This document shows positions 1 through 64,000 of a DNA stretch of 64,000 nt, one piece after another. The stretch spans positions 310,001 to 374,000 of the forward strand of contig NZ_AKCI01000001.1 of NCBI RefSeq assembly GCF_000269605.1, read 5' to 3'. The position numbers and the translations under genes were made by a program. Source of the DNA: Scardovia wiggsiae F0424 (lineage in GTDB: Bacteria > Actinomycetota > Actinomycetes > Actinomycetales > Bifidobacteriaceae). The notes below the pieces were generated by a model, which worked only from the letters and a program-made list of their open reading frames with translations, did no database searches and was not told the origin of the DNA. Position 1 is the first letter of the stretch. Each line of letters starts with the position of its first letter.

Positions 1-872
1 ATTTCCGTCTGGGGACAATGCTTGCCAAGGATACTGTTGCCCGGCGGCTGAATTCCCAGGAAGGCATATCTTTTACTGAATTCAGCTACCAGGTCCTCCA
101 GGGCAATGATTTCCTCTATCTGTATGACACATATGGCATCACCCTGCAGACGGGCGGTGCTGACCAGTGGGGGAACCTGGTCTCGGGACTGGACCTGATC
201 CGTAAAGTACGCGGAGCCAATGTCCATGTTATGACATCGCCGCTTATCACAGATTCGCAGGGGAAGAAATTCGGCAAATCCGAAGGCGGGGCGATCTGGC
301 TTGACCCGGCAATGCTCAGTTCATACCGTTTCTATCAGTTCTGGTATAACCAGCCTGACAGTGAAGTTATTAAACTCCTTAAATTCTTTACTTTCCTGCC
401 TAAGCCAGAAATTGAGCGGCTGGAACGTGAAGTTGATACGAATCCGGGGGCGCGCGAGGCGCAGCGTACCTTAGCATGGGAAGTTACAAGCTTTGTCCGC
501 GGGGATAAAGCAGCCCGGGGTGCGATCGATGCTGCTGAGGCCCTGTTTGGACGGGGTGAGGTTGCCCTTGATGCTGTTGATACTGATACTTTTGAGGCAT
601 CAGTAGACGGATTGAAGGTCGCGGATGGGCAGGGCGGCAAAGTATTTGCCCAGGTGGCATCCGGAAGCCGTGTGACCGAGGCAGCTGTGGCTGCGGGACT
701 GTTCAGGTCGGTTTCTGAAGCCAGGAAAACTGTCGCTTCAGGCGGCGTATACATTAATAACCGGCGCGTTGAAGATGCCGAACAGGCTGTCGGGGGGTCT
801 GACCTCCTGCACGGCCGTTTTGTGCTCCTGCGCCGCGGGAAGAAAGCCCTTGGGGTTGTGGAGGTACACTAA
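1..872 (+). CDS. tyrS: Tyrosyl-tRNA synthetase, 3' part (5' end outside window)
   Basis: Cytosolic class I aminoacyl-tRNA synthetase that charges tRNA-Tyr. The frame is open from the window edge (first full codon at base 3), so the N-terminal part with the HIGH motif lies outside and the ATG at 18 is internal. Visible are the tyrosine-binding segment GGADQWGN, the class I KMSKS-type loop as KFGKS, and a C-terminal S4-like RNA-binding domain ending in FVLLRRGKK. The order and spacing match bacterial TyrRS throughout. The stop TAA overlaps the next ATG by one base, implying translational coupling. Confidence 0.95.
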
Positions 873-2176
873 TGGCAGAAAATAGCAGGCATTCGCGTAA
901 TTCCCAGGGATCGTCATCCTCTTCACGCGGAGGGACCCGCGGCGGCAGCCATGCCGGCGGCCATCGCGGCAGCAGCAATGGGCACGGCGGTGCCAGGCAT
1001 TTTAACCGCGGGGCTGGCAGTGAGAAGGGTTATCACAGCGGAGACAGGGACCGTACGGGGAAGAAGCCTTCCCGTTCCTCTTATGGCAGCCATTCTCAAG
1101 GGCATGGCAATTCCGGGCATTCCGGCAGATCGCATGACAGGGGTAATCAGGAACGCAATGAGGGCAGGAGGGGATTCACCGGCCGTTTTGACAGGTCCGG
1201 CGGGCGCATTGACAAGCGTGAGCGCGGGAACCATCAGGGCAGGCAGTCATCCGCAAATTACGATTCAGGGCGCAGGAATTCTGACGGTACGGTGTCTTAC
1301 CCATCGCAGAATCCGTATACTGACAGGCGCCCCGGCGAACCTAAAATGCCTAAAGGCATGGAGTGGTCGATGCTGTCGAGGGATGAAAAAGAGCGTTTAA
1401 GGGGGCTGAGCAAAGAGCACGCAGAGAATATCGGGCTCCACATGCTTGCCGCTTATTCTTTGGAGGAGACCGATCCGGAAGCGGCGCTTGAGCACGCGCA
1501 ATGGATAGTACGCCAGGCTTCCCGGATTGACCTGACACGGGAGACCCTGGCGCTGATAGCGTACCGCACGGGGGACTATAAGCTTGCGCTCCGCGAATTC
1601 AGGACAGCATACCGTATGAACGGTTTCAATGATTATCTGCCGTTTATGGCCGACTGTGAGCGGGGGCTCGGCGAGCCTGAAAAGGCTATAGAAATGGCTA
1701 CTTCCGATGACGCGCGGTATCTGCGCGGAGAATCCAAAGCTGAAATGTTCCTGGTATATGCAGGTGCTCTGGCAGACCTGGGTAAATATGATAAGGCGGT
1801 TGAGGTAGCCCACGCGCTTGCACATGCCCAGGGGGTGGGAGGCGCCTACAGGATGCGTGCCGTGCAGGCCGAGCAGTATTTTAATGAAGAATCGGGCAAT
1901 GAAGATGCTGCCCGTGCTCTGGATCCGCTGCTGGACAGGCTGGAATCCGAATTTGCTGAAGATGATAATGCGCTCAGCGATGATGTGATCGATAACGATA
2001 TGGAGAATATTGACGATGACATGCTTCGCGGGCTTGGGATCGATCCTGCGGAATTTTACAGGCATGAGGATGCAGGCCAGGAGGGCAGCAGCCAGGCTGA
2101 GGAGGCCGGAGAAATCAAAGAAGCTGAAGAAACTGAAGAGACCAGGGAGACCGAGGAAACCGGGGAAGCACTCTAG
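872..2176 (+). CDS. Disordered Gly/Ser/Arg/His-rich N-terminus plus TPR-like domain, function unknown
   Basis: 434 residues, starting in a TAATG overlap with tyrS. Residues 1 to about 150 are low complexity, rich in Gly, Ser, Arg, His and Asn, with RGG/SRG-like repeats typical of RNA-binding disordered regions. Residues about 155-350 form amphipathic helical repeats resembling tetratricopeptide repeats (for example KLALREFRTAYRMNG and KYDKAVEVAHALAHAQ). The last 60 residues are strongly acidic, ending in repeated EE/ETEE blocks. No enzyme motif is visible. Coupling to tyrS suggests a translation- or RNA-related role, which is inference. Proteins of this layout next to tyrS occur in bifidobacteria as far as I recall. 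Confidence 0.75.
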   Translation: MAENSRHSRNSQGSSSSSRGGTRGGSHAGGHRGSSNGHGGARHFNRGAGSEKGYHSGDRDRTGKKPSRSSYGSHSQGHGNSGHSGRSHDRGNQERNEGRRGFTGRFDRSGGRIDKRERGNHQGRQSSANYDSGRRNSDGTVSYPSQNPYTDRRPGEPKMPKGMEWSMLSRDEKERLRGLSKEHAENIGLHMLAAYSLEETDPEAALEHAQWIVRQASRIDLTRETLALIAYRTGDYKLALREFRTAYRMNGFNDYLPFMADCERGLGEPEKAIEMATSDDARYLRGESKAEMFLVYAGALADLGKYDKAVEVAHALAHAQGVGGAYRMRAVQAEQYFNEESGNEDAARALDPLLDRLESEFAEDDNALSDDVIDNDMENIDDDMLRGLGIDPAEFYRHEDAGQEGSSQAEEAGEIKEAEETEETRETEETGEAL

Positions 2177-2178
2177 AG

Positions 2179-3276
2179 ATGGATTATCCGACGATTATCA
2201 AAGGGACTCAGGAGCCGCTCAGCTCCCGGTATTCCCTTGCCCTTTTAGATCTGGACGGAGTGGTTTACCGCGGGGCGCATCCTGTTGAAAATGCTGCCGA
2301 AGGCATCCGGAAGGCGGAAAACGCCGGTATGCATATCGCCTATACGACGAACAACCCTTCACGGTATCCGGCACAGGTTGCCGGACAGATACGCAGTTTT
2401 GGTATTGGGCTGGAAGACAGCGATATTATTACATCGGCAATGGTCAGTGCCCATATGCTCAAAGAAGCCCTTGGACAGGGCGGTACAGTGCTTGTTGTTG
2501 GGAAGGGCCATCTGAAAGATGAGCTCAGGAAGGCCGGCCTTGAGGTGTGCAGCCGGGCTGCGGACCGCCCCCAGGCAGTCATCCAGTCGTGGTACCCCGA
2601 TATCTCATGGAAGGAGCTTGCGCAGGCTTCGTATGCCGTCAACGCCGGAGCTCGGTATTTTGCTACGAACCGCGATCTGACGATCCCTCGTGAAGAGGGG
2701 ATCGCGCCCGGTAACGGCGCGCTGATCAAGGCTGTATCCATTGCTACCGGGAAGGAGCCGGAGGCCTCAGCCGGGAAACCCGAAGCCCATATGTACCATA
2801 TTGCACGGGATATGTTCAGCCCGTCCGGCAGCCGCGTACCTGTTGAAGAATGCCTTCCGGTCGGGGACAGGCTTGATACGGATATTGAGGCTGCAAACCG
2901 CGGCGGCTATGACAGCGCGGTCGTGCTTACCGGGGTTGCAGATGCCCGGCAGATAATACAGGCACAGCCGCTGCTGCGACCATCTTATATATGTGCCGAT
3001 CTTGAGGGGCTGAATAGCAGGCAGCCGCAGGTCGTCCGTACGGATATCCCTCAGCATGGGGACGTCAGCGGTGTTTCATTCATATGCGGGGATGCCCTTG
3101 CGTATGTCCGAGGTGAAGCTCTGATGGTTGAAATATCAGGGCAGCATGTTGCCGGGCCCATTAATTCGCTGGATGCTTTAAGGGCCGCAGCTTCGGCTGC
3201 GTGGGATGCTGCAGATAATCATGATGCTGACCTTCACAGTCTGCAGATACCGCAGTTTTCAGACAGGCTGCAGTAA
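2179..3276 (+). CDS. HAD-superfamily (IIA, NagD-like) sugar/nucleotide phosphatase
   Basis: 365 residues. The N-terminal LLDLDGVVYRG motif supplies the nucleophile and acid/base aspartates (D24, D26). TTNNPSR is the second HAD motif, and the C-terminal PVGDRLDTDIEAANR is the fourth motif with the Mg-binding acidic pair. The insertion type is that of the NagD/pyridoxal-phosphatase/4-nitrophenylphosphatase group, so the likely activity is dephosphorylation of a small phosphometabolite; the substrate cannot be read from sequence. The final 75 residues extend past the usual HAD core. It starts two bases after the previous stop and sits in the tyrS-to-recN run. Confidence 0.85.
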   Translation: MDYPTIIKGTQEPLSSRYSLALLDLDGVVYRGAHPVENAAEGIRKAENAGMHIAYTTNNPSRYPAQVAGQIRSFGIGLEDSDIITSAMVSAHMLKEALGQGGTVLVVGKGHLKDELRKAGLEVCSRAADRPQAVIQSWYPDISWKELAQASYAVNAGARYFATNRDLTIPREEGIAPGNGALIKAVSIATGKEPEASAGKPEAHMYHIARDMFSPSGSRVPVEECLPVGDRLDTDIEAANRGGYDSAVVLTGVADARQIIQAQPLLRPSYICADLEGLNSRQPQVVRTDIPQHGDVSGVSFICGDALAYVRGEALMVEISGQHVAGPINSLDALRAAASAAWDAADNHDADLHSLQIPQFSDRLQ

Positions 3277-3319
3277 CCCTGATGCGGCTGCAGCAAAGAT
3301 GGATCATAAGGAAATAAGC

Positions 3320-3520
3320 ATGGATACTGATAACAGGAGCCCCCAGGATAGTACTGCAGGCAGTGCTGCCGATGCTGTACAGGACGGGGAGGAAAGCATA
3401 ACTTTATCCGATAGATTCCCTCAGCTGGAGAAGCTCGGCGATGCCGATTTCAGCGAAGTAATCAGCGGCTACCGCGCAGTCCTTGGGTCCCTGCAGAAAG
3501 AGCTGGATGAGCAGTCATAG
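3320..3520 (+). CDS. Small acidic protein, function unknown
   Basis: About 66 residues from the ATG at 3320, preceded by AAGGA at 3308-3312; an in-frame ATG at 3299 is possible but has a weaker site. The first half is polar and low complexity. The second half (FPQLEKLGDADFSEVISGYRA) looks like a conserved helical segment. It lies between the HAD phosphatase and tlyA. Small proteins in this position are seen in other actinobacteria, but I recognise no function. Confidence 0.6.
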   Translation: MDTDNRSPQDSTAGSAADAVQDGEESITLSDRFPQLEKLGDADFSEVISGYRAVLGSLQKELDEQS

Positions 3521-3545
3521 CATATCCGCACAGGGGCACAGTGAT

Positions 3546-4370
3546 ATGAGGTGCGATAAAGCGCTTGCGGAAAGGGGATTATGCCGGTCGCGGACCCGCG
3601 CACAGGCGCTTATTGAAGAAGGCCGTGTGCGTGTTAATTCGGAACTCTGCATGAAGCCGTCTTTCATAGTAAGCAGCACAGATACTATTGAGATATCCCC
3701 CTTGCCTAGTGCACGGCAGCAGCCCGCTTTTATGGGCGGTTTTGATTATTCCCACTATGTTTCGCGGGGTGCAGCCAAACTCTTAAGCGCCTATAACGCT
3801 TTTGGCCCCGAAGGGCTTGAAAGGCCGGCGGGCAGGAAATGCCTTGATATCGGTGCTTCTACCGGCGGCTTCACACAGGTACTTTTAGACAAGGGGGCGC
3901 AGAGAGTCATTGCCCTGGATGTTGGGCACGGGCAGCTTGACCCCAAGATAGCGGAAGATCCGCGGGTCTTTGAGATGAGCGGGGTAAATTTCCGTGATAC
4001 TGTGCCGCAGGATCTGCCGTATCTGCCTGATTACGCTGTTTCCGATGTGTCTTTCATCTCCCTTGCCTTTATTATCCCGCCTTTGCAGCGCATAGCGCTT
4101 GCAGCCCTCAAAGAGGGTGCGCGTGCGTTTACTGCCATACTGCTTATCAAGCCTCAGTTTGAAGTCGGCAGGGGGAACCTGGGGAAAGGCGGGATCGTTA
4201 CCGGCAGCAGCCTCAGCCGCAGTGCTGTGGACAAAGTCCTCGGGTATGCGCGCCGCAGCGGTTTCACTGTGCGTGGCTGTGTTCCGTCCGATATTACAGG
4301 GTTGCATGGGAACCGGGAATACCTGCTGTGGATTACGGTGGATAACATGCGTGATATTACCGAAAGCTGA
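3546..4370 (+). CDS. tlyA: TlyA-family rRNA 2'-O-methyltransferase
   Basis: The family methylates 16S/23S rRNA cytidines at 2'-O using SAM. 274 residues from the ATG at 3546: the first 65 residues form an S4 RNA-binding domain (MRCDKALAERGL, VRVNSELC), followed by an FtsJ/RrmJ-like Rossmann methyltransferase with SAM motif CLDIGASTGGFTQ and a downstream IKPQFE segment. The open frame reaches back to 3483, but the S4 domain consensus begins at the chosen Met. Older annotations call this family hemolysin A. In mycobacteria loss of TlyA confers capreomycin resistance. It fits the actinobacterial tlyA-nadK-recN order. Confidence 0.9.
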   Translation: MRCDKALAERGLCRSRTRAQALIEEGRVRVNSELCMKPSFIVSSTDTIEISPLPSARQQPAFMGGFDYSHYVSRGAAKLLSAYNAFGPEGLERPAGRKCLDIGASTGGFTQVLLDKGAQRVIALDVGHGQLDPKIAEDPRVFEMSGVNFRDTVPQDLPYLPDYAVSDVSFISLAFIIPPLQRIALAALKEGARAFTAILLIKPQFEVGRGNLGKGGIVTGSSLSRSAVDKVLGYARRSGFTVRGCVPSDITGLHGNREYLLWITVDNMRDITES

Positions 4371-4407
4371 TAAATACAGTAAATCATTTAAACTATAAAC
4401 AGCTGTA

Positions 4408-4413
4408 TATAAT
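4408..4413 (+). promoter_or_regulatory. Probable -10 element upstream of nadK
   Basis: A perfect TATAAT lies 30 bases before the nadK ATG in the only sizeable AT-rich gap between tlyA and nadK. No good -35 is visible at the expected distance (CATTTA around 4385), so the call rests on the -10 and its position. It could give nadK-recN its own transcript. Confidence 0.45.
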
Positions 4414-4442
4414 AACTGGATAACATACTGCCAGGGAGGGCC

Positions 4443-5510
4443 ATGGCCGAGCGGATAGCATATATTGTAACGCACAAACGGTTTGCCGTTTCTTCGCCGA
4501 TAGTCAGCCAGGTTGCCCGGCTTCTGGGGGCATATGGCTTTTCCGTTACGGTACTTGACAGTGATAGCGATGGCACACAGCCTGCCGGCAGAAAAGGCTT
4601 TTCTGTTGACCCTTCCGCTGAAATCGTCGTTGTCCTGGGCGGAGATGGCACTATTTTGCGTGCAGTCGAGATAGTCAAGGGGACGCAGGTCCCTGTGATC
4701 GGCATAAACCTTGGGCATATAGGTTTTCTCGCTGAGTTTGAAAGTTTTGAGATCAGCAAGGCGATAAAACGGATCGCTGAAAAAGATTATACGATCGAAA
4801 AACGCATGATCGCGGATGTTGAACTGTGGCTTCCCCACAGGCCCGAACCTGTACATGACTGGGCCCTGAACGATACCGTCGTTTACCATGGCGCAAACAG
4901 CCCGATGATCCAGGTGGGGATCACAGTTGATGATGTTGCAGTCAGTTCTTTCGGATGCGACGGGGTCATCGCCTCTACGCCTACAGGTTCTACAGCATAC
5001 GCGTTTTCTGCCGGCGGCCCGATAATCTGGCCAGGGGTGAAAGCCTTGGAACTGCTGCCTATCGCAGCACATGCACTCTTTACACGCCCTCTTATCGCGG
5101 GTTCCGAGTCCAGCTTTGGGATACATGTGCTTGAGGTGCAGGGTGATGATGCAGTCATGACCTGTGACGGGCGGCGGGTGCATACTGTACCTGCCGATTC
5201 GCGCATTACAGTCAGGGAATCAGCTGATACGCTCCGGCTGGCACGGCTGTCTGGCGCCCTGTTCGCTGACCGTCTGGTAACCAAGTTTAATTTGCCTGTT
5301 GTCGGCTGGAGGGAGCAGGCTGAACGCCGTATTGAAAACGGCGGGCCTTTGCAGAATACTGTCGGGGGCAGCCGTGCATCCGGAACAGAAAAATTCATCC
5401 ATTTCCCCCATTACCTAGGCACGGGTGGTTTTAACCAGGCTATCAATGACGGGCTCAGCGAGATGGACCAATACCGCATGTTCAATGATTTCAGAGCTGA
5501 TGAGGATTAG
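4443..5510 (+). CDS. nadK: NAD kinase
   Basis: Phosphorylates NAD to NADP in the cytosol. 355 residues. The hallmark GGDG motif is in VVLGGDGTILRAVE. The NAD-binding conserved segment CDGVIASTPTGSTAYAFSAGG and the substrate motif NDTVV follow in the expected order. GGGAGG just before the ATG decides the start. The protein is longer than many bacterial NAD kinases because of an approximately 70-residue tail after the catalytic fold (from about residue 285), rich in Gly, Phe and Asp, with no recognised motif. recN follows after 8 bases. Confidence 0.93.
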   Translation: MAERIAYIVTHKRFAVSSPIVSQVARLLGAYGFSVTVLDSDSDGTQPAGRKGFSVDPSAEIVVVLGGDGTILRAVEIVKGTQVPVIGINLGHIGFLAEFESFEISKAIKRIAEKDYTIEKRMIADVELWLPHRPEPVHDWALNDTVVYHGANSPMIQVGITVDDVAVSSFGCDGVIASTPTGSTAYAFSAGGPIIWPGVKALELLPIAAHALFTRPLIAGSESSFGIHVLEVQGDDAVMTCDGRRVHTVPADSRITVRESADTLRLARLSGALFADRLVTKFNLPVVGWREQAERRIENGGPLQNTVGGSRASGTEKFIHFPHYLGTGGFNQAINDGLSEMDQYRMFNDFRADED

Positions 5511-5518
5511 GAGGTCAT

Positions 5519-7264
5519 ATGCTGGAAGAGCTTGAGATACGCTCTCTTGGGCCGATTGACCATGCCGTCCTGCATCCTCATGCCGGTATGACGGCAATAA
5601 CCGGTGAAACCGGTGCGGGCAAATCCATGCTGTTGAGCGCGGTACAGCTTTTGTCGGGGGCAGGTACCCAGTCGGAACGGGTCTCTCCCGGTGCTGAACA
5701 GGCGTGGGTACAGGGGATTTTTGATGTTTCTGAAAACGGCCCGGTGCAGGACTTCGCCCGTCAGGCAGGTGCCGGCTGCGAGGACAGCGAGCTTTTCATT
5801 TCACGGAGTGTCCCTTCAGCCGGGCGTTCCCGGTCAGTGGTCAATGGGAAAAGCGTGCCGCGCTCGGTTCTGCAGGGGCTGGGCACATATACGGTTACTG
5901 TCCATGGGCAGGCTGAACAGCTGAAGCTTGCCTCTGCTTCCCGGCAGCGTGAATTCCTTGACAGATGTGCCCGGGACGGCAGTGAGCTTGACCAGTATCA
6001 GCAGGCTTATGCAGCGGTGAAAGAGGCGGATGGGCAGCTGGAACGGATAATACAGCAGCAGTCACAGGCGCAGGCCCAGGCTGATTATCTGCGTGAATCT
6101 ATTGGGCGTATTGATTCTGTTGACCCTCAAAAAGGCGAAGATGAAGAGCTTAAGGCCCGGCGTACACGGATCGAAAATGCAGCCGATATCGCAACAGCCG
6201 TCAGCAGCGCGCTGGAGGCGCTGGATGCGTCTGAGGCGGATTCAGGTATGGATGGCGCTGGAGCGGCGGACCGCATAGACCGTGCAGTCCGCACCCTCGA
6301 ATCATCGTCTGCCAGGGAAGTTTTTAAGGATGAAGCACAGAGGCTGACATCCCTTCATGAAGACCTCCAGGATATTATATTTTCGCTGGCGCACCAGATA
6401 CCTGACGATGTAAGTCCGCAGGAACTGGATGATATCAATGGGCGCATCCATGATCTGGATGAGCTTACAAAACGGTGGGGGCCAACGCTTGATGATGTCC
6501 TGGCGTGGCGGGAGAAAGCCGGTTATGACCTTGAAGACCTTGATGCATCACCCGAGCGTATCGAGGAGCTGCGGGCCAGACGTGAAGCGCTCAGGGCTGA
6601 GGCGCATAAAAAAGCGGAGGCGCTTTCCCGGAAACGTTCTGAGTGCGCGCAGGAACTCTCTTCCCGGGTCAATGAAGAACTGGGATCCCTTGCAATGGAA
6701 GGTTCCAGGCTTGATATTACGGTAGAGCGCAAAGCACAGCCGGATGGATGGGGGGAAGATACAATTTCTTTCTTTTTCACCCCTTTCCCCGGATCCCCTC
6801 AGCTCCCTATGGGGAAAAGCGCTTCCGGCGGCGAGCTGAGCCGCCTTATGCTTGCGCTTGAACTCGTTGCTTTTGATATGCAGCGCGGAGGGCATAAGCA
6901 GGGGGACGGGGTGCCCGCCGTCACAGCGGGCGGCACAGCACCAACATTGATTTTTGATGAGATCGATGCGGGTGTCGGCGGCAAAAGCGCTGTCGAGCTG
7001 GGGAAGAGGCTTGCACAGCTTGCTGAGGGCTCACAGGTAATAGTGGTGACCCATCTGGCACAGGTCGCTTCATGGGCAGATACACAGTATGTAGTGCGTA
7101 GGGGGGGCCAGCAGGACGGGACGGATACGGCAGTGCATACGGATGTAACCGAAGCATCGGGTCACGCCCGTGTTGAAGAAATAGCCCGGATGCTTTCCGG
7201 GACGGATACGCAGGCATCGCTTGACCATGCGCGCGAATTGCTTGAAACCAGCGTCCTGGAATAA
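5519..7264 (+). CDS. recN: DNA repair protein RecN
   Basis: SMC-like ATPase that acts on DNA double-strand breaks and recombination. 581 residues. Walker A is GETGAGKS at residues 29-36. A long charged coiled-coil region occupies roughly residues 150-390. The ABC signature region SASGGELSRLMLALELV and Walker B TLIFDEIDAGVGG are near the C-terminus, followed by the D/H-loop VVTHLAQVA. Length and order match RecN (about 550-580). GGAGG precedes the ATG. The gene ends 33 bases from the convergent thrC stop with no obvious terminator between. Confidence 0.94.
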   Translation: MLEELEIRSLGPIDHAVLHPHAGMTAITGETGAGKSMLLSAVQLLSGAGTQSERVSPGAEQAWVQGIFDVSENGPVQDFARQAGAGCEDSELFISRSVPSAGRSRSVVNGKSVPRSVLQGLGTYTVTVHGQAEQLKLASASRQREFLDRCARDGSELDQYQQAYAAVKEADGQLERIIQQQSQAQAQADYLRESIGRIDSVDPQKGEDEELKARRTRIENAADIATAVSSALEALDASEADSGMDGAGAADRIDRAVRTLESSSAREVFKDEAQRLTSLHEDLQDIIFSLAHQIPDDVSPQELDDINGRIHDLDELTKRWGPTLDDVLAWREKAGYDLEDLDASPERIEELRARREALRAEAHKKAEALSRKRSECAQELSSRVNEELGSLAMEGSRLDITVERKAQPDGWGEDTISFFFTPFPGSPQLPMGKSASGGELSRLMLALELVAFDMQRGGHKQGDGVPAVTAGGTAPTLIFDEIDAGVGGKSAVELGKRLAQLAEGSQVIVVTHLAQVASWADTQYVVRRGGQQDGTDTAVHTDVTEASGHARVEEIARMLSGTDTQASLDHARELLETSVLE

Positions 7265-7297
7265 AAATCTGCGATATACAGGATCCAACGTGACACT

Positions 7298-8866
7298 TCA
7301 GCCCGCTGCCTGTTCTACATAGCCGGCCATATCGGCAATATCTACTGTGTCATTGAACCGGACCGGGGCGCTGTCTAAACTGCGCAGTTGCGCCGGAGGC
7401 ACAGTGCCGCTTACAGAACTTAAAATATCCATATACTGAAAGTCCGACAGCCCGTTTTTGCCTGGGGCCGCGAGCGCGCCGGCTTCGCCGGGAACGCTGC
7501 CGCGAATACTGTCCAGGGCGTTAAGGACAGTCCGAGGGAACTTGTAGGGGCTCGCAGTAGACAGCAGTATCTGCGGCCTTTCAGGGCTGTTCCCCTGCGA
7601 CTGCATCATAACATGATAGCCGCATGCTGTATGGGGGTCGATTACATAACGGTAGGATTCCCAGCAGCTGGCAATAGCGGACGTAACGTCATTTTCATCT
7701 GCCCACCCGCAGCTGAATATTTCCCGGATTTCTGCCAGAAGGCTTGGAGATATGCTGAAACTGCCGGTCCTGTCGAGATCATCCATAAGGCGGCAGATCA
7801 GCGCCGTATCGCCGCCGGACACGTAGTACAGCATGCGCTCGAGGTTGGAAGAGACTAAAATATCCATACTCGGGGAGGATGTTGCATAAAACGCGCGGTT
7901 ACGGTTGTATATGCCTGTTGTCAGGAAATCATAAAGGACATTATTCCTGTCGCTGGCTACAACGAGCTTCCCCACAGGGAGGCCCATGAGCCTGGCGTAA
8001 TATCCGGCAAGGACGTTGCCGAAATTGCCGGTTGGGACGATAAAATCAACCGGGATGCCGGCAGCAACTGCGTTGGTTTCAAGCAGCTGTGCGTATGCAG
8101 AAAAGTAGTAAGCTACCTGGGGGACGAGCCTGCCTATATTGATTGAATTTGCGCTGGACAGCAGCGTATGGGCCTCTGTGCCAAGCCTGTCTGCCAGGGG
8201 CTGATCTGTAAAAATATGCTTGACAGCAGTCTGGACGTCGTCGAAATTCCCTCTGACAGCGCAGACCCGGACGTTGCCGCCGGGCTGCGTGGCCATTTGC
8301 AGGCGCTGGATATCGCTGACTTTCCCTTCCGGGTAGAAAACCGTGATCGCCGTTCCCGGGCAGTCGGCAAATCCTGCCAGGGCTGCCTTTCCGGTGTCGC
8401 CGCTGGTAGCTGTGAGGATCATGATGCGTTTACCGGCACTGGGGTCTGCGGGCTCAGCTGCGGCCGCAGCCTGTGCCATGAACCGGGGGAGTATCTGCAG
8501 GGCGATATCTTTGAAGGCGCATGTAGGGCCATGGAAGAGTTCAAGGATGTAATGGTGTGCTCTATGCGTACCGTCTGCGGCTGCAACCCTGTGCACTGGG
8601 GCGATGCGCGGATCGTCAAAGGCATCCCCGTATGCGCCGGCAATGCATCCGTCCAGTTCCTGCCCGGTAAAATCGGGCAGGAGCGCATGCAGCACTGTCC
8701 GCGCAATATCAGCATAGCTTTTTCCGGCTAATGCAGACGCATCAATATAATGTCCAGCTAACGAATCATTGACGAACAGCCCGCCATCATCCGCGATGCC
8801 TTTCAGTATCGCCTGTTTGGACGTCAAATGACTTTCTGTGCTGCGTGTGCTGTGAAAGGATTCCAT
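7298..8866 (-). CDS. thrC: Threonine synthase
   Basis: PLP enzyme converting O-phosphohomoserine to threonine. About 522 residues from the ATG at 8866; a GTG two codons upstream (8872) is an alternative, and neither has a clear ribosome-binding site. The PLP lysine is in CAFKDIALQ (K119 from the ATG). TSGDTGKAAL is the phosphate-binding loop, and PTGNFGNVLAGYYA and SSNLERML are further family blocks. The length fits the long bacterial/fungal-type ThrC. It is transcribed divergently from the unknown gene at 8943 with a gap of only 76 bases, so promoters must share that gap. Confidence 0.94.
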   Translation of the reverse strand: MESFHSTRSTESHLTSKQAILKGIADDGGLFVNDSLAGHYIDASALAGKSYADIARTVLHALLPDFTGQELDGCIAGAYGDAFDDPRIAPVHRVAAADGTHRAHHYILELFHGPTCAFKDIALQILPRFMAQAAAAAEPADPSAGKRIMILTATSGDTGKAALAGFADCPGTAITVFYPEGKVSDIQRLQMATQPGGNVRVCAVRGNFDDVQTAVKHIFTDQPLADRLGTEAHTLLSSANSINIGRLVPQVAYYFSAYAQLLETNAVAAGIPVDFIVPTGNFGNVLAGYYARLMGLPVGKLVVASDRNNVLYDFLTTGIYNRNRAFYATSSPSMDILVSSNLERMLYYVSGGDTALICRLMDDLDRTGSFSISPSLLAEIREIFSCGWADENDVTSAIASCWESYRYVIDPHTACGYHVMMQSQGNSPERPQILLSTASPYKFPRTVLNALDSIRGSVPGEAGALAAPGKNGLSDFQYMDILSSVSGTVPPAQLRSLDSAPVRFNDTVDIADMAGYVEQAAG

Positions 8867-8942
8867 AACCACAGTCTATTAAGCTGTTAAGACCTGTGCG
8901 TAATACATTTTCGTCCTCAGTGATTGGAACAATGGGATTATT

Positions 8943-9614
8943 ATGAGCTATCCCAAAGAGGACATCAAGCGTTTGGAACGTGAACAGCCGCAGCTGTGGC
9001 TGCGTATCGTTTCTGAAAGGCTGAGTACTGTACGTTACGTTTTCGTAGTGACTATAGAAGACGGGCTTCCTACTGTAGCCCAGCGGGCTGCGCTTGAATA
9101 TGCCGATGCTATGCTGATCGGATGGCCTCAGCCGGGTTCGCGGGATGTCCAGGATATACCTGACGAAAGCCTTGATTCGGTTGCAGCTGATATTGAAACA
9201 ATTGAGAAATATATTGATGAATTCCGGCAGGGGGAGAAGAACGGCGATGCCGATACGATGGCGGAGGACCTCAACCGGATAAGCGAGTGTGTAGGCAATG
9301 TGCGCAAAGTCTACCAGCCGGATTTCCCTCTGCCGACGTATGCGGAAGTCCGCCGATACGTAGAAAAAGAGTGGAATAACGATATGGACCAGATAGAATC
9401 TGGTGCCCGGGAGTACCTAGATATGCAGGACCAGGGGATCGCTTCCGAACAGATCGTGCAGAACCTGGAGGCTGACAGCGGTACGGCAGGATCGGCAGTG
9501 TCGGTAACATCAACAAATATAACGCAGGCTCCGACGGGTGCAGCAGATACCGGTACATCAGGCGATAGGGCAGAAGGAGCATCCGGTATGGTAGGAAAGG
9601 GCAAAAACGCATAA
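8943..9614 (+). CDS. Conserved-looking protein of unknown function, coupled to nadD
   Basis: 223 residues, no recognised domain and no signal peptide or membrane segment. Residues 1-150 look folded and largely helical ([19 protein letters not shown] at the start). Residues 180-223 are a low-complexity Gly/Ser/Thr tail. The stop overlaps the nadD start (TAATG), implying co-translation. Thr/Ala/Gly tails like this are common in bifidobacterial proteins and carry no functional information. Any link to NAD synthesis is inference from position only. Confidence 0.7.
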
Positions 9615-10354
9615 TGGATGATGCAGGATCAGGAAGGGCAGGGCGGGGTCCCGGCAATACCCCTCCTGTAGGTGCTTCTGAACGCAGTATGTCTGACCTC
9701 AGCAGTGAAACAGGCGTCAGGCATCGTAAAAGGCTTTCTGCACGGGGGAATAGGCACGATATCCCCAGAGTCGGCATCATGGGCGGCACTTTTGACCCGA
9801 TCCATAACGGGCATCTTGTTGCAGCATCTGAAGTTGCCTGGGTATATGATCTGGATGAAGTGATTTTTGTCCCCACAGGAAGGCCTGTATTCAAGCTTGA
9901 TGCGGATGTAACGAATGCAGAAGACCGTTATCTCATGACCGTTATCGCAACAGCATCGAATCCGCAGTTCATTGTGTCGCGCGTAGATATCGACCGTCCG
10001 GGGGTCACCTATACTATCGATACGCTGCGCGATATCAGGCAGCTGCGCCCAGATGCCGAACTTTTCTTTATAACCGGTGCAGATGCCCTTACGGAGATCA
10101 TGAAGTGGAAAGATGCCGGTGAGATGTGGGACCTCGCGCATTTTGTGGGGGTGTCCCGCCCCGGGTACTCCCTTGACCTGAAAAAAGCCGGTGCCCCCGG
10201 GCATGCTGTGGACCTTATGGAGATCCCTGCCCTGTCGATTTCTTCTACGGATATACGCCGCCGGGCACGCGACGGGGAACCGGTATGGTACCTGGTCCCT
10301 GATGGCGTGGTGCAATATATTGATAAACATGGCCTTTACCGTAGCGCGCATTGA
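9614..10354 (+). CDS. nadD: Nicotinate-nucleotide adenylyltransferase
   Basis: Makes deamido-NAD from nicotinate mononucleotide and ATP. The nucleotidylyltransferase signature [11 protein letters not shown] begins near residue 56 and the C-terminal [13 protein letters not shown] motif is present; both bind ATP. An N-terminal extension of about 50 polar residues precedes the core, so translation might instead begin at an internal Met (for example near 9689), but the overlapping TAATG with the preceding gene supports the start given. With nadK at 4443 the window holds two NAD(P) steps, in separate operons. Confidence 0.92.
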
Positions 10355-10432
10355 TGCCGACGCACAGAGCCCCTTCTTGGGTTATCTGCCTGTTAGTATG
10401 GAGTTGTTCCAAACACTGCGAATAATGGAGAC

Positions 10433-11464
10433 ATGGTGAGCGTAGTTCTTGAAGGCCAGCCGGACAAAAACCTCATTTTGGTCACTGGCAGGGCAGACCC
10501 CAAACTTGCGCAGGATGTTGCAAAATATCTTGGAATCGATGTTTTGGAAACGACTGCTTATGACTTTGCTAATGGTGAGATGTACGTCCGTTACACGGAA
10601 TCTGTTCGTGGTGCGGACGTTTTTGTTATGCAGAGCCATACAGATCCTATCAATAAATGGATCATGGAACAGCTGATCATGATCGATGCGCTCAAGCGTG
10701 CATCGGCCCGGTCCATCACAGCGGTGTGCCCTATGCTCGGGTATGCCCGCCAGGATAAGAAACATCGCGGCCGGGAGCCTATTACCTGCCGGCTGGTTTT
10801 CGACCTGTTCAAAACCGCCGGTGCAGACCGTGTTATGTCTGTTGACCTGCATGCTGCGCAGTCCCAGGGGTTCTTTGACGGTCCCGTAGACCATCTGCAG
10901 GCTATGCCCGTACTTGTTGAATATGTGCGTACACGTGTACCGCTTGATAATGTGGCCCTGGTGTCGCCTGATGCGGGACGTATCCGTGTTGCAGAACAGT
11001 GGGCGCTGCGTCTGGGGGGCTGCCCGCTGGCATTTATCCATAAGACCCGCGATATTACCCGTCCCAACCATACCGTGGCCAACCGCGTTGTGGGCGATGT
11101 TTCCGGCAAAGACTGCGTCCTCGTTGATGACCTCATTGATACGGGCGGTACGATTGCTGAAGCGACAAAAATCGTCCTTGAGGCTGGGGCAAAATCTGTT
11201 ATCGTTGTGGCGACCCACGGTGTCCTTTCGGATCCTGCTGTGGAGCGCCTGAAGAATTGCGGTGCCTGCGAAGTGGTTTTGACTGATACAGTTCCGATCT
11301 CTCCTGAGAAAAGATGGAAGGGCCTGACGGTCCTGTCTATCGCCCCGCTTCTTGCCGGAGCCATGAAAGCTGTTTTCAGCGATGGTTCTGTGGCCAGGCT
11401 TTTTGAAAACTATCCCCGGTATCATGGGGCTGATATACCTTTGGCCTATCCGCGTTCGGAATAA
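10433..11464 (+). CDS. prs: Ribose-phosphate pyrophosphokinase (PRPP synthetase)
   Basis: Makes PRPP from ribose-5-phosphate and ATP, feeding purine, pyrimidine, NAD, His and Trp synthesis. 343 residues. The PRPP-binding loop is VLVDDLIDTGGTI, and the divalent-metal/flexible-loop region DLHAAQSQGFF is present, together with CPMLGYARQDKKHRGREP. The start ATG at 10433 follows a short non-coding gap with no strong Shine-Dalgarno. It is followed by a GC hairpin (11519-11534) and tRNA-Gln. It supplies substrate for PurF at the other end of the window. Confidence 0.94.
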   Translation: MVSVVLEGQPDKNLILVTGRADPKLAQDVAKYLGIDVLETTAYDFANGEMYVRYTESVRGADVFVMQSHTDPINKWIMEQLIMIDALKRASARSITAVCPMLGYARQDKKHRGREPITCRLVFDLFKTAGADRVMSVDLHAAQSQGFFDGPVDHLQAMPVLVEYVRTRVPLDNVALVSPDAGRIRVAEQWALRLGGCPLAFIHKTRDITRPNHTVANRVVGDVSGKDCVLVDDLIDTGGTIAEATKIVLEAGAKSVIVVATHGVLSDPAVERLKNCGACEVVLTDTVPISPEKRWKGLTVLSIAPLLAGAMKAVFSDGSVARLFENYPRYHGADIPLAYPRSE

Positions 11465-11537
11465 GATGGTTGCAGCTGTGTGCCGGTGACCAGCGGGTAT
11501 GCCATAATAGTGCTTTGTGGGCGCTGCGGCGCCCAAT

Positions 11538-11608
11538 TCCCCCATGGTGTAATGGCAGCACACGGGTCTTTGGAACCCTTAGTCTTGGTTCGAGTCCAGG
11601 TGGGGGAA
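11538..11608 (+). tRNA. tRNA-Gln(UUG)
   Basis: Acceptor stem TCCCCCA pairs with TGGGGGA and the discriminator base is A. The T-arm is CTTGG-TTCGAGT-CCAGG. The anticodon loop CTTTGGA gives UUG in positions 34-36. The outermost anticodon-stem pair is C-U as read, a minor irregularity. No CCA is encoded (CC follows). A CATAAT at 11503-11508 could be its -10. Confidence 0.93.
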
Positions 11609-11615
11609 CCTGTGG

Positions 11616-11640
11616 TTGCGTAGCCGTTGCGGCTGCGCAA
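11616..11640 (+). terminator. Hairpin after tRNA-Gln
   Basis: An 11-bp stem, TTGCGTAGCCG with CGGCTGCGCAA allowing one G-U pair and a 3-base loop, sits 8 bases past the tRNA. Only a weak T tract (ATTTG) follows, so it may be a processing or pause hairpin rather than an efficient terminator. Confidence 0.5.
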
Positions 11641-11709
11641 TTTGCGTATAACAGGCAACACACGACAGGCGGGGCGGGATGCCCTGCAGATAGGAATCCA
11701 GGAAGAGAT

Positions 11710-13101
11710 ATGGCAAAATTGGATTGCGCGATTATCCTTGCAGCGGGGGAAGGGACCCGCATGAAATCGGATACCCCTAAAGTACTTCATGATTTTGCTG
11801 GAAAGACTTTTCTCCGGCGCGTTATGGACAGCGTCAGCGCGCTTCATCCGCGCAATGAGGCTGTGGTCGTCAAATACCAGGCAGAGCGCGTCGCCCAGGC
11901 GGCACGGTCGTATAACAGTGATGCGGCTATTGTTGAGCAGGATGAGATCGCCGGGACCGGAAGGGCCGTGCAGTGTGCTGTTTTTGAACTGGAAAAACTT
12001 AATGAATTCCATGGGACTGTGCTTATTGTTGCTTCTGACATGCCCCTTCTGGATACTGCAACCCTGCATCAGCTCCTGGAAACCCATGAGGCCCATAACA
12101 ATGCAGCGACTGTCCTGACAGCAACCCTGCAGGATCCCTTCGGATACGGCCGTATTATCCGCGATCCGCAGGGGAACCTTCTGCGCATAGTGGAGCAGAA
12201 AGATGCCAATGCGAGTGAGCTGCTGGTCACAGAAGTGAATACGTCAGTATACGCGTTTGATGCTGAAGTGTTGTCCCAGGCTGTCTCAGGGCTGTCTGCC
12301 GATAATGCGCAGGGGGAATTCTATCTTACTGATGCGCTGGAAACAGCACGGGAGATCGGGCATGTCGGTATCTTCCAAGCCCCCGATAACCTGAGCGTTG
12401 AAGGCGTCAATGACAGAGTGCAGCTTGCCGCATTGCTCAAGGCGCATAATATCCGTGTGTGCGAAGGCTGGATGCGTGAAGGTGTCACAGTTATTGATCC
12501 TCAGACAACGTGGATAGAAGATGACGTTAAGATCAGCCCTGATGCGGTTATCCTTCCGGGGACATATCTTAAAGGCTCAACTGCCGTATCGTCGCATGCC
12601 GTGATCGGTCCGGATACTACCCTTATCAATACCCAGGTTGATGAGGGCGCTGTAGTTGAGCGTTCCCGTGCAGAGGATTCCCGTATAGGGGAGGGGGCTG
12701 TGATCGGCCCATGGACGTACCTGCGCCCCGGCAATACGCTTGGCCCGCATACAAAAGCGGGGGCATATGTGGAAATGAAAAAGGCGGTTATAGATGAGGG
12801 GACGAAAGTGCCGCATCTCAGCTATGTGGGAGATGCGCATATCCACGAAAATACCAACGTCGGCGGAGGCACGATCACCGCAAATTATGACGGGGTTCAT
12901 AAGAACCATACGGAGATCGGCTCCCATGTCCATATAGGTGCGGGCAATATGCTTGTAGCCCCGGTAACAGTAGGAGATAATGTTACTTCCGGGGCCGGCA
13001 GCGTTATCCGCCATGATGTCCCTGATGATGCTATGGTCTATTCCGAAAATTCACAGCATACAGTTGAGCAGTGGAAACCGGCTTGGGAACGTGAAAAATA
13101 G
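11710..13101 (+). CDS. glmU: Bifunctional UDP-GlcNAc pyrophosphorylase / GlcN-1-P acetyltransferase
   Basis: Makes UDP-GlcNAc for peptidoglycan. 463 residues from the ATG at 11710 (GGAAGAGA upstream); the reading frame runs back to 11470 through the tRNA and that part is not translated. The N-terminal pyrophosphorylase has LAAGEGTRMKS at residues 10-20. The C-terminal left-handed beta-helix shows hexapeptide repeats (IGPWTYLRPG, VGDAHIHENTNVGGGTITANYDG) that hold the acetyltransferase site. Length matches E. coli GlmU (456). It is followed by rsfS. Confidence 0.95.
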   Translation: MAKLDCAIILAAGEGTRMKSDTPKVLHDFAGKTFLRRVMDSVSALHPRNEAVVVKYQAERVAQAARSYNSDAAIVEQDEIAGTGRAVQCAVFELEKLNEFHGTVLIVASDMPLLDTATLHQLLETHEAHNNAATVLTATLQDPFGYGRIIRDPQGNLLRIVEQKDANASELLVTEVNTSVYAFDAEVLSQAVSGLSADNAQGEFYLTDALETAREIGHVGIFQAPDNLSVEGVNDRVQLAALLKAHNIRVCEGWMREGVTVIDPQTTWIEDDVKISPDAVILPGTYLKGSTAVSSHAVIGPDTTLINTQVDEGAVVERSRAEDSRIGEGAVIGPWTYLRPGNTLGPHTKAGAYVEMKKAVIDEGTKVPHLSYVGDAHIHENTNVGGGTITANYDGVHKNHTEIGSHVHIGAGNMLVAPVTVGDNVTSGAGSVIRHDVPDDAMVYSENSQHTVEQWKPAWEREK

Positions 13102-13113
13102 GCAGCGTACAAT
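13083..13113 (+). promoter_or_regulatory. Possible promoter for rsfS
   Basis: TTGGGA and TACAAT separated by 19 bases at the 3' end of glmU, 44 bases before the rsfS start. The spacing is long and the -35 is poor, so this is tentative. Confidence 0.3.
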
Positions 13114-13156
13114 AAAAACAGGAAATAATAAAATAAAATAACGAAAGCGAGAATTT

Positions 13157-13630
13157 ATGCCAGCAGTGCAGGATTCCATTGACTCAGTACGTATTGCCGC
13201 TGCGGCTGCAGACAGGATGAAAGGTGAAGATATTATTGCCTTTGATGTCACTGAGCCGCTTGCAATCACCGATATCTTCCTCATTATTACGGGGGATAAC
13301 CCGCGTCAGGTACTGTCTATTGCTGAAGAGGTCGAAAAGCAGATGCATCTGCAGAAGGGGATAAGCCCCCGCGAACGTGAGGGTGTCAGCGAGGGGCAGT
13401 GGATACTGCAGGATTACGGCGACTTTGTGGTGCATATTATGGACCGGGAATCACGCGAGTTTTATGACCTTGACCGGCTGTGGAAAGAGTGCCCGCGTAT
13501 CGGCCTCGGGCTTCCTGAGCATGCCGGCGATGGGCAGAAGGGCGCCGTTGGGGCTGCTGCTGATGATACCACTCATGATGAGGCAGCCTCGGCAGATAAC
13601 GGCCGGCCGGCTGAAGGGGCACTGGGTTAA
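13157..13630 (+). CDS. rsfS: Ribosome silencing factor RsfS (Iojap/YbeB)
   Basis: Binds ribosomal protein L14 (uL14) and blocks subunit joining when nutrients are low. The family core runs over residues about 5-115: AFDVTEPLAITDIFLIITG, the central SEGQWILQDYGDFVVHIM and terminal REFYDLDRLW are diagnostic. The remaining 40 residues are a low-complexity acidic/Ala tail. The gene abuts the next ORF without a gap (TAA immediately followed by ATG). Confidence 0.92.
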   Translation: MPAVQDSIDSVRIAAAAADRMKGEDIIAFDVTEPLAITDIFLIITGDNPRQVLSIAEEVEKQMHLQKGISPREREGVSEGQWILQDYGDFVVHIMDRESREFYDLDRLWKECPRIGLGLPEHAGDGQKGAVGAAADDTTHDEAASADNGRPAEGALG

Positions 13631-14494
13631 ATGGGGCAGCATGTACATTCAATATTCCTGATCCGGCATGGGCAGACTTCATACAATGCCCAGCACCGTT
13701 TTCAGGGGCAGATAGATATCCCGCTTAACGATATCGGGCGCTGGCAGGTCCGCCAGACCGCTGCTGAACTCACGCGCCTGTATGTGCAGTCTGATGGTGA
13801 TAACACATTTGATGTGCAGTCGGGTGTGAATGGCGCGATCAATGGTGACGGGGAGCGTGTTGAGGTATTTTCGCGCAGTGCTTCCGCATATTCTGACGGG
13901 CAGCCGGCCTCTCAGGGCGGGAGTGTGCCCTCTGCCAGGCATCAGATCGTGGTGAGCTCGAATCTCGGAAGGGCCCAGGAAACTGCACATACATTTGCTG
14001 ATCCGCTGGGGCTTCCGGTTCATGTAGACGAGCGCGTAGCTGAACGCAATTTCGGTGACTGGGAAGGCATGTCGATGAATGAGGTCCGGGAACAGTTCCC
14101 TGAGGATTACGTCGCATGGGAGCGGTTTGAAGGCGGGGAGCTCAGGCATGGGGCAGAGCTTAAGGAGCAGGTCGGTACGCGCGGAGTCGCAGCTGTCACA
14201 GACTGGGCAGCCAGGGCAGGCAGTGATACTGACCTTTTTGTTTTCTCGCATGGAGCGTGGATCAATCAGACCGTGCAGACCCTTTTGCGGCTGACTGATA
14301 CATATCCGGATTTTGCCAGCCTGGTATCTATGCGCAACGCTTTCTGGGTAAAGCTGTCCGGGCTGGATATGCCTGACGGTTCGGTACGCTGGCGTCTGGA
14401 AGAATACGAACACGGGCCAGTCGCTGCTTACATTACCGACTGGAATAATCCCGACCTTTCCGGGCAATCCAGCCTTTCTAGCCTCCAGGCCTAA
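13631..14494 (+). CDS. Histidine phosphatase / phosphoglycerate mutase-like protein
   Basis: 287 residues. The catalytic histidine is in FLIRHGQTSYNA (residues 9-20). ERNFGDWEGMS and the second conserved histidine in FVFSHGAWI complete the branch-1 histidine phosphatase site. An approximately 60-residue low-complexity insertion (residues about 58-100) separates the first motif from the rest. In rsfS neighbourhoods this gene is often annotated gpm, but the insertion and lack of mutase-specific residues make a phosphatase more likely; the substrate is unknown. Its stop overlaps the convergent permease stop by four bases. Confidence 0.82.
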   Translation: MGQHVHSIFLIRHGQTSYNAQHRFQGQIDIPLNDIGRWQVRQTAAELTRLYVQSDGDNTFDVQSGVNGAINGDGERVEVFSRSASAYSDGQPASQGGSVPSARHQIVVSSNLGRAQETAHTFADPLGLPVHVDERVAERNFGDWEGMSMNEVREQFPEDYVAWERFEGGELRHGAELKEQVGTRGVAAVTDWAARAGSDTDLFVFSHGAWINQTVQTLLRLTDTYPDFASLVSMRNAFWVKLSGLDMPDGSVRWRLEEYEHGPVAAYITDWNNPDLSGQSSLSSLQA

Positions 14495-16128
14495 CTCATC
14501 CCAGTCTTCTGTACTTTGTGCGCGGCTGCTGTATGGGCAGTCCCCCCGATATCAGCCGTTTTATCGTGCTGTATACTGAGGCTGTCAAGATCTATATCTT
14601 TAAGAGGGATGACTTTAGTGCGGTTCCTGATCTTGTATCCTAAATACAGGATCAGGAACAGCGGCACGGACATGTAGATGACGCAAATCGCCTGCCAGTT
14701 GAGCGTCCTGAAAGAATTCAGATCCTGCCCGACTATGACCAGGATACACAGGATAAAAGCAAGGACAGGACCGAAGGGGAACCATTTCGCATGGTATTTC
14801 ATTTCATCAAGCGAATGCCCTTGTGCTATGAACGCCCTGCGGAAGCGGAAATGCGATATGGCGATCCCCGCCCATGCTATAAAACCGGTGAGCCCGCTTG
14901 CCGCTACAAGGAATATGTAGATATTGTTCCCGAAGATGCTTGTCAGGAAAGTCAGAAATGCAACAAATGTTGTCCCTAACAGTGCAGGTATGGGTATGCC
15001 ATGGAAATTGACCATACCGAAAATGCCAGGCGCATGTTTTTCTTTGGCAAGGGCATAGAGCATGCGTGTGGAAGCGTACATACCCGAGTTTGCAGCAGAG
15101 ATAACAGATGTGAGGACTACTGCATTCATGACGGCGGCGGCTGCGGCGAGCCCTGCGCGTTGGAAAACCAGGGTGAATGGGCTCATTGCGATATCTGTTG
15201 CTTCTGATCCCAGCAGGCTGGGGCTGGTGTAGGGGATGATGCAGGCGATAACAAATATTGAGAGGATATAGAACAGGAGTATCCTCCAGAATACCTGTTT
15301 GATGGCTTTGGGGATGCTTTTCTCCGGTGTGGCGGATTCGCCCGCAGTTATACCTATAAGCTCAGTCCCCTGGAAGGAAAACCCGGCGACGGTAAATGCC
15401 CCAAGCACTGCGGGGAAACCTCCGACGAAGGGAGCCTCTTTATATGTGAAATTAGACAGGAAAGTAGCTTTTCCGCCAATGATCCCAGCTATGGTAAGGG
15501 TCCCTACGATAAGGAAGATGATAACGGTTATAACTTTTATGAGTGCCATCCAGTATTCAGTTTCGCCGAAGGACTGCACGGCAAGTACATTGATGAGGAA
15601 GATCACGGCAAGGACAGCCAGGGAGAATACCCAGACAGGCACTGACGGGAACCAGTACCGCAGGACTATGGCACTGGTCGTGGTATCTACGGCAACAGTG
15701 ATAGCCCAGTTGAACCAGTAGTTCCATCCCATCGCGAATCCGAGTGCAGGGTCGACGAAGCGTCCCGCGTACGTGGCAAATGACCCTGTTACGGGCATAT
15801 ATGTAGCCATTTCGCCGAGTGATGTCATCAGGAAATATACCATGATCCCGATTGCAGCGTATGCAGCAAGGGCGCCGCCGGGACCGGCTGAATGGATACT
15901 TGCCCCGCTGGCAACGAAGAGCCCTGTGCCGATGCTCCCGCCAAGGGCGATCATGGATACGTGCCGGGTTTTCAGGGCGCGTTTGACTGTGTTGCCGGAA
16001 CGTGGCTGCTCAGGCTCTGAACTTTGCGCTGCTTCCGCCTGTATGCCTGGCTGCTTTACTGCAGCGTGCCCGGTATGTGATGGTGAACCGTTCTGCTTGC
16101 CCTGGTATTGGTTGCCTGAATTGCTCAT
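14491..16128 (-). CDS. lysP: APC-family amino-acid permease, probably lysine-specific (LysP-like)
   Basis: Inner-membrane secondary transporter. 545 residues with about 12 hydrophobic helices. After a polar 50-residue N-terminus the family block RHVSMIALGGSIGTGLFVASG begins helix 1, and SFQGTELIGITAGES is the conserved region near helix 6. This is the basic/aromatic amino-acid permease subgroup (LysP, GabP, AroP). The specificity call comes from the upstream lysine riboswitch, not from the protein. GGAGG precedes the ATG. If the riboswitch reading is wrong, call it only an amino-acid permease. Confidence 0.85.
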   Translation of the reverse strand: MSNSGNQYQGKQNGSPSHTGHAAVKQPGIQAEAAQSSEPEQPRSGNTVKRALKTRHVSMIALGGSIGTGLFVASGASIHSAGPGGALAAYAAIGIMVYFLMTSLGEMATYMPVTGSFATYAGRFVDPALGFAMGWNYWFNWAITVAVDTTTSAIVLRYWFPSVPVWVFSLAVLAVIFLINVLAVQSFGETEYWMALIKVITVIIFLIVGTLTIAGIIGGKATFLSNFTYKEAPFVGGFPAVLGAFTVAGFSFQGTELIGITAGESATPEKSIPKAIKQVFWRILLFYILSIFVIACIIPYTSPSLLGSEATDIAMSPFTLVFQRAGLAAAAAVMNAVVLTSVISAANSGMYASTRMLYALAKEKHAPGIFGMVNFHGIPIPALLGTTFVAFLTFLTSIFGNNIYIFLVAASGLTGFIAWAGIAISHFRFRRAFIAQGHSLDEMKYHAKWFPFGPVLAFILCILVIVGQDLNSFRTLNWQAICVIYMSVPLFLILYLGYKIRNRTKVIPLKDIDLDSLSIQHDKTADIGGTAHTAAAHKVQKTGMS

Positions 16129-16195
16129 TTTCCTCCGTACGTCTGTGGTACAACGTGTTCCAGAGGCTGTGCGGCTTAAGCAGAACCGGATCTCG

Positions 16196-16389
16196 ATAGC
16201 GCTCCGTAGCTGTCCGGGCCTCTGCAGTGCAGAAACCGTATAAACTACGACAGTCTTTGACCTTTTGGATCAAAGCCCAGCGTACGGCTGAAAAAGCGGC
16301 CGTACGCTTCGGCGTTTTCCCCTTTCGCTGTTTATCGTTGCTGCTTTTCAGCTCCAAACAGGTACTGATGTCAAACGCGACCTCTGGTC
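16196..16389 (-). promoter_or_regulatory. Lysine riboswitch (L box) in the permease leader
   Basis: Reading the minus strand toward the permease, the conserved lysine-riboswitch blocks appear in order: CCAGAGGTCGCG, ATCAGTA, GAAAGGGGAAAACGCCGAAG, a perfect 10-bp stem (AGCGTACGGC/GCCGTACGCT), CTGGG, AGACTGTCGTAG, and GGACAGCTACGGAG at the 3' side (plus coordinates 16201-16214). These are the junction residues that contact lysine in the known class. I cannot draw a convincing P1 stem by eye. No terminator stem plus T-run follows before the ATG, so control is probably at translation initiation near GGAGG. Confidence 0.82.
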
Positions 16390-16609
16390 GATGGGAACAA
16401 TTATGGGTTCCCATGCGGACAAAGGCTGCCTGTGCAGCCAGAAGATGGTTTTGCTGCTGTTATGCCTGCTGATAGCCTGCAAGATCTGCAGCCGTGTAAA
16501 CGGGGAAAATCAAGGCGTTCCATGGATCCTGGGAGGTATCCGACACGCTGATAATTCAATCAGGGATAGCTAAAATACTCCCTATTCGCTAAAATGATTC
16601 ACGTACTTC

Positions 16610-16682
16610 GGGGCTATGGCGCAGTTGGTAGCGCGTCTCAATGGCATTGAGAAGGTCAGGGGTTCGAATCCCCTTAGCTCCA
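16610..16682 (+). tRNA. tRNA-Ala(GGC)
   Basis: Acceptor GGGGCTA pairs with TAGCTCC with discriminator A (one G-U). The D-arm is GCGC...GCGC, the anticodon stem TCTCA/TGAGA encloses loop ATGGCAT giving GGC, and the T-arm is AGGGG-TTCGAAT-CCCCT. 73 bases, CCA not encoded. Confidence 0.96.
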
Positions 16683-16700
16683 CTTCTGTAAAGTATTTAG

Positions 16701-16735
16701 AAGCCTTGGAAACATTAGTGTTCCAGGGCTTTTTC
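16701..16735 (+). terminator. Intrinsic terminator of tRNA-Ala
   Basis: Stem AAGCCTTGGAA with TTCCAGGGCTT (one G-U), loop acattagtg, followed by TTTTCTTTTC. Confidence 0.85.
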
Positions 16736-16873
16736 TTTTCCCGTTCCTGTGATGTGCCCACGTTTACCTATCTGTCATTATCCTCATTTACCGTTTTTAG
16801 ATAATTGGGGATACTTGGCTGCGGATAGCTTTGCTTAGAGAAGTGTCGAAGAGGAATGCCTGATTGTAAAGAT

Positions 16874-16881
16874 GCTATAAT
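16874..16881 (+). promoter_or_regulatory. Extended -10 promoter in the tRNA-Ala/corA gap
   Basis: TGC followed immediately by TATAAT is an extended -10, which tolerates the absence of a good -35. Transcription would start near 16888. The first 20 bases of RNA contain a small hairpin (AAACTC gtat GAGTTT, about 16890-16905), and a strong hairpin follows at 16923. No intact annotated gene lies immediately downstream, so the transcript is unexplained. Confidence 0.5.
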
Positions 16882-16922
16882 AAAGACTAAACTCGTATGA
16901 GTTTTTCATTTTATATCCTTTA

Positions 16923-16957
16923 CTCCTGCCCATTGAGGGCAGGAGGTTATGTTTTTT
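16923..16957 (+). promoter_or_regulatory. Strong hairpin that covers a Shine-Dalgarno sequence
   Basis: A perfect 9-bp stem, CTCCTGCCC/GGGCAGGAG (16923-16931 with 16937-16945), has the loop ATTGA. The 3' arm contains AGGAGG directly before an ATG at 16949, so the ribosome site is paired with its own anti-SD. A run of six T follows (16952-16957), so the same element could act as a terminator. Which function applies cannot be told from sequence. Confidence 0.55.
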
Positions 16958-17223
16958 ACTACTGGGTATAGTGCGCTAAGAGTGTTTATATACCTGTTTA
17001 CTCTCCTCTAAACAATTGGCAATTTCCGGCTCCAGAGGGCTGGTGTGGCTGTGGAGCCTTTCCTGGAGCGGAATTAGCTTTCACAGATGCAGGAGGCTGG
17101 AACTGGCTTAGAACGTCAAGAGGGGAGTTAAAATCGCTTGGTAAAGTAAAACCAACCATATGCTACGAAATTTGGTATCCATATGGATCATCACAACTGA
17201 AGCCTGTTAGTTTGCCTGAATAG
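16949..17223 (+). pseudogene. Broken or frameshifted small Trp-rich reading frame
   Basis: From the ATG at 16949 a 20-codon frame runs to TAA at 17009. In the -1 frame, codons are open from 16972 to the TAG at 17221 (83 codons) with no ATG, GTG or TTG before the last few codons. Its translation looks protein-like: Trp-rich, with PAPEGWCGCGAFPGAELAF and CYEIWYPYGSS. One indel between about 16972 and 17009 would join it to the 16949 start and give roughly 90 residues. I do not recognise the family. It may be a decayed gene, a sequencing error, or chance. Confidence 0.35.
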
Positions 17224-17345
17224 CTGCCGGATTCCAGAGGATCGCTCGTATCCATGCGCTAAGGCTCCTCGGCTTTATATTGAAATTGATCTTATTCATT
17301 TAAAATTGTAAAGATCGATAATGACAGATTCCGGGTGCATATAAA

Positions 17346-17463
17346 GTAAGCTATATCTTACACGGTGTTTAATCTATTTATAGTAAAGGTGCAGCGTTCA
17401 ATTTTTACTACGTATTTACTTCAGTATAAAATATAAGGTTGTGATGTAAAGCTTACTCGGTGT
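17346..17463 (+). repeat. Two copies of a GTAA...CTTACnCGGTGT element upstream of corA
   Basis: Copy 1 is GTAAGctatatCTTACaCGGTGT (17346-17368) and copy 2 is GTAAAGCTTACtCGGTGT (17446-17463). Their starts are exactly 100 bases apart, each with internal dyad symmetry. Between them lies AT-rich DNA with TATAAA at 17425-17430, a possible corA -10. They could be operator half-sites or a remnant duplication. This part of the gap (17224-17476) otherwise shows nothing recognisable. Confidence 0.4.
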
Positions 17464-17476
17464 ATTGAGGGTGGTG

Positions 17477-18433
17477 ATGGCTATGATGCGTATATTTAAT
17501 ACGATTGACGGGCAGACAGAGCAGGTCTCGAAGCCTGAACGCGGCGCATGGATATCACTTGTTGACCCTACGGATATAGAGCTTTCCACGGTTTCGCAGA
17601 AGCATAAGATCGACCTTGCAGACCTGCGTGCCCCTCTGGATGATGAAGAGCGCTCGCGTATTGATGTTGAAGATGACTATACTATGATCATCGTTGATAT
17701 ACCTACTGTCGAGGAACGTGCCGAGCGGAACTGGTACAACACTATCCCTCTGTCTATTATTGTGACTGACGGCGTGATCATTACTGTATGCTCGCAGGAT
17801 ACCCCGCTTCTGCACCCGTTTATGGACGGGACTATCCGCGGGTTCAATACTTTCATGCATACACGGTTCATTTTGCAGATACTTTACCGGAATGCGGCAA
17901 TGTATTTGCGGTATCTGCGTATCATTGACCGGGAATCCGACAAACTGGAGATCAGGATGCAGGACTCCACGCGGAACCGTGAGATACTCATCCTTATGGA
18001 GCTGTCGAAATCTTTGCTGTATTTCACCACAAGCCTTAAGTCGAATGAGATAGTGCTTGAGAAGCTGACCACCCTGAACCGTATCAGGCCGTACGAGGAT
18101 GATAACGATCTGCTTGAGGATGTGATCACAGAGAATAAGCAGGCTATTGAAATGGCGACTATTTACCAGGGAGTCCTTCAGGGGATGACGGATGCGTTCA
18201 GCTCTATTGTGTCGAATAATGTGAATAATGTTATGCGTGTATTTACTATTATTTCCATCGTCCTGACCATCCCAACCCTTGTATTTTCGCTGTACGGCAT
18301 GAATTTCCCGTGGATGCCCTTCCTTGACAAACCGTGGGGTTTTGCGATAGTTATGCTTTCCACCCTGGCCATTACCGTGGGCGCTACATGGTGGCTTATG
18401 CACAGCCGTTTCTTCAAAGTGGGCAAAGGCTGA
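17477..18433 (+). CDS. corA: CorA-family divalent cation transporter
   Basis: Inner-membrane Mg2+/Co2+ channel, homopentameric in the family. About 318 residues from the ATG at 17477, chosen because GAGG lies 6 bases upstream; upstream TTG/GTG codons and the ATG at 17483 are alternatives. The large N-terminal cytoplasmic domain is followed by a long helix and two C-terminal membrane helices (residues about 255-310). The signature YGMNF sits at the end of TM1 and forms the selectivity filter. It stands as a single gene between a long regulatory gap and leuS. Confidence 0.9.
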   Translation: MAMMRIFNTIDGQTEQVSKPERGAWISLVDPTDIELSTVSQKHKIDLADLRAPLDDEERSRIDVEDDYTMIIVDIPTVEERAERNWYNTIPLSIIVTDGVIITVCSQDTPLLHPFMDGTIRGFNTFMHTRFILQILYRNAAMYLRYLRIIDRESDKLEIRMQDSTRNREILILMELSKSLLYFTTSLKSNEIVLEKLTTLNRIRPYEDDNDLLEDVITENKQAIEMATIYQGVLQGMTDAFSSIVSNNVNNVMRVFTIISIVLTIPTLVFSLYGMNFPWMPFLDKPWGFAIVMLSTLAITVGATWWLMHSRFFKVGKG

Positions 18434-18565
18434 ACTGCCCTCAGCCTGTCTTCAGCCGCTGTCCCATTCCTGCTGCGCGTTATAAAGCCTGTACTATAAA
18501 ATCTGTAAAGTCGTAAACAGCGGGGATAATTTCATACAGGAGTTTGCAACAGATACAGGAGAATT

Positions 18566-21520
18566 ATGAGCACCGATTCCGAACCTAGGTACAGGTATAC
18601 TGCGCAGGCTGCGCAGGCCATAGAGAAACACTGGCAGGATGTATGGGACAAGGAAGGCACATTCTGGGCCGGGAATGTGAAAGGCCATCTTAAAGATTAC
18701 CGTGGGGACCACGCGGACGGGCGTACGCCGTATTTCGTCATATCCATGTTCCCCTACCCGTCAGGTAAAGGCCTGCATGTAGGCCATCCGCTCGGATATA
18801 TTGCAACAGACGTTATGGCACGGTACCATCGCATGAAAGGTGAAAATGTGCTGCATACTATGGGATACGACGCTTTCGGCCTTCCGGCGGAGCAGTATGC
18901 GGTGCAGACCGGGCAGCATCCGCGCATCACTACTGAACAGAATATTGCCAATATGCAGCGCCAGCTTCGCCGTATGGGACTCAGCTTTGATTACCGGCGT
19001 TCCCTGAAAACTATAGACCCTGAATATATCCGATGGACACAATGGATCTTTTCACGGATATATGATTCATGGTATGACGAAGATTTTGTCCGTGCAGATG
19101 GGACGAAAGGGAGCGCGCGGCCAATCAGCGAGCTTGAAGCCCAGTTTGAATCAGGGGCCCGTGAAATCCCGGGATTCGAGGGTACGGGGAAGCAGTGGAA
19201 GGACCTTACCCGTGCCCAGCGGGCCGATATCCTTAATGGTTTCCGGCTTGCGTATATTTCCAAATCCCCTGTCAACTGGTGCCCGGGGCTCGGGACCGTG
19301 CTGGCCAATGAGGAAGTGACAGCGGACGGGCGCTCAGAACGGGGCAATTTCCCTGTATTTCAGCGCGAGCTGAGCCAGTGGTCCATGCGGATCACCGCGT
19401 ACGGGCATCGGCTTATAGAAGATCTGGATACTATCGACTGGCCTGAAAAAGTCAAGCTGATGCAGCGTAACTGGATAGGCGAGTCGCATGGGGCTTCTGT
19501 GCGTTTCGGTGTATACAGCGTTGACGGCACCAAGCTTGGACAGGATCTGGAAGTTTATACAACACGGCCCGATACCCTTTACGGCTCAACTTTTGCCGTT
19601 GTTTCCCCCGAGCATCCGCTCCTTGAAGAAGTCCCTGAGCAGTGGGAAGCTGATATCCCTGCCCGGTGGACGTCCGGATACAGCGACCCGAAATCTGCCG
19701 TCCGCGAATACAGGAAGGCTGCTGAGGCGAAAACAGCCCGCGACCGGATAGAAGATAACGGGGCTAAAACCGGCTTCTTTACAGGGTTGTATGCCAAGAA
19801 CCCTGTAACCGGGACGCTTTTGCCTGTTTTTTCTGCTGATTATGTGCTTATGGATTATGGGACTGGTGCCATAATGGCAGTCCCGGGCGGCGACCAGCGG
19901 GACTATGAATTTGCTGATGCTTTCGGCCTCCCCGTCATCTACACAGTAAAGCCTTCCGATGGTTCGCAGGACAGCCTCGGCAATTATGAAGGGAAATCTG
20001 CTTATATTCTCCATGACGGCATAGTTATCAATTCTCCCAGGGATGCTGATGAGTATACGGGCACTGCGCCTTCACTGAACGGCATGTCAGTTGACAAGGC
20101 TGCTGAGGCGATGATTACGTGGCTTGAACGTGAAGGGGCAGGCCAAGGCAGGGTCTCTTACAGGCTGAGAGACTGGCTTTTCTCCCGCCAGCGCTACTGG
20201 GGGGAGCCGTTCCCCGTCGTTTATGATGATGAGGGGGTAGCCCATCTGGTGCCTGACAGCCAGCTTCCTATAGGCCTGCCTGACGTCCCGGATTATGCGC
20301 CGCGCACGTTCGATCCTGAAGACAGCGAGTCAGACCCTGAAGCGCCGCTGTCACGCAACCCGGACTGGGTAAATGTCACCCTTGACCTGGGGGACGGGCC
20401 TCAAACCTACCACCGTGATACCAATACCATGCCTAACTGGGCCGGATCATGCTGGTACTATATGCGTTATATTGATCCGCATGACAGTGCGCATATGGTT
20501 GATAAAGATGAATTCGCATACTGGCTTGGCCCCCAGCATAACGCTACGGCAGGGGCTGCCGGCGGGGTAGATCTGTATGTCGGAGGTGTGGAGCATTCTG
20601 TGCTTCACCTGCTGTATACACGGTTCTGGCATAAGATCCTTTTTGACCTGGGGTATGTGAATTCACCTGAGCCTTTCCACAAACTTTTTAATAACGGGTA
20701 CATCCAGGCATATGCATATACGGATTCCCGGGGGCAGTATGTTCCGGCTGCAGAAGTCGAAGAAAAGGATGTGGACGGTGTATCTGAATATTCCTGGAAG
20801 GGGCAGAAAGTCAGCCGTGAGTTTGGCAAAATGGGCAAAAGCCTTAAAAATATCATCACGCCTGACGAAATGAGCAGACAGTATGGTGCTGACACTTTCC
20901 GGCTGTATGAGATGAGCATGGGGCCCATTGATGAATCCCGCCCCTGGGATACCAAGAATGTCATCGGCGGGATGCGGTTCCTGCAGAGGCTGTGGCGCAA
21001 TGTAATTGATGAGAATACAGGGGAGGTTGCTGTTACAGACGATGCCCCTGACAGCAAGACCCTTAAGCTGCTTAACAATACGATCGCCGAAGTTACCGAA
21101 GAGATTGAGGGGATGCGGCCGAATACCGCTATTTCCAAACTGATCGTGCTGAATAACCATCTGACTACGGTGAAGGCGGTACCCCGGTCAGCGGTAGAGC
21201 CGCTGATCCTCATGCTTTCCCCGATAGCTCCGCATATATGCGAAGAACTGTGGAACAGGCTGGGGCATGCGGAATCGATAGCCCATGCGCAGTGGCCTGA
21301 AGCAGACAGCCGATATGTGGGCCAGGATACTGTTACTGCCGTGATCCAGATAAAGGGCAAGATCCGCGGCAAGCTTGAAGTCCCCGTCGATATCAGTGCT
21401 GAGGAGCTGGAAAAGCGCGCATTGGAAAGCGAAGCAGTAACCAGCAGGCTTGAAGGGAAAGCCCCAAGGAAGGTGATTGTAAAACCGCCAAAAATCGTGT
21501 CGATTGTTCCGGCAGAATAG
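18566..21520 (+). CDS. leuS: Leucyl-tRNA synthetase
   Basis: Charges tRNA-Leu. 984 residues, longer than E. coli LeuRS (860), in line with actinobacterial enzymes that carry extra internal segments. The HIGH motif is HVGH at residues 71-74 within PYPSGKGLHVGH. The CP1 editing domain lies in the middle third (TTRPDTLYGSTF threonine-rich region). KMSKS appears as KMGKS near residue 760, followed by the anticodon-binding domain and the C-terminal beta domain (VIQIKGKIRGKLEV). AGGAG precedes the ATG, and TATAAA at about 18494 upstream is a possible -10. Confidence 0.96.
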   Translation: MSTDSEPRYRYTAQAAQAIEKHWQDVWDKEGTFWAGNVKGHLKDYRGDHADGRTPYFVISMFPYPSGKGLHVGHPLGYIATDVMARYHRMKGENVLHTMGYDAFGLPAEQYAVQTGQHPRITTEQNIANMQRQLRRMGLSFDYRRSLKTIDPEYIRWTQWIFSRIYDSWYDEDFVRADGTKGSARPISELEAQFESGAREIPGFEGTGKQWKDLTRAQRADILNGFRLAYISKSPVNWCPGLGTVLANEEVTADGRSERGNFPVFQRELSQWSMRITAYGHRLIEDLDTIDWPEKVKLMQRNWIGESHGASVRFGVYSVDGTKLGQDLEVYTTRPDTLYGSTFAVVSPEHPLLEEVPEQWEADIPARWTSGYSDPKSAVREYRKAAEAKTARDRIEDNGAKTGFFTGLYAKNPVTGTLLPVFSADYVLMDYGTGAIMAVPGGDQRDYEFADAFGLPVIYTVKPSDGSQDSLGNYEGKSAYILHDGIVINSPRDADEYTGTAPSLNGMSVDKAAEAMITWLEREGAGQGRVSYRLRDWLFSRQRYWGEPFPVVYDDEGVAHLVPDSQLPIGLPDVPDYAPRTFDPEDSESDPEAPLSRNPDWVNVTLDLGDGPQTYHRDTNTMPNWAGSCWYYMRYIDPHDSAHMVDKDEFAYWLGPQHNATAGAAGGVDLYVGGVEHSVLHLLYTRFWHKILFDLGYVNSPEPFHKLFNNGYIQAYAYTDSRGQYVPAAEVEEKDVDGVSEYSWKGQKVSREFGKMGKSLKNIITPDEMSRQYGADTFRLYEMSMGPIDESRPWDTKNVIGGMRFLQRLWRNVIDENTGEVAVTDDAPDSKTLKLLNNTIAEVTEEIEGMRPNTAISKLIVLNNHLTTVKAVPRSAVEPLILMLSPIAPHICEELWNRLGHAESIAHAQWPEADSRYVGQDTVTAVIQIKGKIRGKLEVPVDISAEELEKRALESEAVTSRLEGKAPRKVIVKPPKIVSIVPAE

Positions 21521-21679
21521 CATTCCGGGGTTACTGTTACTGGCAGGTCTCCGGTTCCGGCCTGAGAGGTTTCGGCTGAGAGGTTCCGGCCGGGACGCTG
21601 CAGCTGCCGGATACGCAGCTGAGGCCTGTTGTCAAGCGTAAGGCAAGGTGTGTTATCCACATTCGGCCACAGCTTATGA

Positions 21680-21716
21680 AAATGGTGCCATAAATGATAG
21701 TTATGTGGCACCATTT
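21680..21716 (+). terminator. Hairpin downstream of leuS
   Basis: A perfect 11-bp stem, AAATGGTGCCA/TGGCACCATTT, with a 15-base loop. The A-rich and T-rich arms suit termination in either direction although the following T tract is short. It covers the first possible comEA start at 21694, arguing for a later start. Confidence 0.6.
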
Positions 21717-21720
21717 CTGT

Positions 21721-22362
21721 ATGCGGCACGGTAAGATTCCAGGACGGCACCGGGATATTTATGCACACCCATCCCACCGGTTTTTTATGACGCCCGCGCA
21801 GGCGGTATGTATCATCCTTATCCTCGTCACAGGGCTGTGTGCAAGCCTGACCCTGCTTATCATACAGTCTTCAAGCATACGGTCGCTTCAGCAGGCGGTG
21901 GGTATTGCTGCGTCCGACCGCAGCAGAGGCACCGGCCGGCATCAGGATCACCAGGAGAAGGATGGGGACGTCGCGCAGCACGGTACCGGGGATTCTGGCA
22001 ATACAGGCAGTGCAGCCGGGCAGGCAGAGGAAAGTGAGCAGAGCCGTACGCTTCAGCAGGAAGCAGAGCGGAAGGGAGGGGCTGCCGGGATGTCCGGACA
22101 GCCCTCACAGGGTGCCGGGCTTTCGGGCAACGGAGGAAATCCCGGAAGTTCGGGGAAGCAGGATATGCGTATCAATATCAATTCTGCTTCTGAAGAGCAG
22201 CTTGAAACAGTAAAAGGTATAGGGCCATCTACCGCAAAGAAAATTATCGCTTACCGCACATCCCACGGCCGTTTCACATCTGTTGATGAGCTTCTCAACG
22301 TTGCAGGTATAGGGGCAAAAACACTGGCAAAAATCCGCGGCAGCATCAGTGTATCCGGGTAG
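21721..22362 (+). CDS. comEA: ComEA-type DNA-binding competence protein
   Basis: The family is membrane-anchored and binds incoming double-stranded DNA outside the cell. A short cytoplasmic N-terminus is followed by one hydrophobic helix (AVCIILILVTGLCASLTLLII), then about 80 residues of low-complexity Gly/Ser/Gln linker, then a helix-hairpin-helix pair: ININSASEEQLETVKGIGPS and LLNVAGIGAKTLAKI. The ATG at 21787 is an equally possible start, and no start has a good Shine-Dalgarno. The SLBB domain of larger ComEA homologues is absent. comEC follows after 16 bases. Confidence 0.88.
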   Translation: MRHGKIPGRHRDIYAHPSHRFFMTPAQAVCIILILVTGLCASLTLLIIQSSSIRSLQQAVGIAASDRSRGTGRHQDHQEKDGDVAQHGTGDSGNTGSAAGQAEESEQSRTLQQEAERKGGAAGMSGQPSQGAGLSGNGGNPGSSGKQDMRININSASEEQLETVKGIGPSTAKKIIAYRTSHGRFTSVDELLNVAGIGAKTLAKIRGSISVSG

Positions 22363-22378
22363 CGGAGGCGGCGGAACG

Positions 22379-24343
22379 ATGAAAAACAGTATCTATAAGG
22401 ATTTCAGATTATGCATTGTTGCCGTGGCTTTATGGGCAGCTGCACTGATATGCCATATGAGGCCCGGGCTGATCCCCGGTTTTGCCATTTCCTGCGGTGC
22501 GGGTATCGTGGCAGGCTCTGTAATAGTGTTGCTGTGCGCCGGCAAGGTACCTCGCCTGCGGCCCGGTATCCTTGTGAGTGCAGGGCTTTATTGTATTGTG
22601 TGCTCGGTCGCCGGCCTGTGTATGGCTGTCAGCGTATGCGTATATGAAAATACGGAACAGTCAGATATCTCTGCGTTTGGTATATCTGGCATGCATGGCA
22701 GGCATGGCACTTTTAATGCTCCTGGCGCATCCGGCATACTTGGCACCCTTAGCGCACCCGGCAGAACTCAGCTGTCTGGTTCCAAAGATACTTCTTCTGC
22801 ACCTGTATCAGTGTTCGTGCGGGCAGAATCGCCGATGACGGCTTCCGACAGGAGAAGCTTTGACTGCAAGATCGATGCGCATATTACGCATGTAGCCGAT
22901 GCCGGCGGCGTCCTGTCAGCTGTTTCGCTGCCTGTACGTTTATATGCGAAAGGCGGGTCATGCATATTTGAAAATCATGGATACTTTGCTGTTACAGGCG
23001 CAATATCCCGGGCCCAGTATGGGAAAGTCCCATACTGGATATCTGCCGGCAGCAGGGCAGGGGGACCGGGTGCTGCTTCTGCAGAGATATCCGTAAAACT
23101 TGTGGAGAAGCCAAAACCATGGTTCAGATATATAAACAGGATGCAAAATGCATTTATCGCACAGACACAGCGCCTTTCACCGCAGGGAAGGATACTTGTT
23201 CCGGGCCTGACCTTAGGTGTTATGGGCAATGAGTCCTTCCTCGCGGATAATACTTCGGCATCAGGCAAAGTATCCGGGAACGGGGTACGGGGAAGTGGTG
23301 CTGTTCCGGAAAGGCAGGCAGGGATAGGCAATGCGAGCCCGCCATCCATTCCAAGCGCATATATTTCCCGTATTAAAAATTCTTTCCTCAATCTGGGGAT
23401 CATGCATCTCATGGCTGTTTCAGGGAGCCATTTTGCCCTTATCGCAGTATTCCTCAGATGGATACTTGTCCGGCTGCATGCGCACCGGAAGACAGTAGCC
23501 GGCGTGACAGCATGCGGATACTGTGCGCTTTATATGTTTATGTACCCTTCAGACTCCATAGTAAGGGCTCTGGTTATGGGGATGCTGGGGATACTTGCAT
23601 TATTCGCAGGCATCCTGAAAAATGCATTTTCACTGTTAAACCTTATGGTCATAATGGTCCTGCTTATCTGCCCATCCTATGCATGGAGCTTCGGATTCGC
23701 CCTGTCCTGTTCTGCTGTCTACGGGATATTCCTTTTCCATCCCGCCATGTGCGGGATACTGTCACGGTATATCCCCAGGGCTGGCGCACAGGCCATATCC
23801 CTTACTATCTGTGCCCAGCTGCTGAGTCTTCCGGTAAGCATCCTCATAACGCCATCGATACCTGTACTGTCTGTGGCTGCGAATCTTGCCGTTGCGCCGT
23901 TCGTATCATGCGCAACAGTATTTGGCATAATAGGGTTCATAACGTGTACTGTATGGCCTTCCTTATCTTTCGGCTGTGTGTGGCTCGCTTCGGGGTTTAC
24001 CCAGGTAATGAATGTCGTATCCCTGTGGCTGTCAGACAATCCGTGGTGTGCGGTGCCGTGGCCTTCGGGGATAAAAGGTGTGCTGGTTTTAGCTGCGGTA
24101 TATAGCGCATTCAGCATGGTAGCCATTGCTGTGCGGATTGCACGTGCCGTGAAGGCTGCAGGAATAAGTAATGATGCTGAACTGCATATAGGACCGCGTG
24201 AACGGATGCAGAGGTACTGGGATGATATACGCCGAAGCATTTTTGTTTCCCGCTGGCAGCAGGGCGCTGAAGCGGTTTGTCCACCGATAAAGGAACAGTG
24301 GAAGCATGCCGCAAGGAAGGATACATATCGTCTCAGGTGCTGA
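22379..24343 (+). CDS. comEC: ComEC/Rec2-family DNA uptake channel, competence domain only
   Basis: Polytopic membrane protein that passes single-stranded DNA in transformable bacteria. 654 residues from the ATG at 22379 (GGAGG upstream). Three hydrophobic helices lie in the first 100 residues, then an OB-like extracellular stretch (about 110-270), then the Competence domain with LMAVSGSHFALIA and about eight helices. It ends in a short basic tail. The C-terminal metallo-beta-lactamase domain found in B. subtilis ComEC is missing, as in some actinobacterial versions. The 3' end overlaps holA by 38 bases. Confidence 0.88.
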   Translation: MKNSIYKDFRLCIVAVALWAAALICHMRPGLIPGFAISCGAGIVAGSVIVLLCAGKVPRLRPGILVSAGLYCIVCSVAGLCMAVSVCVYENTEQSDISAFGISGMHGRHGTFNAPGASGILGTLSAPGRTQLSGSKDTSSAPVSVFVRAESPMTASDRRSFDCKIDAHITHVADAGGVLSAVSLPVRLYAKGGSCIFENHGYFAVTGAISRAQYGKVPYWISAGSRAGGPGAASAEISVKLVEKPKPWFRYINRMQNAFIAQTQRLSPQGRILVPGLTLGVMGNESFLADNTSASGKVSGNGVRGSGAVPERQAGIGNASPPSIPSAYISRIKNSFLNLGIMHLMAVSGSHFALIAVFLRWILVRLHAHRKTVAGVTACGYCALYMFMYPSDSIVRALVMGMLGILALFAGILKNAFSLLNLMVIMVLLICPSYAWSFGFALSCSAVYGIFLFHPAMCGILSRYIPRAGAQAISLTICAQLLSLPVSILITPSIPVLSVAANLAVAPFVSCATVFGIIGFITCTVWPSLSFGCVWLASGFTQVMNVVSLWLSDNPWCAVPWPSGIKGVLVLAAVYSAFSMVAIAVRIARAVKAAGISNDAELHIGPRERMQRYWDDIRRSIFVSRWQQGAEAVCPPIKEQWKHAARKDTYRLRC

Positions 24344-25292
24344 TGATTTTCTGTCAGACCAGCGTGTACGCGAGCTTAAGGATAAAGCGCATGCAGCACT
24401 GCCTGATGCTGAGGTTATAGAGCTTGACGCGGCATCCTGCACATCCTTTGATTTCGATGAGGCGGTCAGCCCCTCCCTTTTGTCGGATGCATCAGTTGTT
24501 GTCATCTCCCATGGGGAGGACATGGCTGAAGATGTTGGAAGGGCGCTGGTCAGCTACTGTTCAGATGCCCGGGCATCAGCCAGCCCCGCAGCAAGTATCG
24601 TTATCGTACAGCATAACGGTTCTGCAAAGGGGAGTGGCATTATCAGAAGGGCTCAGGCTGCGGGTGCTGCAGTCGATAAAGTTGCGGACCTCAAGAATGC
24701 AAATTCGCGGACGAACTTCGTCAGACAGCGTTTTGAAATGTATGGCCGGCGTATCAATAATGATGCTGCACAGTTCATAGCGGATACTCTAGGGGCCCGT
24801 ACCGGTGAGATCGCTGCATTATGCCGCCAGCTGTGTGATGATTTCCCCGATAACCCTATGACGCTTGCTATTGCCCGTACCTATCTGTCTGCGGACCCTC
24901 AGGTCACAGGTTTTACTGTTGCCGACTTGGCTATTGGAGGGGATCTTGCGCAGGCTATTATTGGTATGCGGAATGCCGTGATACAGGGGATAGATCCTCT
25001 GGCGATCCTTGGGGCGATTGCTGTAAAGATCCGGTCAATGGCAAAGGCTTCAGCTGTTGACCAGGGCAAAATCACCCCTGCTGAGGCAAAAATGTCGCCC
25101 TGGCAGCTGCGAAATGCACGCCATGATGTGCGCGGGTGGACTTCTGAAGGCCTGGGTAATTGTATCCAGATTGCAGCATGGGTCGATGAACAGTGCAAAA
25201 GCAATGGGGCGGACCCACTCTATGCAATGGAATATCTTCTGAAAGCTATCGCATCCAAGGGGAATATCCGGATGGATGGGATAAACAGATAA
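24306..25292 (+). CDS. holA: DNA polymerase III delta subunit
   Basis: Opens the beta clamp ring in the clamp-loader complex. 328 residues. The family N-terminus IHIVSGADDFLSDQRVREL is clear, as are the mid-protein block FVRQRFEMYGRRINNDAAQFI and the C-terminal helical domain with DPLAILGAIAVKIR. No Walker A is expected or seen in delta. It starts inside the comEC 3' end, preceded by AGGAA. The comEA-comEC-holA order is widely conserved in actinobacteria and firmicutes. Confidence 0.92.
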   Translation: MPQGRIHIVSGADDFLSDQRVRELKDKAHAALPDAEVIELDAASCTSFDFDEAVSPSLLSDASVVVISHGEDMAEDVGRALVSYCSDARASASPAASIVIVQHNGSAKGSGIIRRAQAAGAAVDKVADLKNANSRTNFVRQRFEMYGRRINNDAAQFIADTLGARTGEIAALCRQLCDDFPDNPMTLAIARTYLSADPQVTGFTVADLAIGGDLAQAIIGMRNAVIQGIDPLAILGAIAVKIRSMAKASAVDQGKITPAEAKMSPWQLRNARHDVRGWTSEGLGNCIQIAAWVDEQCKSNGADPLYAMEYLLKAIASKGNIRMDGINR

Positions 25293-25304
25293 AGGCCGGT
25301 AAAT

Positions 25305-25901
25305 ATGGTTTATACAGAAAGCAGTCCGGATATTATGCTGCGTGCTGCTACTGCCGACGATATGCGCGCCTGCGGCAGCAGTATTGCGAAAATTATGCAT
25401 TCTGGCGACGTTATTGTCCTTTCAGGACCTTTGGGTGCGGGGAAAACAACCTTCAGCCAGGGGATAGGTATGGGGCTTGATGTGGAGGGGGCAGTTGTAT
25501 CCCCAACTTTCACTATTGCCCGGGAGCTTGACGGTCATTACAGCGATGGGTCGCCGGCCCATCTTATCCATGTTGATGCATACCGGCTCCCCGGATCTGA
25601 TAATGACAGGAGCCTTCAATCACAGGACCCGTACAATGCAAAAAACCGGCTTCTTGATGAGCTTGAGTCGCTCGGCCTTGATGAGGAGCTTGAAGATCCC
25701 CGCCCGAGTACCTGCATACTTATAGAATGGGGGTCTGCGATGGCGTCCGTCCTGTCGGACAGCCGGCTGGAGATCAGTATTACACGTCCTGTAACTTCAG
25801 CCCGTACATCAGACGGGTTTTTATCAGATGGCGGGGAACGGGCTGTCACTCTCCATCCTGTAGGCGCGGCATGGGATAATCGTCTGGGCTCTTTACAGTA
25901 G
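25305..25901 (+). CDS. tsaE: tRNA t6A biosynthesis ATPase TsaE
   Basis: ATPase partner of TsaB-TsaD in making N6-threonylcarbamoyladenosine at position 37 of ANN-decoding tRNAs. 198 residues. Walker A is GPLGAGKT at residues 41-48, the family block VVSPTFTIARELDG follows, then IHVDAYRLPG and ILIEWGSAM. An approximately 40-residue acidic insertion sits between the last two. It begins 12 bases after holA and leads the tsaE-tsaB-rimI-tsaD run. Confidence 0.93.
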   Translation: MVYTESSPDIMLRAATADDMRACGSSIAKIMHSGDVIVLSGPLGAGKTTFSQGIGMGLDVEGAVVSPTFTIARELDGHYSDGSPAHLIHVDAYRLPGSDNDRSLQSQDPYNAKNRLLDELESLGLDEELEDPRPSTCILIEWGSAMASVLSDSRLEISITRPVTSARTSDGFLSDGGERAVTLHPVGAAWDNRLGSLQ

Positions 25902-25988
25902 AGCTTGGGTACCGGCAGCGATAAGCGGTAATTATGATAGACAAAGATAATGATGATAGGTAAAACTGATAAAGGTGCATACGAAGAT

Positions 25989-26885
25989 ATGTCCTCAGCT
26001 CTTTTGGGACACTGTTTAGTCATTGATACGTCTTACGGGTCCTGTGTTGGTATCGTTGGCTGCAGCCCGATCGTTGAGGCTGATTCCCGATGCCATGTTG
26101 AAAAGCTGCAGGTGAATATTGACCGGGCCATTTCTGATGCCGGGCTGGGCTACGGCGATCTTGATACCGTTATTGTGGGGACTGGGCCAGCCCCGTTTAC
26201 AGGGCTCCGTGCCGGGATAGTTGCTGCCCGCTCCCTTGCTTTTGCAGAGGATATCCGGATCATAGGGCAGGATATCCTGGAACCGCAGGCTTTATGGCGG
26301 TCATGGGCCAGGCAGGGGGAGCCCGGCAACCATGATAACGGCGATAGCGGTACGTACCATCTGACGCTGGCTGTTAATGACGCCCGGCGTAAGCAGCTGT
26401 ATTATGCGCTGTATGGTGAGGCCCGTCCCGGATCCGGATATGCCCGGCCGGCGGATAGCCGCGATACGCTCTCTGACATTTTTATCCCTATGGATATCGC
26501 TTCAGCAGAAGATATAGCAGATTCAGTTTTGTCATATCTCAGCAGCCATTCTGCTGAGATATGCGCGCAGGCCGGCCGCTCCCGAATTGCTGTTGATGTT
26601 GTGGGGAACGGCAGTAAAAAATACAGGTTCGCATGGGATATTTTCGGGGATTCCCTGGGGCAGGTCGTTGAGGGAACCTGCCTGTCCGACAGGTCACCTG
26701 AAGGGCTCGGCATATTTGCTCGAACCGCTTGGGCTCACTGCAGGGCAGGGGATGCATGCGGAACAGAGCCTTTATATTTGCGGCGGCCTGATATTACTAT
26801 TCCATCAGCTGGGAAACACAGGCTGGGACAGACGTCCATATCGCTTTCACTGGGTTCCGGAACAGAAGAGCCTGCCCTCTCATGA
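25989..26885 (+). CDS. tsaB: tRNA t6A biosynthesis protein TsaB
   Basis: Non-catalytic partner of TsaD in threonylcarbamoyl transfer. About 298 residues from the ATG at 25989 (AAAGGTG upstream); an in-frame ATG at 25950 would add 13 residues. The ASKHA-fold start CLVIDTSYGSCVGIV and the diagnostic GTGPAPFTGLRAGIVAARSLAF are present. The C-terminal half is longer than in E. coli YeaZ and ends in a Ser-rich segment. The stop overlaps the rimI start (ATGA). Confidence 0.9.
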   Translation: MSSALLGHCLVIDTSYGSCVGIVGCSPIVEADSRCHVEKLQVNIDRAISDAGLGYGDLDTVIVGTGPAPFTGLRAGIVAARSLAFAEDIRIIGQDILEPQALWRSWARQGEPGNHDNGDSGTYHLTLAVNDARRKQLYYALYGEARPGSGYARPADSRDTLSDIFIPMDIASAEDIADSVLSYLSSHSAEICAQAGRSRIAVDVVGNGSKKYRFAWDIFGDSLGQVVEGTCLSDRSPEGLGIFARTAWAHCRAGDACGTEPLYLRRPDITIPSAGKHRLGQTSISLSLGSGTEEPALS

Positions 26886-27364
26886 TCAGGAAAATGGCTG
26901 AACGCGATATTGCCCGTATCGCAGAACTTGAGACAGAACTTTTTGGTAAAGAGGCGTGGAACGAAGATATTATCAGACAGGAACTGGCGGCTCCGTCACG
27001 CATGTATATTGTGGACGAAGATAGGGAGTCAGGCGATATCTGCGGATATGCAGGCCTCTGGTTTGATTCGGATGACGCCCAGATCATGACTCTTGGCGTC
27101 AGTAAGAAATATCAGCGCCAGCACAGAGGGCAGAGGCTGTTAGATGAGCTGTACCGGGCTGCGGCCGGTTTTGGAGCCGGACGTATGCTCCTTGAAGTCC
27201 GTGTCGATAACGGTCCCGCTGTCAGCCTGTATAAGAAAAACGGGTTTGAGCTTATGGGTATCCGCAGGCGGTATTATCAGCCTGAAGATATTGATGCATA
27301 TACTATGGCCCGTACTGTTGCCGAAGGCCGTAAGGGGGATTTTCAGGAGGACCATCATGAGTGA
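26882..27364 (+). CDS. rimI: Ribosomal protein S18 N-alanine acetyltransferase-like GNAT
   Basis: 160 residues, GNAT fold. The acetyl-CoA loop is KKYQRQHRGQRLLDEL, and the end of the fold is NGFELMGIRRRYYQ, close to RimI (NGFNEIGIRRNYYP in E. coli as I recall). It acetylates the N-terminus of S18 in E. coli; a broader role is possible here. It is joined to tsaB by ATGA, and its 3' end overlaps tsaD by 8 bases. Confidence 0.88.
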   Translation: MIRKMAERDIARIAELETELFGKEAWNEDIIRQELAAPSRMYIVDEDRESGDICGYAGLWFDSDDAQIMTLGVSKKYQRQHRGQRLLDELYRAAAGFGAGRMLLEVRVDNGPAVSLYKKNGFELMGIRRRYYQPEDIDAYTMARTVAEGRKGDFQEDHHE

Positions 27365-28403
27365 GCCGGTAGTTTTAGGGATTGAATCGACATGCGATGA
27401 AACGGCGGCCGCTGTTATCCGCGGACGTACGGCGCTGTCCAATGTAGTGGCGTCTTCTATGGATGAGCATGCCAGGTACGGGGGCGTCATACCTGAACTT
27501 GCTTCCCGGGCGCATGCCGAATCCTTTGTCCCCGTTGTTTCGAAGGCGCTGTCGGATGCCAACATGGATCTTTCCGATCTGGATGCTGTTGCAGTCTCGG
27601 CGGGCCCGGGCCTCGCCGGATGCCTGGCCGTTGGGGTCTCAGGGGCGAAAGCACTCGCTACAGCAGTGCATAAACCGCTGTATGGCGTTAACCATGTTAT
27701 TGGGCATATCGCGGTTACACAGCTGCAGTTCGGCGTATTCCCGCAGGACGTCCTGGCCCTTATCGTTTCAGGCGGCCATACTTCACTGCTGTATGTACGT
27801 GATGTAGCGCGTTCCGTTTCTGTTGTCGGCACTACCCTTGATGATGCTGCCGGCGAGTGTTTTGACAAGATCGCCCGGCTTCTGGGATTCCCGTATCCGG
27901 GCGGCCCCTATATCGACAGGCATGCGCGTATCGGGGATCCGCACGCAGTTAAGGTGCCGCGGGGGCTGACACAGGGCAGGTCTGCTGCCCGGCATCCGTA
28001 TGACTTCAGCTTTTCGGGCGTGAAAACGGCAGTGGCACGGTGGCTGGAGGAGCAGGGTGCTCTGGGTAACAGAATCCCTGTTGACGATGTCTGCGCTTCA
28101 CTGGCTGATTCAGTGGCAGCAGTACTTGCCGACAAATCCGTACAGGCATGCAAAGCCTTTTCCTCGGATACGCTGATCGTCGGAGGCGGATTCAGCGCCA
28201 ATTCGCAGCTGAGGGCTAAGCTGGCTGAAACCGGGGCACGCAATGGGGTCAGTATCCGTATCCCCGAGCTTAAGCTGTGCACAGATAATGGTGCGATGAT
28301 CGGCATGCTGGGCGTGAACCTTATAGAAGCGGGTATCAGGCCTTCTCCCCCCGGATTTTCTATTGACTCCTCCATGCCGATGGACCGTATCTGCATGGAA
28401 TAG
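27357..28403 (+). CDS. tsaD: tRNA t6A threonylcarbamoyltransferase TsaD
   Basis: Catalytic ASKHA ATPase of the t6A complex. 348 residues from the ATG at 27357, chosen because CAGGAGG stands 6 bases upstream and the family N-terminus VVLGIESTCDETAAAVI begins there; the frame extends further upstream inside rimI but is not used. The metal-binding HVIGHI motif, SGGHTSL, the nucleotide segment FPYPGGP and the C-terminal LKLCTDNGAMIG are all intact. With tsaE and tsaB adjacent, only the tsaC step is not in the window. Confidence 0.95.
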   Translation: MSEPVVLGIESTCDETAAAVIRGRTALSNVVASSMDEHARYGGVIPELASRAHAESFVPVVSKALSDANMDLSDLDAVAVSAGPGLAGCLAVGVSGAKALATAVHKPLYGVNHVIGHIAVTQLQFGVFPQDVLALIVSGGHTSLLYVRDVARSVSVVGTTLDDAAGECFDKIARLLGFPYPGGPYIDRHARIGDPHAVKVPRGLTQGRSAARHPYDFSFSGVKTAVARWLEEQGALGNRIPVDDVCASLADSVAAVLADKSVQACKAFSSDTLIVGGGFSANSQLRAKLAETGARNGVSIRIPELKLCTDNGAMIGMLGVNLIEAGIRPSPPGFSIDSSMPMDRICME

Positions 28404-28442
28404 GTGAAAAGGGCAGAAAGCCCATGCTGAAGGATATGCCAT

Positions 28443-28451
28443 TGGTATAAT
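28443..28451 (+). promoter_or_regulatory. Extended -10 promoter for the esterase/mprF-like pair
   Basis: TGG followed by a perfect TATAAT, 82 bases before the esterase ATG, in the gap after tsaD. No strong -35 is seen, as is usual for extended -10 promoters. Confidence 0.6.
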
Positions 28452-28532
28452 CTGCTGTAAGACGGGTAAGCACATGCAGCGCATGGAACCGGCAGTGCGA
28501 TGTCCGGCAGCATGGCATAAACAGGATATAAA

Positions 28533-30050
28533 ATGGGGAACTGGTTTATTGATATTGATCTTGACAAAGGATGGTTTCCTGCATCGATAACTGTAGTCGT
28601 TGCAGTACTTGCGGCAAGCCTCCTCCCTCTTTTTGTACGGCAGCGTACTCAGGGGGAGCCGCGCGTTTCCCATGCCGGGGATACCGGAGGGGGCCAGAGC
28701 ATTGGGGATACTCAGAAGCCTCCGGCCTCTGCCGTATTCAGAAGCTTCATATCCCGCTGCCGTCATCCGAGGATCGCGGCATTTGTATGGCAGGCCCTGT
28801 TCGCAGCCGTATTCTTCGGTTTCGGGTGGGCTCTCACATATCTTATGTCGCATGTGTGGGTCGTATTCGGGGTGGAGCTGGGGCTTCTTGTGATTGTTAA
28901 AGTTGCAGCCGCAATGGGGATTTTCGGGTTTGCTGCTGCATCTCTGCTGGCGTATCGGGGGAAAAGGAAGGTGCTTTCTGTTATCCTCATGATATTTTCG
29001 CTTATTTATGGGGTCGTAGGTGTGAATGCTGTTTATGGGCAGTATCCGACCATCAGGTCAGTTTTGGGTGCTGAAGCTTTCCCTGAAATGCCGGGATACC
29101 AGCCTCATGGCACAACACGGACGGTGAAAGAATGGGAAGCAGCAGCGAAGGCGGGAAAATTGCCGAAGCTGCGCAGGGAAGGGATCGTCCGTACTGTCGA
29201 TATCCCCGCCCGCATCGCACATTTTAAGCCGCGTAAAGCCAATGTTTATCTTCCTCCCGCGGCTCTCGCCGATAACCCTCCCAGGCTCCCTGTCCTTATC
29301 GCCCTTTCTGGCCAGCCGGGCAGCCCTGACAGGTTTTTCCTTTCGGGGAGGTTCCAGGATTCCCTCAACGAATTTGCAAAAAAGCACCATGGCATAGCGC
29401 CAATAGTGGTTTCACCTGACCATCTGGGGGATGCTTCGCATAATACATTATGTTCTGATACCCCTGTATATGGGGATGCGCAGACATATATTACCAGAGA
29501 TGTAACAGGCTGGATCACATCCCGCCTTCCTGTGCAGCTTCCCGGCAGGGCCTGGGGTATCGCGGGCTTTTCAATGGGCGGCACATGCGCAACGCATCTC
29601 GGGCCTAAGTATCATAATCTGTACGGGCATATCATTTCCATTGGGGGCGAGGTGCATCATTCCAACGGTCCTGTCCCTGAAATGGTCAGCAGGTTTTATG
29701 GCGGTTCACGTGCAGCGTACGAGGACCATGTACCGGCGGTGGCAATACGGAAATATGGCCTGCCCAGCCAGACCATCCTTTTCGGTGCCGGCCAGTATGA
29801 CCAGATAGGGCAGGATAACGCGCGGTCTGTTGCGCGAGCGGCCAGCGCCAGGGGGATGAAAGTCGATGCGGTTGTTGTTGCGGGCAAAGGCCATGACTGG
29901 AACAGCGTAAGGGCTGTCATGAACTATGGGTTAGCACAGTTTTGCATGGAGACTGGATTGTCACAGGGCACTGTGCATATCAGCAGTTTCCCTTCGCTGA
30001 CCCATATGGATGGGGTGAAGATCTCGTACGGACAGGAAGGCCACGGCTGA
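28533..30050 (+). CDS. Membrane-anchored alpha/beta-hydrolase (esterase D/antigen 85-like)
   Basis: 505 residues. Four hydrophobic helices in residues about 12-170 anchor the protein, and residues about 195-480 form an esterase fold. The nucleophile elbow is GFSMGG with Ser347, and the catalytic His is in GKGHDW (His454); the acid is probably in the FGAGQYDQIG region. The fold matches the putative esterase family (PF00756) that includes corynebacterial mycolyltransferases, but bifidobacteria make no mycolates. It stands immediately before an MprF-type gene, where aminoacyl-phosphatidylglycerol hydrolases are known in other Gram-positives. That substrate is inference. Confidence 0.8.
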   Translation: MGNWFIDIDLDKGWFPASITVVVAVLAASLLPLFVRQRTQGEPRVSHAGDTGGGQSIGDTQKPPASAVFRSFISRCRHPRIAAFVWQALFAAVFFGFGWALTYLMSHVWVVFGVELGLLVIVKVAAAMGIFGFAAASLLAYRGKRKVLSVILMIFSLIYGVVGVNAVYGQYPTIRSVLGAEAFPEMPGYQPHGTTRTVKEWEAAAKAGKLPKLRREGIVRTVDIPARIAHFKPRKANVYLPPAALADNPPRLPVLIALSGQPGSPDRFFLSGRFQDSLNEFAKKHHGIAPIVVSPDHLGDASHNTLCSDTPVYGDAQTYITRDVTGWITSRLPVQLPGRAWGIAGFSMGGTCATHLGPKYHNLYGHIISIGGEVHHSNGPVPEMVSRFYGGSRAAYEDHVPAVAIRKYGLPSQTILFGAGQYDQIGQDNARSVARAASARGMKVDAVVVAGKGHDWNSVRAVMNYGLAQFCMETGLSQGTVHISSFPSLTHMDGVKISYGQEGHG

Positions 30051-30115
30051 TCCGCGGTACAATAACAATGGTTGGAGTCCGGCAGGGGGACTGGACCCGC
30101 CGAGAGGCTGGAAAT

Positions 30116-33025
30116 ATGGAGAATTCAGATATGTCAGATAACACGGGGCAGTATGCTGGTGATAAACAGCTACCGCCATCAGGCGCTGTCCCGGCAGCAG
30201 AGCCGGAGTATGAAGCACCCCAGGATCACAGATTGAGGGAAAGGGGAGGCCGCAAAAGTTCCGAGGACCACGGGAACTATAGGGGACTGAAGGTTTTGAA
30301 GGCTATGGATCCTTCACGGCATCCTGCCTGTGCTCTGCTCCTTGACGGCTTCCAATGGGTAGGCAAGCACCCCCTTGCCGTATCGCTTGCAGTGTCCTTC
30401 CTCCTGTACAACATTGTTATACGTGCTGCTATTTCTCGGCATATTAATTTTCGGCCTCTTCTGCAGTATGTCGGGCATGAATATTTCCGCACCAGCTACA
30501 GGCAGCTGATCGCAGGCAGATGGTATACAGCTGTTGCTTCTATTTTCTTCGTTGATGATATCCCTCAGATAATTATTGGGGTCATAACGATCTTATTTGC
30601 GGTCAGCATTGCTGAGTCCCATCTTGGCCTTCTGCGGGCTGCAGCGACCGGCATAGTATGCTGCATCATCGGTTTAAGCTCAGGCCTTGCTTTGTGCTAC
30701 CTGATCCAGGGGCATGGCAGGCAATGGCATATATTGCTTGACCTTTCGCTGTCCTATGGGCCAGGTGTCCTTGTTATCGGCCCGCTTATGGCTGCCGGTG
30801 CTGCTATCACCCCATTATGGCGCCGAAGACTGTATATTTTTACGTATGCTGTTATACTTGCCGGGCTTTTATACAGGGGCGAACCTATCGATTATGCTCT
30901 GCTGATAGGGGCTTTTATCGGACAAGCCTGCGGCTTCATGTTTGTCCGTAAAGCTGTCCAGGATTTTGTTATTGAGCCTGTCCAGGCAATAGAAGTATGG
31001 CGGATACTGAGCATTATTACGGTTATAGCTGCGGTAGGGCCCCTTATTGCTGTAACATCGCCGATCCACGCGGGGCCTCTGTCGGATATCGGCCTTCTTC
31101 TCGGGCCTTCCCAGGCTGATTTTGCGAAAATAACCGAATGCATGCAGCAGGTGCACAGTACAGGGTGCTATATGCGGTACGGTTTTATGCGTGTCCATCT
31201 TTCCGGGGCATTGCTTGTCTCGCTTTTGCCGGTAGCCATTTCCCTCATCATCGCATGGGGCATTTACCGTGGGCGCAGGACTGCTGTCCATATGGCCATT
31301 GTATGGAATCTGGGGATCATTATCCTTTCCGAAGTCCATTACTTCGTGCTTCCTGTGCTCCTGGAAAGCCTGGCATATGGGGAACAGGCGCAGGCCCAGC
31401 TGGGCAGGGCCCTGTCACACGGGACACTGAAAAACTTTGCAGCTACATGCCTTCTGCCCTTTATCCTCATTATCGTGTATATAACGCAGATACGCAGGTT
31501 CCATATCCGTACCCGGCCTGCACTCCTCTATAGCGGAGCTGCTGTTATCGGTGTAACGTTTATTGCACTGAGCCTTATTTATTTCCTTGTGGTCAAATAT
31601 ACCCCCAATCCGCTGCCGGATGATGGTACGGATTATCCTGAGGGGCAGGCCAGCGGCGTAAACATCCTTATTTCGCTGATAGTCCGGTACCTGCCTATCG
31701 GCTTTTTGGGGCTGGCACGGTTAGCCTCAATCCCGCTTGGCCCAGTTGCGGGCATTGTTGCAGGGATTATTGGGCCCATATTCTGGACTGTTACGGGGGT
31801 TATTTTCGTCCTGTGGTTTTCCGGTCACGGCAGCATAGGCATGAAAGAGCACCAGAAAGCAAGCGGCCTTATTGAGGCCGGTGGTGAATCCATGTCATTC
31901 ATGGCTACATGGGAAGGTAATGATTACTGGTTTTCGGCATCGGGGAGGTCTGCCATCGCTTACCGGGTAAATTTCGGGATTGCCCTGACCGTTACCGGTC
32001 CCTTCGGGGAACCTGCTGAATACAAACAGGATATCATTGATTTCACTAAATTCTGTGACAGCAATTCATGGATGCCAGTTTTCTATGCTGTCCATGAAGA
32101 GCAGCGGAAGTGGCTGGAAGAGCTGAAATGGAACAGCCTTGATGTAGGCACTGAAATGGTCGTTGACCCGCGCCAGTGGAAAACAACCGGGAAAAAGTGG
32201 CAGGATGTGCGTACCGCTATCAATAAAGCCAAACGTGAGGGTATCACTGATGTTTTGTCTACTTATCAGGATACCACATTCGATATCCGTTCCCAGATTA
32301 TGACGATCTCTGAAGAGTGGGCAGAAGATAAATCCCTCCCCGAAATGAAGTTCACACTTGGCGGCGTTGAGGAACTTATGGATCCCCGCGTAAAACTGCT
32401 GTATGCGATAGATGGGGAAGGTACAGTACAGGCTGTTACAAGCTGGCTTCCTGTTTACCGCGAAGGCAGGGTGATAGGATGGACCCTTGATTTTATGCGC
32501 CATCGCCAGGATGCCATCAATGGGATCATGGAATTCCTTATTGCACGTATGGCTGAGCGCCTGAGGGATGGGCAAAGTAATAATCCCAACGGTCCGGCTG
32601 CTGACCCCGGAATGCGTGATATCGAATTCCTCAGCCTTTCAGCTGCCCCTCTTTCCGGTATCCGGCCTATTGAAGGGAAATCTGCAAGCTTGACACATAT
32701 ATTGCAGATGACAGCGAATATGCTTGAACCTGCATATGGTTTCCGATCACTCCTTTTCTTCAAGAAAAAGTTCCAGCCTGTAGAAAACCATGTGTATATC
32801 GCTTATCCCGATTCTTCAAGGCTCCCTCAGCTGGCGCTCGCTGTTACACATGCGTATCTGCCGGATATGAAGATACGCGATGTTATGTCGCTTGTAGGCA
32901 CTTTTACGAGGAACCAGAAACGGCCAGACGGGGCGGACAGGCTAAGAAAGGAAACCCACGGCACCAGACGGCCGTCCGAATTCCATAAAAGCCGTAGTCC
33001 GGCTGATACAAAACACGCCGTATAG
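30116..33025 (+). CDS. MprF-type aminoacyl-lipid synthase with rhomboid-like N-terminus
   Basis: 969 residues from the ATG at 30116 (GAGAGG upstream). A polar segment of about 70 residues precedes roughly 12-14 membrane helices. The first block (residues about 110-290, YRQLIAGRWYTAVASIFF to QACGFMFV) resembles a rhomboid fold, but I see neither its catalytic GxSG serine nor the paired His. The C-terminal 380 residues are a DUF2156/GNAT-like domain (FMATWEGNDYWFSASG, IGWTLDFMRHR) that transfers an amino acid from aminoacyl-tRNA to phosphatidylglycerol or diacylglycerol. This gives cationic membrane lipids and peptide resistance. The amino acid is not predictable. Confidence 0.82.
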   Translation: MENSDMSDNTGQYAGDKQLPPSGAVPAAEPEYEAPQDHRLRERGGRKSSEDHGNYRGLKVLKAMDPSRHPACALLLDGFQWVGKHPLAVSLAVSFLLYNIVIRAAISRHINFRPLLQYVGHEYFRTSYRQLIAGRWYTAVASIFFVDDIPQIIIGVITILFAVSIAESHLGLLRAAATGIVCCIIGLSSGLALCYLIQGHGRQWHILLDLSLSYGPGVLVIGPLMAAGAAITPLWRRRLYIFTYAVILAGLLYRGEPIDYALLIGAFIGQACGFMFVRKAVQDFVIEPVQAIEVWRILSIITVIAAVGPLIAVTSPIHAGPLSDIGLLLGPSQADFAKITECMQQVHSTGCYMRYGFMRVHLSGALLVSLLPVAISLIIAWGIYRGRRTAVHMAIVWNLGIIILSEVHYFVLPVLLESLAYGEQAQAQLGRALSHGTLKNFAATCLLPFILIIVYITQIRRFHIRTRPALLYSGAAVIGVTFIALSLIYFLVVKYTPNPLPDDGTDYPEGQASGVNILISLIVRYLPIGFLGLARLASIPLGPVAGIVAGIIGPIFWTVTGVIFVLWFSGHGSIGMKEHQKASGLIEAGGESMSFMATWEGNDYWFSASGRSAIAYRVNFGIALTVTGPFGEPAEYKQDIIDFTKFCDSNSWMPVFYAVHEEQRKWLEELKWNSLDVGTEMVVDPRQWKTTGKKWQDVRTAINKAKREGITDVLSTYQDTTFDIRSQIMTISEEWAEDKSLPEMKFTLGGVEELMDPRVKLLYAIDGEGTVQAVTSWLPVYREGRVIGWTLDFMRHRQDAINGIMEFLIARMAERLRDGQSNNPNGPAADPGMRDIEFLSLSAAPLSGIRPIEGKSASLTHILQMTANMLEPAYGFRSLLFFKKKFQPVENHVYIAYPDSSRLPQLALAVTHAYLPDMKIRDVMSLVGTFTRNQKRPDGADRLRKETHGTRRPSEFHKSRSPADTKHAV

Positions 33026-33080
33026 GTTTTCTCCTGCTATCGTGCTTAAATATTACTTGTTGTCTGAAGGATAACAGCAT

Positions 33081-33154
33081 GCGCCAGTAGCCCAACGGAT
33101 TAGAGCATCTGACTACGGATCAGAAGGTTGCAGGTTCGAATCCTGTCTGGCGCA
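33081..33154 (+). tRNA. tRNA-Arg(ACG)
   Basis: Acceptor GCGCCAG/CTGGCGC, discriminator A. Anticodon stem TCTGA/TCAGA with loop CTACGGA giving ACG (A34 is normally deaminated to inosine by TadA). T-arm GCAGG-TTCGAAT-CCTGT. 74 bases, no encoded CCA. Confidence 0.96.
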
Positions 33155-33161
33155 CATGCAG

Positions 33162-33190
33162 TCCCTGCCCGGAATGGGCGGGGATTTTTG
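33162..33190 (+). terminator. Intrinsic terminator of tRNA-Arg
   Basis: 9-bp stem TCCCTGCCC/GGGCGGGGA with one G-U, loop ggaat, then TTTTTG. Confidence 0.88.
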
Positions 33191-33305
33191 TTATTTCCCT
33201 GCCTGTACTGTCCCGTATCAGTGAAGTATATTATGATTTATGATTAAAGGGGACCTCCGGGCAGGATGGAAAATAGCAGACGGCGGGTAACAGGAAGGAG
33301 CGCAC

Positions 33306-34814
33306 ATGGGCCGGATACCGAAACGGTATAAACCGCACGGGCGGCAGAGCGGGAAATCCGACAAACGGAATACCCGTAATCAGCATAAAAGCGCTTCGAG
33401 GCAGTCGCTATCCAAAACAGGGCGCCGTCGCAGCAGAAGGAAGGCACTCAGCAGTCTTGCACAGAAAGTGATCCGCCCTTTCCGCTCTGTGACACTCCCC
33501 GGCTTTTCTGAGGATATGCTCGCCGATAGTAAGGATTCCTGCTGGCGCCGCTCAGGGAGGATGCTCCTTAAACTTGCGCATTCTGACCGCGCGTCGGGGA
33601 TTATCATGCTGTGCTTCGCCCTGGCAGGCCTGCTTATGGCGAATCTGCCTGTTACGAAAGGGGCCTACGAAGCCTTATCAGGCTATACCATCGGGGTACC
33701 GCACACAAACCTTGTCCTGGAGATTGGGCATTGGGCGCAGGACGGCCTTCTTACGATATTCTTTCTTGTCGTGGGCCTGGAGCTTAAACAGGAGCTGTCA
33801 ACCGGTTCCCTGTCAAATCCCAAAGCGGCCGCTGTGCCCATGCTTGCCGCGGTAGGAGGCATGCTTCTTCCCCCTGTGATTTTCATTGGCGCTGCCTGTG
33901 CAGGCACGCATCTGGACCTGGTGCACGGTGTGGGTTTTGCTGTTGCCGCGCAGGGATGGGCTGTCCCCACTGCTACAGATATAGCGTTTTCACTGGCGAT
34001 CCTGGCGATTTTTGCCAAGGCGCTGCCGGGGTCAATCCGTGCTTTCCTTATGACACTGGCTACAGTTGATGACCTTCTGGGTATCATCATTATTGCCATT
34101 TTCTATTCTTCCCTCCATGCGTGGTACTGGTTTGCCGGAGTTGCTGCCTGTGCAGTGATATGGTCATTCCTTGTGCGTATGAAGCGTGTCCCCTGGATTA
34201 TCGTTGCCGGTGTCGGCCTTCTTGCGTGGGTCATGATGTTTGAAGCGGGGATCCATCCCACGCTGGCCGGGGTGCTTGTCGGGCTTCTGACGCCTGCGCA
34301 GCCCGTGTTCGACGAGGAGACCCCGCGTGCTGAGCGGTATCATGACAAGCTTCAGCCATTTTCCGCACTCCTGGCTTTGCCGGTATTCGCTTTTTTTGCA
34401 ACAGGCATTTCATTTACCGGCGCATCAGGAACGTCATTTCTCCTTTCCCCGATCGTGCACGGGGTCATTCTTGCCCTTGTACTCGGCAAACCTCTCGGAG
34501 TGCTTGCAGCTACATGGCTATCTACCCATGTGTTCAGGCTTAAACTTGCGCCCGGGCTGAAAGTAAGGGACCTTATCCCTATGGCGACTGCCTGCGGAGT
34601 AGGGTTTACCGTGGCTTTCCTTATGGCATCGCTTGCCTATAAACATGTACTGCTTCAAAATGAGGCGCGCTTCGGCGTCCTCGTAGGGTCGCTGCTCTCC
34701 GCCGGTATCGCTGCTGCCCTTTTGCATAACCAGTCTTTGCGCTACAGCAGGGATCCTGAACAGGAAAAAGAAGAGCTGGTGCTCAAAGACATGGAATTCA
34801 GCAGGGAAGGGTAG
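33306..34814 (+). CDS. nhaA: Na+/H+ antiporter NhaA
   Basis: Inner-membrane sodium-proton exchanger for pH and salt homeostasis. 502 residues, with GGAAGGAG before the ATG. Residues 1 to about 55 are highly basic (Lys/Arg/Ser-rich) and not part of the conserved fold. The 12-helix core contains FFLVVGLELKQEL, TDIAFSLAILAIF and the ion-binding pair in ATVDDLLGI, followed by GVLVGLLTP and GKPLGV. Core length fits NhaA (about 390-430). It is flanked by the tRNA-Arg terminator and a separate LOG-gene promoter, so it is probably monocistronic. Confidence 0.93.
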   Translation: MGRIPKRYKPHGRQSGKSDKRNTRNQHKSASRQSLSKTGRRRSRRKALSSLAQKVIRPFRSVTLPGFSEDMLADSKDSCWRRSGRMLLKLAHSDRASGIIMLCFALAGLLMANLPVTKGAYEALSGYTIGVPHTNLVLEIGHWAQDGLLTIFFLVVGLELKQELSTGSLSNPKAAAVPMLAAVGGMLLPPVIFIGAACAGTHLDLVHGVGFAVAAQGWAVPTATDIAFSLAILAIFAKALPGSIRAFLMTLATVDDLLGIIIIAIFYSSLHAWYWFAGVAACAVIWSFLVRMKRVPWIIVAGVGLLAWVMMFEAGIHPTLAGVLVGLLTPAQPVFDEETPRAERYHDKLQPFSALLALPVFAFFATGISFTGASGTSFLLSPIVHGVILALVLGKPLGVLAATWLSTHVFRLKLAPGLKVRDLIPMATACGVGFTVAFLMASLAYKHVLLQNEARFGVLVGSLLSAGIAAALLHNQSLRYSRDPEQEKEELVLKDMEFSREG

Positions 34815-34889
34815 CGTCTGGACCACAGACCGCAGGGTTACCTGAGGCAAAGCAGGGAGGCAAAGCATGTTGGGTTGATGCCGGAAGCT

Positions 34890-34917
34890 TTGACAGGTAT
34901 CCGAATCAGAGTACAAT
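34890..34917 (+). promoter_or_regulatory. Consensus-type promoter for the LOG-family gene
   Basis: TTGACA (34890-34895), 16-base spacer, TACAAT (34912-34917). The RNA would start near 34924, giving an approximately 95-base leader with a small GAGCC/GGCTC hairpin at about 34960. Confidence 0.75.
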
Positions 34918-35017
34918 ATACAGGTCGAATGGTATTAATACAGAATTAAAAATATGGTAAGAGCCTGTGTGGCTCAGGGGATAATAATTGCAGAAGTGCA
35001 GAAAGGCTTGGTGCACG

Positions 35018-35668
35018 ATGACAGAGGCAGACTATTCGGGGGTAAAATTGGAAAACGCCCAGGCCTGGATCGACGGGATTGCCGATGAGTTCAGGGAAGG
35101 GTTCGAAACCCTTGCGGATATTGGTCCGGCAATATCTATTTTCGGGTCAGCCCGTTTAGGCGCGGAAAGTCCATATTATCAGGCGGCCGAAAAGATGGCC
35201 GGACTTGCAGCCGGGAAAGGCAAGGCAGTGATCACAGGAGGGGGGCCTGGGATCATGGAAGCGGCTAACCGTGGTGCAAAACTTGCAGGCGGCCGTTCCG
35301 TAGGCCTTGGCATCGAACTGCCCCATGAGCAGGGCGTCAATGAATACGTAGATACTTCTATTACATTCAAACACTTCTTTGTCAGGAAAACCATGTTTCT
35401 CCAGCATTCCCAGGGGATCATCATCTGCCCCGGCGGTTTCGGCACTTTTGATGAGATGTTCGAGACCCTTACGATGATCCAGACACGCAAAGCCCCCCGT
35501 ATCCCGATCGCATTATACGAGGGGAATTACTGGCGTGACCTGTTTGACTGGCTTGATACAACAGTAATGAATAACGGTATGATCTCTCCGCTTGATCCTC
35601 AGGTTGTCAGGTTTACTGATGATGTTGCTGAGGCGGTCGATATCGTGACAACTCCGCTGGCCGGATAA
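35018..35668 (+). CDS. LOG-family nucleoside-5'-monophosphate phosphoribohydrolase-like protein
   Basis: 216 residues from the ATG at 35018; the frame extends to 34988 but AAAGG supports the internal Met. The Rossmann fold starts with SIFGSARLG. AVITGGGPGIMEAANRGA and the catalytic PGGFGTFDEMFE motif (PGGxGTxxE) with the upstream FKHFFVRK arginine region mark the LOG/lysine-decarboxylase-like family. Proven members release base from nucleoside monophosphates, for example cytokinin riboside 5'-phosphate. Older annotation as lysine decarboxylase is not supported. Substrate here is unknown. Confidence 0.88.
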   Translation: MTEADYSGVKLENAQAWIDGIADEFREGFETLADIGPAISIFGSARLGAESPYYQAAEKMAGLAAGKGKAVITGGGPGIMEAANRGAKLAGGRSVGLGIELPHEQGVNEYVDTSITFKHFFVRKTMFLQHSQGIIICPGGFGTFDEMFETLTMIQTRKAPRIPIALYEGNYWRDLFDWLDTTVMNNGMISPLDPQVVRFTDDVAEAVDIVTTPLAG

Positions 35669-35726
35669 CAGCAGCCAGCAGTACTTCTTTTGACAAAGGG
35701 TACTTCAGAAGGCCGTATATGCCGGT

Positions 35727-35750
35727 GTCCTGCGGCCGGGGCCGCCGGAC
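35727..35750. terminator. GC-rich hairpin between convergent genes
   Basis: GTCC-T-GCGGC / GCCGC-C-GGAC around a small loop, overlapping a second possible pairing with GTCCGG at 35753-35758. It lies between the LOG gene and the convergent O-methyltransferase-like gene. There is no T tract, so a terminator role is only plausible. Confidence 0.35.
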
Positions 35751-35799
35751 AGGTCCGGCCTGCTGTGTGACTGTTTTATGCCTGAGTACCCTGCATCTT

Positions 35800-36483
35800 T
35801 TATTGCCTTGTGCAGAAGAGTATCCCGGAGCCGACAGGCAGCAGGACTGAAGCATAATCTTCCGCTTCGGAGAACTGGGCAATAAGATCCCGCATACTGA
35901 CTGTGTGGTCGCTGCGGTCTGCAGGATTGATAACGCCGCCGTTTGAAGTACGGCTGCGCAGCGCCAGGACGTCAGTGATAAGCAGGACACCTTGCGGGCG
36001 CAGGAGCCGTGATGATGCAGCAGCGATCTGCTGCGGATCGCCGTCTCCATTGCCGAGGATGACCATATCATAGTCATTCTCATTGAGACGCGGAAGGTAT
36101 TCATTGATATCTGCGGTTACTGTACGGAGTTTAACATTATTAGTGTTGCTGCGGGCAGGGCTGTAGCTGTTCCGCATGCCTGGACCTGTTTTTGAATGTG
36201 CATTGACGACTGTGATAAGGCTTCCGGACGGAAGGGTTTCTGTAAGATACTGCACTTCCATCTCATTATCCGAGCCGAAAGCAATAACCGTCCGGGCATC
36301 TACAGTCTGTGCCAGCTGGGCGATGAAACTGCATTCGGCCGCGCTGGCATGCAGGTCATGAGGGTCAGCAGAGGCATAGTGTGATCTCATATCATGGGTA
36401 TTTTCGGATTCACGGTCCAGCGCATATTGTTCTGCGTATTCACAAATTTTAGAAAATGAAGTATGAAGGCGTTGTTGTTCCAT
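35800..36483 (-). CDS. O-methyltransferase-like protein (class I SAM fold), atypical motifs
   Basis: 227 residues. The overall pattern follows family 3 O-methyltransferases (PF01596): an N-terminal helical segment with ASAAECSFIAQLAQTVDARTVI, a Rossmann fold, then YDMVILGNGDGD and LLRPQGVLLITDVL. The SAM loop reads IAFGSDNEMEVQ rather than the usual E-(I/V)-G-T-x-x-G, and the acidic residue after strand 2 appears as Asn (TVVNAH). It may have weak or altered cofactor binding. It lies 84 bases after dprA in the same direction and could be its last operon member. Confidence 0.72.
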   Translation of the reverse strand: MEQQRLHTSFSKICEYAEQYALDRESENTHDMRSHYASADPHDLHASAAECSFIAQLAQTVDARTVIAFGSDNEMEVQYLTETLPSGSLITVVNAHSKTGPGMRNSYSPARSNTNNVKLRTVTADINEYLPRLNENDYDMVILGNGDGDPQQIAAASSRLLRPQGVLLITDVLALRSRTSNGGVINPADRSDHTVSMRDLIAQFSEAEDYASVLLPVGSGILFCTRQ

Positions 36484-36566
36484 ACTTCGATTCTATGGAT
36501 ATCGCAGGAAAAAAGGTTTGCCAAAACGGACCGGAGGAGGCTGCATACATTTTCCCTTTTCGCCTG

Positions 36567-37742
36567 CTATCGTGCGCATGGCGGGTGAGCGCTGTGGCAG
36601 ATACCGGATATATCCGTGGAGGAGAGCAGCAAAGTTGCTTTCCCCTCTGCTATGAGGGCGTTGCATCCGGTGTTGTACGGCTTATTATTGTCGCCGGGCG
36701 CAGCATATACATCGCGGTTCATATCGGCCGCCCATGTTGCGCTGTTCAGCGCACCCGACCGATGCCGTGCCTGAGCGACAATAAGCGTCCGTGATAATGA
36801 AGCGATAAGCCTGTTCCTCATAAGGAAACGGAAGCTTTCCGGCAGCGTGTCCGGAGGAAGCTCACTGATAAGCGCCCCATGATGGCTGCATATAGTATCG
36901 AAAAGGTTTGAATTGCACTTCGGGCCACAGGTATTGAGGCCTCCGGCAAATATCGCAACGGTTTTCCCGCACTGGTCGCCGATATCCTGGTATGCGCTTA
37001 ATGCACCCCAATGTGCGCAGGCATCTATCCCCATTGCCCCTCCTGACACTATACAATGCCCATGGAGCGCTGCCTGCCGTGCTGCGTTGAAAGCTGTAGA
37101 CCTGCCATATTCGGTGCAATCCCTTGAACCTACTATGCCAACAGGCGAATCGCAGGATATAAGGGCATTGGGGTCGCCCTTCCCCCATAAACATAGTGGA
37201 GGCGTGCTGTCCGTTATCCGGCAGAGGTCACTGAGCTGGCCAGGCCAGCAGGAACTTCCCGGGGTAATTATCCAATATTCGTTATTCTGCGTAAAATATG
37301 TCCATAATTCCTTCGCCGACAGCCCATTGATCAGGCGCAGCCGTCCGGCCCATCTGCTGAGGGATTCCTTGAATGAAGCTATGGCGCGGTCATGGTTTTT
37401 ATACCGGTGCGTGCAGATGATCTCTTCTATATGCCTGTTCAGGACCGGTGTTAGCCTGGCCGGGTCATCAGCCAGCTGTTTAAGCTGTACAACCATTTCC
37501 TGCGGGCTGATCCTGGGGTCCTTCTGTGCAGCGCATCTTCCTGCGGTCGGCAGCGCGGCAGATACAGCGGGATACTCTGCAGCCAGGGCAGACGATGTGC
37601 CGCTGTATGGTTGGGCCAGTTCATCTGACCGCACTTCAACGGCTGATGATGGGGATATGCCAGTTAGCGCGTACATGATTGCATTTGCAGTGTTGCAGCA
37701 ATAAGCAAGGGTGGCTAAGGCAAGGGCTTCGGGCTGGTTCAT
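36567..37742 (-). CDS. dprA: DNA-processing protein DprA
   Basis: In transformable bacteria DprA loads RecA on incoming single-stranded DNA. 391 residues. The Rossmann-like core shows VGIVGSRDCTEYGRS, HCIVSGGAMGIDACAHWGAL, TVAIFAGGLN and FLMRNRLIASLSRTLIVAQAR with SGALNSATWA. The N-terminal 170 residues are long and divergent with an approximately 50-residue low-complexity insertion. The C-terminal winged-helix domain of some DprAs is absent. The start overlaps the comM stop by ATGA, giving the order yraN-comM-dprA. Confidence 0.92.
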   Translation of the reverse strand: MNQPEALALATLAYCCNTANAIMYALTGISPSSAVEVRSDELAQPYSGTSSALAAEYPAVSAALPTAGRCAAQKDPRISPQEMVVQLKQLADDPARLTPVLNRHIEEIICTHRYKNHDRAIASFKESLSRWAGRLRLINGLSAKELWTYFTQNNEYWIITPGSSCWPGQLSDLCRITDSTPPLCLWGKGDPNALISCDSPVGIVGSRDCTEYGRSTAFNAARQAALHGHCIVSGGAMGIDACAHWGALSAYQDIGDQCGKTVAIFAGGLNTCGPKCNSNLFDTICSHHGALISELPPDTLPESFRFLMRNRLIASLSRTLIVAQARHRSGALNSATWAADMNRDVYAAPGDNNKPYNTGCNALIAEGKATLLLSSTDISGICHSAHPPCAR

Positions 37743-39409
37743 GGTGTTTCTCCGGTCCTCAACCCAATGGCTTCAAGGATATGGCCTTCATCCGGTTGTG
37801 AAGCACCTGCGAGATCGCATAAAGTCCATGCGATCCTCAGTACTCTGTCTGTTCCCCGCATACTCAGTTCCTGCTTTTCTGCGGCTTTCTGCAGATATGC
37901 CATAGCCGTACGCGGGGTGTTCTCGCGCAGCCATCCGCCTGGTGCTGCTGCATTGGTTTTCCATGGGAAACACTCAAATCGCCGGAATGCCCGCTGCCGT
38001 GCTGCTGAAACGCGCTCCCTCATATGCTCTGAAGAGTAATAAAGCCCGTTGAGGGGTTCCGGTCCAGCCTCCTTTTCCTCCCGGGCAAACATGAGCTGTG
38101 TTGTTTCCATATCGGACAGTGTTGGCGCATCAACTTTGATATGTATATCAATGCGGTCCATGATCGGTCCGGAAAGCCTGCCCCAGTATTTATTCCTCTG
38201 GCGCGGAGTGCATGTGCATCGCTGCCCGTTGCCCCAGTTAAAACCACATGGGCACGGGTTGGCAGCCATAATGAGCTGGAACCGGGCCGGGTAAAAAGTG
38301 GTCCCCTTAGATCGTGCGAGGCTGATGACCCCTTCCTCAAGAGGCTCCCGCAGGGACTGCAGGCATTGGGTAGAAAATTCAGGTGCCTCATCCATAAAAA
38401 GGACTCCGTTATGGGCCCGGGTTATTGATCCGGGGCTGGCAAAACCGCTGCCGCCCCCAATAAGGGAAGCAGTGCTTGCGGTGTGATGGGGAGCCTCAAA
38501 CGGCGGGAAAAGGTCATGGATATCTTTATGGAGCGTACCGCACAAAGATTTTATTGAAGCGACTTCCAGTTTCTGTTCTTCAGTAAGCGGAGGCAGTATT
38601 GTAGGAAGCCTTTTAGCAAGCATGGTTTTCCCTGCTCCCGGCGGGCCGGTCATAATCATGTGGTGCCCGCCCGCTGCAGCAGCTTCCAGGGCGCGTTTTG
38701 CCTGGGACTGTCCAATTACCTGGGAGAAGTCAAGCTGTTCTTCCTCTTCGGCGTACCTGTCATCAATAAGCGCGGACAGTGCTTTCCGGCTGCCTGTCTG
38801 TGGAAGGACGCCGGCCCACCGTCTATCCTGTGCGGGATCGGTACAGTCACATAGAGGGCCGTACCTTTTGCGCATCGTTTTCCTTAATGTGCCTGTCGGA
38901 TTGCAGCAGAGGATAAACTGCGCAATATGGCAGATACCGATAATATCCAGGCCCTGCACCAGCTTCGCTTCTTCAATATTATCCTGCGGTACAAAAACTG
39001 TACTAATTCCGCTGTGCTTCGCATACAGAAGCATAGGCAGGATACCGCGCACCGGCATAACGCTGCCGTCAAGGTTCAATTCGCCGACGACCAGGGAATT
39101 GCCGAGGATCTGTGTTTCGATCATTTGGGAGGACGCCAGTATGCTCGCAGCGATAGCAAGATCGAAAGAAGATCCGCTTTTCGGGACTGATGCAGGGGAA
39201 AGATTAACAGTTACACGTGTCTGCGGCCATGTGAACCCGGCGATCATGCATGCTGACTTGACCCTTTCCCTTGCTTCTGCAAGCGATGTGTCGGGCAGCC
39301 CGATGATGGAAAAAGCAGGGAGCCCCGGACTTGTGAATGCTTGGATCTGGATTGTGTACGCTTTGAGCCCCCACAGGCCAATGGAGAAAGATGTTCCTAT
39401 CGGCATCAT
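37739..39409 (-). CDS. comM: ComM/YifB-family Mg-chelatase-like AAA+ helicase
   Basis: Branch-migration helicase that aids integration of transforming DNA in the family's studied members. 556 residues. The N-terminal Lon-protease-like (S16) fold domain is at residues 1 to about 180, then AAA+ with Walker A GPPGAGKTMLAKRLP and Walker B GVLFMDEAPEF. A cysteine cluster CPCG...CTCTP follows, then arginine-finger and C-terminal helical parts (MRGTDRVLRIAWTLCDLA). An approximately 40-residue insertion lies before the AAA+ core. It is joined to yraN by an ATGA overlap. Confidence 0.92.
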   Translation of the reverse strand: MMPIGTSFSIGLWGLKAYTIQIQAFTSPGLPAFSIIGLPDTSLAEARERVKSACMIAGFTWPQTRVTVNLSPASVPKSGSSFDLAIAASILASSQMIETQILGNSLVVGELNLDGSVMPVRGILPMLLYAKHSGISTVFVPQDNIEEAKLVQGLDIIGICHIAQFILCCNPTGTLRKTMRKRYGPLCDCTDPAQDRRWAGVLPQTGSRKALSALIDDRYAEEEEQLDFSQVIGQSQAKRALEAAAAGGHHMIMTGPPGAGKTMLAKRLPTILPPLTEEQKLEVASIKSLCGTLHKDIHDLFPPFEAPHHTASTASLIGGGSGFASPGSITRAHNGVLFMDEAPEFSTQCLQSLREPLEEGVISLARSKGTTFYPARFQLIMAANPCPCGFNWGNGQRCTCTPRQRNKYWGRLSGPIMDRIDIHIKVDAPTLSDMETTQLMFAREEKEAGPEPLNGLYYSSEHMRERVSAARQRAFRRFECFPWKTNAAAPGGWLRENTPRTAMAYLQKAAEKQELSMRGTDRVLRIAWTLCDLAGASQPDEGHILEAIGLRTGETP

Positions 39410-39867
39410 ATCTCCCTGAGGTGTGTTATAGACGGGACGAGCGAATCTTCGAAGGAGATGGCTATGACATCTATGCTTACAGGACGGCGGATCCTTTGCG
39501 GATGCGCTTCGAGCCAGAGTGATGCCGCCCTTTTCAGCCGCATGAGTTTCTGTGGTGTTACTGCTTCAACAGGAGTGCCGAACAGCATGCATCTGCGTGT
39601 TTTTACTTCGATAATAGTTGTATGCGTTTTCCTGCCGTTTTCGTATGGCGAGACCGCTACTATGTCGAGTTCCCCGTATCTGCAGGACCAGTTACGGTCA
39701 AGGATCACGTAACCATGTTCCCTCAGATAGGTACAGGCGATATTTTCTCCATAACGTCCGAGCTCATGAGGCGTCATAGAAGCTATTGGGCTGTGCGTGG
39801 GCCCTTCGCGGTACTTTGCCGGATATACCGCCTTATTGTGCGGCTTTTGCAATACTGGTTGAGTCAT
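39406..39867 (-). CDS. yraN: UPF0102 (YraN) family nuclease-fold protein
   Basis: 153 residues, with about 30 polar residues before the core. The conserved pattern ELGRYGENIACTYLREHGY, then RNWSCRYGELDIVA and IIEVKTRR, is a restriction-endonuclease-like fold with the D...ExK acidic-lysine triad. Function is not established in most bacteria. It is first in the yraN-comM-dprA run, a linkage that recurs widely and suggests DNA processing. Confidence 0.88.
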   Translation of the reverse strand: MTQPVLQKPHNKAVYPAKYREGPTHSPIASMTPHELGRYGENIACTYLREHGYVILDRNWSCRYGELDIVAVSPYENGRKTHTTIIEVKTRRCMLFGTPVEAVTPQKLMRLKRAASLWLEAHPQRIRRPVSIDVIAISFEDSLVPSITHLREI

Positions 39868-40002
39868 ACATCTACTTCACCACAATGCCGGCAGCCAAGG
39901 CGAATTAAAACGGCAATGTGGTCGAATAGGGAACACGCCTCAAAAACCGTTAATCTTGTATGTATATCAATCAGTGGAAAAGTATGATAGCTGTGGAAAG
40001 CT

Positions 40003-40053
40003 GCGGATACGCGCGTAAGGATGATAATACAGGCCTTAGCTTTTGCGTATCCG
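40003..40053 (-). terminator. Hairpin after the pyridoxal kinase gene
   Basis: A perfect 10-bp outer stem GCGGATACGC/GCGTATCCGC and an inner TAAGG/CCTTA pair, 13 bases past the pdxY stop on the minus strand. The T tract is weak, so termination efficiency is uncertain. Confidence 0.55.
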
Positions 40054-40065
40054 CCTGTGCATCAT

Positions 40066-40956
40066 TTACAGATCTGTTAATTCTTTGAGGTTGAGCTCAA
40101 AACTGACACCGCGCTCCTCAAAGTGGGGCTGGTTCCTGGTGGAGACCATAGAATTACGCACGAATTCACCAGCAATATAAGCTGCCTGGGGAAGGGAACG
40201 CCCTGCCATAACTGCCCCGCATAATGCCGAAGCAAAAGCATCGCCGGTCCCGTGGATCATGAATGGAAGCTTTTCATGTGCCAGCTCCTTTTTCTGATCC
40301 ACTCCATCCTGCGCGTTGACGACATAGTTACGAAGTTTGCCGTCACTCCTGTCTATCCCTTTAAGAACAACGTTCTTCGCCCCAAGTTCCAGAAGGTTCC
40401 GGAGGATTTCGTTTACCTGGGGATCGGTAAGATTCTGCCCGGGATACTCTGTCCCGATAAGGATAGAAGCCTCAGTCAGGTTAGGCATGAGGATATCTGC
40501 GCCATCTGCCAGACGGCCCATCGCATCGCATAACTCCTGTGTATATGTCGGGTACCGCTGCCCGCCGTCGCCCATTACCGGATCGACGAGGCGCAATGCC
40601 TGGGGATACTCGCTGTATAAGCGTTTAATGAGATCGACCTGCTCAGCATTGCCAAGGAAACCTGAATAGACCGCATCAAGGCTGACATCCTCTTTCTGCC
40701 ACGCATCAATATAATCAGAAAGGATATCGGTCGTATCATGGAAAGTATAAGTCTTATACCGTGTGTGGGCGGAAAGCAGAGCCGTGGGTACAGGGCAGAC
40801 ATCGCAGCCGGCTGCCGACAGGATAGGGATCGCGGCAGTGAGTGAGCATTTGCCGTAGCCGCACATATCGTGGACTGCAGCAACGCGAGGGATATACAGG
40901 GGATCCCTTGTATACAGGACGGTACCTGGAATATCGGTAATCTGGGATGCAGGCAT
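40066..40956 (-). CDS. pdxY: Pyridoxal/pyridoxamine kinase (PfkB-like)
   Basis: Phosphorylates vitamin B6 vitamers for PLP salvage. 296 residues, GAGGAGG before the ATG. AAVHDMCGYGKCSLTAAIP at the N-terminus, CPVPTALLSAHT and LVDPVMGDGG are signatures of the pyridoxal kinase group, and MIHGTGDAFASALCGAVMAG is the ribokinase-fold ATP/anion-hole region with the catalytic Asp. Exact vitamer preference is not readable. It is monocistronic and divergent from the rRNA operon. Confidence 0.85.
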   Translation of the reverse strand: MPASQITDIPGTVLYTRDPLYIPRVAAVHDMCGYGKCSLTAAIPILSAAGCDVCPVPTALLSAHTRYKTYTFHDTTDILSDYIDAWQKEDVSLDAVYSGFLGNAEQVDLIKRLYSEYPQALRLVDPVMGDGGQRYPTYTQELCDAMGRLADGADILMPNLTEASILIGTEYPGQNLTDPQVNEILRNLLELGAKNVVLKGIDRSDGKLRNYVVNAQDGVDQKKELAHEKLPFMIHGTGDAFASALCGAVMAGRSLPQAAYIAGEFVRNSMVSTRNQPHFEERGVSFELNLKELTDL

Positions 40957-41205
40957 GTAGCCTCCTCAATATTCTGATAGTTAAGTTTTAAAATTTCATT
41001 TCATACATTAGCAAGATGGCTCGCTATTCTCTTTATAAGATATTTTCCGACTGCGGATTTGAATCTGGTTTTATAGGGCTTTTATAGGGTATCGGTACTA
41101 TTGATTTCCTCGGCTGGTTTTCCCTATTGCAGGTTTTCCCGGGGTAGCGATAGGCAGATGTATATCTGAGACGTGTGTTGTGTGGTGTGTGGTGTGCGAC
41201 ACGCC

Positions 41206-41231
41206 GGGGTTGTGTGGGGTGGGGTGGGGGG
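41206..41231 (+). other. G-quadruplex-forming motif in the rRNA leader
   Basis: Four G-runs of at least four (41206-41209, 41216-41219, 41221-41224, 41226-41231) separated by loops of 6, 1 and 1 bases on the non-template strand, so it could form in DNA and in nascent RNA. It lies within an approximately 400-base stretch (41165-41570) that is almost entirely G and T on this strand. Confidence 0.6.
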
Positions 41232-41305
41232 TGTATTGTTTTTTGTTGCTGCCTGTTGGGGTGTGCTTCCTGTGTGGGGGTGTGTTCTGGTGTGTGTGGT
41301 GGTGG

Positions 41306-41323
41306 TTTGAGAACTCAAGAGCG
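41306..41323 (+). promoter_or_regulatory. rRNA leader antitermination-type element
   Basis: TTTGAGAACTCAAGAGCG closely resembles the element that precedes 16S genes in actinobacteria (GTTTGAGAACTCAA...), part of the boxB/boxA antitermination region. A related copy, GTTTGACAACTGGATAGTGG, is in the 16S-23S spacer at 43381-43400. Confidence 0.6.
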
Positions 41324-41374
41324 TGTTTTGTACTACTTTTATGCTTATATGTTTTGTAAGTTGTGGTCTGATTG

Positions 41375-41525
41375 AAGGCTGCGCTCTGCTTGTGTGGTGG
41401 GGTGTGGTTTTTGGTTGGGTTTTTGATTGCCAGTAGAATGCCTGTGCTCTTTTCGTTGGTGGAGGGGGTGTGGGTGTTTGTTTGTGTGAGGCTGCGCTCT
41501 GCTTTGTGGTGGGGTGTGGTTTTGC
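41375..41525 (+). repeat. Direct repeat within the rRNA leader
   Basis: An approximately 36-base unit, beginning AGGCTGCGCTCTGCTT and continuing TGTGGTGGGGTGTGGTTTT, occurs at about 41375-41411 and again at about 41491-41525, with one base difference in length. The copies are separated by about 80 bases. The first copy runs into a possible promoter; the second leads into the 16S gene. Confidence 0.7.
41411..41439 (+). promoter_or_regulatory. Possible rRNA promoter (downstream one)
   Basis: TTGGTT (41411-41416), 17-base spacer, TAGAAT (41434-41439), about 135 bases before the 16S 5' end. A second candidate farther up is TTGAAT (41059-41064), 17 bases, TTATAG (41082-41087). Both are moderate matches. 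The rest of 40957-41573 has no coding potential. Confidence 0.4.
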
Positions 41526-41573
41526 TCGTTGTTTTTTTATTTTTTTGTGGGCCTGTGTTGGGCTTTCTACGGT

Positions 41574-46634
<5,061 letters not shown>

Positions 46635-46753
46635 CCGTACACACACACGCAAACCAACCCTACCAATAGCAACACACAAGACCAACACACTAATCACCCG
46701 CGTCTACTATCCGGTCGCCAACCCACCACCAACAACACAACAGAATATAGTTT
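46635..46753 (+). other. 23S-5S spacer, A/C-rich
   Basis: About 120 bases with long A/C tracts (ACACACACGCAAACCAACCC, CAACACACAAGACC), complementary in composition to the G/T-rich leader and 16S-23S spacer. This fits the 3' arm of the 23S processing stem. No tRNA. Confidence 0.6.
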
Positions 46754-46870
46754 TGTGGCGGTCACAGCCCAGGAGAAACGCCCGGCACCATCCCGAACCC
46801 GGAAGCTAAGCCCTGGCACGGCAATGATACTCCACCCGACAGGGTGCGGGAAAGTAGCACACCGCCACCA
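46754..46870 (+). rRNA. rrf: 5S ribosomal RNA
   Basis: About 117 bases. The terminal helix GTGGCGGT pairs with ACCGCCAC; the internal blocks CCGAACCCGGAAGCTAAG and GGGAAAGTAGCAC are canonical. Confidence 0.95.
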
Positions 46871-46893
46871 CAACACATTACAATATAAGATAT

Positions 46894-46940
46894 AAAATGA
46901 TCCTGGCAGGGAATACAACCTTACCAGGATCATTTTTTAT
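46894..46940 (+). terminator. Terminator of the rRNA operon
   Basis: Stem AAAATGATCCTGG/CCAGGATCATTTT with 17-base loop, then further T residues (CATTTTTTATTT). Strong and suitably placed 24 bases after 5S. Confidence 0.92.
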
Positions 46941-47037
46941 TTCTGCAGTGGTTTAATAAACATGCCGCATATATCTCTGAGCTGGTTATGCGGAGCAGAC
47001 CCATGCAGAAGCGGATACCGGAAAGCGAGTAATCAGA

Positions 47038-47913
47038 ATGGATAATATTGGCACGGATAATGCCAAAGGTTTCAGTGTGCAGGTTATGCAGGCAGGAAAG
47101 GTGTGTGTTTCGCCTTCACTGCCATTCGGCGGTGATGATGCGAGCCTTCTTAGAGGATCGGGGATATTCACCCCAAAAGCAAAACGGCTCTGGCTCCCTG
47201 TCTGTTCTTTTCTCGTGACAACGCCTAAAGGGCGAATTATCGTCGATACGGGCTGGGATAGAAGCATGAGCCCACACGGTGTTATTGATCGTAAAGCACA
47301 GATACGGTCTTTGGATTCATGGCTGCTGTACAAAGTGAATCAGGGGGTAGTTGCCGCAGGAATGACCGTTCCGGAACAGCTTGGGCGGCAGGGGCTCTCG
47401 CCGGAAGATATTGATTATGTAGTCGTGACCCATTTGGATTGTGACCATACTAATGGACTGAGGGGGCTGGCTGCAGCGAAGCATATTATGGTAGCCGCCC
47501 AGGAAATGCAGTATGCGACGGCATTCCCCAATAATCTGGTTCGGTTCCGTAAGAAATGGTGGGAAGGGCTGGATATTGACCTGTATACGTGGAATGATAC
47601 CAACGGTCCGGCGCATCACTCATATGATCTGTTCGGTGACGGCAGTGTCCAGTTCATCAATATCCCAGGCCATACAGACGGTCAGATAGCAGTAAAAGTC
47701 ACTAATAGTGACGGCAAATTTGTACTTCTTTTTGGTGATGGGGGATATTCGTCCAAGTCGTGGGAAGAGATGATAACATCCGGGATATCAACCGATAAAT
47801 CTGCGCAGAAGCATTCTCTTCAGTGGATACGTGATCAGAGCCTGAACCCTGACTGTATAAAATCAATGGCTTGTCACGATCCTGATAATAAGCCGCAGGT
47901 CATTGCATTCTGA
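47038..47913 (+). CDS. Metallo-beta-lactamase-fold hydrolase, N-acyl-homoserine-lactonase-like
   Basis: 291 residues. The zinc motif THLDCDHTNGL (HxDxDH), the second histidine in IPGHTDGQ, the bridging Asp in LLFGDGGYSS and a late His in MACHDPD define a dinuclear site. The sequence between them resembles the AHL lactonase/AttM-AiiA group, which opens lactone rings. A real role in quenching acyl-homoserine-lactone signals is not established for Gram-positives; other lactones are possible. No signal peptide, so cytosolic. The Shine-Dalgarno is weak. It stands alone after the rRNA terminator, convergent with yccF. Confidence 0.82.
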   Translation: MDNIGTDNAKGFSVQVMQAGKVCVSPSLPFGGDDASLLRGSGIFTPKAKRLWLPVCSFLVTTPKGRIIVDTGWDRSMSPHGVIDRKAQIRSLDSWLLYKVNQGVVAAGMTVPEQLGRQGLSPEDIDYVVVTHLDCDHTNGLRGLAAAKHIMVAAQEMQYATAFPNNLVRFRKKWWEGLDIDLYTWNDTNGPAHHSYDLFGDGSVQFINIPGHTDGQIAVKVTNSDGKFVLLFGDGGYSSKSWEEMITSGISTDKSAQKHSLQWIRDQSLNPDCIKSMACHDPDNKPQVIAF

Positions 47914-48036
47914 TTCTTAGGCAGGCAGTGTATCTGATGGGATAAGTTTTCAGGAAAGTACGCAGGGTAAAGCCGGACTGCTGCATGTGCGCCGTGCAGA
48001 TATGTATGTGCAGCCGCAGTCTTTGGATAGGTATCC

Positions 48037-48405
48037 CTAATCAATATTGACGATTTCGGAGCCGAATGGCCAGAAAGCCAAAGCTGCCATCTTAAAGGAC
48101 TGTATGCCGAATGGTATGCCGATAATAGTACAAAAATTGACCAGTCCTGCAAAAACATATATCGCTCCGAGCATCCATCCGAAAGTGAGCGCCCAGATAA
48201 TGTTAAAGATACCCGTGGCCAGGCCGCCGTTATTGATAACGGTTTTCCCGAATGGGGCGAGGGTCAGACCCGCCATCTTGAAACATTGGGTGCCAAAAGG
48301 TATCCCAATGATAGTAATGCACAGGATGCAACCGATAAGGAACCAGAGGATGGCGGTCTCCAGACCTCCGAGGAGGATCCAGAGTATATTGCCCAGTAAA
48401 CGCAT
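48037..48405 (-). CDS. YccF-domain inner-membrane protein
   Basis: 122 residues, two copies of the YccF domain: each has a hydrophobic helix pair ending in a conserved IGIPFG(T/I)Q(C/S)FKMA segment (residues about 33-45 and 93-105). Small predicted membrane proteins of this family are widespread, and their function is unknown. Transcribed in the same direction as the GT39 gene upstream but separated from it by a strong terminator. Confidence 0.88.
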   Translation of the reverse strand: MRLLGNILWILLGGLETAILWFLIGCILCITIIGIPFGTQCFKMAGLTLAPFGKTVINNGGLATGIFNIIWALTFGWMLGAIYVFAGLVNFCTIIGIPFGIQSFKMAALAFWPFGSEIVNID

Positions 48406-48503
48406 AACTATTCCTTTCGCCTGTCTGTTTGTAATTTTACTTTAGCAGAATCCTTGTCGCAATGTGGAGGCTAACGTCATTATCGAGTATGGATGTGGTT
48501 AAG

Positions 48504-48545
48504 ATTTTGGGCGGAAGGCCGGTAATATGGCCTTCCGCCCAAAAT
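48504..48545. terminator. 17-bp perfect hairpin, bidirectional terminator shape
   Basis: ATTTTGGGCGGAAGGCC and its exact complement flank an 8-base loop (ggtaatat). The stem has A/T ends on both sides, so it could stop transcription in either direction; the gene it serves is the GT39 gene on the minus strand, ending 80 bases away. Confidence 0.85.
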
Positions 48546-48624
48546 CTGCAGTTATGCTGGCACTTCATGCATGGAGCAGGGAAAGCGGGCTCGTCTGAGT
48601 CACGGCGCATCAGACAGGGGAGGG

Positions 48625-50928
48625 CTACTTGCTGGCTGTCAGATCGTAGATCGTTGTGCCATTCACAGTTTTTGCTGTAAAGTTTTTTGCAACCCACTGA
48701 GCTATTTGTGAAGCGTTTGATGAGCCGCCGTACTGCTGCCCGCCTCCCATTTCACCGCCGGATATGTAGTAGTGGATAAGGCCCTGTTTCACATATTCCT
48801 TGAACTGGGCAAGGGTAGGATAAGCATCCGTACCATTGAATCCGCCGATCGCCATAACAGGTTCTTCGCTGGCCAGCTGGTAGGAGGCGGCACTCTGTGA
48901 TGCAGTAGTTGCTGCGGCCCACCGGTATTTATCTGCGTCCTTTTTAAGAAGGGAGACAACAGCAGAGTTGTTTGAAGCACCGCTGCCGCCGAGGAAACCG
49001 CCTCCTCCGCCGCCGGGACCGCCAGCGGTATTGCTGTTACTTGTGTTGCTGCCGGAATTATTGTTGTTCTGGGGATTTCCGCCCTGAGTACGTGTATTGT
49101 TCTGCCCGTCGGTGCCATTATTCCGGCTCGTCCCAGGGCCATTGCCTGCACCGTCCTGTGCTGGATTCTGTGAACTGTTGCCTATGCTTCCATTCGGGAC
49201 TCCGCCAGGCATACCTCCAGGGGCTCCGCCGCCGGGACCGCCGGCTCCTCCCGGGCCGCCTGAATTCGGACCGGCTGTCACGATAGAACCATGATGCCCG
49301 GAAAGGACAGTTGCGGATGTCCATGCAACGGGACCAGCAAATACGGCAGCAGCGCTCAGCGCAACAGCAGCTATGCGCACAATGGTGAGGCTCTGCGAAG
49401 GCCGGGTTGCAGCTGCAGAACCATCTTTGGCAATAGGCTGTGCAGATGCAGTGTGAACGGCGCGCGGGTACATCACACCTGCAACGGCAAGTGCCAGCCC
49501 GCCGACGATACCGCTTATAAGGACGGTCCGTGAGAGCCACGCATATGAAGCTACCGTATTGATAAGATTGCTTGACCATATTGCTGTAATGATCACAAGG
49601 GCAGCTGCTGTGAGCGGCGCCCAGGTCCTGTCCCGCTGCGACCACAGGCAGGCGACCGCTATAGCCGCGAGTATGGCGACTGCGGGCGCAAGCGCTACGG
49701 TATAGTATGCGTGGAAAATGCCGGACATGAAACTGAAAACCAGCCATGTTACAGCGAGCCATCCGCCGAATACGATAATACTGGCACGCCGGGGATCTGT
49801 GCGCCGGGAAGTACGTGTGGCTATCAGCCCGATAACTATTCCCGCGAATGCGAACAGGACCAGCCATGTGATCTGGGTTGAGAATTCGCTGGTGAACAGG
49901 CGGCTCCATCCGGTCTGGCCCCACATCCCGCCCTGTGGTTTTCCGCCTCCCGGCACAACAGACCCTGTTTCATTGCCTGTAATACGGCCCAGGCCGTTAT
50001 ACCCGAAAGTCAGCTCAATAAAAGAGTTGTTCTGAGACCCTCCGATATACGGCCGCTTTGAAGCCGGGACAAGCACTGTCAGTAGCACCCACCAGCCGGC
50101 AGCGATCACCATGGAAAGGATGGCAGCCAGCCCATCCACGATCCTGCGGATGATCCCAGTAGGCGAAGCGATCAGGAACGCTGCGGCAATCCCCGGAAGA
50201 ATAAGGAGCACCTGGAATTGCTTTGTCAGGAAGCCGAATCCAACAAGAACCCCTGCGAGGATCATCCAGCCGGTACGCACCATATTCCCACGCCGTGATG
50301 TGTCGTATTCCACTGCGCGCAGAGACGCATAGCAGGCTCCGACCATCAGCAGCACCAGCAGGGCGTCAGGATTGTTGAAACGGAACATAAGCGCCGCCAC
50401 GGGGGTAGTGATGAATGCAGCGCCTGCAATAATCCCGGCCCAGTTCCCCCAGTACCGGCGGACAAGGGAATAAATGAGGAAGGTGGTAAGGACGCCCATT
50501 ACAGCCTGCGGGAGGAGGATAGCAAAAGAATTCAGCCCGAATATCCGTACGGACAGGGCCATAAGCCATATCGACGCCGGCGGCTTGTCGACTGTAATAG
50601 CATTGCCGGAGTCGGAAGATCCCCACAGGAATGCCCACCAGTTTTTTGAACCGGCCTGTGCTGCGGCTGAATAAAATTCATTGGCGTATCCTGATGCAGT
50701 GAGATTGATAAAGAATACCGCAACAGACAGCACCATCAGCGTCCCGAATGCTATCCAGTCTATTGCGGCCCTTCTCGGCAGGGCATAAAGGTTTGCATAC
50801 ATTTTCCTGTTTTTACCGGCTCTGCGGTATGCTGCACCGCCTGATGCGCTATCTGCAGCAGCAGATGCGGGGAAGTTCCGCCCTCTATTTTTCGCGTTAT
50901 GTGCAAGGGATGAGGATGCTGTTGTCAT
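48625..50928 (-). CDS. GT39/ArnT-like polyprenyl-phosphate-sugar glycosyltransferase
   Basis: 767 residues, about 12 membrane helices. After a 50-residue polar N-terminus, helix 1 is followed by the GT-C extracellular loop, with the substrate-proximal block ITVDKPPASIWLMALS. Helices end near residue 545. A region of about 100 residues rich in Gly, Asn, Pro and Ser follows (runs such as GGPGGGGGG), then an approximately 130-residue C-terminal domain (SLLKKDADKYRWAAAT, MAIGGFNGTDAYPTLAQF) found in actinobacterial GT39 proteins. It probably moves a sugar from a lipid phosphate to an extracellular acceptor. GT2 lies directly upstream. Confidence 0.87.
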   Translation of the reverse strand: MTTASSSLAHNAKNRGRNFPASAAADSASGGAAYRRAGKNRKMYANLYALPRRAAIDWIAFGTLMVLSVAVFFINLTASGYANEFYSAAAQAGSKNWWAFLWGSSDSGNAITVDKPPASIWLMALSVRIFGLNSFAILLPQAVMGVLTTFLIYSLVRRYWGNWAGIIAGAAFITTPVAALMFRFNNPDALLVLLMVGACYASLRAVEYDTSRRGNMVRTGWMILAGVLVGFGFLTKQFQVLLILPGIAAAFLIASPTGIIRRIVDGLAAILSMVIAAGWWVLLTVLVPASKRPYIGGSQNNSFIELTFGYNGLGRITGNETGSVVPGGGKPQGGMWGQTGWSRLFTSEFSTQITWLVLFAFAGIVIGLIATRTSRRTDPRRASIIVFGGWLAVTWLVFSFMSGIFHAYYTVALAPAVAILAAIAVACLWSQRDRTWAPLTAAALVIITAIWSSNLINTVASYAWLSRTVLISGIVGGLALAVAGVMYPRAVHTASAQPIAKDGSAAATRPSQSLTIVRIAAVALSAAAVFAGPVAWTSATVLSGHHGSIVTAGPNSGGPGGAGGPGGGAPGGMPGGVPNGSIGNSSQNPAQDGAGNGPGTSRNNGTDGQNNTRTQGGNPQNNNNSGSNTSNSNTAGGPGGGGGGFLGGSGASNNSAVVSLLKKDADKYRWAAATTASQSAASYQLASEEPVMAIGGFNGTDAYPTLAQFKEYVKQGLIHYYISGGEMGGGQQYGGSSNASQIAQWVAKNFTAKTVNGTTIYDLTASK

Positions 50929-51014
50929 GAGCAGCCCTTTCTTGATATGTTTCAGTATAGTGTTCAGTTATTGGCAATTTTAAGTTTTCAGATTGCAGGC
51001 ATCTTTGTGCGGCC

Positions 51015-52028
51015 TCAGGCAGCCTGTATTGCTGCAAGCGGCACAAGGCTGCCGCGGAATGCCCGCTGTGCCCGGGCCTGGTAATATGTTGCCCTGTCCC
51101 GGAGCATGTCAGCATACGATGCGTGGAGTGTGCGCTTCATCCGCCGCATGCCCTTAAGGTCTTTAAGGGCAGTGTCTACAATGCGGACCGTAGTGCCGCT
51201 GTCTTCGATCCAGCGGACAGGGACCTCTTCCAGACGCTTGCCTTCACTCTGGGCAAGGAGAAGCAGTTCGGTGTCAAAGAACCACTCATCATCAGCGATC
51301 CGGGGAAGCAGCTCTTCCGCTGATGCGGCACTCATCGCTTTGAATCCGCACTGGGCATCGTGGAACCGCGCCCCGGAATATGTGTGGAGAAGGAAATTGT
51401 ACGAGCGCGAAATAGCTTCGCGTTTGAACGAACGCCGGATATCTGACTGGCCCATCAGCCTGGACCCTATTGCTATATCGGCTGTACCGGCAAGGATAGG
51501 AAGGATCAGCGAATCAATATGTTCCAGGCCTGTAGAAAGGTCAACGTCCATATATGCAACAGCGCGTGCTTTTGACTCGCCCCAGGCGGTTTTAAGTGCA
51601 AACCCGCGCCCTTTGCGGTTGATGCGTATGGAGCGTACATGGTCCGGATAGCGTTCGCTCAGTTCGGATGCTATGACCCACGTGCCGTCTGTGCTCGCAT
51701 TATCGGCAATAACTATCCTCCAGCTGAAATTCGACGGGACGCCGTCAGCAATGATTGCACCATGCTCATCAGCAGTGCCGGAGAGGTACGCCCCTAATTT
51801 TTTGACCGAGCTTTCGAGCTGATCCTGTTCATTGTAGACCGGGATAACAAAATCAACATCTACCGGTTCGGGGAAGCCATAGCGTTCCACTATCGCTGAC
51901 GTGCGGCATCCTTCCTGATAACGCGGCCTGTATACTTTCATCTGATGCACCACTGAAGCGTCCCTGACAGGGAGCGTCGGTTCGCCGGATATGCGGTCCC
52001 TGCGGACCTGTGCTGTTATAGCAGCCAT
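51015..52028 (-). CDS. GT2 dolichyl-phosphate-mannose-synthase-like glycosyltransferase
   Basis: 337 residues, cytosolic GT-A fold. DFVIPVYNEQDQL at the start of the fold, VIADNASTDGT, and the metal-binding DVD in AYMDVDLSTGLEH are the family marks; HDAQCGFKAM and WFFDTELLLLA complete it. It loads a sugar onto polyprenyl phosphate for a GT-C enzyme, which the adjacent GT39 gene supplies 86 bases downstream. AAAGAGGTGAT precedes the ATG. The sugar is not predictable. Confidence 0.88.
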   Translation of the reverse strand: MAAITAQVRRDRISGEPTLPVRDASVVHQMKVYRPRYQEGCRTSAIVERYGFPEPVDVDFVIPVYNEQDQLESSVKKLGAYLSGTADEHGAIIADGVPSNFSWRIVIADNASTDGTWVIASELSERYPDHVRSIRINRKGRGFALKTAWGESKARAVAYMDVDLSTGLEHIDSLILPILAGTADIAIGSRLMGQSDIRRSFKREAISRSYNFLLHTYSGARFHDAQCGFKAMSAASAEELLPRIADDEWFFDTELLLLAQSEGKRLEEVPVRWIEDSGTTVRIVDTALKDLKGMRRMKRTLHASYADMLRDRATYYQARAQRAFRGSLVPLAAIQAA

Positions 52029-52330
52029 ATGATCACCTCTTTAATCTGTGTACAGCTCTATTAGAAATCCTTATACTGGATAATTTTTCCTATTCTTATG
52101 GAAAGTTACCTGAATGTTCCGTGGATAAATCTGTATAGTTCCTGAAAATCGCCCGGAAGCAGAAGCGGCACCTCCGTAGTTATACATCAAGTAACATGCC
52201 CGGATCTGGCTTGTAGGCGGGCTGGCTGCCATATATCCATCATGTGGAACCCTGCCGCAGCTGCGGCCGCAAGTTATATATGGGCAAGTATGATGAGTAG
52301 CAGAAAGAAAAACAGTATAAAGGAGGCAGC
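52029..52330. other. Intergenic region between divergent GT2 and purE
   Basis: 302 bases with no coding sequence. One 14-bp perfect palindrome GCCGCAGCTGCGGC (52254-52267) lies 64 bases before purE and could be an operator. TATGAT at 52289-52294 is a possible purE -10 without a clear -35. I see no purine riboswitch or PurR box. Confidence 0.4.
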
Positions 52331-52849
52331 ATGGCTGATCCGGAAACAAGTATGCAGTCAGGAAAACCGGTTGTTGCGGTAATTATGGGGTCTGCCAGCG
52401 ACTGGGGGACTATGAAAAAGGCATGCGATGTTTTAGACAGGTTCCACGTCCCGTATATGAAAAAAGTAGTTTCTGCACATCGCACTCCTGAACTGATGGC
52501 AGAATTTGCTTCTTCTGCACGGGAACAGGGGCTGCACATAATAATTGCCGGTGCAGGGGGCGCAGCACACCTTCCCGGTATGATTGCAGCACAGACGACG
52601 CTACCTGTTATCGGTGTGCCTGTACGCTCGCATGCATTGAGCGGATGGGATTCGCTGCTGTCAATCGTCCAGATGCCGGGCGGTATCCCCGTAGCAACAA
52701 CTGCTGTCGGGGATTCGGGTGCGGTGAATGCCGGACTGCTTGCCGTAAGCATCCTGTCGGTATCAGACAGCAGGCTGGCCGATGCGCTGGCGGATTATCG
52801 CGATAGCCTTAAGGAAAAAGTGGAGAAGTCAAATGCCGAGCTTGTCTGA
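52331..52849 (+). CDS. purE: N5-carboxyaminoimidazole ribonucleotide mutase
   Basis: Class I PurE, converting N5-CAIR to CAIR. 172 residues. [17 protein letters not shown] and [13 protein letters not shown] carry the active-site Ser and His, and the [12 protein letters not shown] loop is diagnostic of class I, which needs PurK. AAAGGAGG precedes the ATG. The 3' end overlaps purK by 17 bases. Confidence 0.96.
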
Positions 52850-53993
52850 GATCACAAACGGCCGTATGGAGAGCCTCAGGCGAGGTGATACCGTCGGTAT
52901 CGTAGGAGGCGGGCAGCTTGGGCGCATGATGGCAATAGCTGCGCGCTATATGGGATTCCGTACAGGAGTACTCGACCCTGTCCCCGGCTGCCCCGCTGCA
53001 CAGGCAGCAGATTTCCAGGTTGTTGCCGGGTATGATGACCGGTCTGCTATCCGTAAACTTGCCGAACGCAGTGATGTGCTGACATATGAGTTTGAGAATG
53101 TGGATGCGGATGCCCTTGATGAAGTCGCGGATATAACGGCGATCCCGCAGGGGACGGATCTGCTCAGAGTAACACAGAACCGTATTGCCGAAAAATCTTT
53201 TATCAACAGCCACGGGATCCGGACAGCCCCATGGAAAGCAGTGGGATCCCGCCAGGACCTTGCCGGTGCCCTTGAACAGATTGGGTACCCGGCGATCCTG
53301 AAAACAGCCGCCGGCGGGTATGACGGCCATGGGCAGACAGTCCTCAGAGGCGCGCAGGACCTTGGCAGGGTCCCGGATGCGGAAGGGTTCCCGGAATCTG
53401 TCCTCGAGGGTTTTGTTGATTTTGAGTATGAAGCGTCTATCCTCGTATCCGGCAATGGCCGGGACTATGTTACTTTCCCGGTAGTACGCAACGAGCACAG
53501 GAATAATATACTCCATATGACGTTTGCCCCCGCCCAGGCGGAGGAGGGGGTCTGCCGGCGCGCAAAGGAACTGGCCCTAAACCTGGCACGCGGGTTCAAC
53601 CTCAGCGGGACGCTGGCAATAGAGCTTTTTATCACCCATGACGGGAATGTGCTGGTCAATGAGCTTGCCCCGCGTCCGCATAATTCGGGCCATTACACTA
53701 TAGAGGCATGCTCATTCAGCCAGTATGATGCGCATATCCGCGGGATAGCAGGCTGGTCACTGGAGCAGCCGAAACTCCTCAGCCCCGCAGTTATGGTAAA
53801 CGTGCTTGGGCAGCATGTAGGGCCTGTCCAAAAAATCGCTCCCAGCTATCCTCAGTGGCATGTCCATGACTATGGCAAGGCTGAGGCAAAGCATAACCGC
53901 AAGATGGGCCATATCACCGTCCTGACAGATGATACACGGCAGGCAGCGCAGGAATTGGCAGGCACCCATTGCTGGGATGATATCCTGGGATAA
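52833..53993 (+). CDS. purK: N5-carboxyaminoimidazole ribonucleotide synthase
   Basis: ATP-grasp enzyme forming N5-CAIR from AIR, bicarbonate and ATP. 386 residues from the ATG at 52833 (GGAGA upstream); the frame reaches 52782 inside purE but the family start ([14 protein letters not shown]) places the Met here. [29 protein letters not shown] and [17 protein letters not shown] are the ATP-grasp metal and substrate blocks. The fur-like gene starts 10 bases downstream and may be co-transcribed. Confidence 0.96.
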
Positions 53994-54003
53994 GGAGGAT
54001 ATA

Positions 54004-54468
54004 ATGGCTGAGGACGATCATAGCAGCGGCAGCAGTACATGGTTTCGGAAGAAGCACCGGAACACTGTCCAGAAAGATGCAATACTTAATATTTTGCGGT
54101 CTGAACCTGTTTTCATGTCATCTCCCACCCTTCACAGCAAGCTGCAGTCTGCCGGGCTGAAAGTCGGCATGGCGACAGTGTATCGCCAGCTCGGCGTTCT
54201 GGCCTCAGAAGGCAAGGTGGATACTATCCATCTCAACGGGGAGCAGCTGTACAGGCTCTGCGATGAAGGGCATGGGGGACAGAACCATCGGCATCGCCAT
54301 CATCATCACATGGTCTGCGAAAACTGCGGAAAAACCGTTGAGATCGAGCCGCCGAACGAACAGTGGATCAATAAGGCTGCTGCAGAGCACGGGTTCAGCG
54401 TCACATACCATATGTTTGAAATAATAGGGCTGTGTCCTGAATGCAGGCGCAAGTTGGGTGCTGAATAA
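54004..54468 (+). CDS. Fur-family metalloregulator (Zur-like)
   Basis: 154 residues. An N-terminal winged helix (residues about 20-85, QKDAILNILRSEPVFMSS, VGMATVYRQLGVLA) precedes a dimerisation domain with two CxxC pairs (CENC and CPEC) that hold structural zinc. Between them sits an unusually dense His-rich stretch, HRHRHHHH, close to the regulatory metal site; this favours a zinc sensor (Zur) over Fur or PerR. TAAGGAGG precedes the ATG. It follows purK by 10 bases; no zinc transporter is in the window. Confidence 0.85.
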   Translation: MAEDDHSSGSSTWFRKKHRNTVQKDAILNILRSEPVFMSSPTLHSKLQSAGLKVGMATVYRQLGVLASEGKVDTIHLNGEQLYRLCDEGHGGQNHRHRHHHHMVCENCGKTVEIEPPNEQWINKAAAEHGFSVTYHMFEIIGLCPECRRKLGAE

Positions 54469-54507
54469 TAGGGAATAAAAACAAAGGACAGAAACTGGTA
54501 AAAGCAA

Positions 54508-54530
54508 GGGATCCGTGGGGTACGGATCCC
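54508..54530 (+). terminator. Hairpin after the Fur-family gene
   Basis: A perfect 9-bp stem GGGATCCGT/ACGGATCCC with loop ggggt, 39 bases past the stop. No T tract, so it may be an RNA-stability or pause element instead. Confidence 0.45.
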
Positions 54531-54580
54531 GGTCAGGCGGCAATTGTGGAAGATCTCGGTGCAGTCTTTAGGCAGCTGCA

Positions 54581-54808
54581 TTGCTTGTGAGCAATCTGCC
54601 GTCTGATGTATTGGCCCAGACAAGTAATTTCCTGTCACTGCTGTTTATGCTTGCGATCCCCGTAGGGACTGTTGTTTTCAGTTCGCTGAGCGTATGGAAC
54701 ACAACGGTGACATGGGCGGTATTTCTTGCTGCAGCAATTGTTATACTGGCCCTTTCGATTGCTGGCGCGAGGAAAAGGATACAGGCTTCAGGCGAAACAG
54801 ATAAGTAA
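54581..54808 (+). CDS. Possible small membrane protein
   Basis: 75 residues if started at TTG 54581, or 73 from the GTG at 54587; no ATG and no good ribosome site. Two hydrophobic segments (FLSLLFMLAIPVGTVVF and WAVFLAAAIVILALSIAG) followed by a basic tail (ARKRIQ) give a credible two-helix membrane topology. I recognise no family. It could be chance, though the hydrophobic pattern favours a real gene. Confidence 0.4.
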   Translation: MLVSNLPSDVLAQTSNFLSLLFMLAIPVGTVVFSSLSVWNTTVTWAVFLAAAIVILALSIAGARKRIQASGETDK

Positions 54809-54890
54809 ATAAGCCGAAGGAGGATCTGCTGCGTGAAAATGGTAATTTGCTGTCTTTCCCCAAAACTGAAGGATACCAGACTGTCCAGCT

Positions 54891-56252
54891 TTACTGCTGC
54901 CTGAGTGCCCTGGCCCCAATATCATGGCGGTAGAACAGGCCGTTAGTGTGTACGCTGTCAAGGAGCGAATAAATACGGTCCCGGGCTTCGGCAACAGTAT
55001 TGGCAGTCGTCTCAAGGAGCAGTACCCGCCCTGAAGATGATACCAGTCCGTGTCCGGCATCATCGGCATGTGTTTCTGTATCGGTGCCTGCGTCTGTGCC
55101 TCTATAAGAACCGCCGGTACTGCCGGCAGCTACCCCGGCGAAGAAAATATGGGAAGAATCCTTAAGGCCTGCCTCGGCTATAGCGCTGTTGAGGTCAGGG
55201 ATCACCGCACCTGTACGGGTATTGCCGGGATACCCTTCTGACGCAAGGATAACGCCTAAAGTTTCTGTACCATCATTCCGCCAGGTAAAACCGGGATCTT
55301 TCCCGTTAAGGACAGCCTCAATCCCAGCTCCCAGATCGCTGGTGAGCCGGGGAAGGATGACTTCCGTCTCCGGGTCGCCGAAACGCGCATTGAACTCAAT
55401 GACCTTAGGGCCTTCGTCAGTTGCAATCAGGCCGGCATAGAGCACGCCTGTGAAAGGTATGCCTTCAGAAGCCATACCTTCAACAGCAGGACGGATGATC
55501 CTGTCAACTGCTGTATCAACAATATCACCGGATATCTGGGGGACCGGACAGTAAGCACCCATACCGCCGGTATTAGGCCCTTCGTCGCCGTCATAAGCCC
55601 GTTTATGGTCCTGCGATACCGGCATGGTCCAGAACATGTTTCCGCTGACAAAACTCATCAGCGAGAATTCTTCGCCTTCAAGGAAGTCTTCAATAACAAC
55701 GCTGGAACCTGAGGAGCCGAACTTATTGCCAACGAAAATATCGTGCAGGGCCTGCAGGGCGGTATCTGTATCCATCGCAACAGTGACACCTTTGCCGGCC
55801 GCCAGCCCGTCCGCTTTTATCACCACCGGCGCCCCATGCTTTTCAATATAGGCTGATGCCTTTTCAAAGCTGGCGAATGCAGCATAGGCGGCAGTAGGGA
55901 TATTATGCCGGTGCATAAGCTGTTTTGCGAAAGTTTTTGACCCTTCTATCTGGGCTGCCGCGCGGGAAGGGCCGAATACCGCGATCCCCGCTTCCTGCAG
56001 GTCGTCAGTTATGCCTTCCATAAGCGGGTCCTCAGGGCCGACGAATACCCAGTCTATACTGTTAGCCCTGATAAAATCGATAATCGCAGCATGGTCAGAT
56101 TCATCAAGCAGGACAGTGCGTATCCCGTCAGAAGCCATGCCCGGGTTCCCCGGAGCACAGTAAACAGTACCTACTGCAGTGCCTTTCAGCAGGGTATAGG
56201 CAACGGCATGCTCGCGTGCCCCCGACCCGATCACTAGGACTGTGCTTGCCAT
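54891..56252 (-). CDS. purD: Phosphoribosylamine-glycine ligase (GAR synthetase)
   Basis: Second step of purine synthesis, ATP-grasp enzyme. 453 residues. VLVIGSGAREHAVAY, PVVIKADGLAAGKGVTVA, GPNTGGMGAYCPVP and VIEFNARFGDPETEV are family blocks in order. An approximately 30-residue low-complexity insertion (rich in Gly, Thr, Asp, about residues 388-418) lies near the C-terminus, making it longer than E. coli PurD (429). It is last in the minus-strand purT-C-L-F-M-D series, 28 bases after purM. Confidence 0.95.
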   Translation of the reverse strand: MASTVLVIGSGAREHAVAYTLLKGTAVGTVYCAPGNPGMASDGIRTVLLDESDHAAIIDFIRANSIDWVFVGPEDPLMEGITDDLQEAGIAVFGPSRAAAQIEGSKTFAKQLMHRHNIPTAAYAAFASFEKASAYIEKHGAPVVIKADGLAAGKGVTVAMDTDTALQALHDIFVGNKFGSSGSSVVIEDFLEGEEFSLMSFVSGNMFWTMPVSQDHKRAYDGDEGPNTGGMGAYCPVPQISGDIVDTAVDRIIRPAVEGMASEGIPFTGVLYAGLIATDEGPKVIEFNARFGDPETEVILPRLTSDLGAGIEAVLNGKDPGFTWRNDGTETLGVILASEGYPGNTRTGAVIPDLNSAIAEAGLKDSSHIFFAGVAAGSTGGSYRGTDAGTDTETHADDAGHGLVSSSGRVLLLETTANTVAEARDRIYSLLDSVHTNGLFYRHDIGARALRQQ

Positions 56253-56280
56253 ATAGACTCCTTATCTTATTGGCCAGTTA

Positions 56281-57324
56281 TCAAAAGAGCTTTGAATGGA
56301 GTTCTGCCTGGCCGCCCGCCTGTTCTGTTATGCTGCCGATAATGTAGCAGGGCTCATCGTGTGAATCAAGGATAGATACCGTCCTACGGACATCATCCGG
56401 ACGCACCATAAGAACTATGCCTATCCCCATATTGAAGATGTTGTACATCTCCAGATGCCCGACATGTCCATACCGTTCAATAACAGTGAAAACAGGGGGT
56501 ACCGGCCATGAATCGATATCAAAGGAAGCGGCAAGGCCGTCAGGTATGATCCTCGGTACCTTTTCCAGGAATGCCCCGCCCGTGATGTGTGCAATACCCC
56601 TGATAAGGCCGGTGCCAAGCAAAGGCTTCAATGCCTGTGCATAAATGCGTGTAGGTGTCAGAAGGATATCGCCGAGCTTCCTGCCCCCAAGCTCGGGGAG
56701 TACGGAATCGCAGGACAGTCCGCCGTCTTTGAAGAGCGCCTTGCGGACCAGTGAGAAACCGTTGGAATGCAGACCTGAGGAGGGAAGCCCAATAAGGACA
56801 TCGTTTTTACGGATATCCGATCCGTCAATAATGCAGCTTTTTTCAACGACCCCTGTGGTAAAACCGGCAAGGTCATATTCGTCTGCATCATACATATCCG
56901 GCATTTCAGCTGTTTCGCCGCCGACAAGGGCAGCGCCTGCCTGCACACATCCTTCGCAGACCCCTTTGACGACCTGCTCAAGCAGCTCAGGATCATTCTT
57001 TCCGCAGGCGATATAGTCAAGGAAATATAGCGGTTCTGCACCCTGTGCAAGTATATCATTAACACACATTGCCACGCAGTCAATGCCGATAGTATCATGT
57101 TTGCCCATCATCTGTGCGATAAGCAGTTTTGTGCCGACACCGTCGGTCCCTGAAACGAGTACGGGTTCCCTGACATCAAGCGAGGAAAGGTCGAAAAGCC
57201 CGCCGAAGCCTCCTATCCCGCCGGCCCCTTTACGTGCTGTGCGGGCCACATGCTGCCGGATCCGCCGGACTACTTCGTATCCGGCTTCAACACTGACTCC
57301 GGCTTCTTTATATGCTTCAGGCAT
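56281..57324 (-). CDS. purM: Phosphoribosylformylglycinamidine cyclo-ligase (AIR synthetase)
   Basis: Closes the imidazole ring of AIR. 347 residues. [34 protein letters not shown] and [14 protein letters not shown] are canonical blocks. Its start overlaps the purF stop by eight bases, so the two are translationally coupled. Confidence 0.96.
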
Positions 57325-58834
57325 AGGTATCCTCCTGGCTGTCTGTTACAAACTCATTCCCATCATATCGTGAATGCCTCATGGCGTATGTGGTGATGCG
57401 TTTACGGTCTTCGTCGGAAAGCGATGCAAGGAATTCCTGCTCGTAATCCCCGAGGCTTGTAGGGTAATCGCCATTGAAATATGCTACACACAGCCCTCCG
57501 TAAGGGGCATCGGAATGCAGCCCGATAGTTTCCACCAGACCGTCCAGGCTCAGGTAGGCGAGGGAATCCGCTTCAATATATGTGCAGATCTCATTGACTG
57601 ATTTCGTCGCAGCGATAAGCTCTGAAGTCCGGGAAATATCAATACCGTAGTAACACGGATATTTAAGCGGGGGAGAAGCAATGCGCATATGTACCTCGCG
57701 CGCGCCTGCTTCCCGCAGGAGGCGGACTATGCGCTTCGATGTAGTCCCCCTGACTATGGAATCATCAACCACAATAACGCTCCGCCCTTCCACCACACCG
57801 CGCACAGCGGAAAGCTTCATACGCACCCCCTGCTCGCGCAGTTCCTGGGTTGGCTGGATAAAGGTGCGTGCAACATACTGGTTTTTGACCAGCCCAATTT
57901 CTTCCGGTATCCCGCTTGCTTCGGCGTACCCTGCTGCAGCGGACAGGGAGGAATTCGGCACGGCAATAACCATATCAGCATCTGCAGGTGCCTCCTGCGC
58001 CAGCCTGGCCCCGGCGCGCTTCCGCGCAGAATGGACATTGACGCCGTAAATATTGGAATCAGGGCGGGCAAAATATACGAATTCCATAGAACAGATAGCT
58101 TTTTGGGTATGACTGGTATATTGTGTGATGGTATACCCTTCATCAGTTATAGCGCAGATCTCACCAGGCTCAATATCGCGGATCAGGGTGGCTCCGACCA
58201 CATCCAGGGCGCATGTTTCTGATGCCAGCACATAGGCGCCGTTTTTCATCCGGCCGAGGCTCAGAGGGCGGAAACCGTTGGGATCCAAAGCTCCGTACAG
58301 GGCCGTATTGGTCATCAGCAGATAGGCGAAACCGCCGTGTACCGTGTTCAGGGCATCTTTGAGCTTATCCAGAAAAGTGTTTTCAGCAGACCGGCGGATA
58401 AGATGGATAAGCACCTCAGTATCAGAATTGGAATGGAAAATTGCCCCTGAATCTTCCATCTCGGTGCGCAGGGTTTCGCAATTCGTAAGATTGCCATTGT
58501 GGCATAAGGCTACAGGCCCGTCATGAAACCGGAAAAGGAAAGGCTGGACATTATTCAGGGATCCTGTGCCGGATGTAGCGTACCGTACATGTCCGACTGC
58601 CCTGGTGCCGTGGAGGGAGGCAATATCAGCATCATTCCTGAAAACTTCGCTGAGCAGCCCAAGCCCGCGATGGCTGGTAAGCTCGCCATTGTTATTGACC
58701 ACAATGCCTGCGCCTTCCTGCCCCCGATGCTGCAGCGCATGGAGTCCGAAATACGTCAGCCGTGCTGCGTCGTCGTGCCCCCACACGCCGAAAAGCCCGC
58801 ACTCCTCGTGGAGGCCTTCAAGTTCTGCAGACAT
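57317..58834 (-). CDS. purF: Amidophosphoribosyltransferase
   Basis: First committed purine step, PRPP plus Gln to phosphoribosylamine. 505 residues. An 11-residue propeptide precedes Cys12 ([12 protein letters not shown]), the glutaminase nucleophile, so it is the processed, B. subtilis-like class. [11 protein letters not shown] and the PRPP loop [18 protein letters not shown] are intact. The late cysteine motif reads CVAY where the Fe-S cluster type has CxxC, so the cluster may be absent or different. AMP/GMP feedback inhibition is usual in the family. Confidence 0.95.
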
Positions 58835-58934
58835 ATGTCCTGCCTTTCATTTTTCTGCCTATACTGTGCATGTATAAGCTGGTATCCTCCCCGGCTGTCT
58901 GGCGGAAGCAGTGTGGTACATGCAGCGTAAGCAG

Positions 58935-61900
58935 TCAGCCAAGGAAGTACCTGACTCCGCCCTCAAAGATAGGCTGGTACGCGGTTCCCGGGATATTTCT
59001 GTACAGCCCGTTCCCGCTGCGCTCGCTATGCCCCATTTTACCAAAGATCCGGCCATCAGGGCTTGTGATGCCTTCAGCGGCAAGGACAGAACCGTTCGGA
59101 TTGACATCAAGGGACATAGATGGTGTGCCGGCCTCATCAGTATACTGGGTGGCTATCTGCCCGTTTCTGACAAGCGTATCAAGTGCTGGCCGGTCGGCAA
59201 CGAAACGGCCTTCCCCGTGGCTTACAGCAACAGTGTGGATATCGCCCTGGCGGGTCTGAGACAGCCACGGGCTGAGCGTTGATGCTATACGTGTGTGTAC
59301 AAGGCGGCTTTGATGGCGTCCGATAGTGTTGAAGGTCAGGGTCGGGCTTTTATCTGTTGCCGGTACGAAATCGCCGTATGGGACGAGGCCGAGCTTGATC
59401 AGTGCCTGGAAACCGTTGCAGATACCGAGGATAAGCCCGTCGCGGTTATCGAGCAGATCCCGTACGGCATCTGTTATCTCAGGTGAGCGGAAGAATGCTG
59501 TTATAAATTTTGCGGATCCGTCAGGCTCATCACCTCCTGAAAAGCCTCCGGGGATCATGATGATCTGCGAATGCCGGATCTTATCGGCGAGGGTTTTGAC
59601 GCTTTTGGTCACATCCTGCGGGGAGCGGTTATTGACAATAAAAGTTTCAGTATCAGCCCCTGCCCGGCGGAAAGCCTTTGCACTGTCATACTCACAATTA
59701 TTACCGGGGAAAACAGGGATAATAACTTTGGGCGCTGGCCGTGATGCCGTAAAACGGGACAGCCGGCGTTGTCTTTTATCCGTGCCGGGTTGCGGAGCTG
59801 ACTGGCTGCTGTCATAGTTCAGCGGTTCAACCCCCTTATCTGCCGGGTATACAGTTTGCGGCATCCCCGTCCCGGCAGTTTTCAATGATTTGTCCCTGTA
59901 CGGGAATACAGGTTCCAAAGCGTTTTCCCATATCTCCTGGATATCAGCGAGTCCTGTTTCTTCTCCGCCGATGCTGAAAGTATAAGTATCAGTTGTTTCC
60001 CCAATAATATCAGCAGAGAAACCGGCAGAGCCAAGGATGTCCCTGACAGCTTCATGGTTGTGTGAAGCTGCAGGGGAAAGCTCAATGATAAAGCTTCCAT
60101 AACGGGGTATGAAAAGCTCATCAGGATGGATGCTGCTGTTGAGCTTTACACCGATCTGGTTTCCTGCACACTGCAGGAACAGCGCCTGCGCCGTGCAGCC
60201 ATATCCGGGTGTCGCAGCGGCGAGGACAGCGCCGCGGGCAGTACAGCCGGAGGCCTTATCAGGCGTGATACCGGTATCCATAAGCTTCTGAACGGCATCC
60301 ATCACTTCTACCATGCTGTGAGGATCAGGCGTGATACCGTCTTTTTTATAGCGGGGGGATATCCGGAGTATCTGATGCCCGGCCTCCTTGAATTCAGGCG
60401 AAACCGCATCGTCGGCCTCTCCTGTTGCAACAGCGAAACTGACCAGGGTAGGAGGGACATCAAGATTTTCAAAACTCCCGCTCATCGAATCCTTGCCGCC
60501 AATAGCGCCAACACCAAGGTCAATCTGAGCCATAAGGGCGCCAAGCATAGCCGCCGCGGGCTTGCCCCAGCGGCTGGGATCGTTCCCGAGCTTCTCAAAA
60601 TACTCCTGGAAAGACAGATAGGATTTTTCCCGGGAGAAGCCTGAGGCGATAAGCTTGCTTACGGATTCCACGACAGACAGGTAGGCTCCTGCAAACTGGT
60701 CTGCTTCCATAATATAAGGGTTGAAACCCCATGCCATAGCGCTTGCTGTTGTTGTTTCACCGTCAACCGGGAATTTGGCGACCATGGCCATTGGAGGTGT
60801 CAGCTGCCTTCTGCCGCCGAACGGCATCAGGACAGTAGCTGCCCCAATAGTGGAATCAAAGCGTTCGGAAAGCCCCTTCTGTGAAGCGGCATTGATATCG
60901 TCAGCCAGCGCAGCCATACGCTGGCTGAGGCTGCCCGTATGCCATGCGTCAGGGGTCTTGTATGTCCCCTGCCGGGCAATATGGACATGCTGGCTGCGCC
61001 CTGCGCCATTTGAAGCAAGGAATTTACGGCCCAGGTCAACGATCGTCCTGCCTTTCCACTGCATACGCATGCGCCCGGAACCTGTGACTTCTGCTATAAC
61101 AGTGGCGTCAAGATTTTCCTCATGCGCAGCAGCGAGGAAAGCATCAACATCTTCAGGCGCAAGCACGATTGCCATGCGTTCCTGGCTTTCAGATATCGCC
61201 AGTTCGGTACCGTCCAGGCCATCGTATTTTTTAGGGACTGTATCTAGATATATCTCAAGGCTGTCGGCCAGCTCACCCACGGCTACTGCCACGCCGCCTG
61301 CCCCAAAATCGTTGCAGCGTTTGATAAGGGATGCCGCATCATGGCGCCGGAAAAGCCTTTGAAGTTTGCGTTCTACAGGGGCGTTGCCTTTCTGTACTTC
61401 AGCACCGTCCTTTTCAATAGACCTGACGTTATGGGATTTGGACGCTCCTGTTGCCCCGCCTATACCATCCCTGCCGGTACGCCCGCCGAGGAGGAGTACC
61501 TTATCGCCGGGCTTCGGAGCCTCGCGGCGCACATTTGCCTGCGGCGCAGCACCCACCACGGCGCCGATCTCCATACGTTTAGCTATGTATCCGGGATGAT
61601 AGAGTTCGTGGATTTCTCCGGCAGCCAGGCCGATCTGATTCCCATAAGAAGAGAAACCTGCTGCCGCAGTAGTTACGAGTTTCCGCTGGGGGAGTTTGCC
61701 TTCCAGCGTTTCAGATACCGGTACCCGCGGATCCGATGCCCCTGTGATGCGCATTGCCTGATATACATAGCTGCGCCCTGACAGGGGATCGCGTATCGCG
61801 CCGCCCACACATGTAGCTGCCCCGCCGAAGGGTTCTATCTCAGTGGGATGGTTATGCGTTTCATTCTTGAAAAGGAGGAGCCAGTCCTGGTCTTTCCCGT

Positions 61901-62852
61901 CAACATCTACTGTAACTTTAACAGTGCAGGCATTGATCTCTTCAGATTCATCAAGCCCTTTCAGGGTACCGGTGTTTTTAAGGTAACGTGCGCCTATAGT
62001 ACCCATATCCATCAGGCTGACAGGCTTATTATCACGCTGCAGCGTATGGCGGATACGGAGATATTCATTAAAAGCTTTTTTTACCGCAGTGTCATCAATA
62101 GTTATATCATCCAGCTGTGTATTAAAAGTAGTATGCCGGCAGTGGTCTGACCAGTATGTGTCGATAACCCGGATCTCTGTGACGGTAGGGTCCCGTTCCT
62201 CTTCCCGGAAATAGCTCTGGCAGAAAGCAATATCTGCCAGATCCATGGCAAGGCCATAGCCTTCGATGAATTGCTTCAGTTCAGTCTGTGACAGTTTTCG
62301 GAACCCATCCAGGGTTTCGACAGGACCGGGCTCGGGTGGAGCAGCCTTGAGCGTCCGCGGCCTGGCAAGGTCCGCAATACGCGAATCTACAGGGTTGACT
62401 ACATACGCGCGGATAGTACTGATATCAGTATCGGTAAGCCTGCTGCCCACAAGCACATAGACTTGCGCTGTACGGACCGCAGGCCGCTCCGTCTGGCTGA
62501 TAAGCTGGATACATTCGCTTGCGGAGTCCGCCCGCTGGTCAAACTGTCCGGGCAGGTATTCAACGGCAAAAATAAGGGGAGGGGCCTGGGCTGTGCCGTC
62601 ATCGACAGCTGCTGACACTCCGATGCCTGCCTTGCCGAGGTCTGTATAGGTAACATCGGTCTGAGGCTCGCTGAAAACCGTGTCGATACATTGATGGAAA
62701 AGTTCCGGTGTGATCCCTTCAACATCGTAGCGTTTAAGTATACGCAGGTTTTCGAGGGCCGTGACCCCCGCAATAGTGCGAAGTTCGCACAGGAGCTGGC
62801 GGGTCTGGGTGTCAAACTGCGTCTTCTTCTCAACGTAAATGCGTTCTGCCAC
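58935..62852 (-). CDS. purL: Phosphoribosylformylglycinamidine synthase, single-chain form
   Basis: Converts FGAR to FGAM with glutamine and ATP. 1305 residues, matching the large single-polypeptide PurL of E. coli (1295) rather than the PurS-PurL-PurQ set of many Gram-positives. Domains in order: N-terminal PurS-like, linker with VIDTYWSDHCRHTTFNT, two PurM-like FGAM synthetase halves (LLFKNETHNHPTEIEPFGGAAT; LGVGAIGGKDSMSGSFE), and a C-terminal class I glutamine amidotransferase with nucleophile Cys in GICNGFQAL and His in VSHGEGRF. It is the second-to-third gene of the minus-strand pur run. Confidence 0.97.
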   Translation of the reverse strand: MAERIYVEKKTQFDTQTRQLLCELRTIAGVTALENLRILKRYDVEGITPELFHQCIDTVFSEPQTDVTYTDLGKAGIGVSAAVDDGTAQAPPLIFAVEYLPGQFDQRADSASECIQLISQTERPAVRTAQVYVLVGSRLTDTDISTIRAYVVNPVDSRIADLARPRTLKAAPPEPGPVETLDGFRKLSQTELKQFIEGYGLAMDLADIAFCQSYFREEERDPTVTEIRVIDTYWSDHCRHTTFNTQLDDITIDDTAVKKAFNEYLRIRHTLQRDNKPVSLMDMGTIGARYLKNTGTLKGLDESEEINACTVKVTVDVDGKDQDWLLLFKNETHNHPTEIEPFGGAATCVGGAIRDPLSGRSYVYQAMRITGASDPRVPVSETLEGKLPQRKLVTTAAAGFSSYGNQIGLAAGEIHELYHPGYIAKRMEIGAVVGAAPQANVRREAPKPGDKVLLLGGRTGRDGIGGATGASKSHNVRSIEKDGAEVQKGNAPVERKLQRLFRRHDAASLIKRCNDFGAGGVAVAVGELADSLEIYLDTVPKKYDGLDGTELAISESQERMAIVLAPEDVDAFLAAAHEENLDATVIAEVTGSGRMRMQWKGRTIVDLGRKFLASNGAGRSQHVHIARQGTYKTPDAWHTGSLSQRMAALADDINAASQKGLSERFDSTIGAATVLMPFGGRRQLTPPMAMVAKFPVDGETTTASAMAWGFNPYIMEADQFAGAYLSVVESVSKLIASGFSREKSYLSFQEYFEKLGNDPSRWGKPAAAMLGALMAQIDLGVGAIGGKDSMSGSFENLDVPPTLVSFAVATGEADDAVSPEFKEAGHQILRISPRYKKDGITPDPHSMVEVMDAVQKLMDTGITPDKASGCTARGAVLAAATPGYGCTAQALFLQCAGNQIGVKLNSSIHPDELFIPRYGSFIIELSPAASHNHEAVRDILGSAGFSADIIGETTDTYTFSIGGEETGLADIQEIWENALEPVFPYRDKSLKTAGTGMPQTVYPADKGVEPLNYDSSQSAPQPGTDKRQRRLSRFTASRPAPKVIIPVFPGNNCEYDSAKAFRRAGADTETFIVNNRSPQDVTKSVKTLADKIRHSQIIMIPGGFSGGDEPDGSAKFITAFFRSPEITDAVRDLLDNRDGLILGICNGFQALIKLGLVPYGDFVPATDKSPTLTFNTIGRHQSRLVHTRIASTLSPWLSQTRQGDIHTVAVSHGEGRFVADRPALDTLVRNGQIATQYTDEAGTPSMSLDVNPNGSVLAAEGITSPDGRIFGKMGHSERSGNGLYRNIPGTAYQPIFEGGVRYFLG

Positions 62853-62967
62853 GTAGTTCCTTTCGCCGGAATTCGACTCTGAAAATCCTATTGCTGTCCT
62901 TCCTGCCTCTCAGGATCCCTGTGCAGGGTTTCCAGGGATGCCGTTTGGGAAGCGGAAACTGAATAGT

Positions 62968-63723
62968 TTATTTTATGGAATTAAGGGGATGTGAAGCATG
63001 GAGTTTTTCCAGCCGGCCCAGTATTTCTTCATAAGCCGGGATGATATTCCCCATGTCACGCCTGAACAGATCTTTATCGAGGTGTTCCACATGCCCCTCA
63101 GCAGTTTTTGCTGTATCCCATAAACGGCAGGTATCCGGGGTTATCTCATCGGCAAGGAGGATAGTGCCGTCAGATGTGCGCCCCATCTCTACTTTAAAAT
63201 CAACAAGGGTAACATTGATATCATTGAAAATAGCTGTCAGTGCATGGTTGATTTCCCGGGCTTTTGCCGAAATGATATCAAGCTGGTCGCGTGTTGCGAG
63301 ATCCAGTGCGATGGCATCGTCAGTATTAATGAATGGGTCTCCCAGAGTATCATCTTTCAGGCACAGTTCAAGGACCGGGCGGCTCAGCAGGGTACCTTCC
63401 TCCCTGCCATACCGCCTGGCGAAACTCCCCGCAGCGATATTGCGCATGATGATCTCCAGCGGGAACATTTCCATTCTCCGTACAAGCTGTTCAGTATCGC
63501 TGATCTGAGAAATAAAATGGCTTGCGATACCGCGGTATGCAAGCTCATTGAAGATAACAGCTGTAATACGGTTATTAAGGCGCCCCTTGCCTTTGATCTG
63601 TTCTTTCCTGGCGCCATTCCCGGCTGTTGCCTGATCAAGGTATTCGACCCACAGAACTTCAGTGTTTTCAGTAGCGAACAGTTTTTTAGCTTTACCTTCA
63701 TAGAGCTGCGATAGCTTCTGCAT
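62968..63723 (-). CDS. purC: SAICAR synthetase
   Basis: Joins CAIR with aspartate using ATP. 251 residues. [12 protein letters not shown] starts the fold; [19 protein letters not shown]...LKDDTLGDP and [11 protein letters not shown] are the family blocks, and [16 protein letters not shown] is the catalytic region. Length is slightly above E. coli PurC (237). purL follows after 115 bases, purT precedes by 113 bases. Confidence 0.96.
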
Positions 63724-63836
63724 AACTTCTTAGGTGCCTTTCAGTGTAGTGGCATAGGGACGGGTATTCCATCCTTCTATCCAACAATCTACCCGTTATG
63801 TATTACAGGAAAAGCAGATCCCGGAGGGAAATCTCA

Positions 63837-64000
63837 TTATGCGGACTTGATGGGGCTCACTGTTACAGTCAGCCCTTGTGCGGTTTGTGCTGCTGCTTCC
63901 CTTGCTTTAGTTTCATCAGATGCGTAAGCCAGGGCAACTCCCATACGCCGCCTGCCATGGATCCCGGGTTTGCCGAAAATACGCAGGTCACTGTGCGGTA
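63837..64000 (-). CDS. purT: Formate-dependent GAR transformylase, 3' end only
   Basis: The minus-strand frame is open from the window edge to the TAA at 63837-63839. The 53 visible codons end with [20 protein letters not shown], which is the conserved C-terminal block of PurT (E. coli LRLFGKPEIDGSRRLGVALA as I recall), then an Ala/Gln/Thr-rich tail. Most of the gene lies beyond the window. PurT uses formate and ATP to make FGAR. Confidence 0.88.

Follow-up and report, generated by a model that had tools for sequence, protein, structure and literature searches.

The closest described counterpart of the locus analysed here is phrog_22307, a family of unknown function in PHROGs v4. It is matched by all eight full-length relatives that were tested (L046, L048, L049, L051, L053, L059, L060 and L066), with E-values from 4e-12 to 0.0011; the L046 protein, for instance, aligns with it over residues 47-193 (E 0.00065). 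Seven of these relatives comprise 178-215 aa, and L066 has 169 residues. Each of the seven carries a hydrophobic stretch, with Kyte-Doolittle means over 19 residues of 1.70-2.40, which starts at residue 9-24 in six members and at residue 45 in L053. Judging from this stretch, the family may represent a membrane-anchored protein. Six aligned members share 14 invariant columns, six before a PPG column and eight from PPG onward. In Pfam, none of the seven members scanned (L046 and six more) found a match up to E 0.01. The sole NCBIfam match, that of L048 to an acylphosphatase model (E 0.00017), reached 21.9 bits against a cut-off of 101 and was not built on.

Two plasmid-borne relatives illustrate the intact form. 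An unannotated ORF (L048:2111-2707) on the conjugative plasmid NZ_CP084551.1 of Arthrobacter sp. FW306-07-I and the hypothetical protein WP_328384416.1 on the Micromonospora zamorensis plasmid NZ_CP107937.1 exhibit the same C-terminal signature, F.D..G..W.R...G.L, as the copy described below; unlike that copy, both are full length and possess the hydrophobic N-terminal stretch. A further decayed member is found in genome G556, which belongs to the same taxonomic family as our organism (L065:1465-2052, minus strand, near a Mutator-type transposase). It retains most of its length and carries one internal stop, whereas our copy retains the tail only.

Our window, i.e. the whole 64-kb stretch of DNA that was analysed, corresponds to positions 310001-374000 of a 1.55-Mb genome that consists of one contig. 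Among named organisms, bifidobacteria have the CorA proteins nearest to its own, and we therefore take Bifidobacteriaceae as its taxonomic family. Between a tRNA-Ala (16610-16683) and the gene of a CorA-type transporter (corA, 17477-18433), we observe a Trp-rich frame that runs from stop to stop over 83 codons and ends with TAG (16972-17223, plus strand). It is most probably the fossil of an ordinary gene, and neither a small secreted peptide nor a translation switch. The interval is AT-rich, with 37-46% G+C in 300-base steps over 16600-17499 compared with 53.5% for the window. The Rfam scan yielded seven window matches at the gathering score, none of them in 16684-17476, so that no known structured RNA is recognised there. 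Comparison of the DNA of 16741-17470 with other loci (own loci as well as L002 and L003 excluded) gave nothing beyond two matches of 21-22 nt. Directly after the tRNA-Ala, the segment 16701-16777, terminator-like by eye, is in part about 80% alike to sequences behind the tmRNA and tRNA-Lys genes of the same genome (L002, L003); these pieces are the only other matches of 16700-17400 in the genome. On the other side of the tRNA, a lysine riboswitch is located at 16189-16395 on the minus strand (Rfam RF00168, 111 bits), followed downstream by a 545-residue ORF (14491-16128, minus strand) which we take to be permease-like.

The interval also holds a perfect 13-bp inverted repeat, ATCTGTCATTATC, at 16770-16782 and 17317-17329, which surrounds the gene fragment and the hairpin discussed below. 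Its left arm overlaps the repeat found after the tRNA and tmRNA genes, and these two are the only exact copies of the arm in the genome. Its score was reached in one of 300 shuffles. A mobile-element boundary at this repeat was considered and rejected: three out of 80 ordinary window segments score equally, and no target-site duplication is visible. Elsewhere in the window, at 48502-48547, there is a 19-bp perfect inverted repeat with a loop of 8 nt.

The link to phrog_22307 emerged directly from the PHROG scan, in which residues 19-77 of the 82 encoded by the frame match positions 133-190 of the 191 in the family model (E 0.0026); phrog_17943, also listed (E 0.41), was not used. The frame lacks the counterpart of the first 130 or so positions, as well as a start codon: neither ATG, GTG nor TTG occurs before codon 81. 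Pfam, NCBIfam and PADLOC gave no match up to E 1, and thus no described Trp/Cys-rich (bacteriocin-like) peptide family; 12 matches to PDB sequences, all at E 0.41 or worse, were not used. The frame had been described as Trp-rich with two Cys. Its extent and its richness in Trp (five residues) hold, but the number of Cys is four.

Searches with the 82-residue peptide itself returned little. None of seven candidate stretches in viral contigs and none of 70 in genome contigs turned out to be relatives, and the phages gave no match. Among plasmids a single weak match (E 0.2) was found, inside the full-length Arthrobacter member L048. Of 396 genomes of the phylum, two matched weakly besides the organism's own, namely G460, where the match lies near the C-terminus of the long ORF L046, and G317, which was rejected as it falls in a different frame of a 341-residue ORF. 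Among 39 relatives, one weak match besides the own genome was seen in G005, with 42% identity over 53 residues, in an ORF that we assume to be glycosyltransferase-like; an origin of the frame from such a gene was rejected and the match taken as chance.

Family membership was judged by profiles. Since L046 had been picked by its likeness to the frame and L048 had been found weakly with it, an independent profile was built from L049, L051, L053, L059 and L060, none of which was chosen for resemblance to the frame. This five-member profile ranks the frame first of the 1703 stop-to-stop frames of at least 20 residues in the window (25.8 bits, E 5.7e-7), compared with an E-value of 2.3 for the runner-up and a maximum of 3.3 bits in 2000 shuffles of the peptide. 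It aligns only 45 residues, i.e. residues 26-70 of the frame at about 17047-17181. The seven-member profile likewise puts the frame at the top of the 1703 (35.8 bits, E 4.9e-10; runner-up 0.5, best shuffle 4.2). When six members, among them L046 and L048, were compared with the frame by hhalign, the probability was 91.7 and the P-value 7.6e-7. Searches with single members are more variable: five out of seven place the frame first with E-values from 6.8e-5 to 0.0043, whereas L053 places it first at E 0.48 and L059 second at E 1.4. The stretch with detectable homology extends over 17005-17205 on the plus strand, where hhalign covers 17005-17145 and hmmsearch with the seven-member profile covers 17011-17205. 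From PPG onward, the frame retains seven out of eight invariant columns (F, D, G, W, R, G and L), and thus all seven columns of the C-terminal signature; the column not retained is the second P of PPG.

The picture is different for the N-terminal part. In L049, 131 residues precede the stretch aligned with the frame, whose homology starts at 17005-17011. More than 100 N-terminal residues are without a counterpart upstream, where none of the three frames read forward through 16684-17230 shows an N-terminal family signal. The hydrophobic stretch and the six invariant positions before PPG (Q, W, N, S, P and Y) are both missing from the window copy; one alignment, A1, places the invariant P and Y on the letters IPVYS of the window, a placement that we do not trust. 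Family members have their own start codon and 169-215 residues, in contrast to the 83 codons of the frame. The original prediction held that a single indel would join this frame to a preceding one of 20 codons, starting with ATG, into a peptide of about 90 residues. The 20-codon frame exists (16949-17011, plus strand, with TAA at 17009-17011). It carries no family signal, ends at 17011 where the homology starts, and is too short for the missing part. As the N-terminal part was not found upstream either, the proposed join would not restore the ancestral protein of about 200 residues.

The letters upstream of the frame are largely as had been described. An extended -10-like element, TGCTATAAT, is read at 16873-16881 (plus strand), at chance frequency; no -35 partner is listed, and the promoter scan lists no promoter-like pair with this -10. 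Across the window, TGNTATAAT occurs twice, compared with 1.7 times in 20 shuffles. A small hairpin of 6 bp follows at 16889-16904 (plus strand). The perfect 9-bp hairpin CTCCTGCCC/ATTGA/GGGCAGGAG, with a loop of 5 nt, is present at 16923-16945 (plus strand), but it does not pair the whole AGGAGG (16941-16946) as claimed: the 3' arm contains AGGAG, so that five of these bases lie inside the stem. Hairpins as good as this one occurred in 15 of 1000 shuffles of 16742-17476, but perfect hairpins of this size are listed 12 times, at nine distinct places, in the 64-kb window against a shuffle mean of 2.05. The same 8-bp stem is also part of a hairpin inside a 524-residue ORF (7298-8872), and its exact pattern, with loops of 3-12 nt, is found at two places in the genome and at none in the two genus relatives. 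The 9-bp hairpin is the least ordinary part and mildly unusual, while the other letters described are ordinary in comparison with shuffles. Promoter-like and hairpin letters may be due to chance or may derive from an old, unrelated leader; no test links them to the Trp-rich frame.

Several other readings were weighed against the gene fragment. According to one of them, translation starts at the hairpin-masked ATG at 16949 and passes by a frameshift into the Trp-rich frame, yielding a short stand-alone C-terminal domain under translational control, i.e. a living small gene. The hairpin over AGGAG, the overlap of the two frames and the seven retained C-terminal columns are in favour of it. The geometry of such a translation switch is weak, however, with only 2 nt between AGGAGG and the ATG, and AGGAGG followed by a start codon after 2-9 nt is near chance frequency (16 in the window, 12.65 in shuffles). 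Moreover, no classical slippery heptamer was seen by eye where the two frames overlap, all seven members examined have 178-215 residues and a hydrophobic N-terminal stretch, and the two genus relatives lack a match. We consider this reading very unlikely, and the 20-codon frame at 16949 is probably not a gene. Less likely still is a new role for the truncated C-terminal domain as a small protein of its own, controlled by the hairpin and accessible by frameshift from the masked ATG.

A short regulatory RNA, running from the promoter at 16873 to the 16923-16945 hairpin as a terminator or riboregulator and unrelated to the Trp frame, is improbable, though less so than a small gene. The fold of 16883-16990 has a z-score of -2.99, equalled or bettered by three of 200 shuffles, and the hairpin is listed by the terminator scan of 16500-17600. 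It is the one terminator-like site there, however, where 1.2 are expected, and six bases lie between the stem and the run of six T. Neither a match to Rfam at the gathering score nor similarity within the own genome, apart from the segments that follow tmRNA and tRNA-Lys, accompanies it. There is as little reason to favour chance resemblance within an entirely non-coding interval as there is to favour a living small gene. A stop-free run of at least 83 codons on either strand did occur in 376 out of 2000 shuffles of 16742-17476, and two matches of the same searches, the ORF in G005 and the wrong frame in G317, look like chance as well. Against this stand the E-value of the independent profile among 1703 frames, which no shuffle approaches, and the direct match to phrog_22307, which falls at the equivalent place near the C-terminus.

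The distribution of the family bears on the origin of the fragment. The family is scattered over actinobacteria: full-length members are sporadic in the organism's own taxonomic family and also occur on three plasmids. With L046 as the query, nine of the 121 genomes searched in the taxonomic family matched at E 0.01 (the own genome included, several of them weak), together with the three plasmids. A six-member model matched 12 out of 189 genomes of the taxonomic family, again including the own one. Among these, G067, G509 and G528 had supplied rows of the model, while G518, G580 and the broken copy of G556 had not; the partial matches in G524, G489, G508, G075 and G016 (30-42 bits) may be chance. 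The phrog_22307 query found only the own genome among 59 relatives (1/59, E 0.0089); over the 396 genomes of the phylum it found none at E 0.001, a result that does not show absence. Viral contigs searched with three full-length members contained no relatives, and L046 and L049 had no match in phages at E 0.01.

In terms of neighbourhood, L059 adjoins a tyrosine recombinase and L066 a phage-type integrase, and L063 and L065 lie near transposase-type ORFs; the neighbours of L049 and L051 included no integrase or transposase by eye. A homologous frame in close genomes, as the original prediction envisaged, was not found at the level of the genus: neither of its two other genomes matches the frame, L046 or the six-member model. 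In G001, the interval from tRNA-Ala to corA is occupied by other ORFs, presumably for a nucleoside hydrolase and for a transporter that is divided between two frames, and G002 carries the same hydrolase ORF upstream of corA. The best hydrolase copy of the own genome (66% identical) is located elsewhere, at genome position 640378-641319.

Implementing all facts, we suggest with a probability of roughly 85% that what remains between tRNA-Ala and corA as the Trp-rich frame is the dead 3' part of a phrog_22307-like gene, an accessory gene that was probably acquired horizontally. This figure takes into account that one conserved C-terminal column is lost and that the independent profile aligns only 45 residues. 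The gene would have entered on a mobile element, and its 5' part would have been lost by deletion or rearrangement, or possibly through a failed transfer. What is left would now be drifting without giving rise to a functional peptide, and a present function is not expected. The original prediction is thus partly confirmed in its observations and partly supported in its interpretation: of the decayed small secreted peptide gene that it proposed, decay is best supported, with the frame as the tail of a family member, whereas a small secreted peptide does not fit relatives of about 200 residues. By itself, the case carries little weight. It advises caution, in that a stop-free run beside a hairpin should not be read as a small gene, and it illustrates the decay, in a small genome, of a mobile accessory family that is listed among phage families as one of unknown function.
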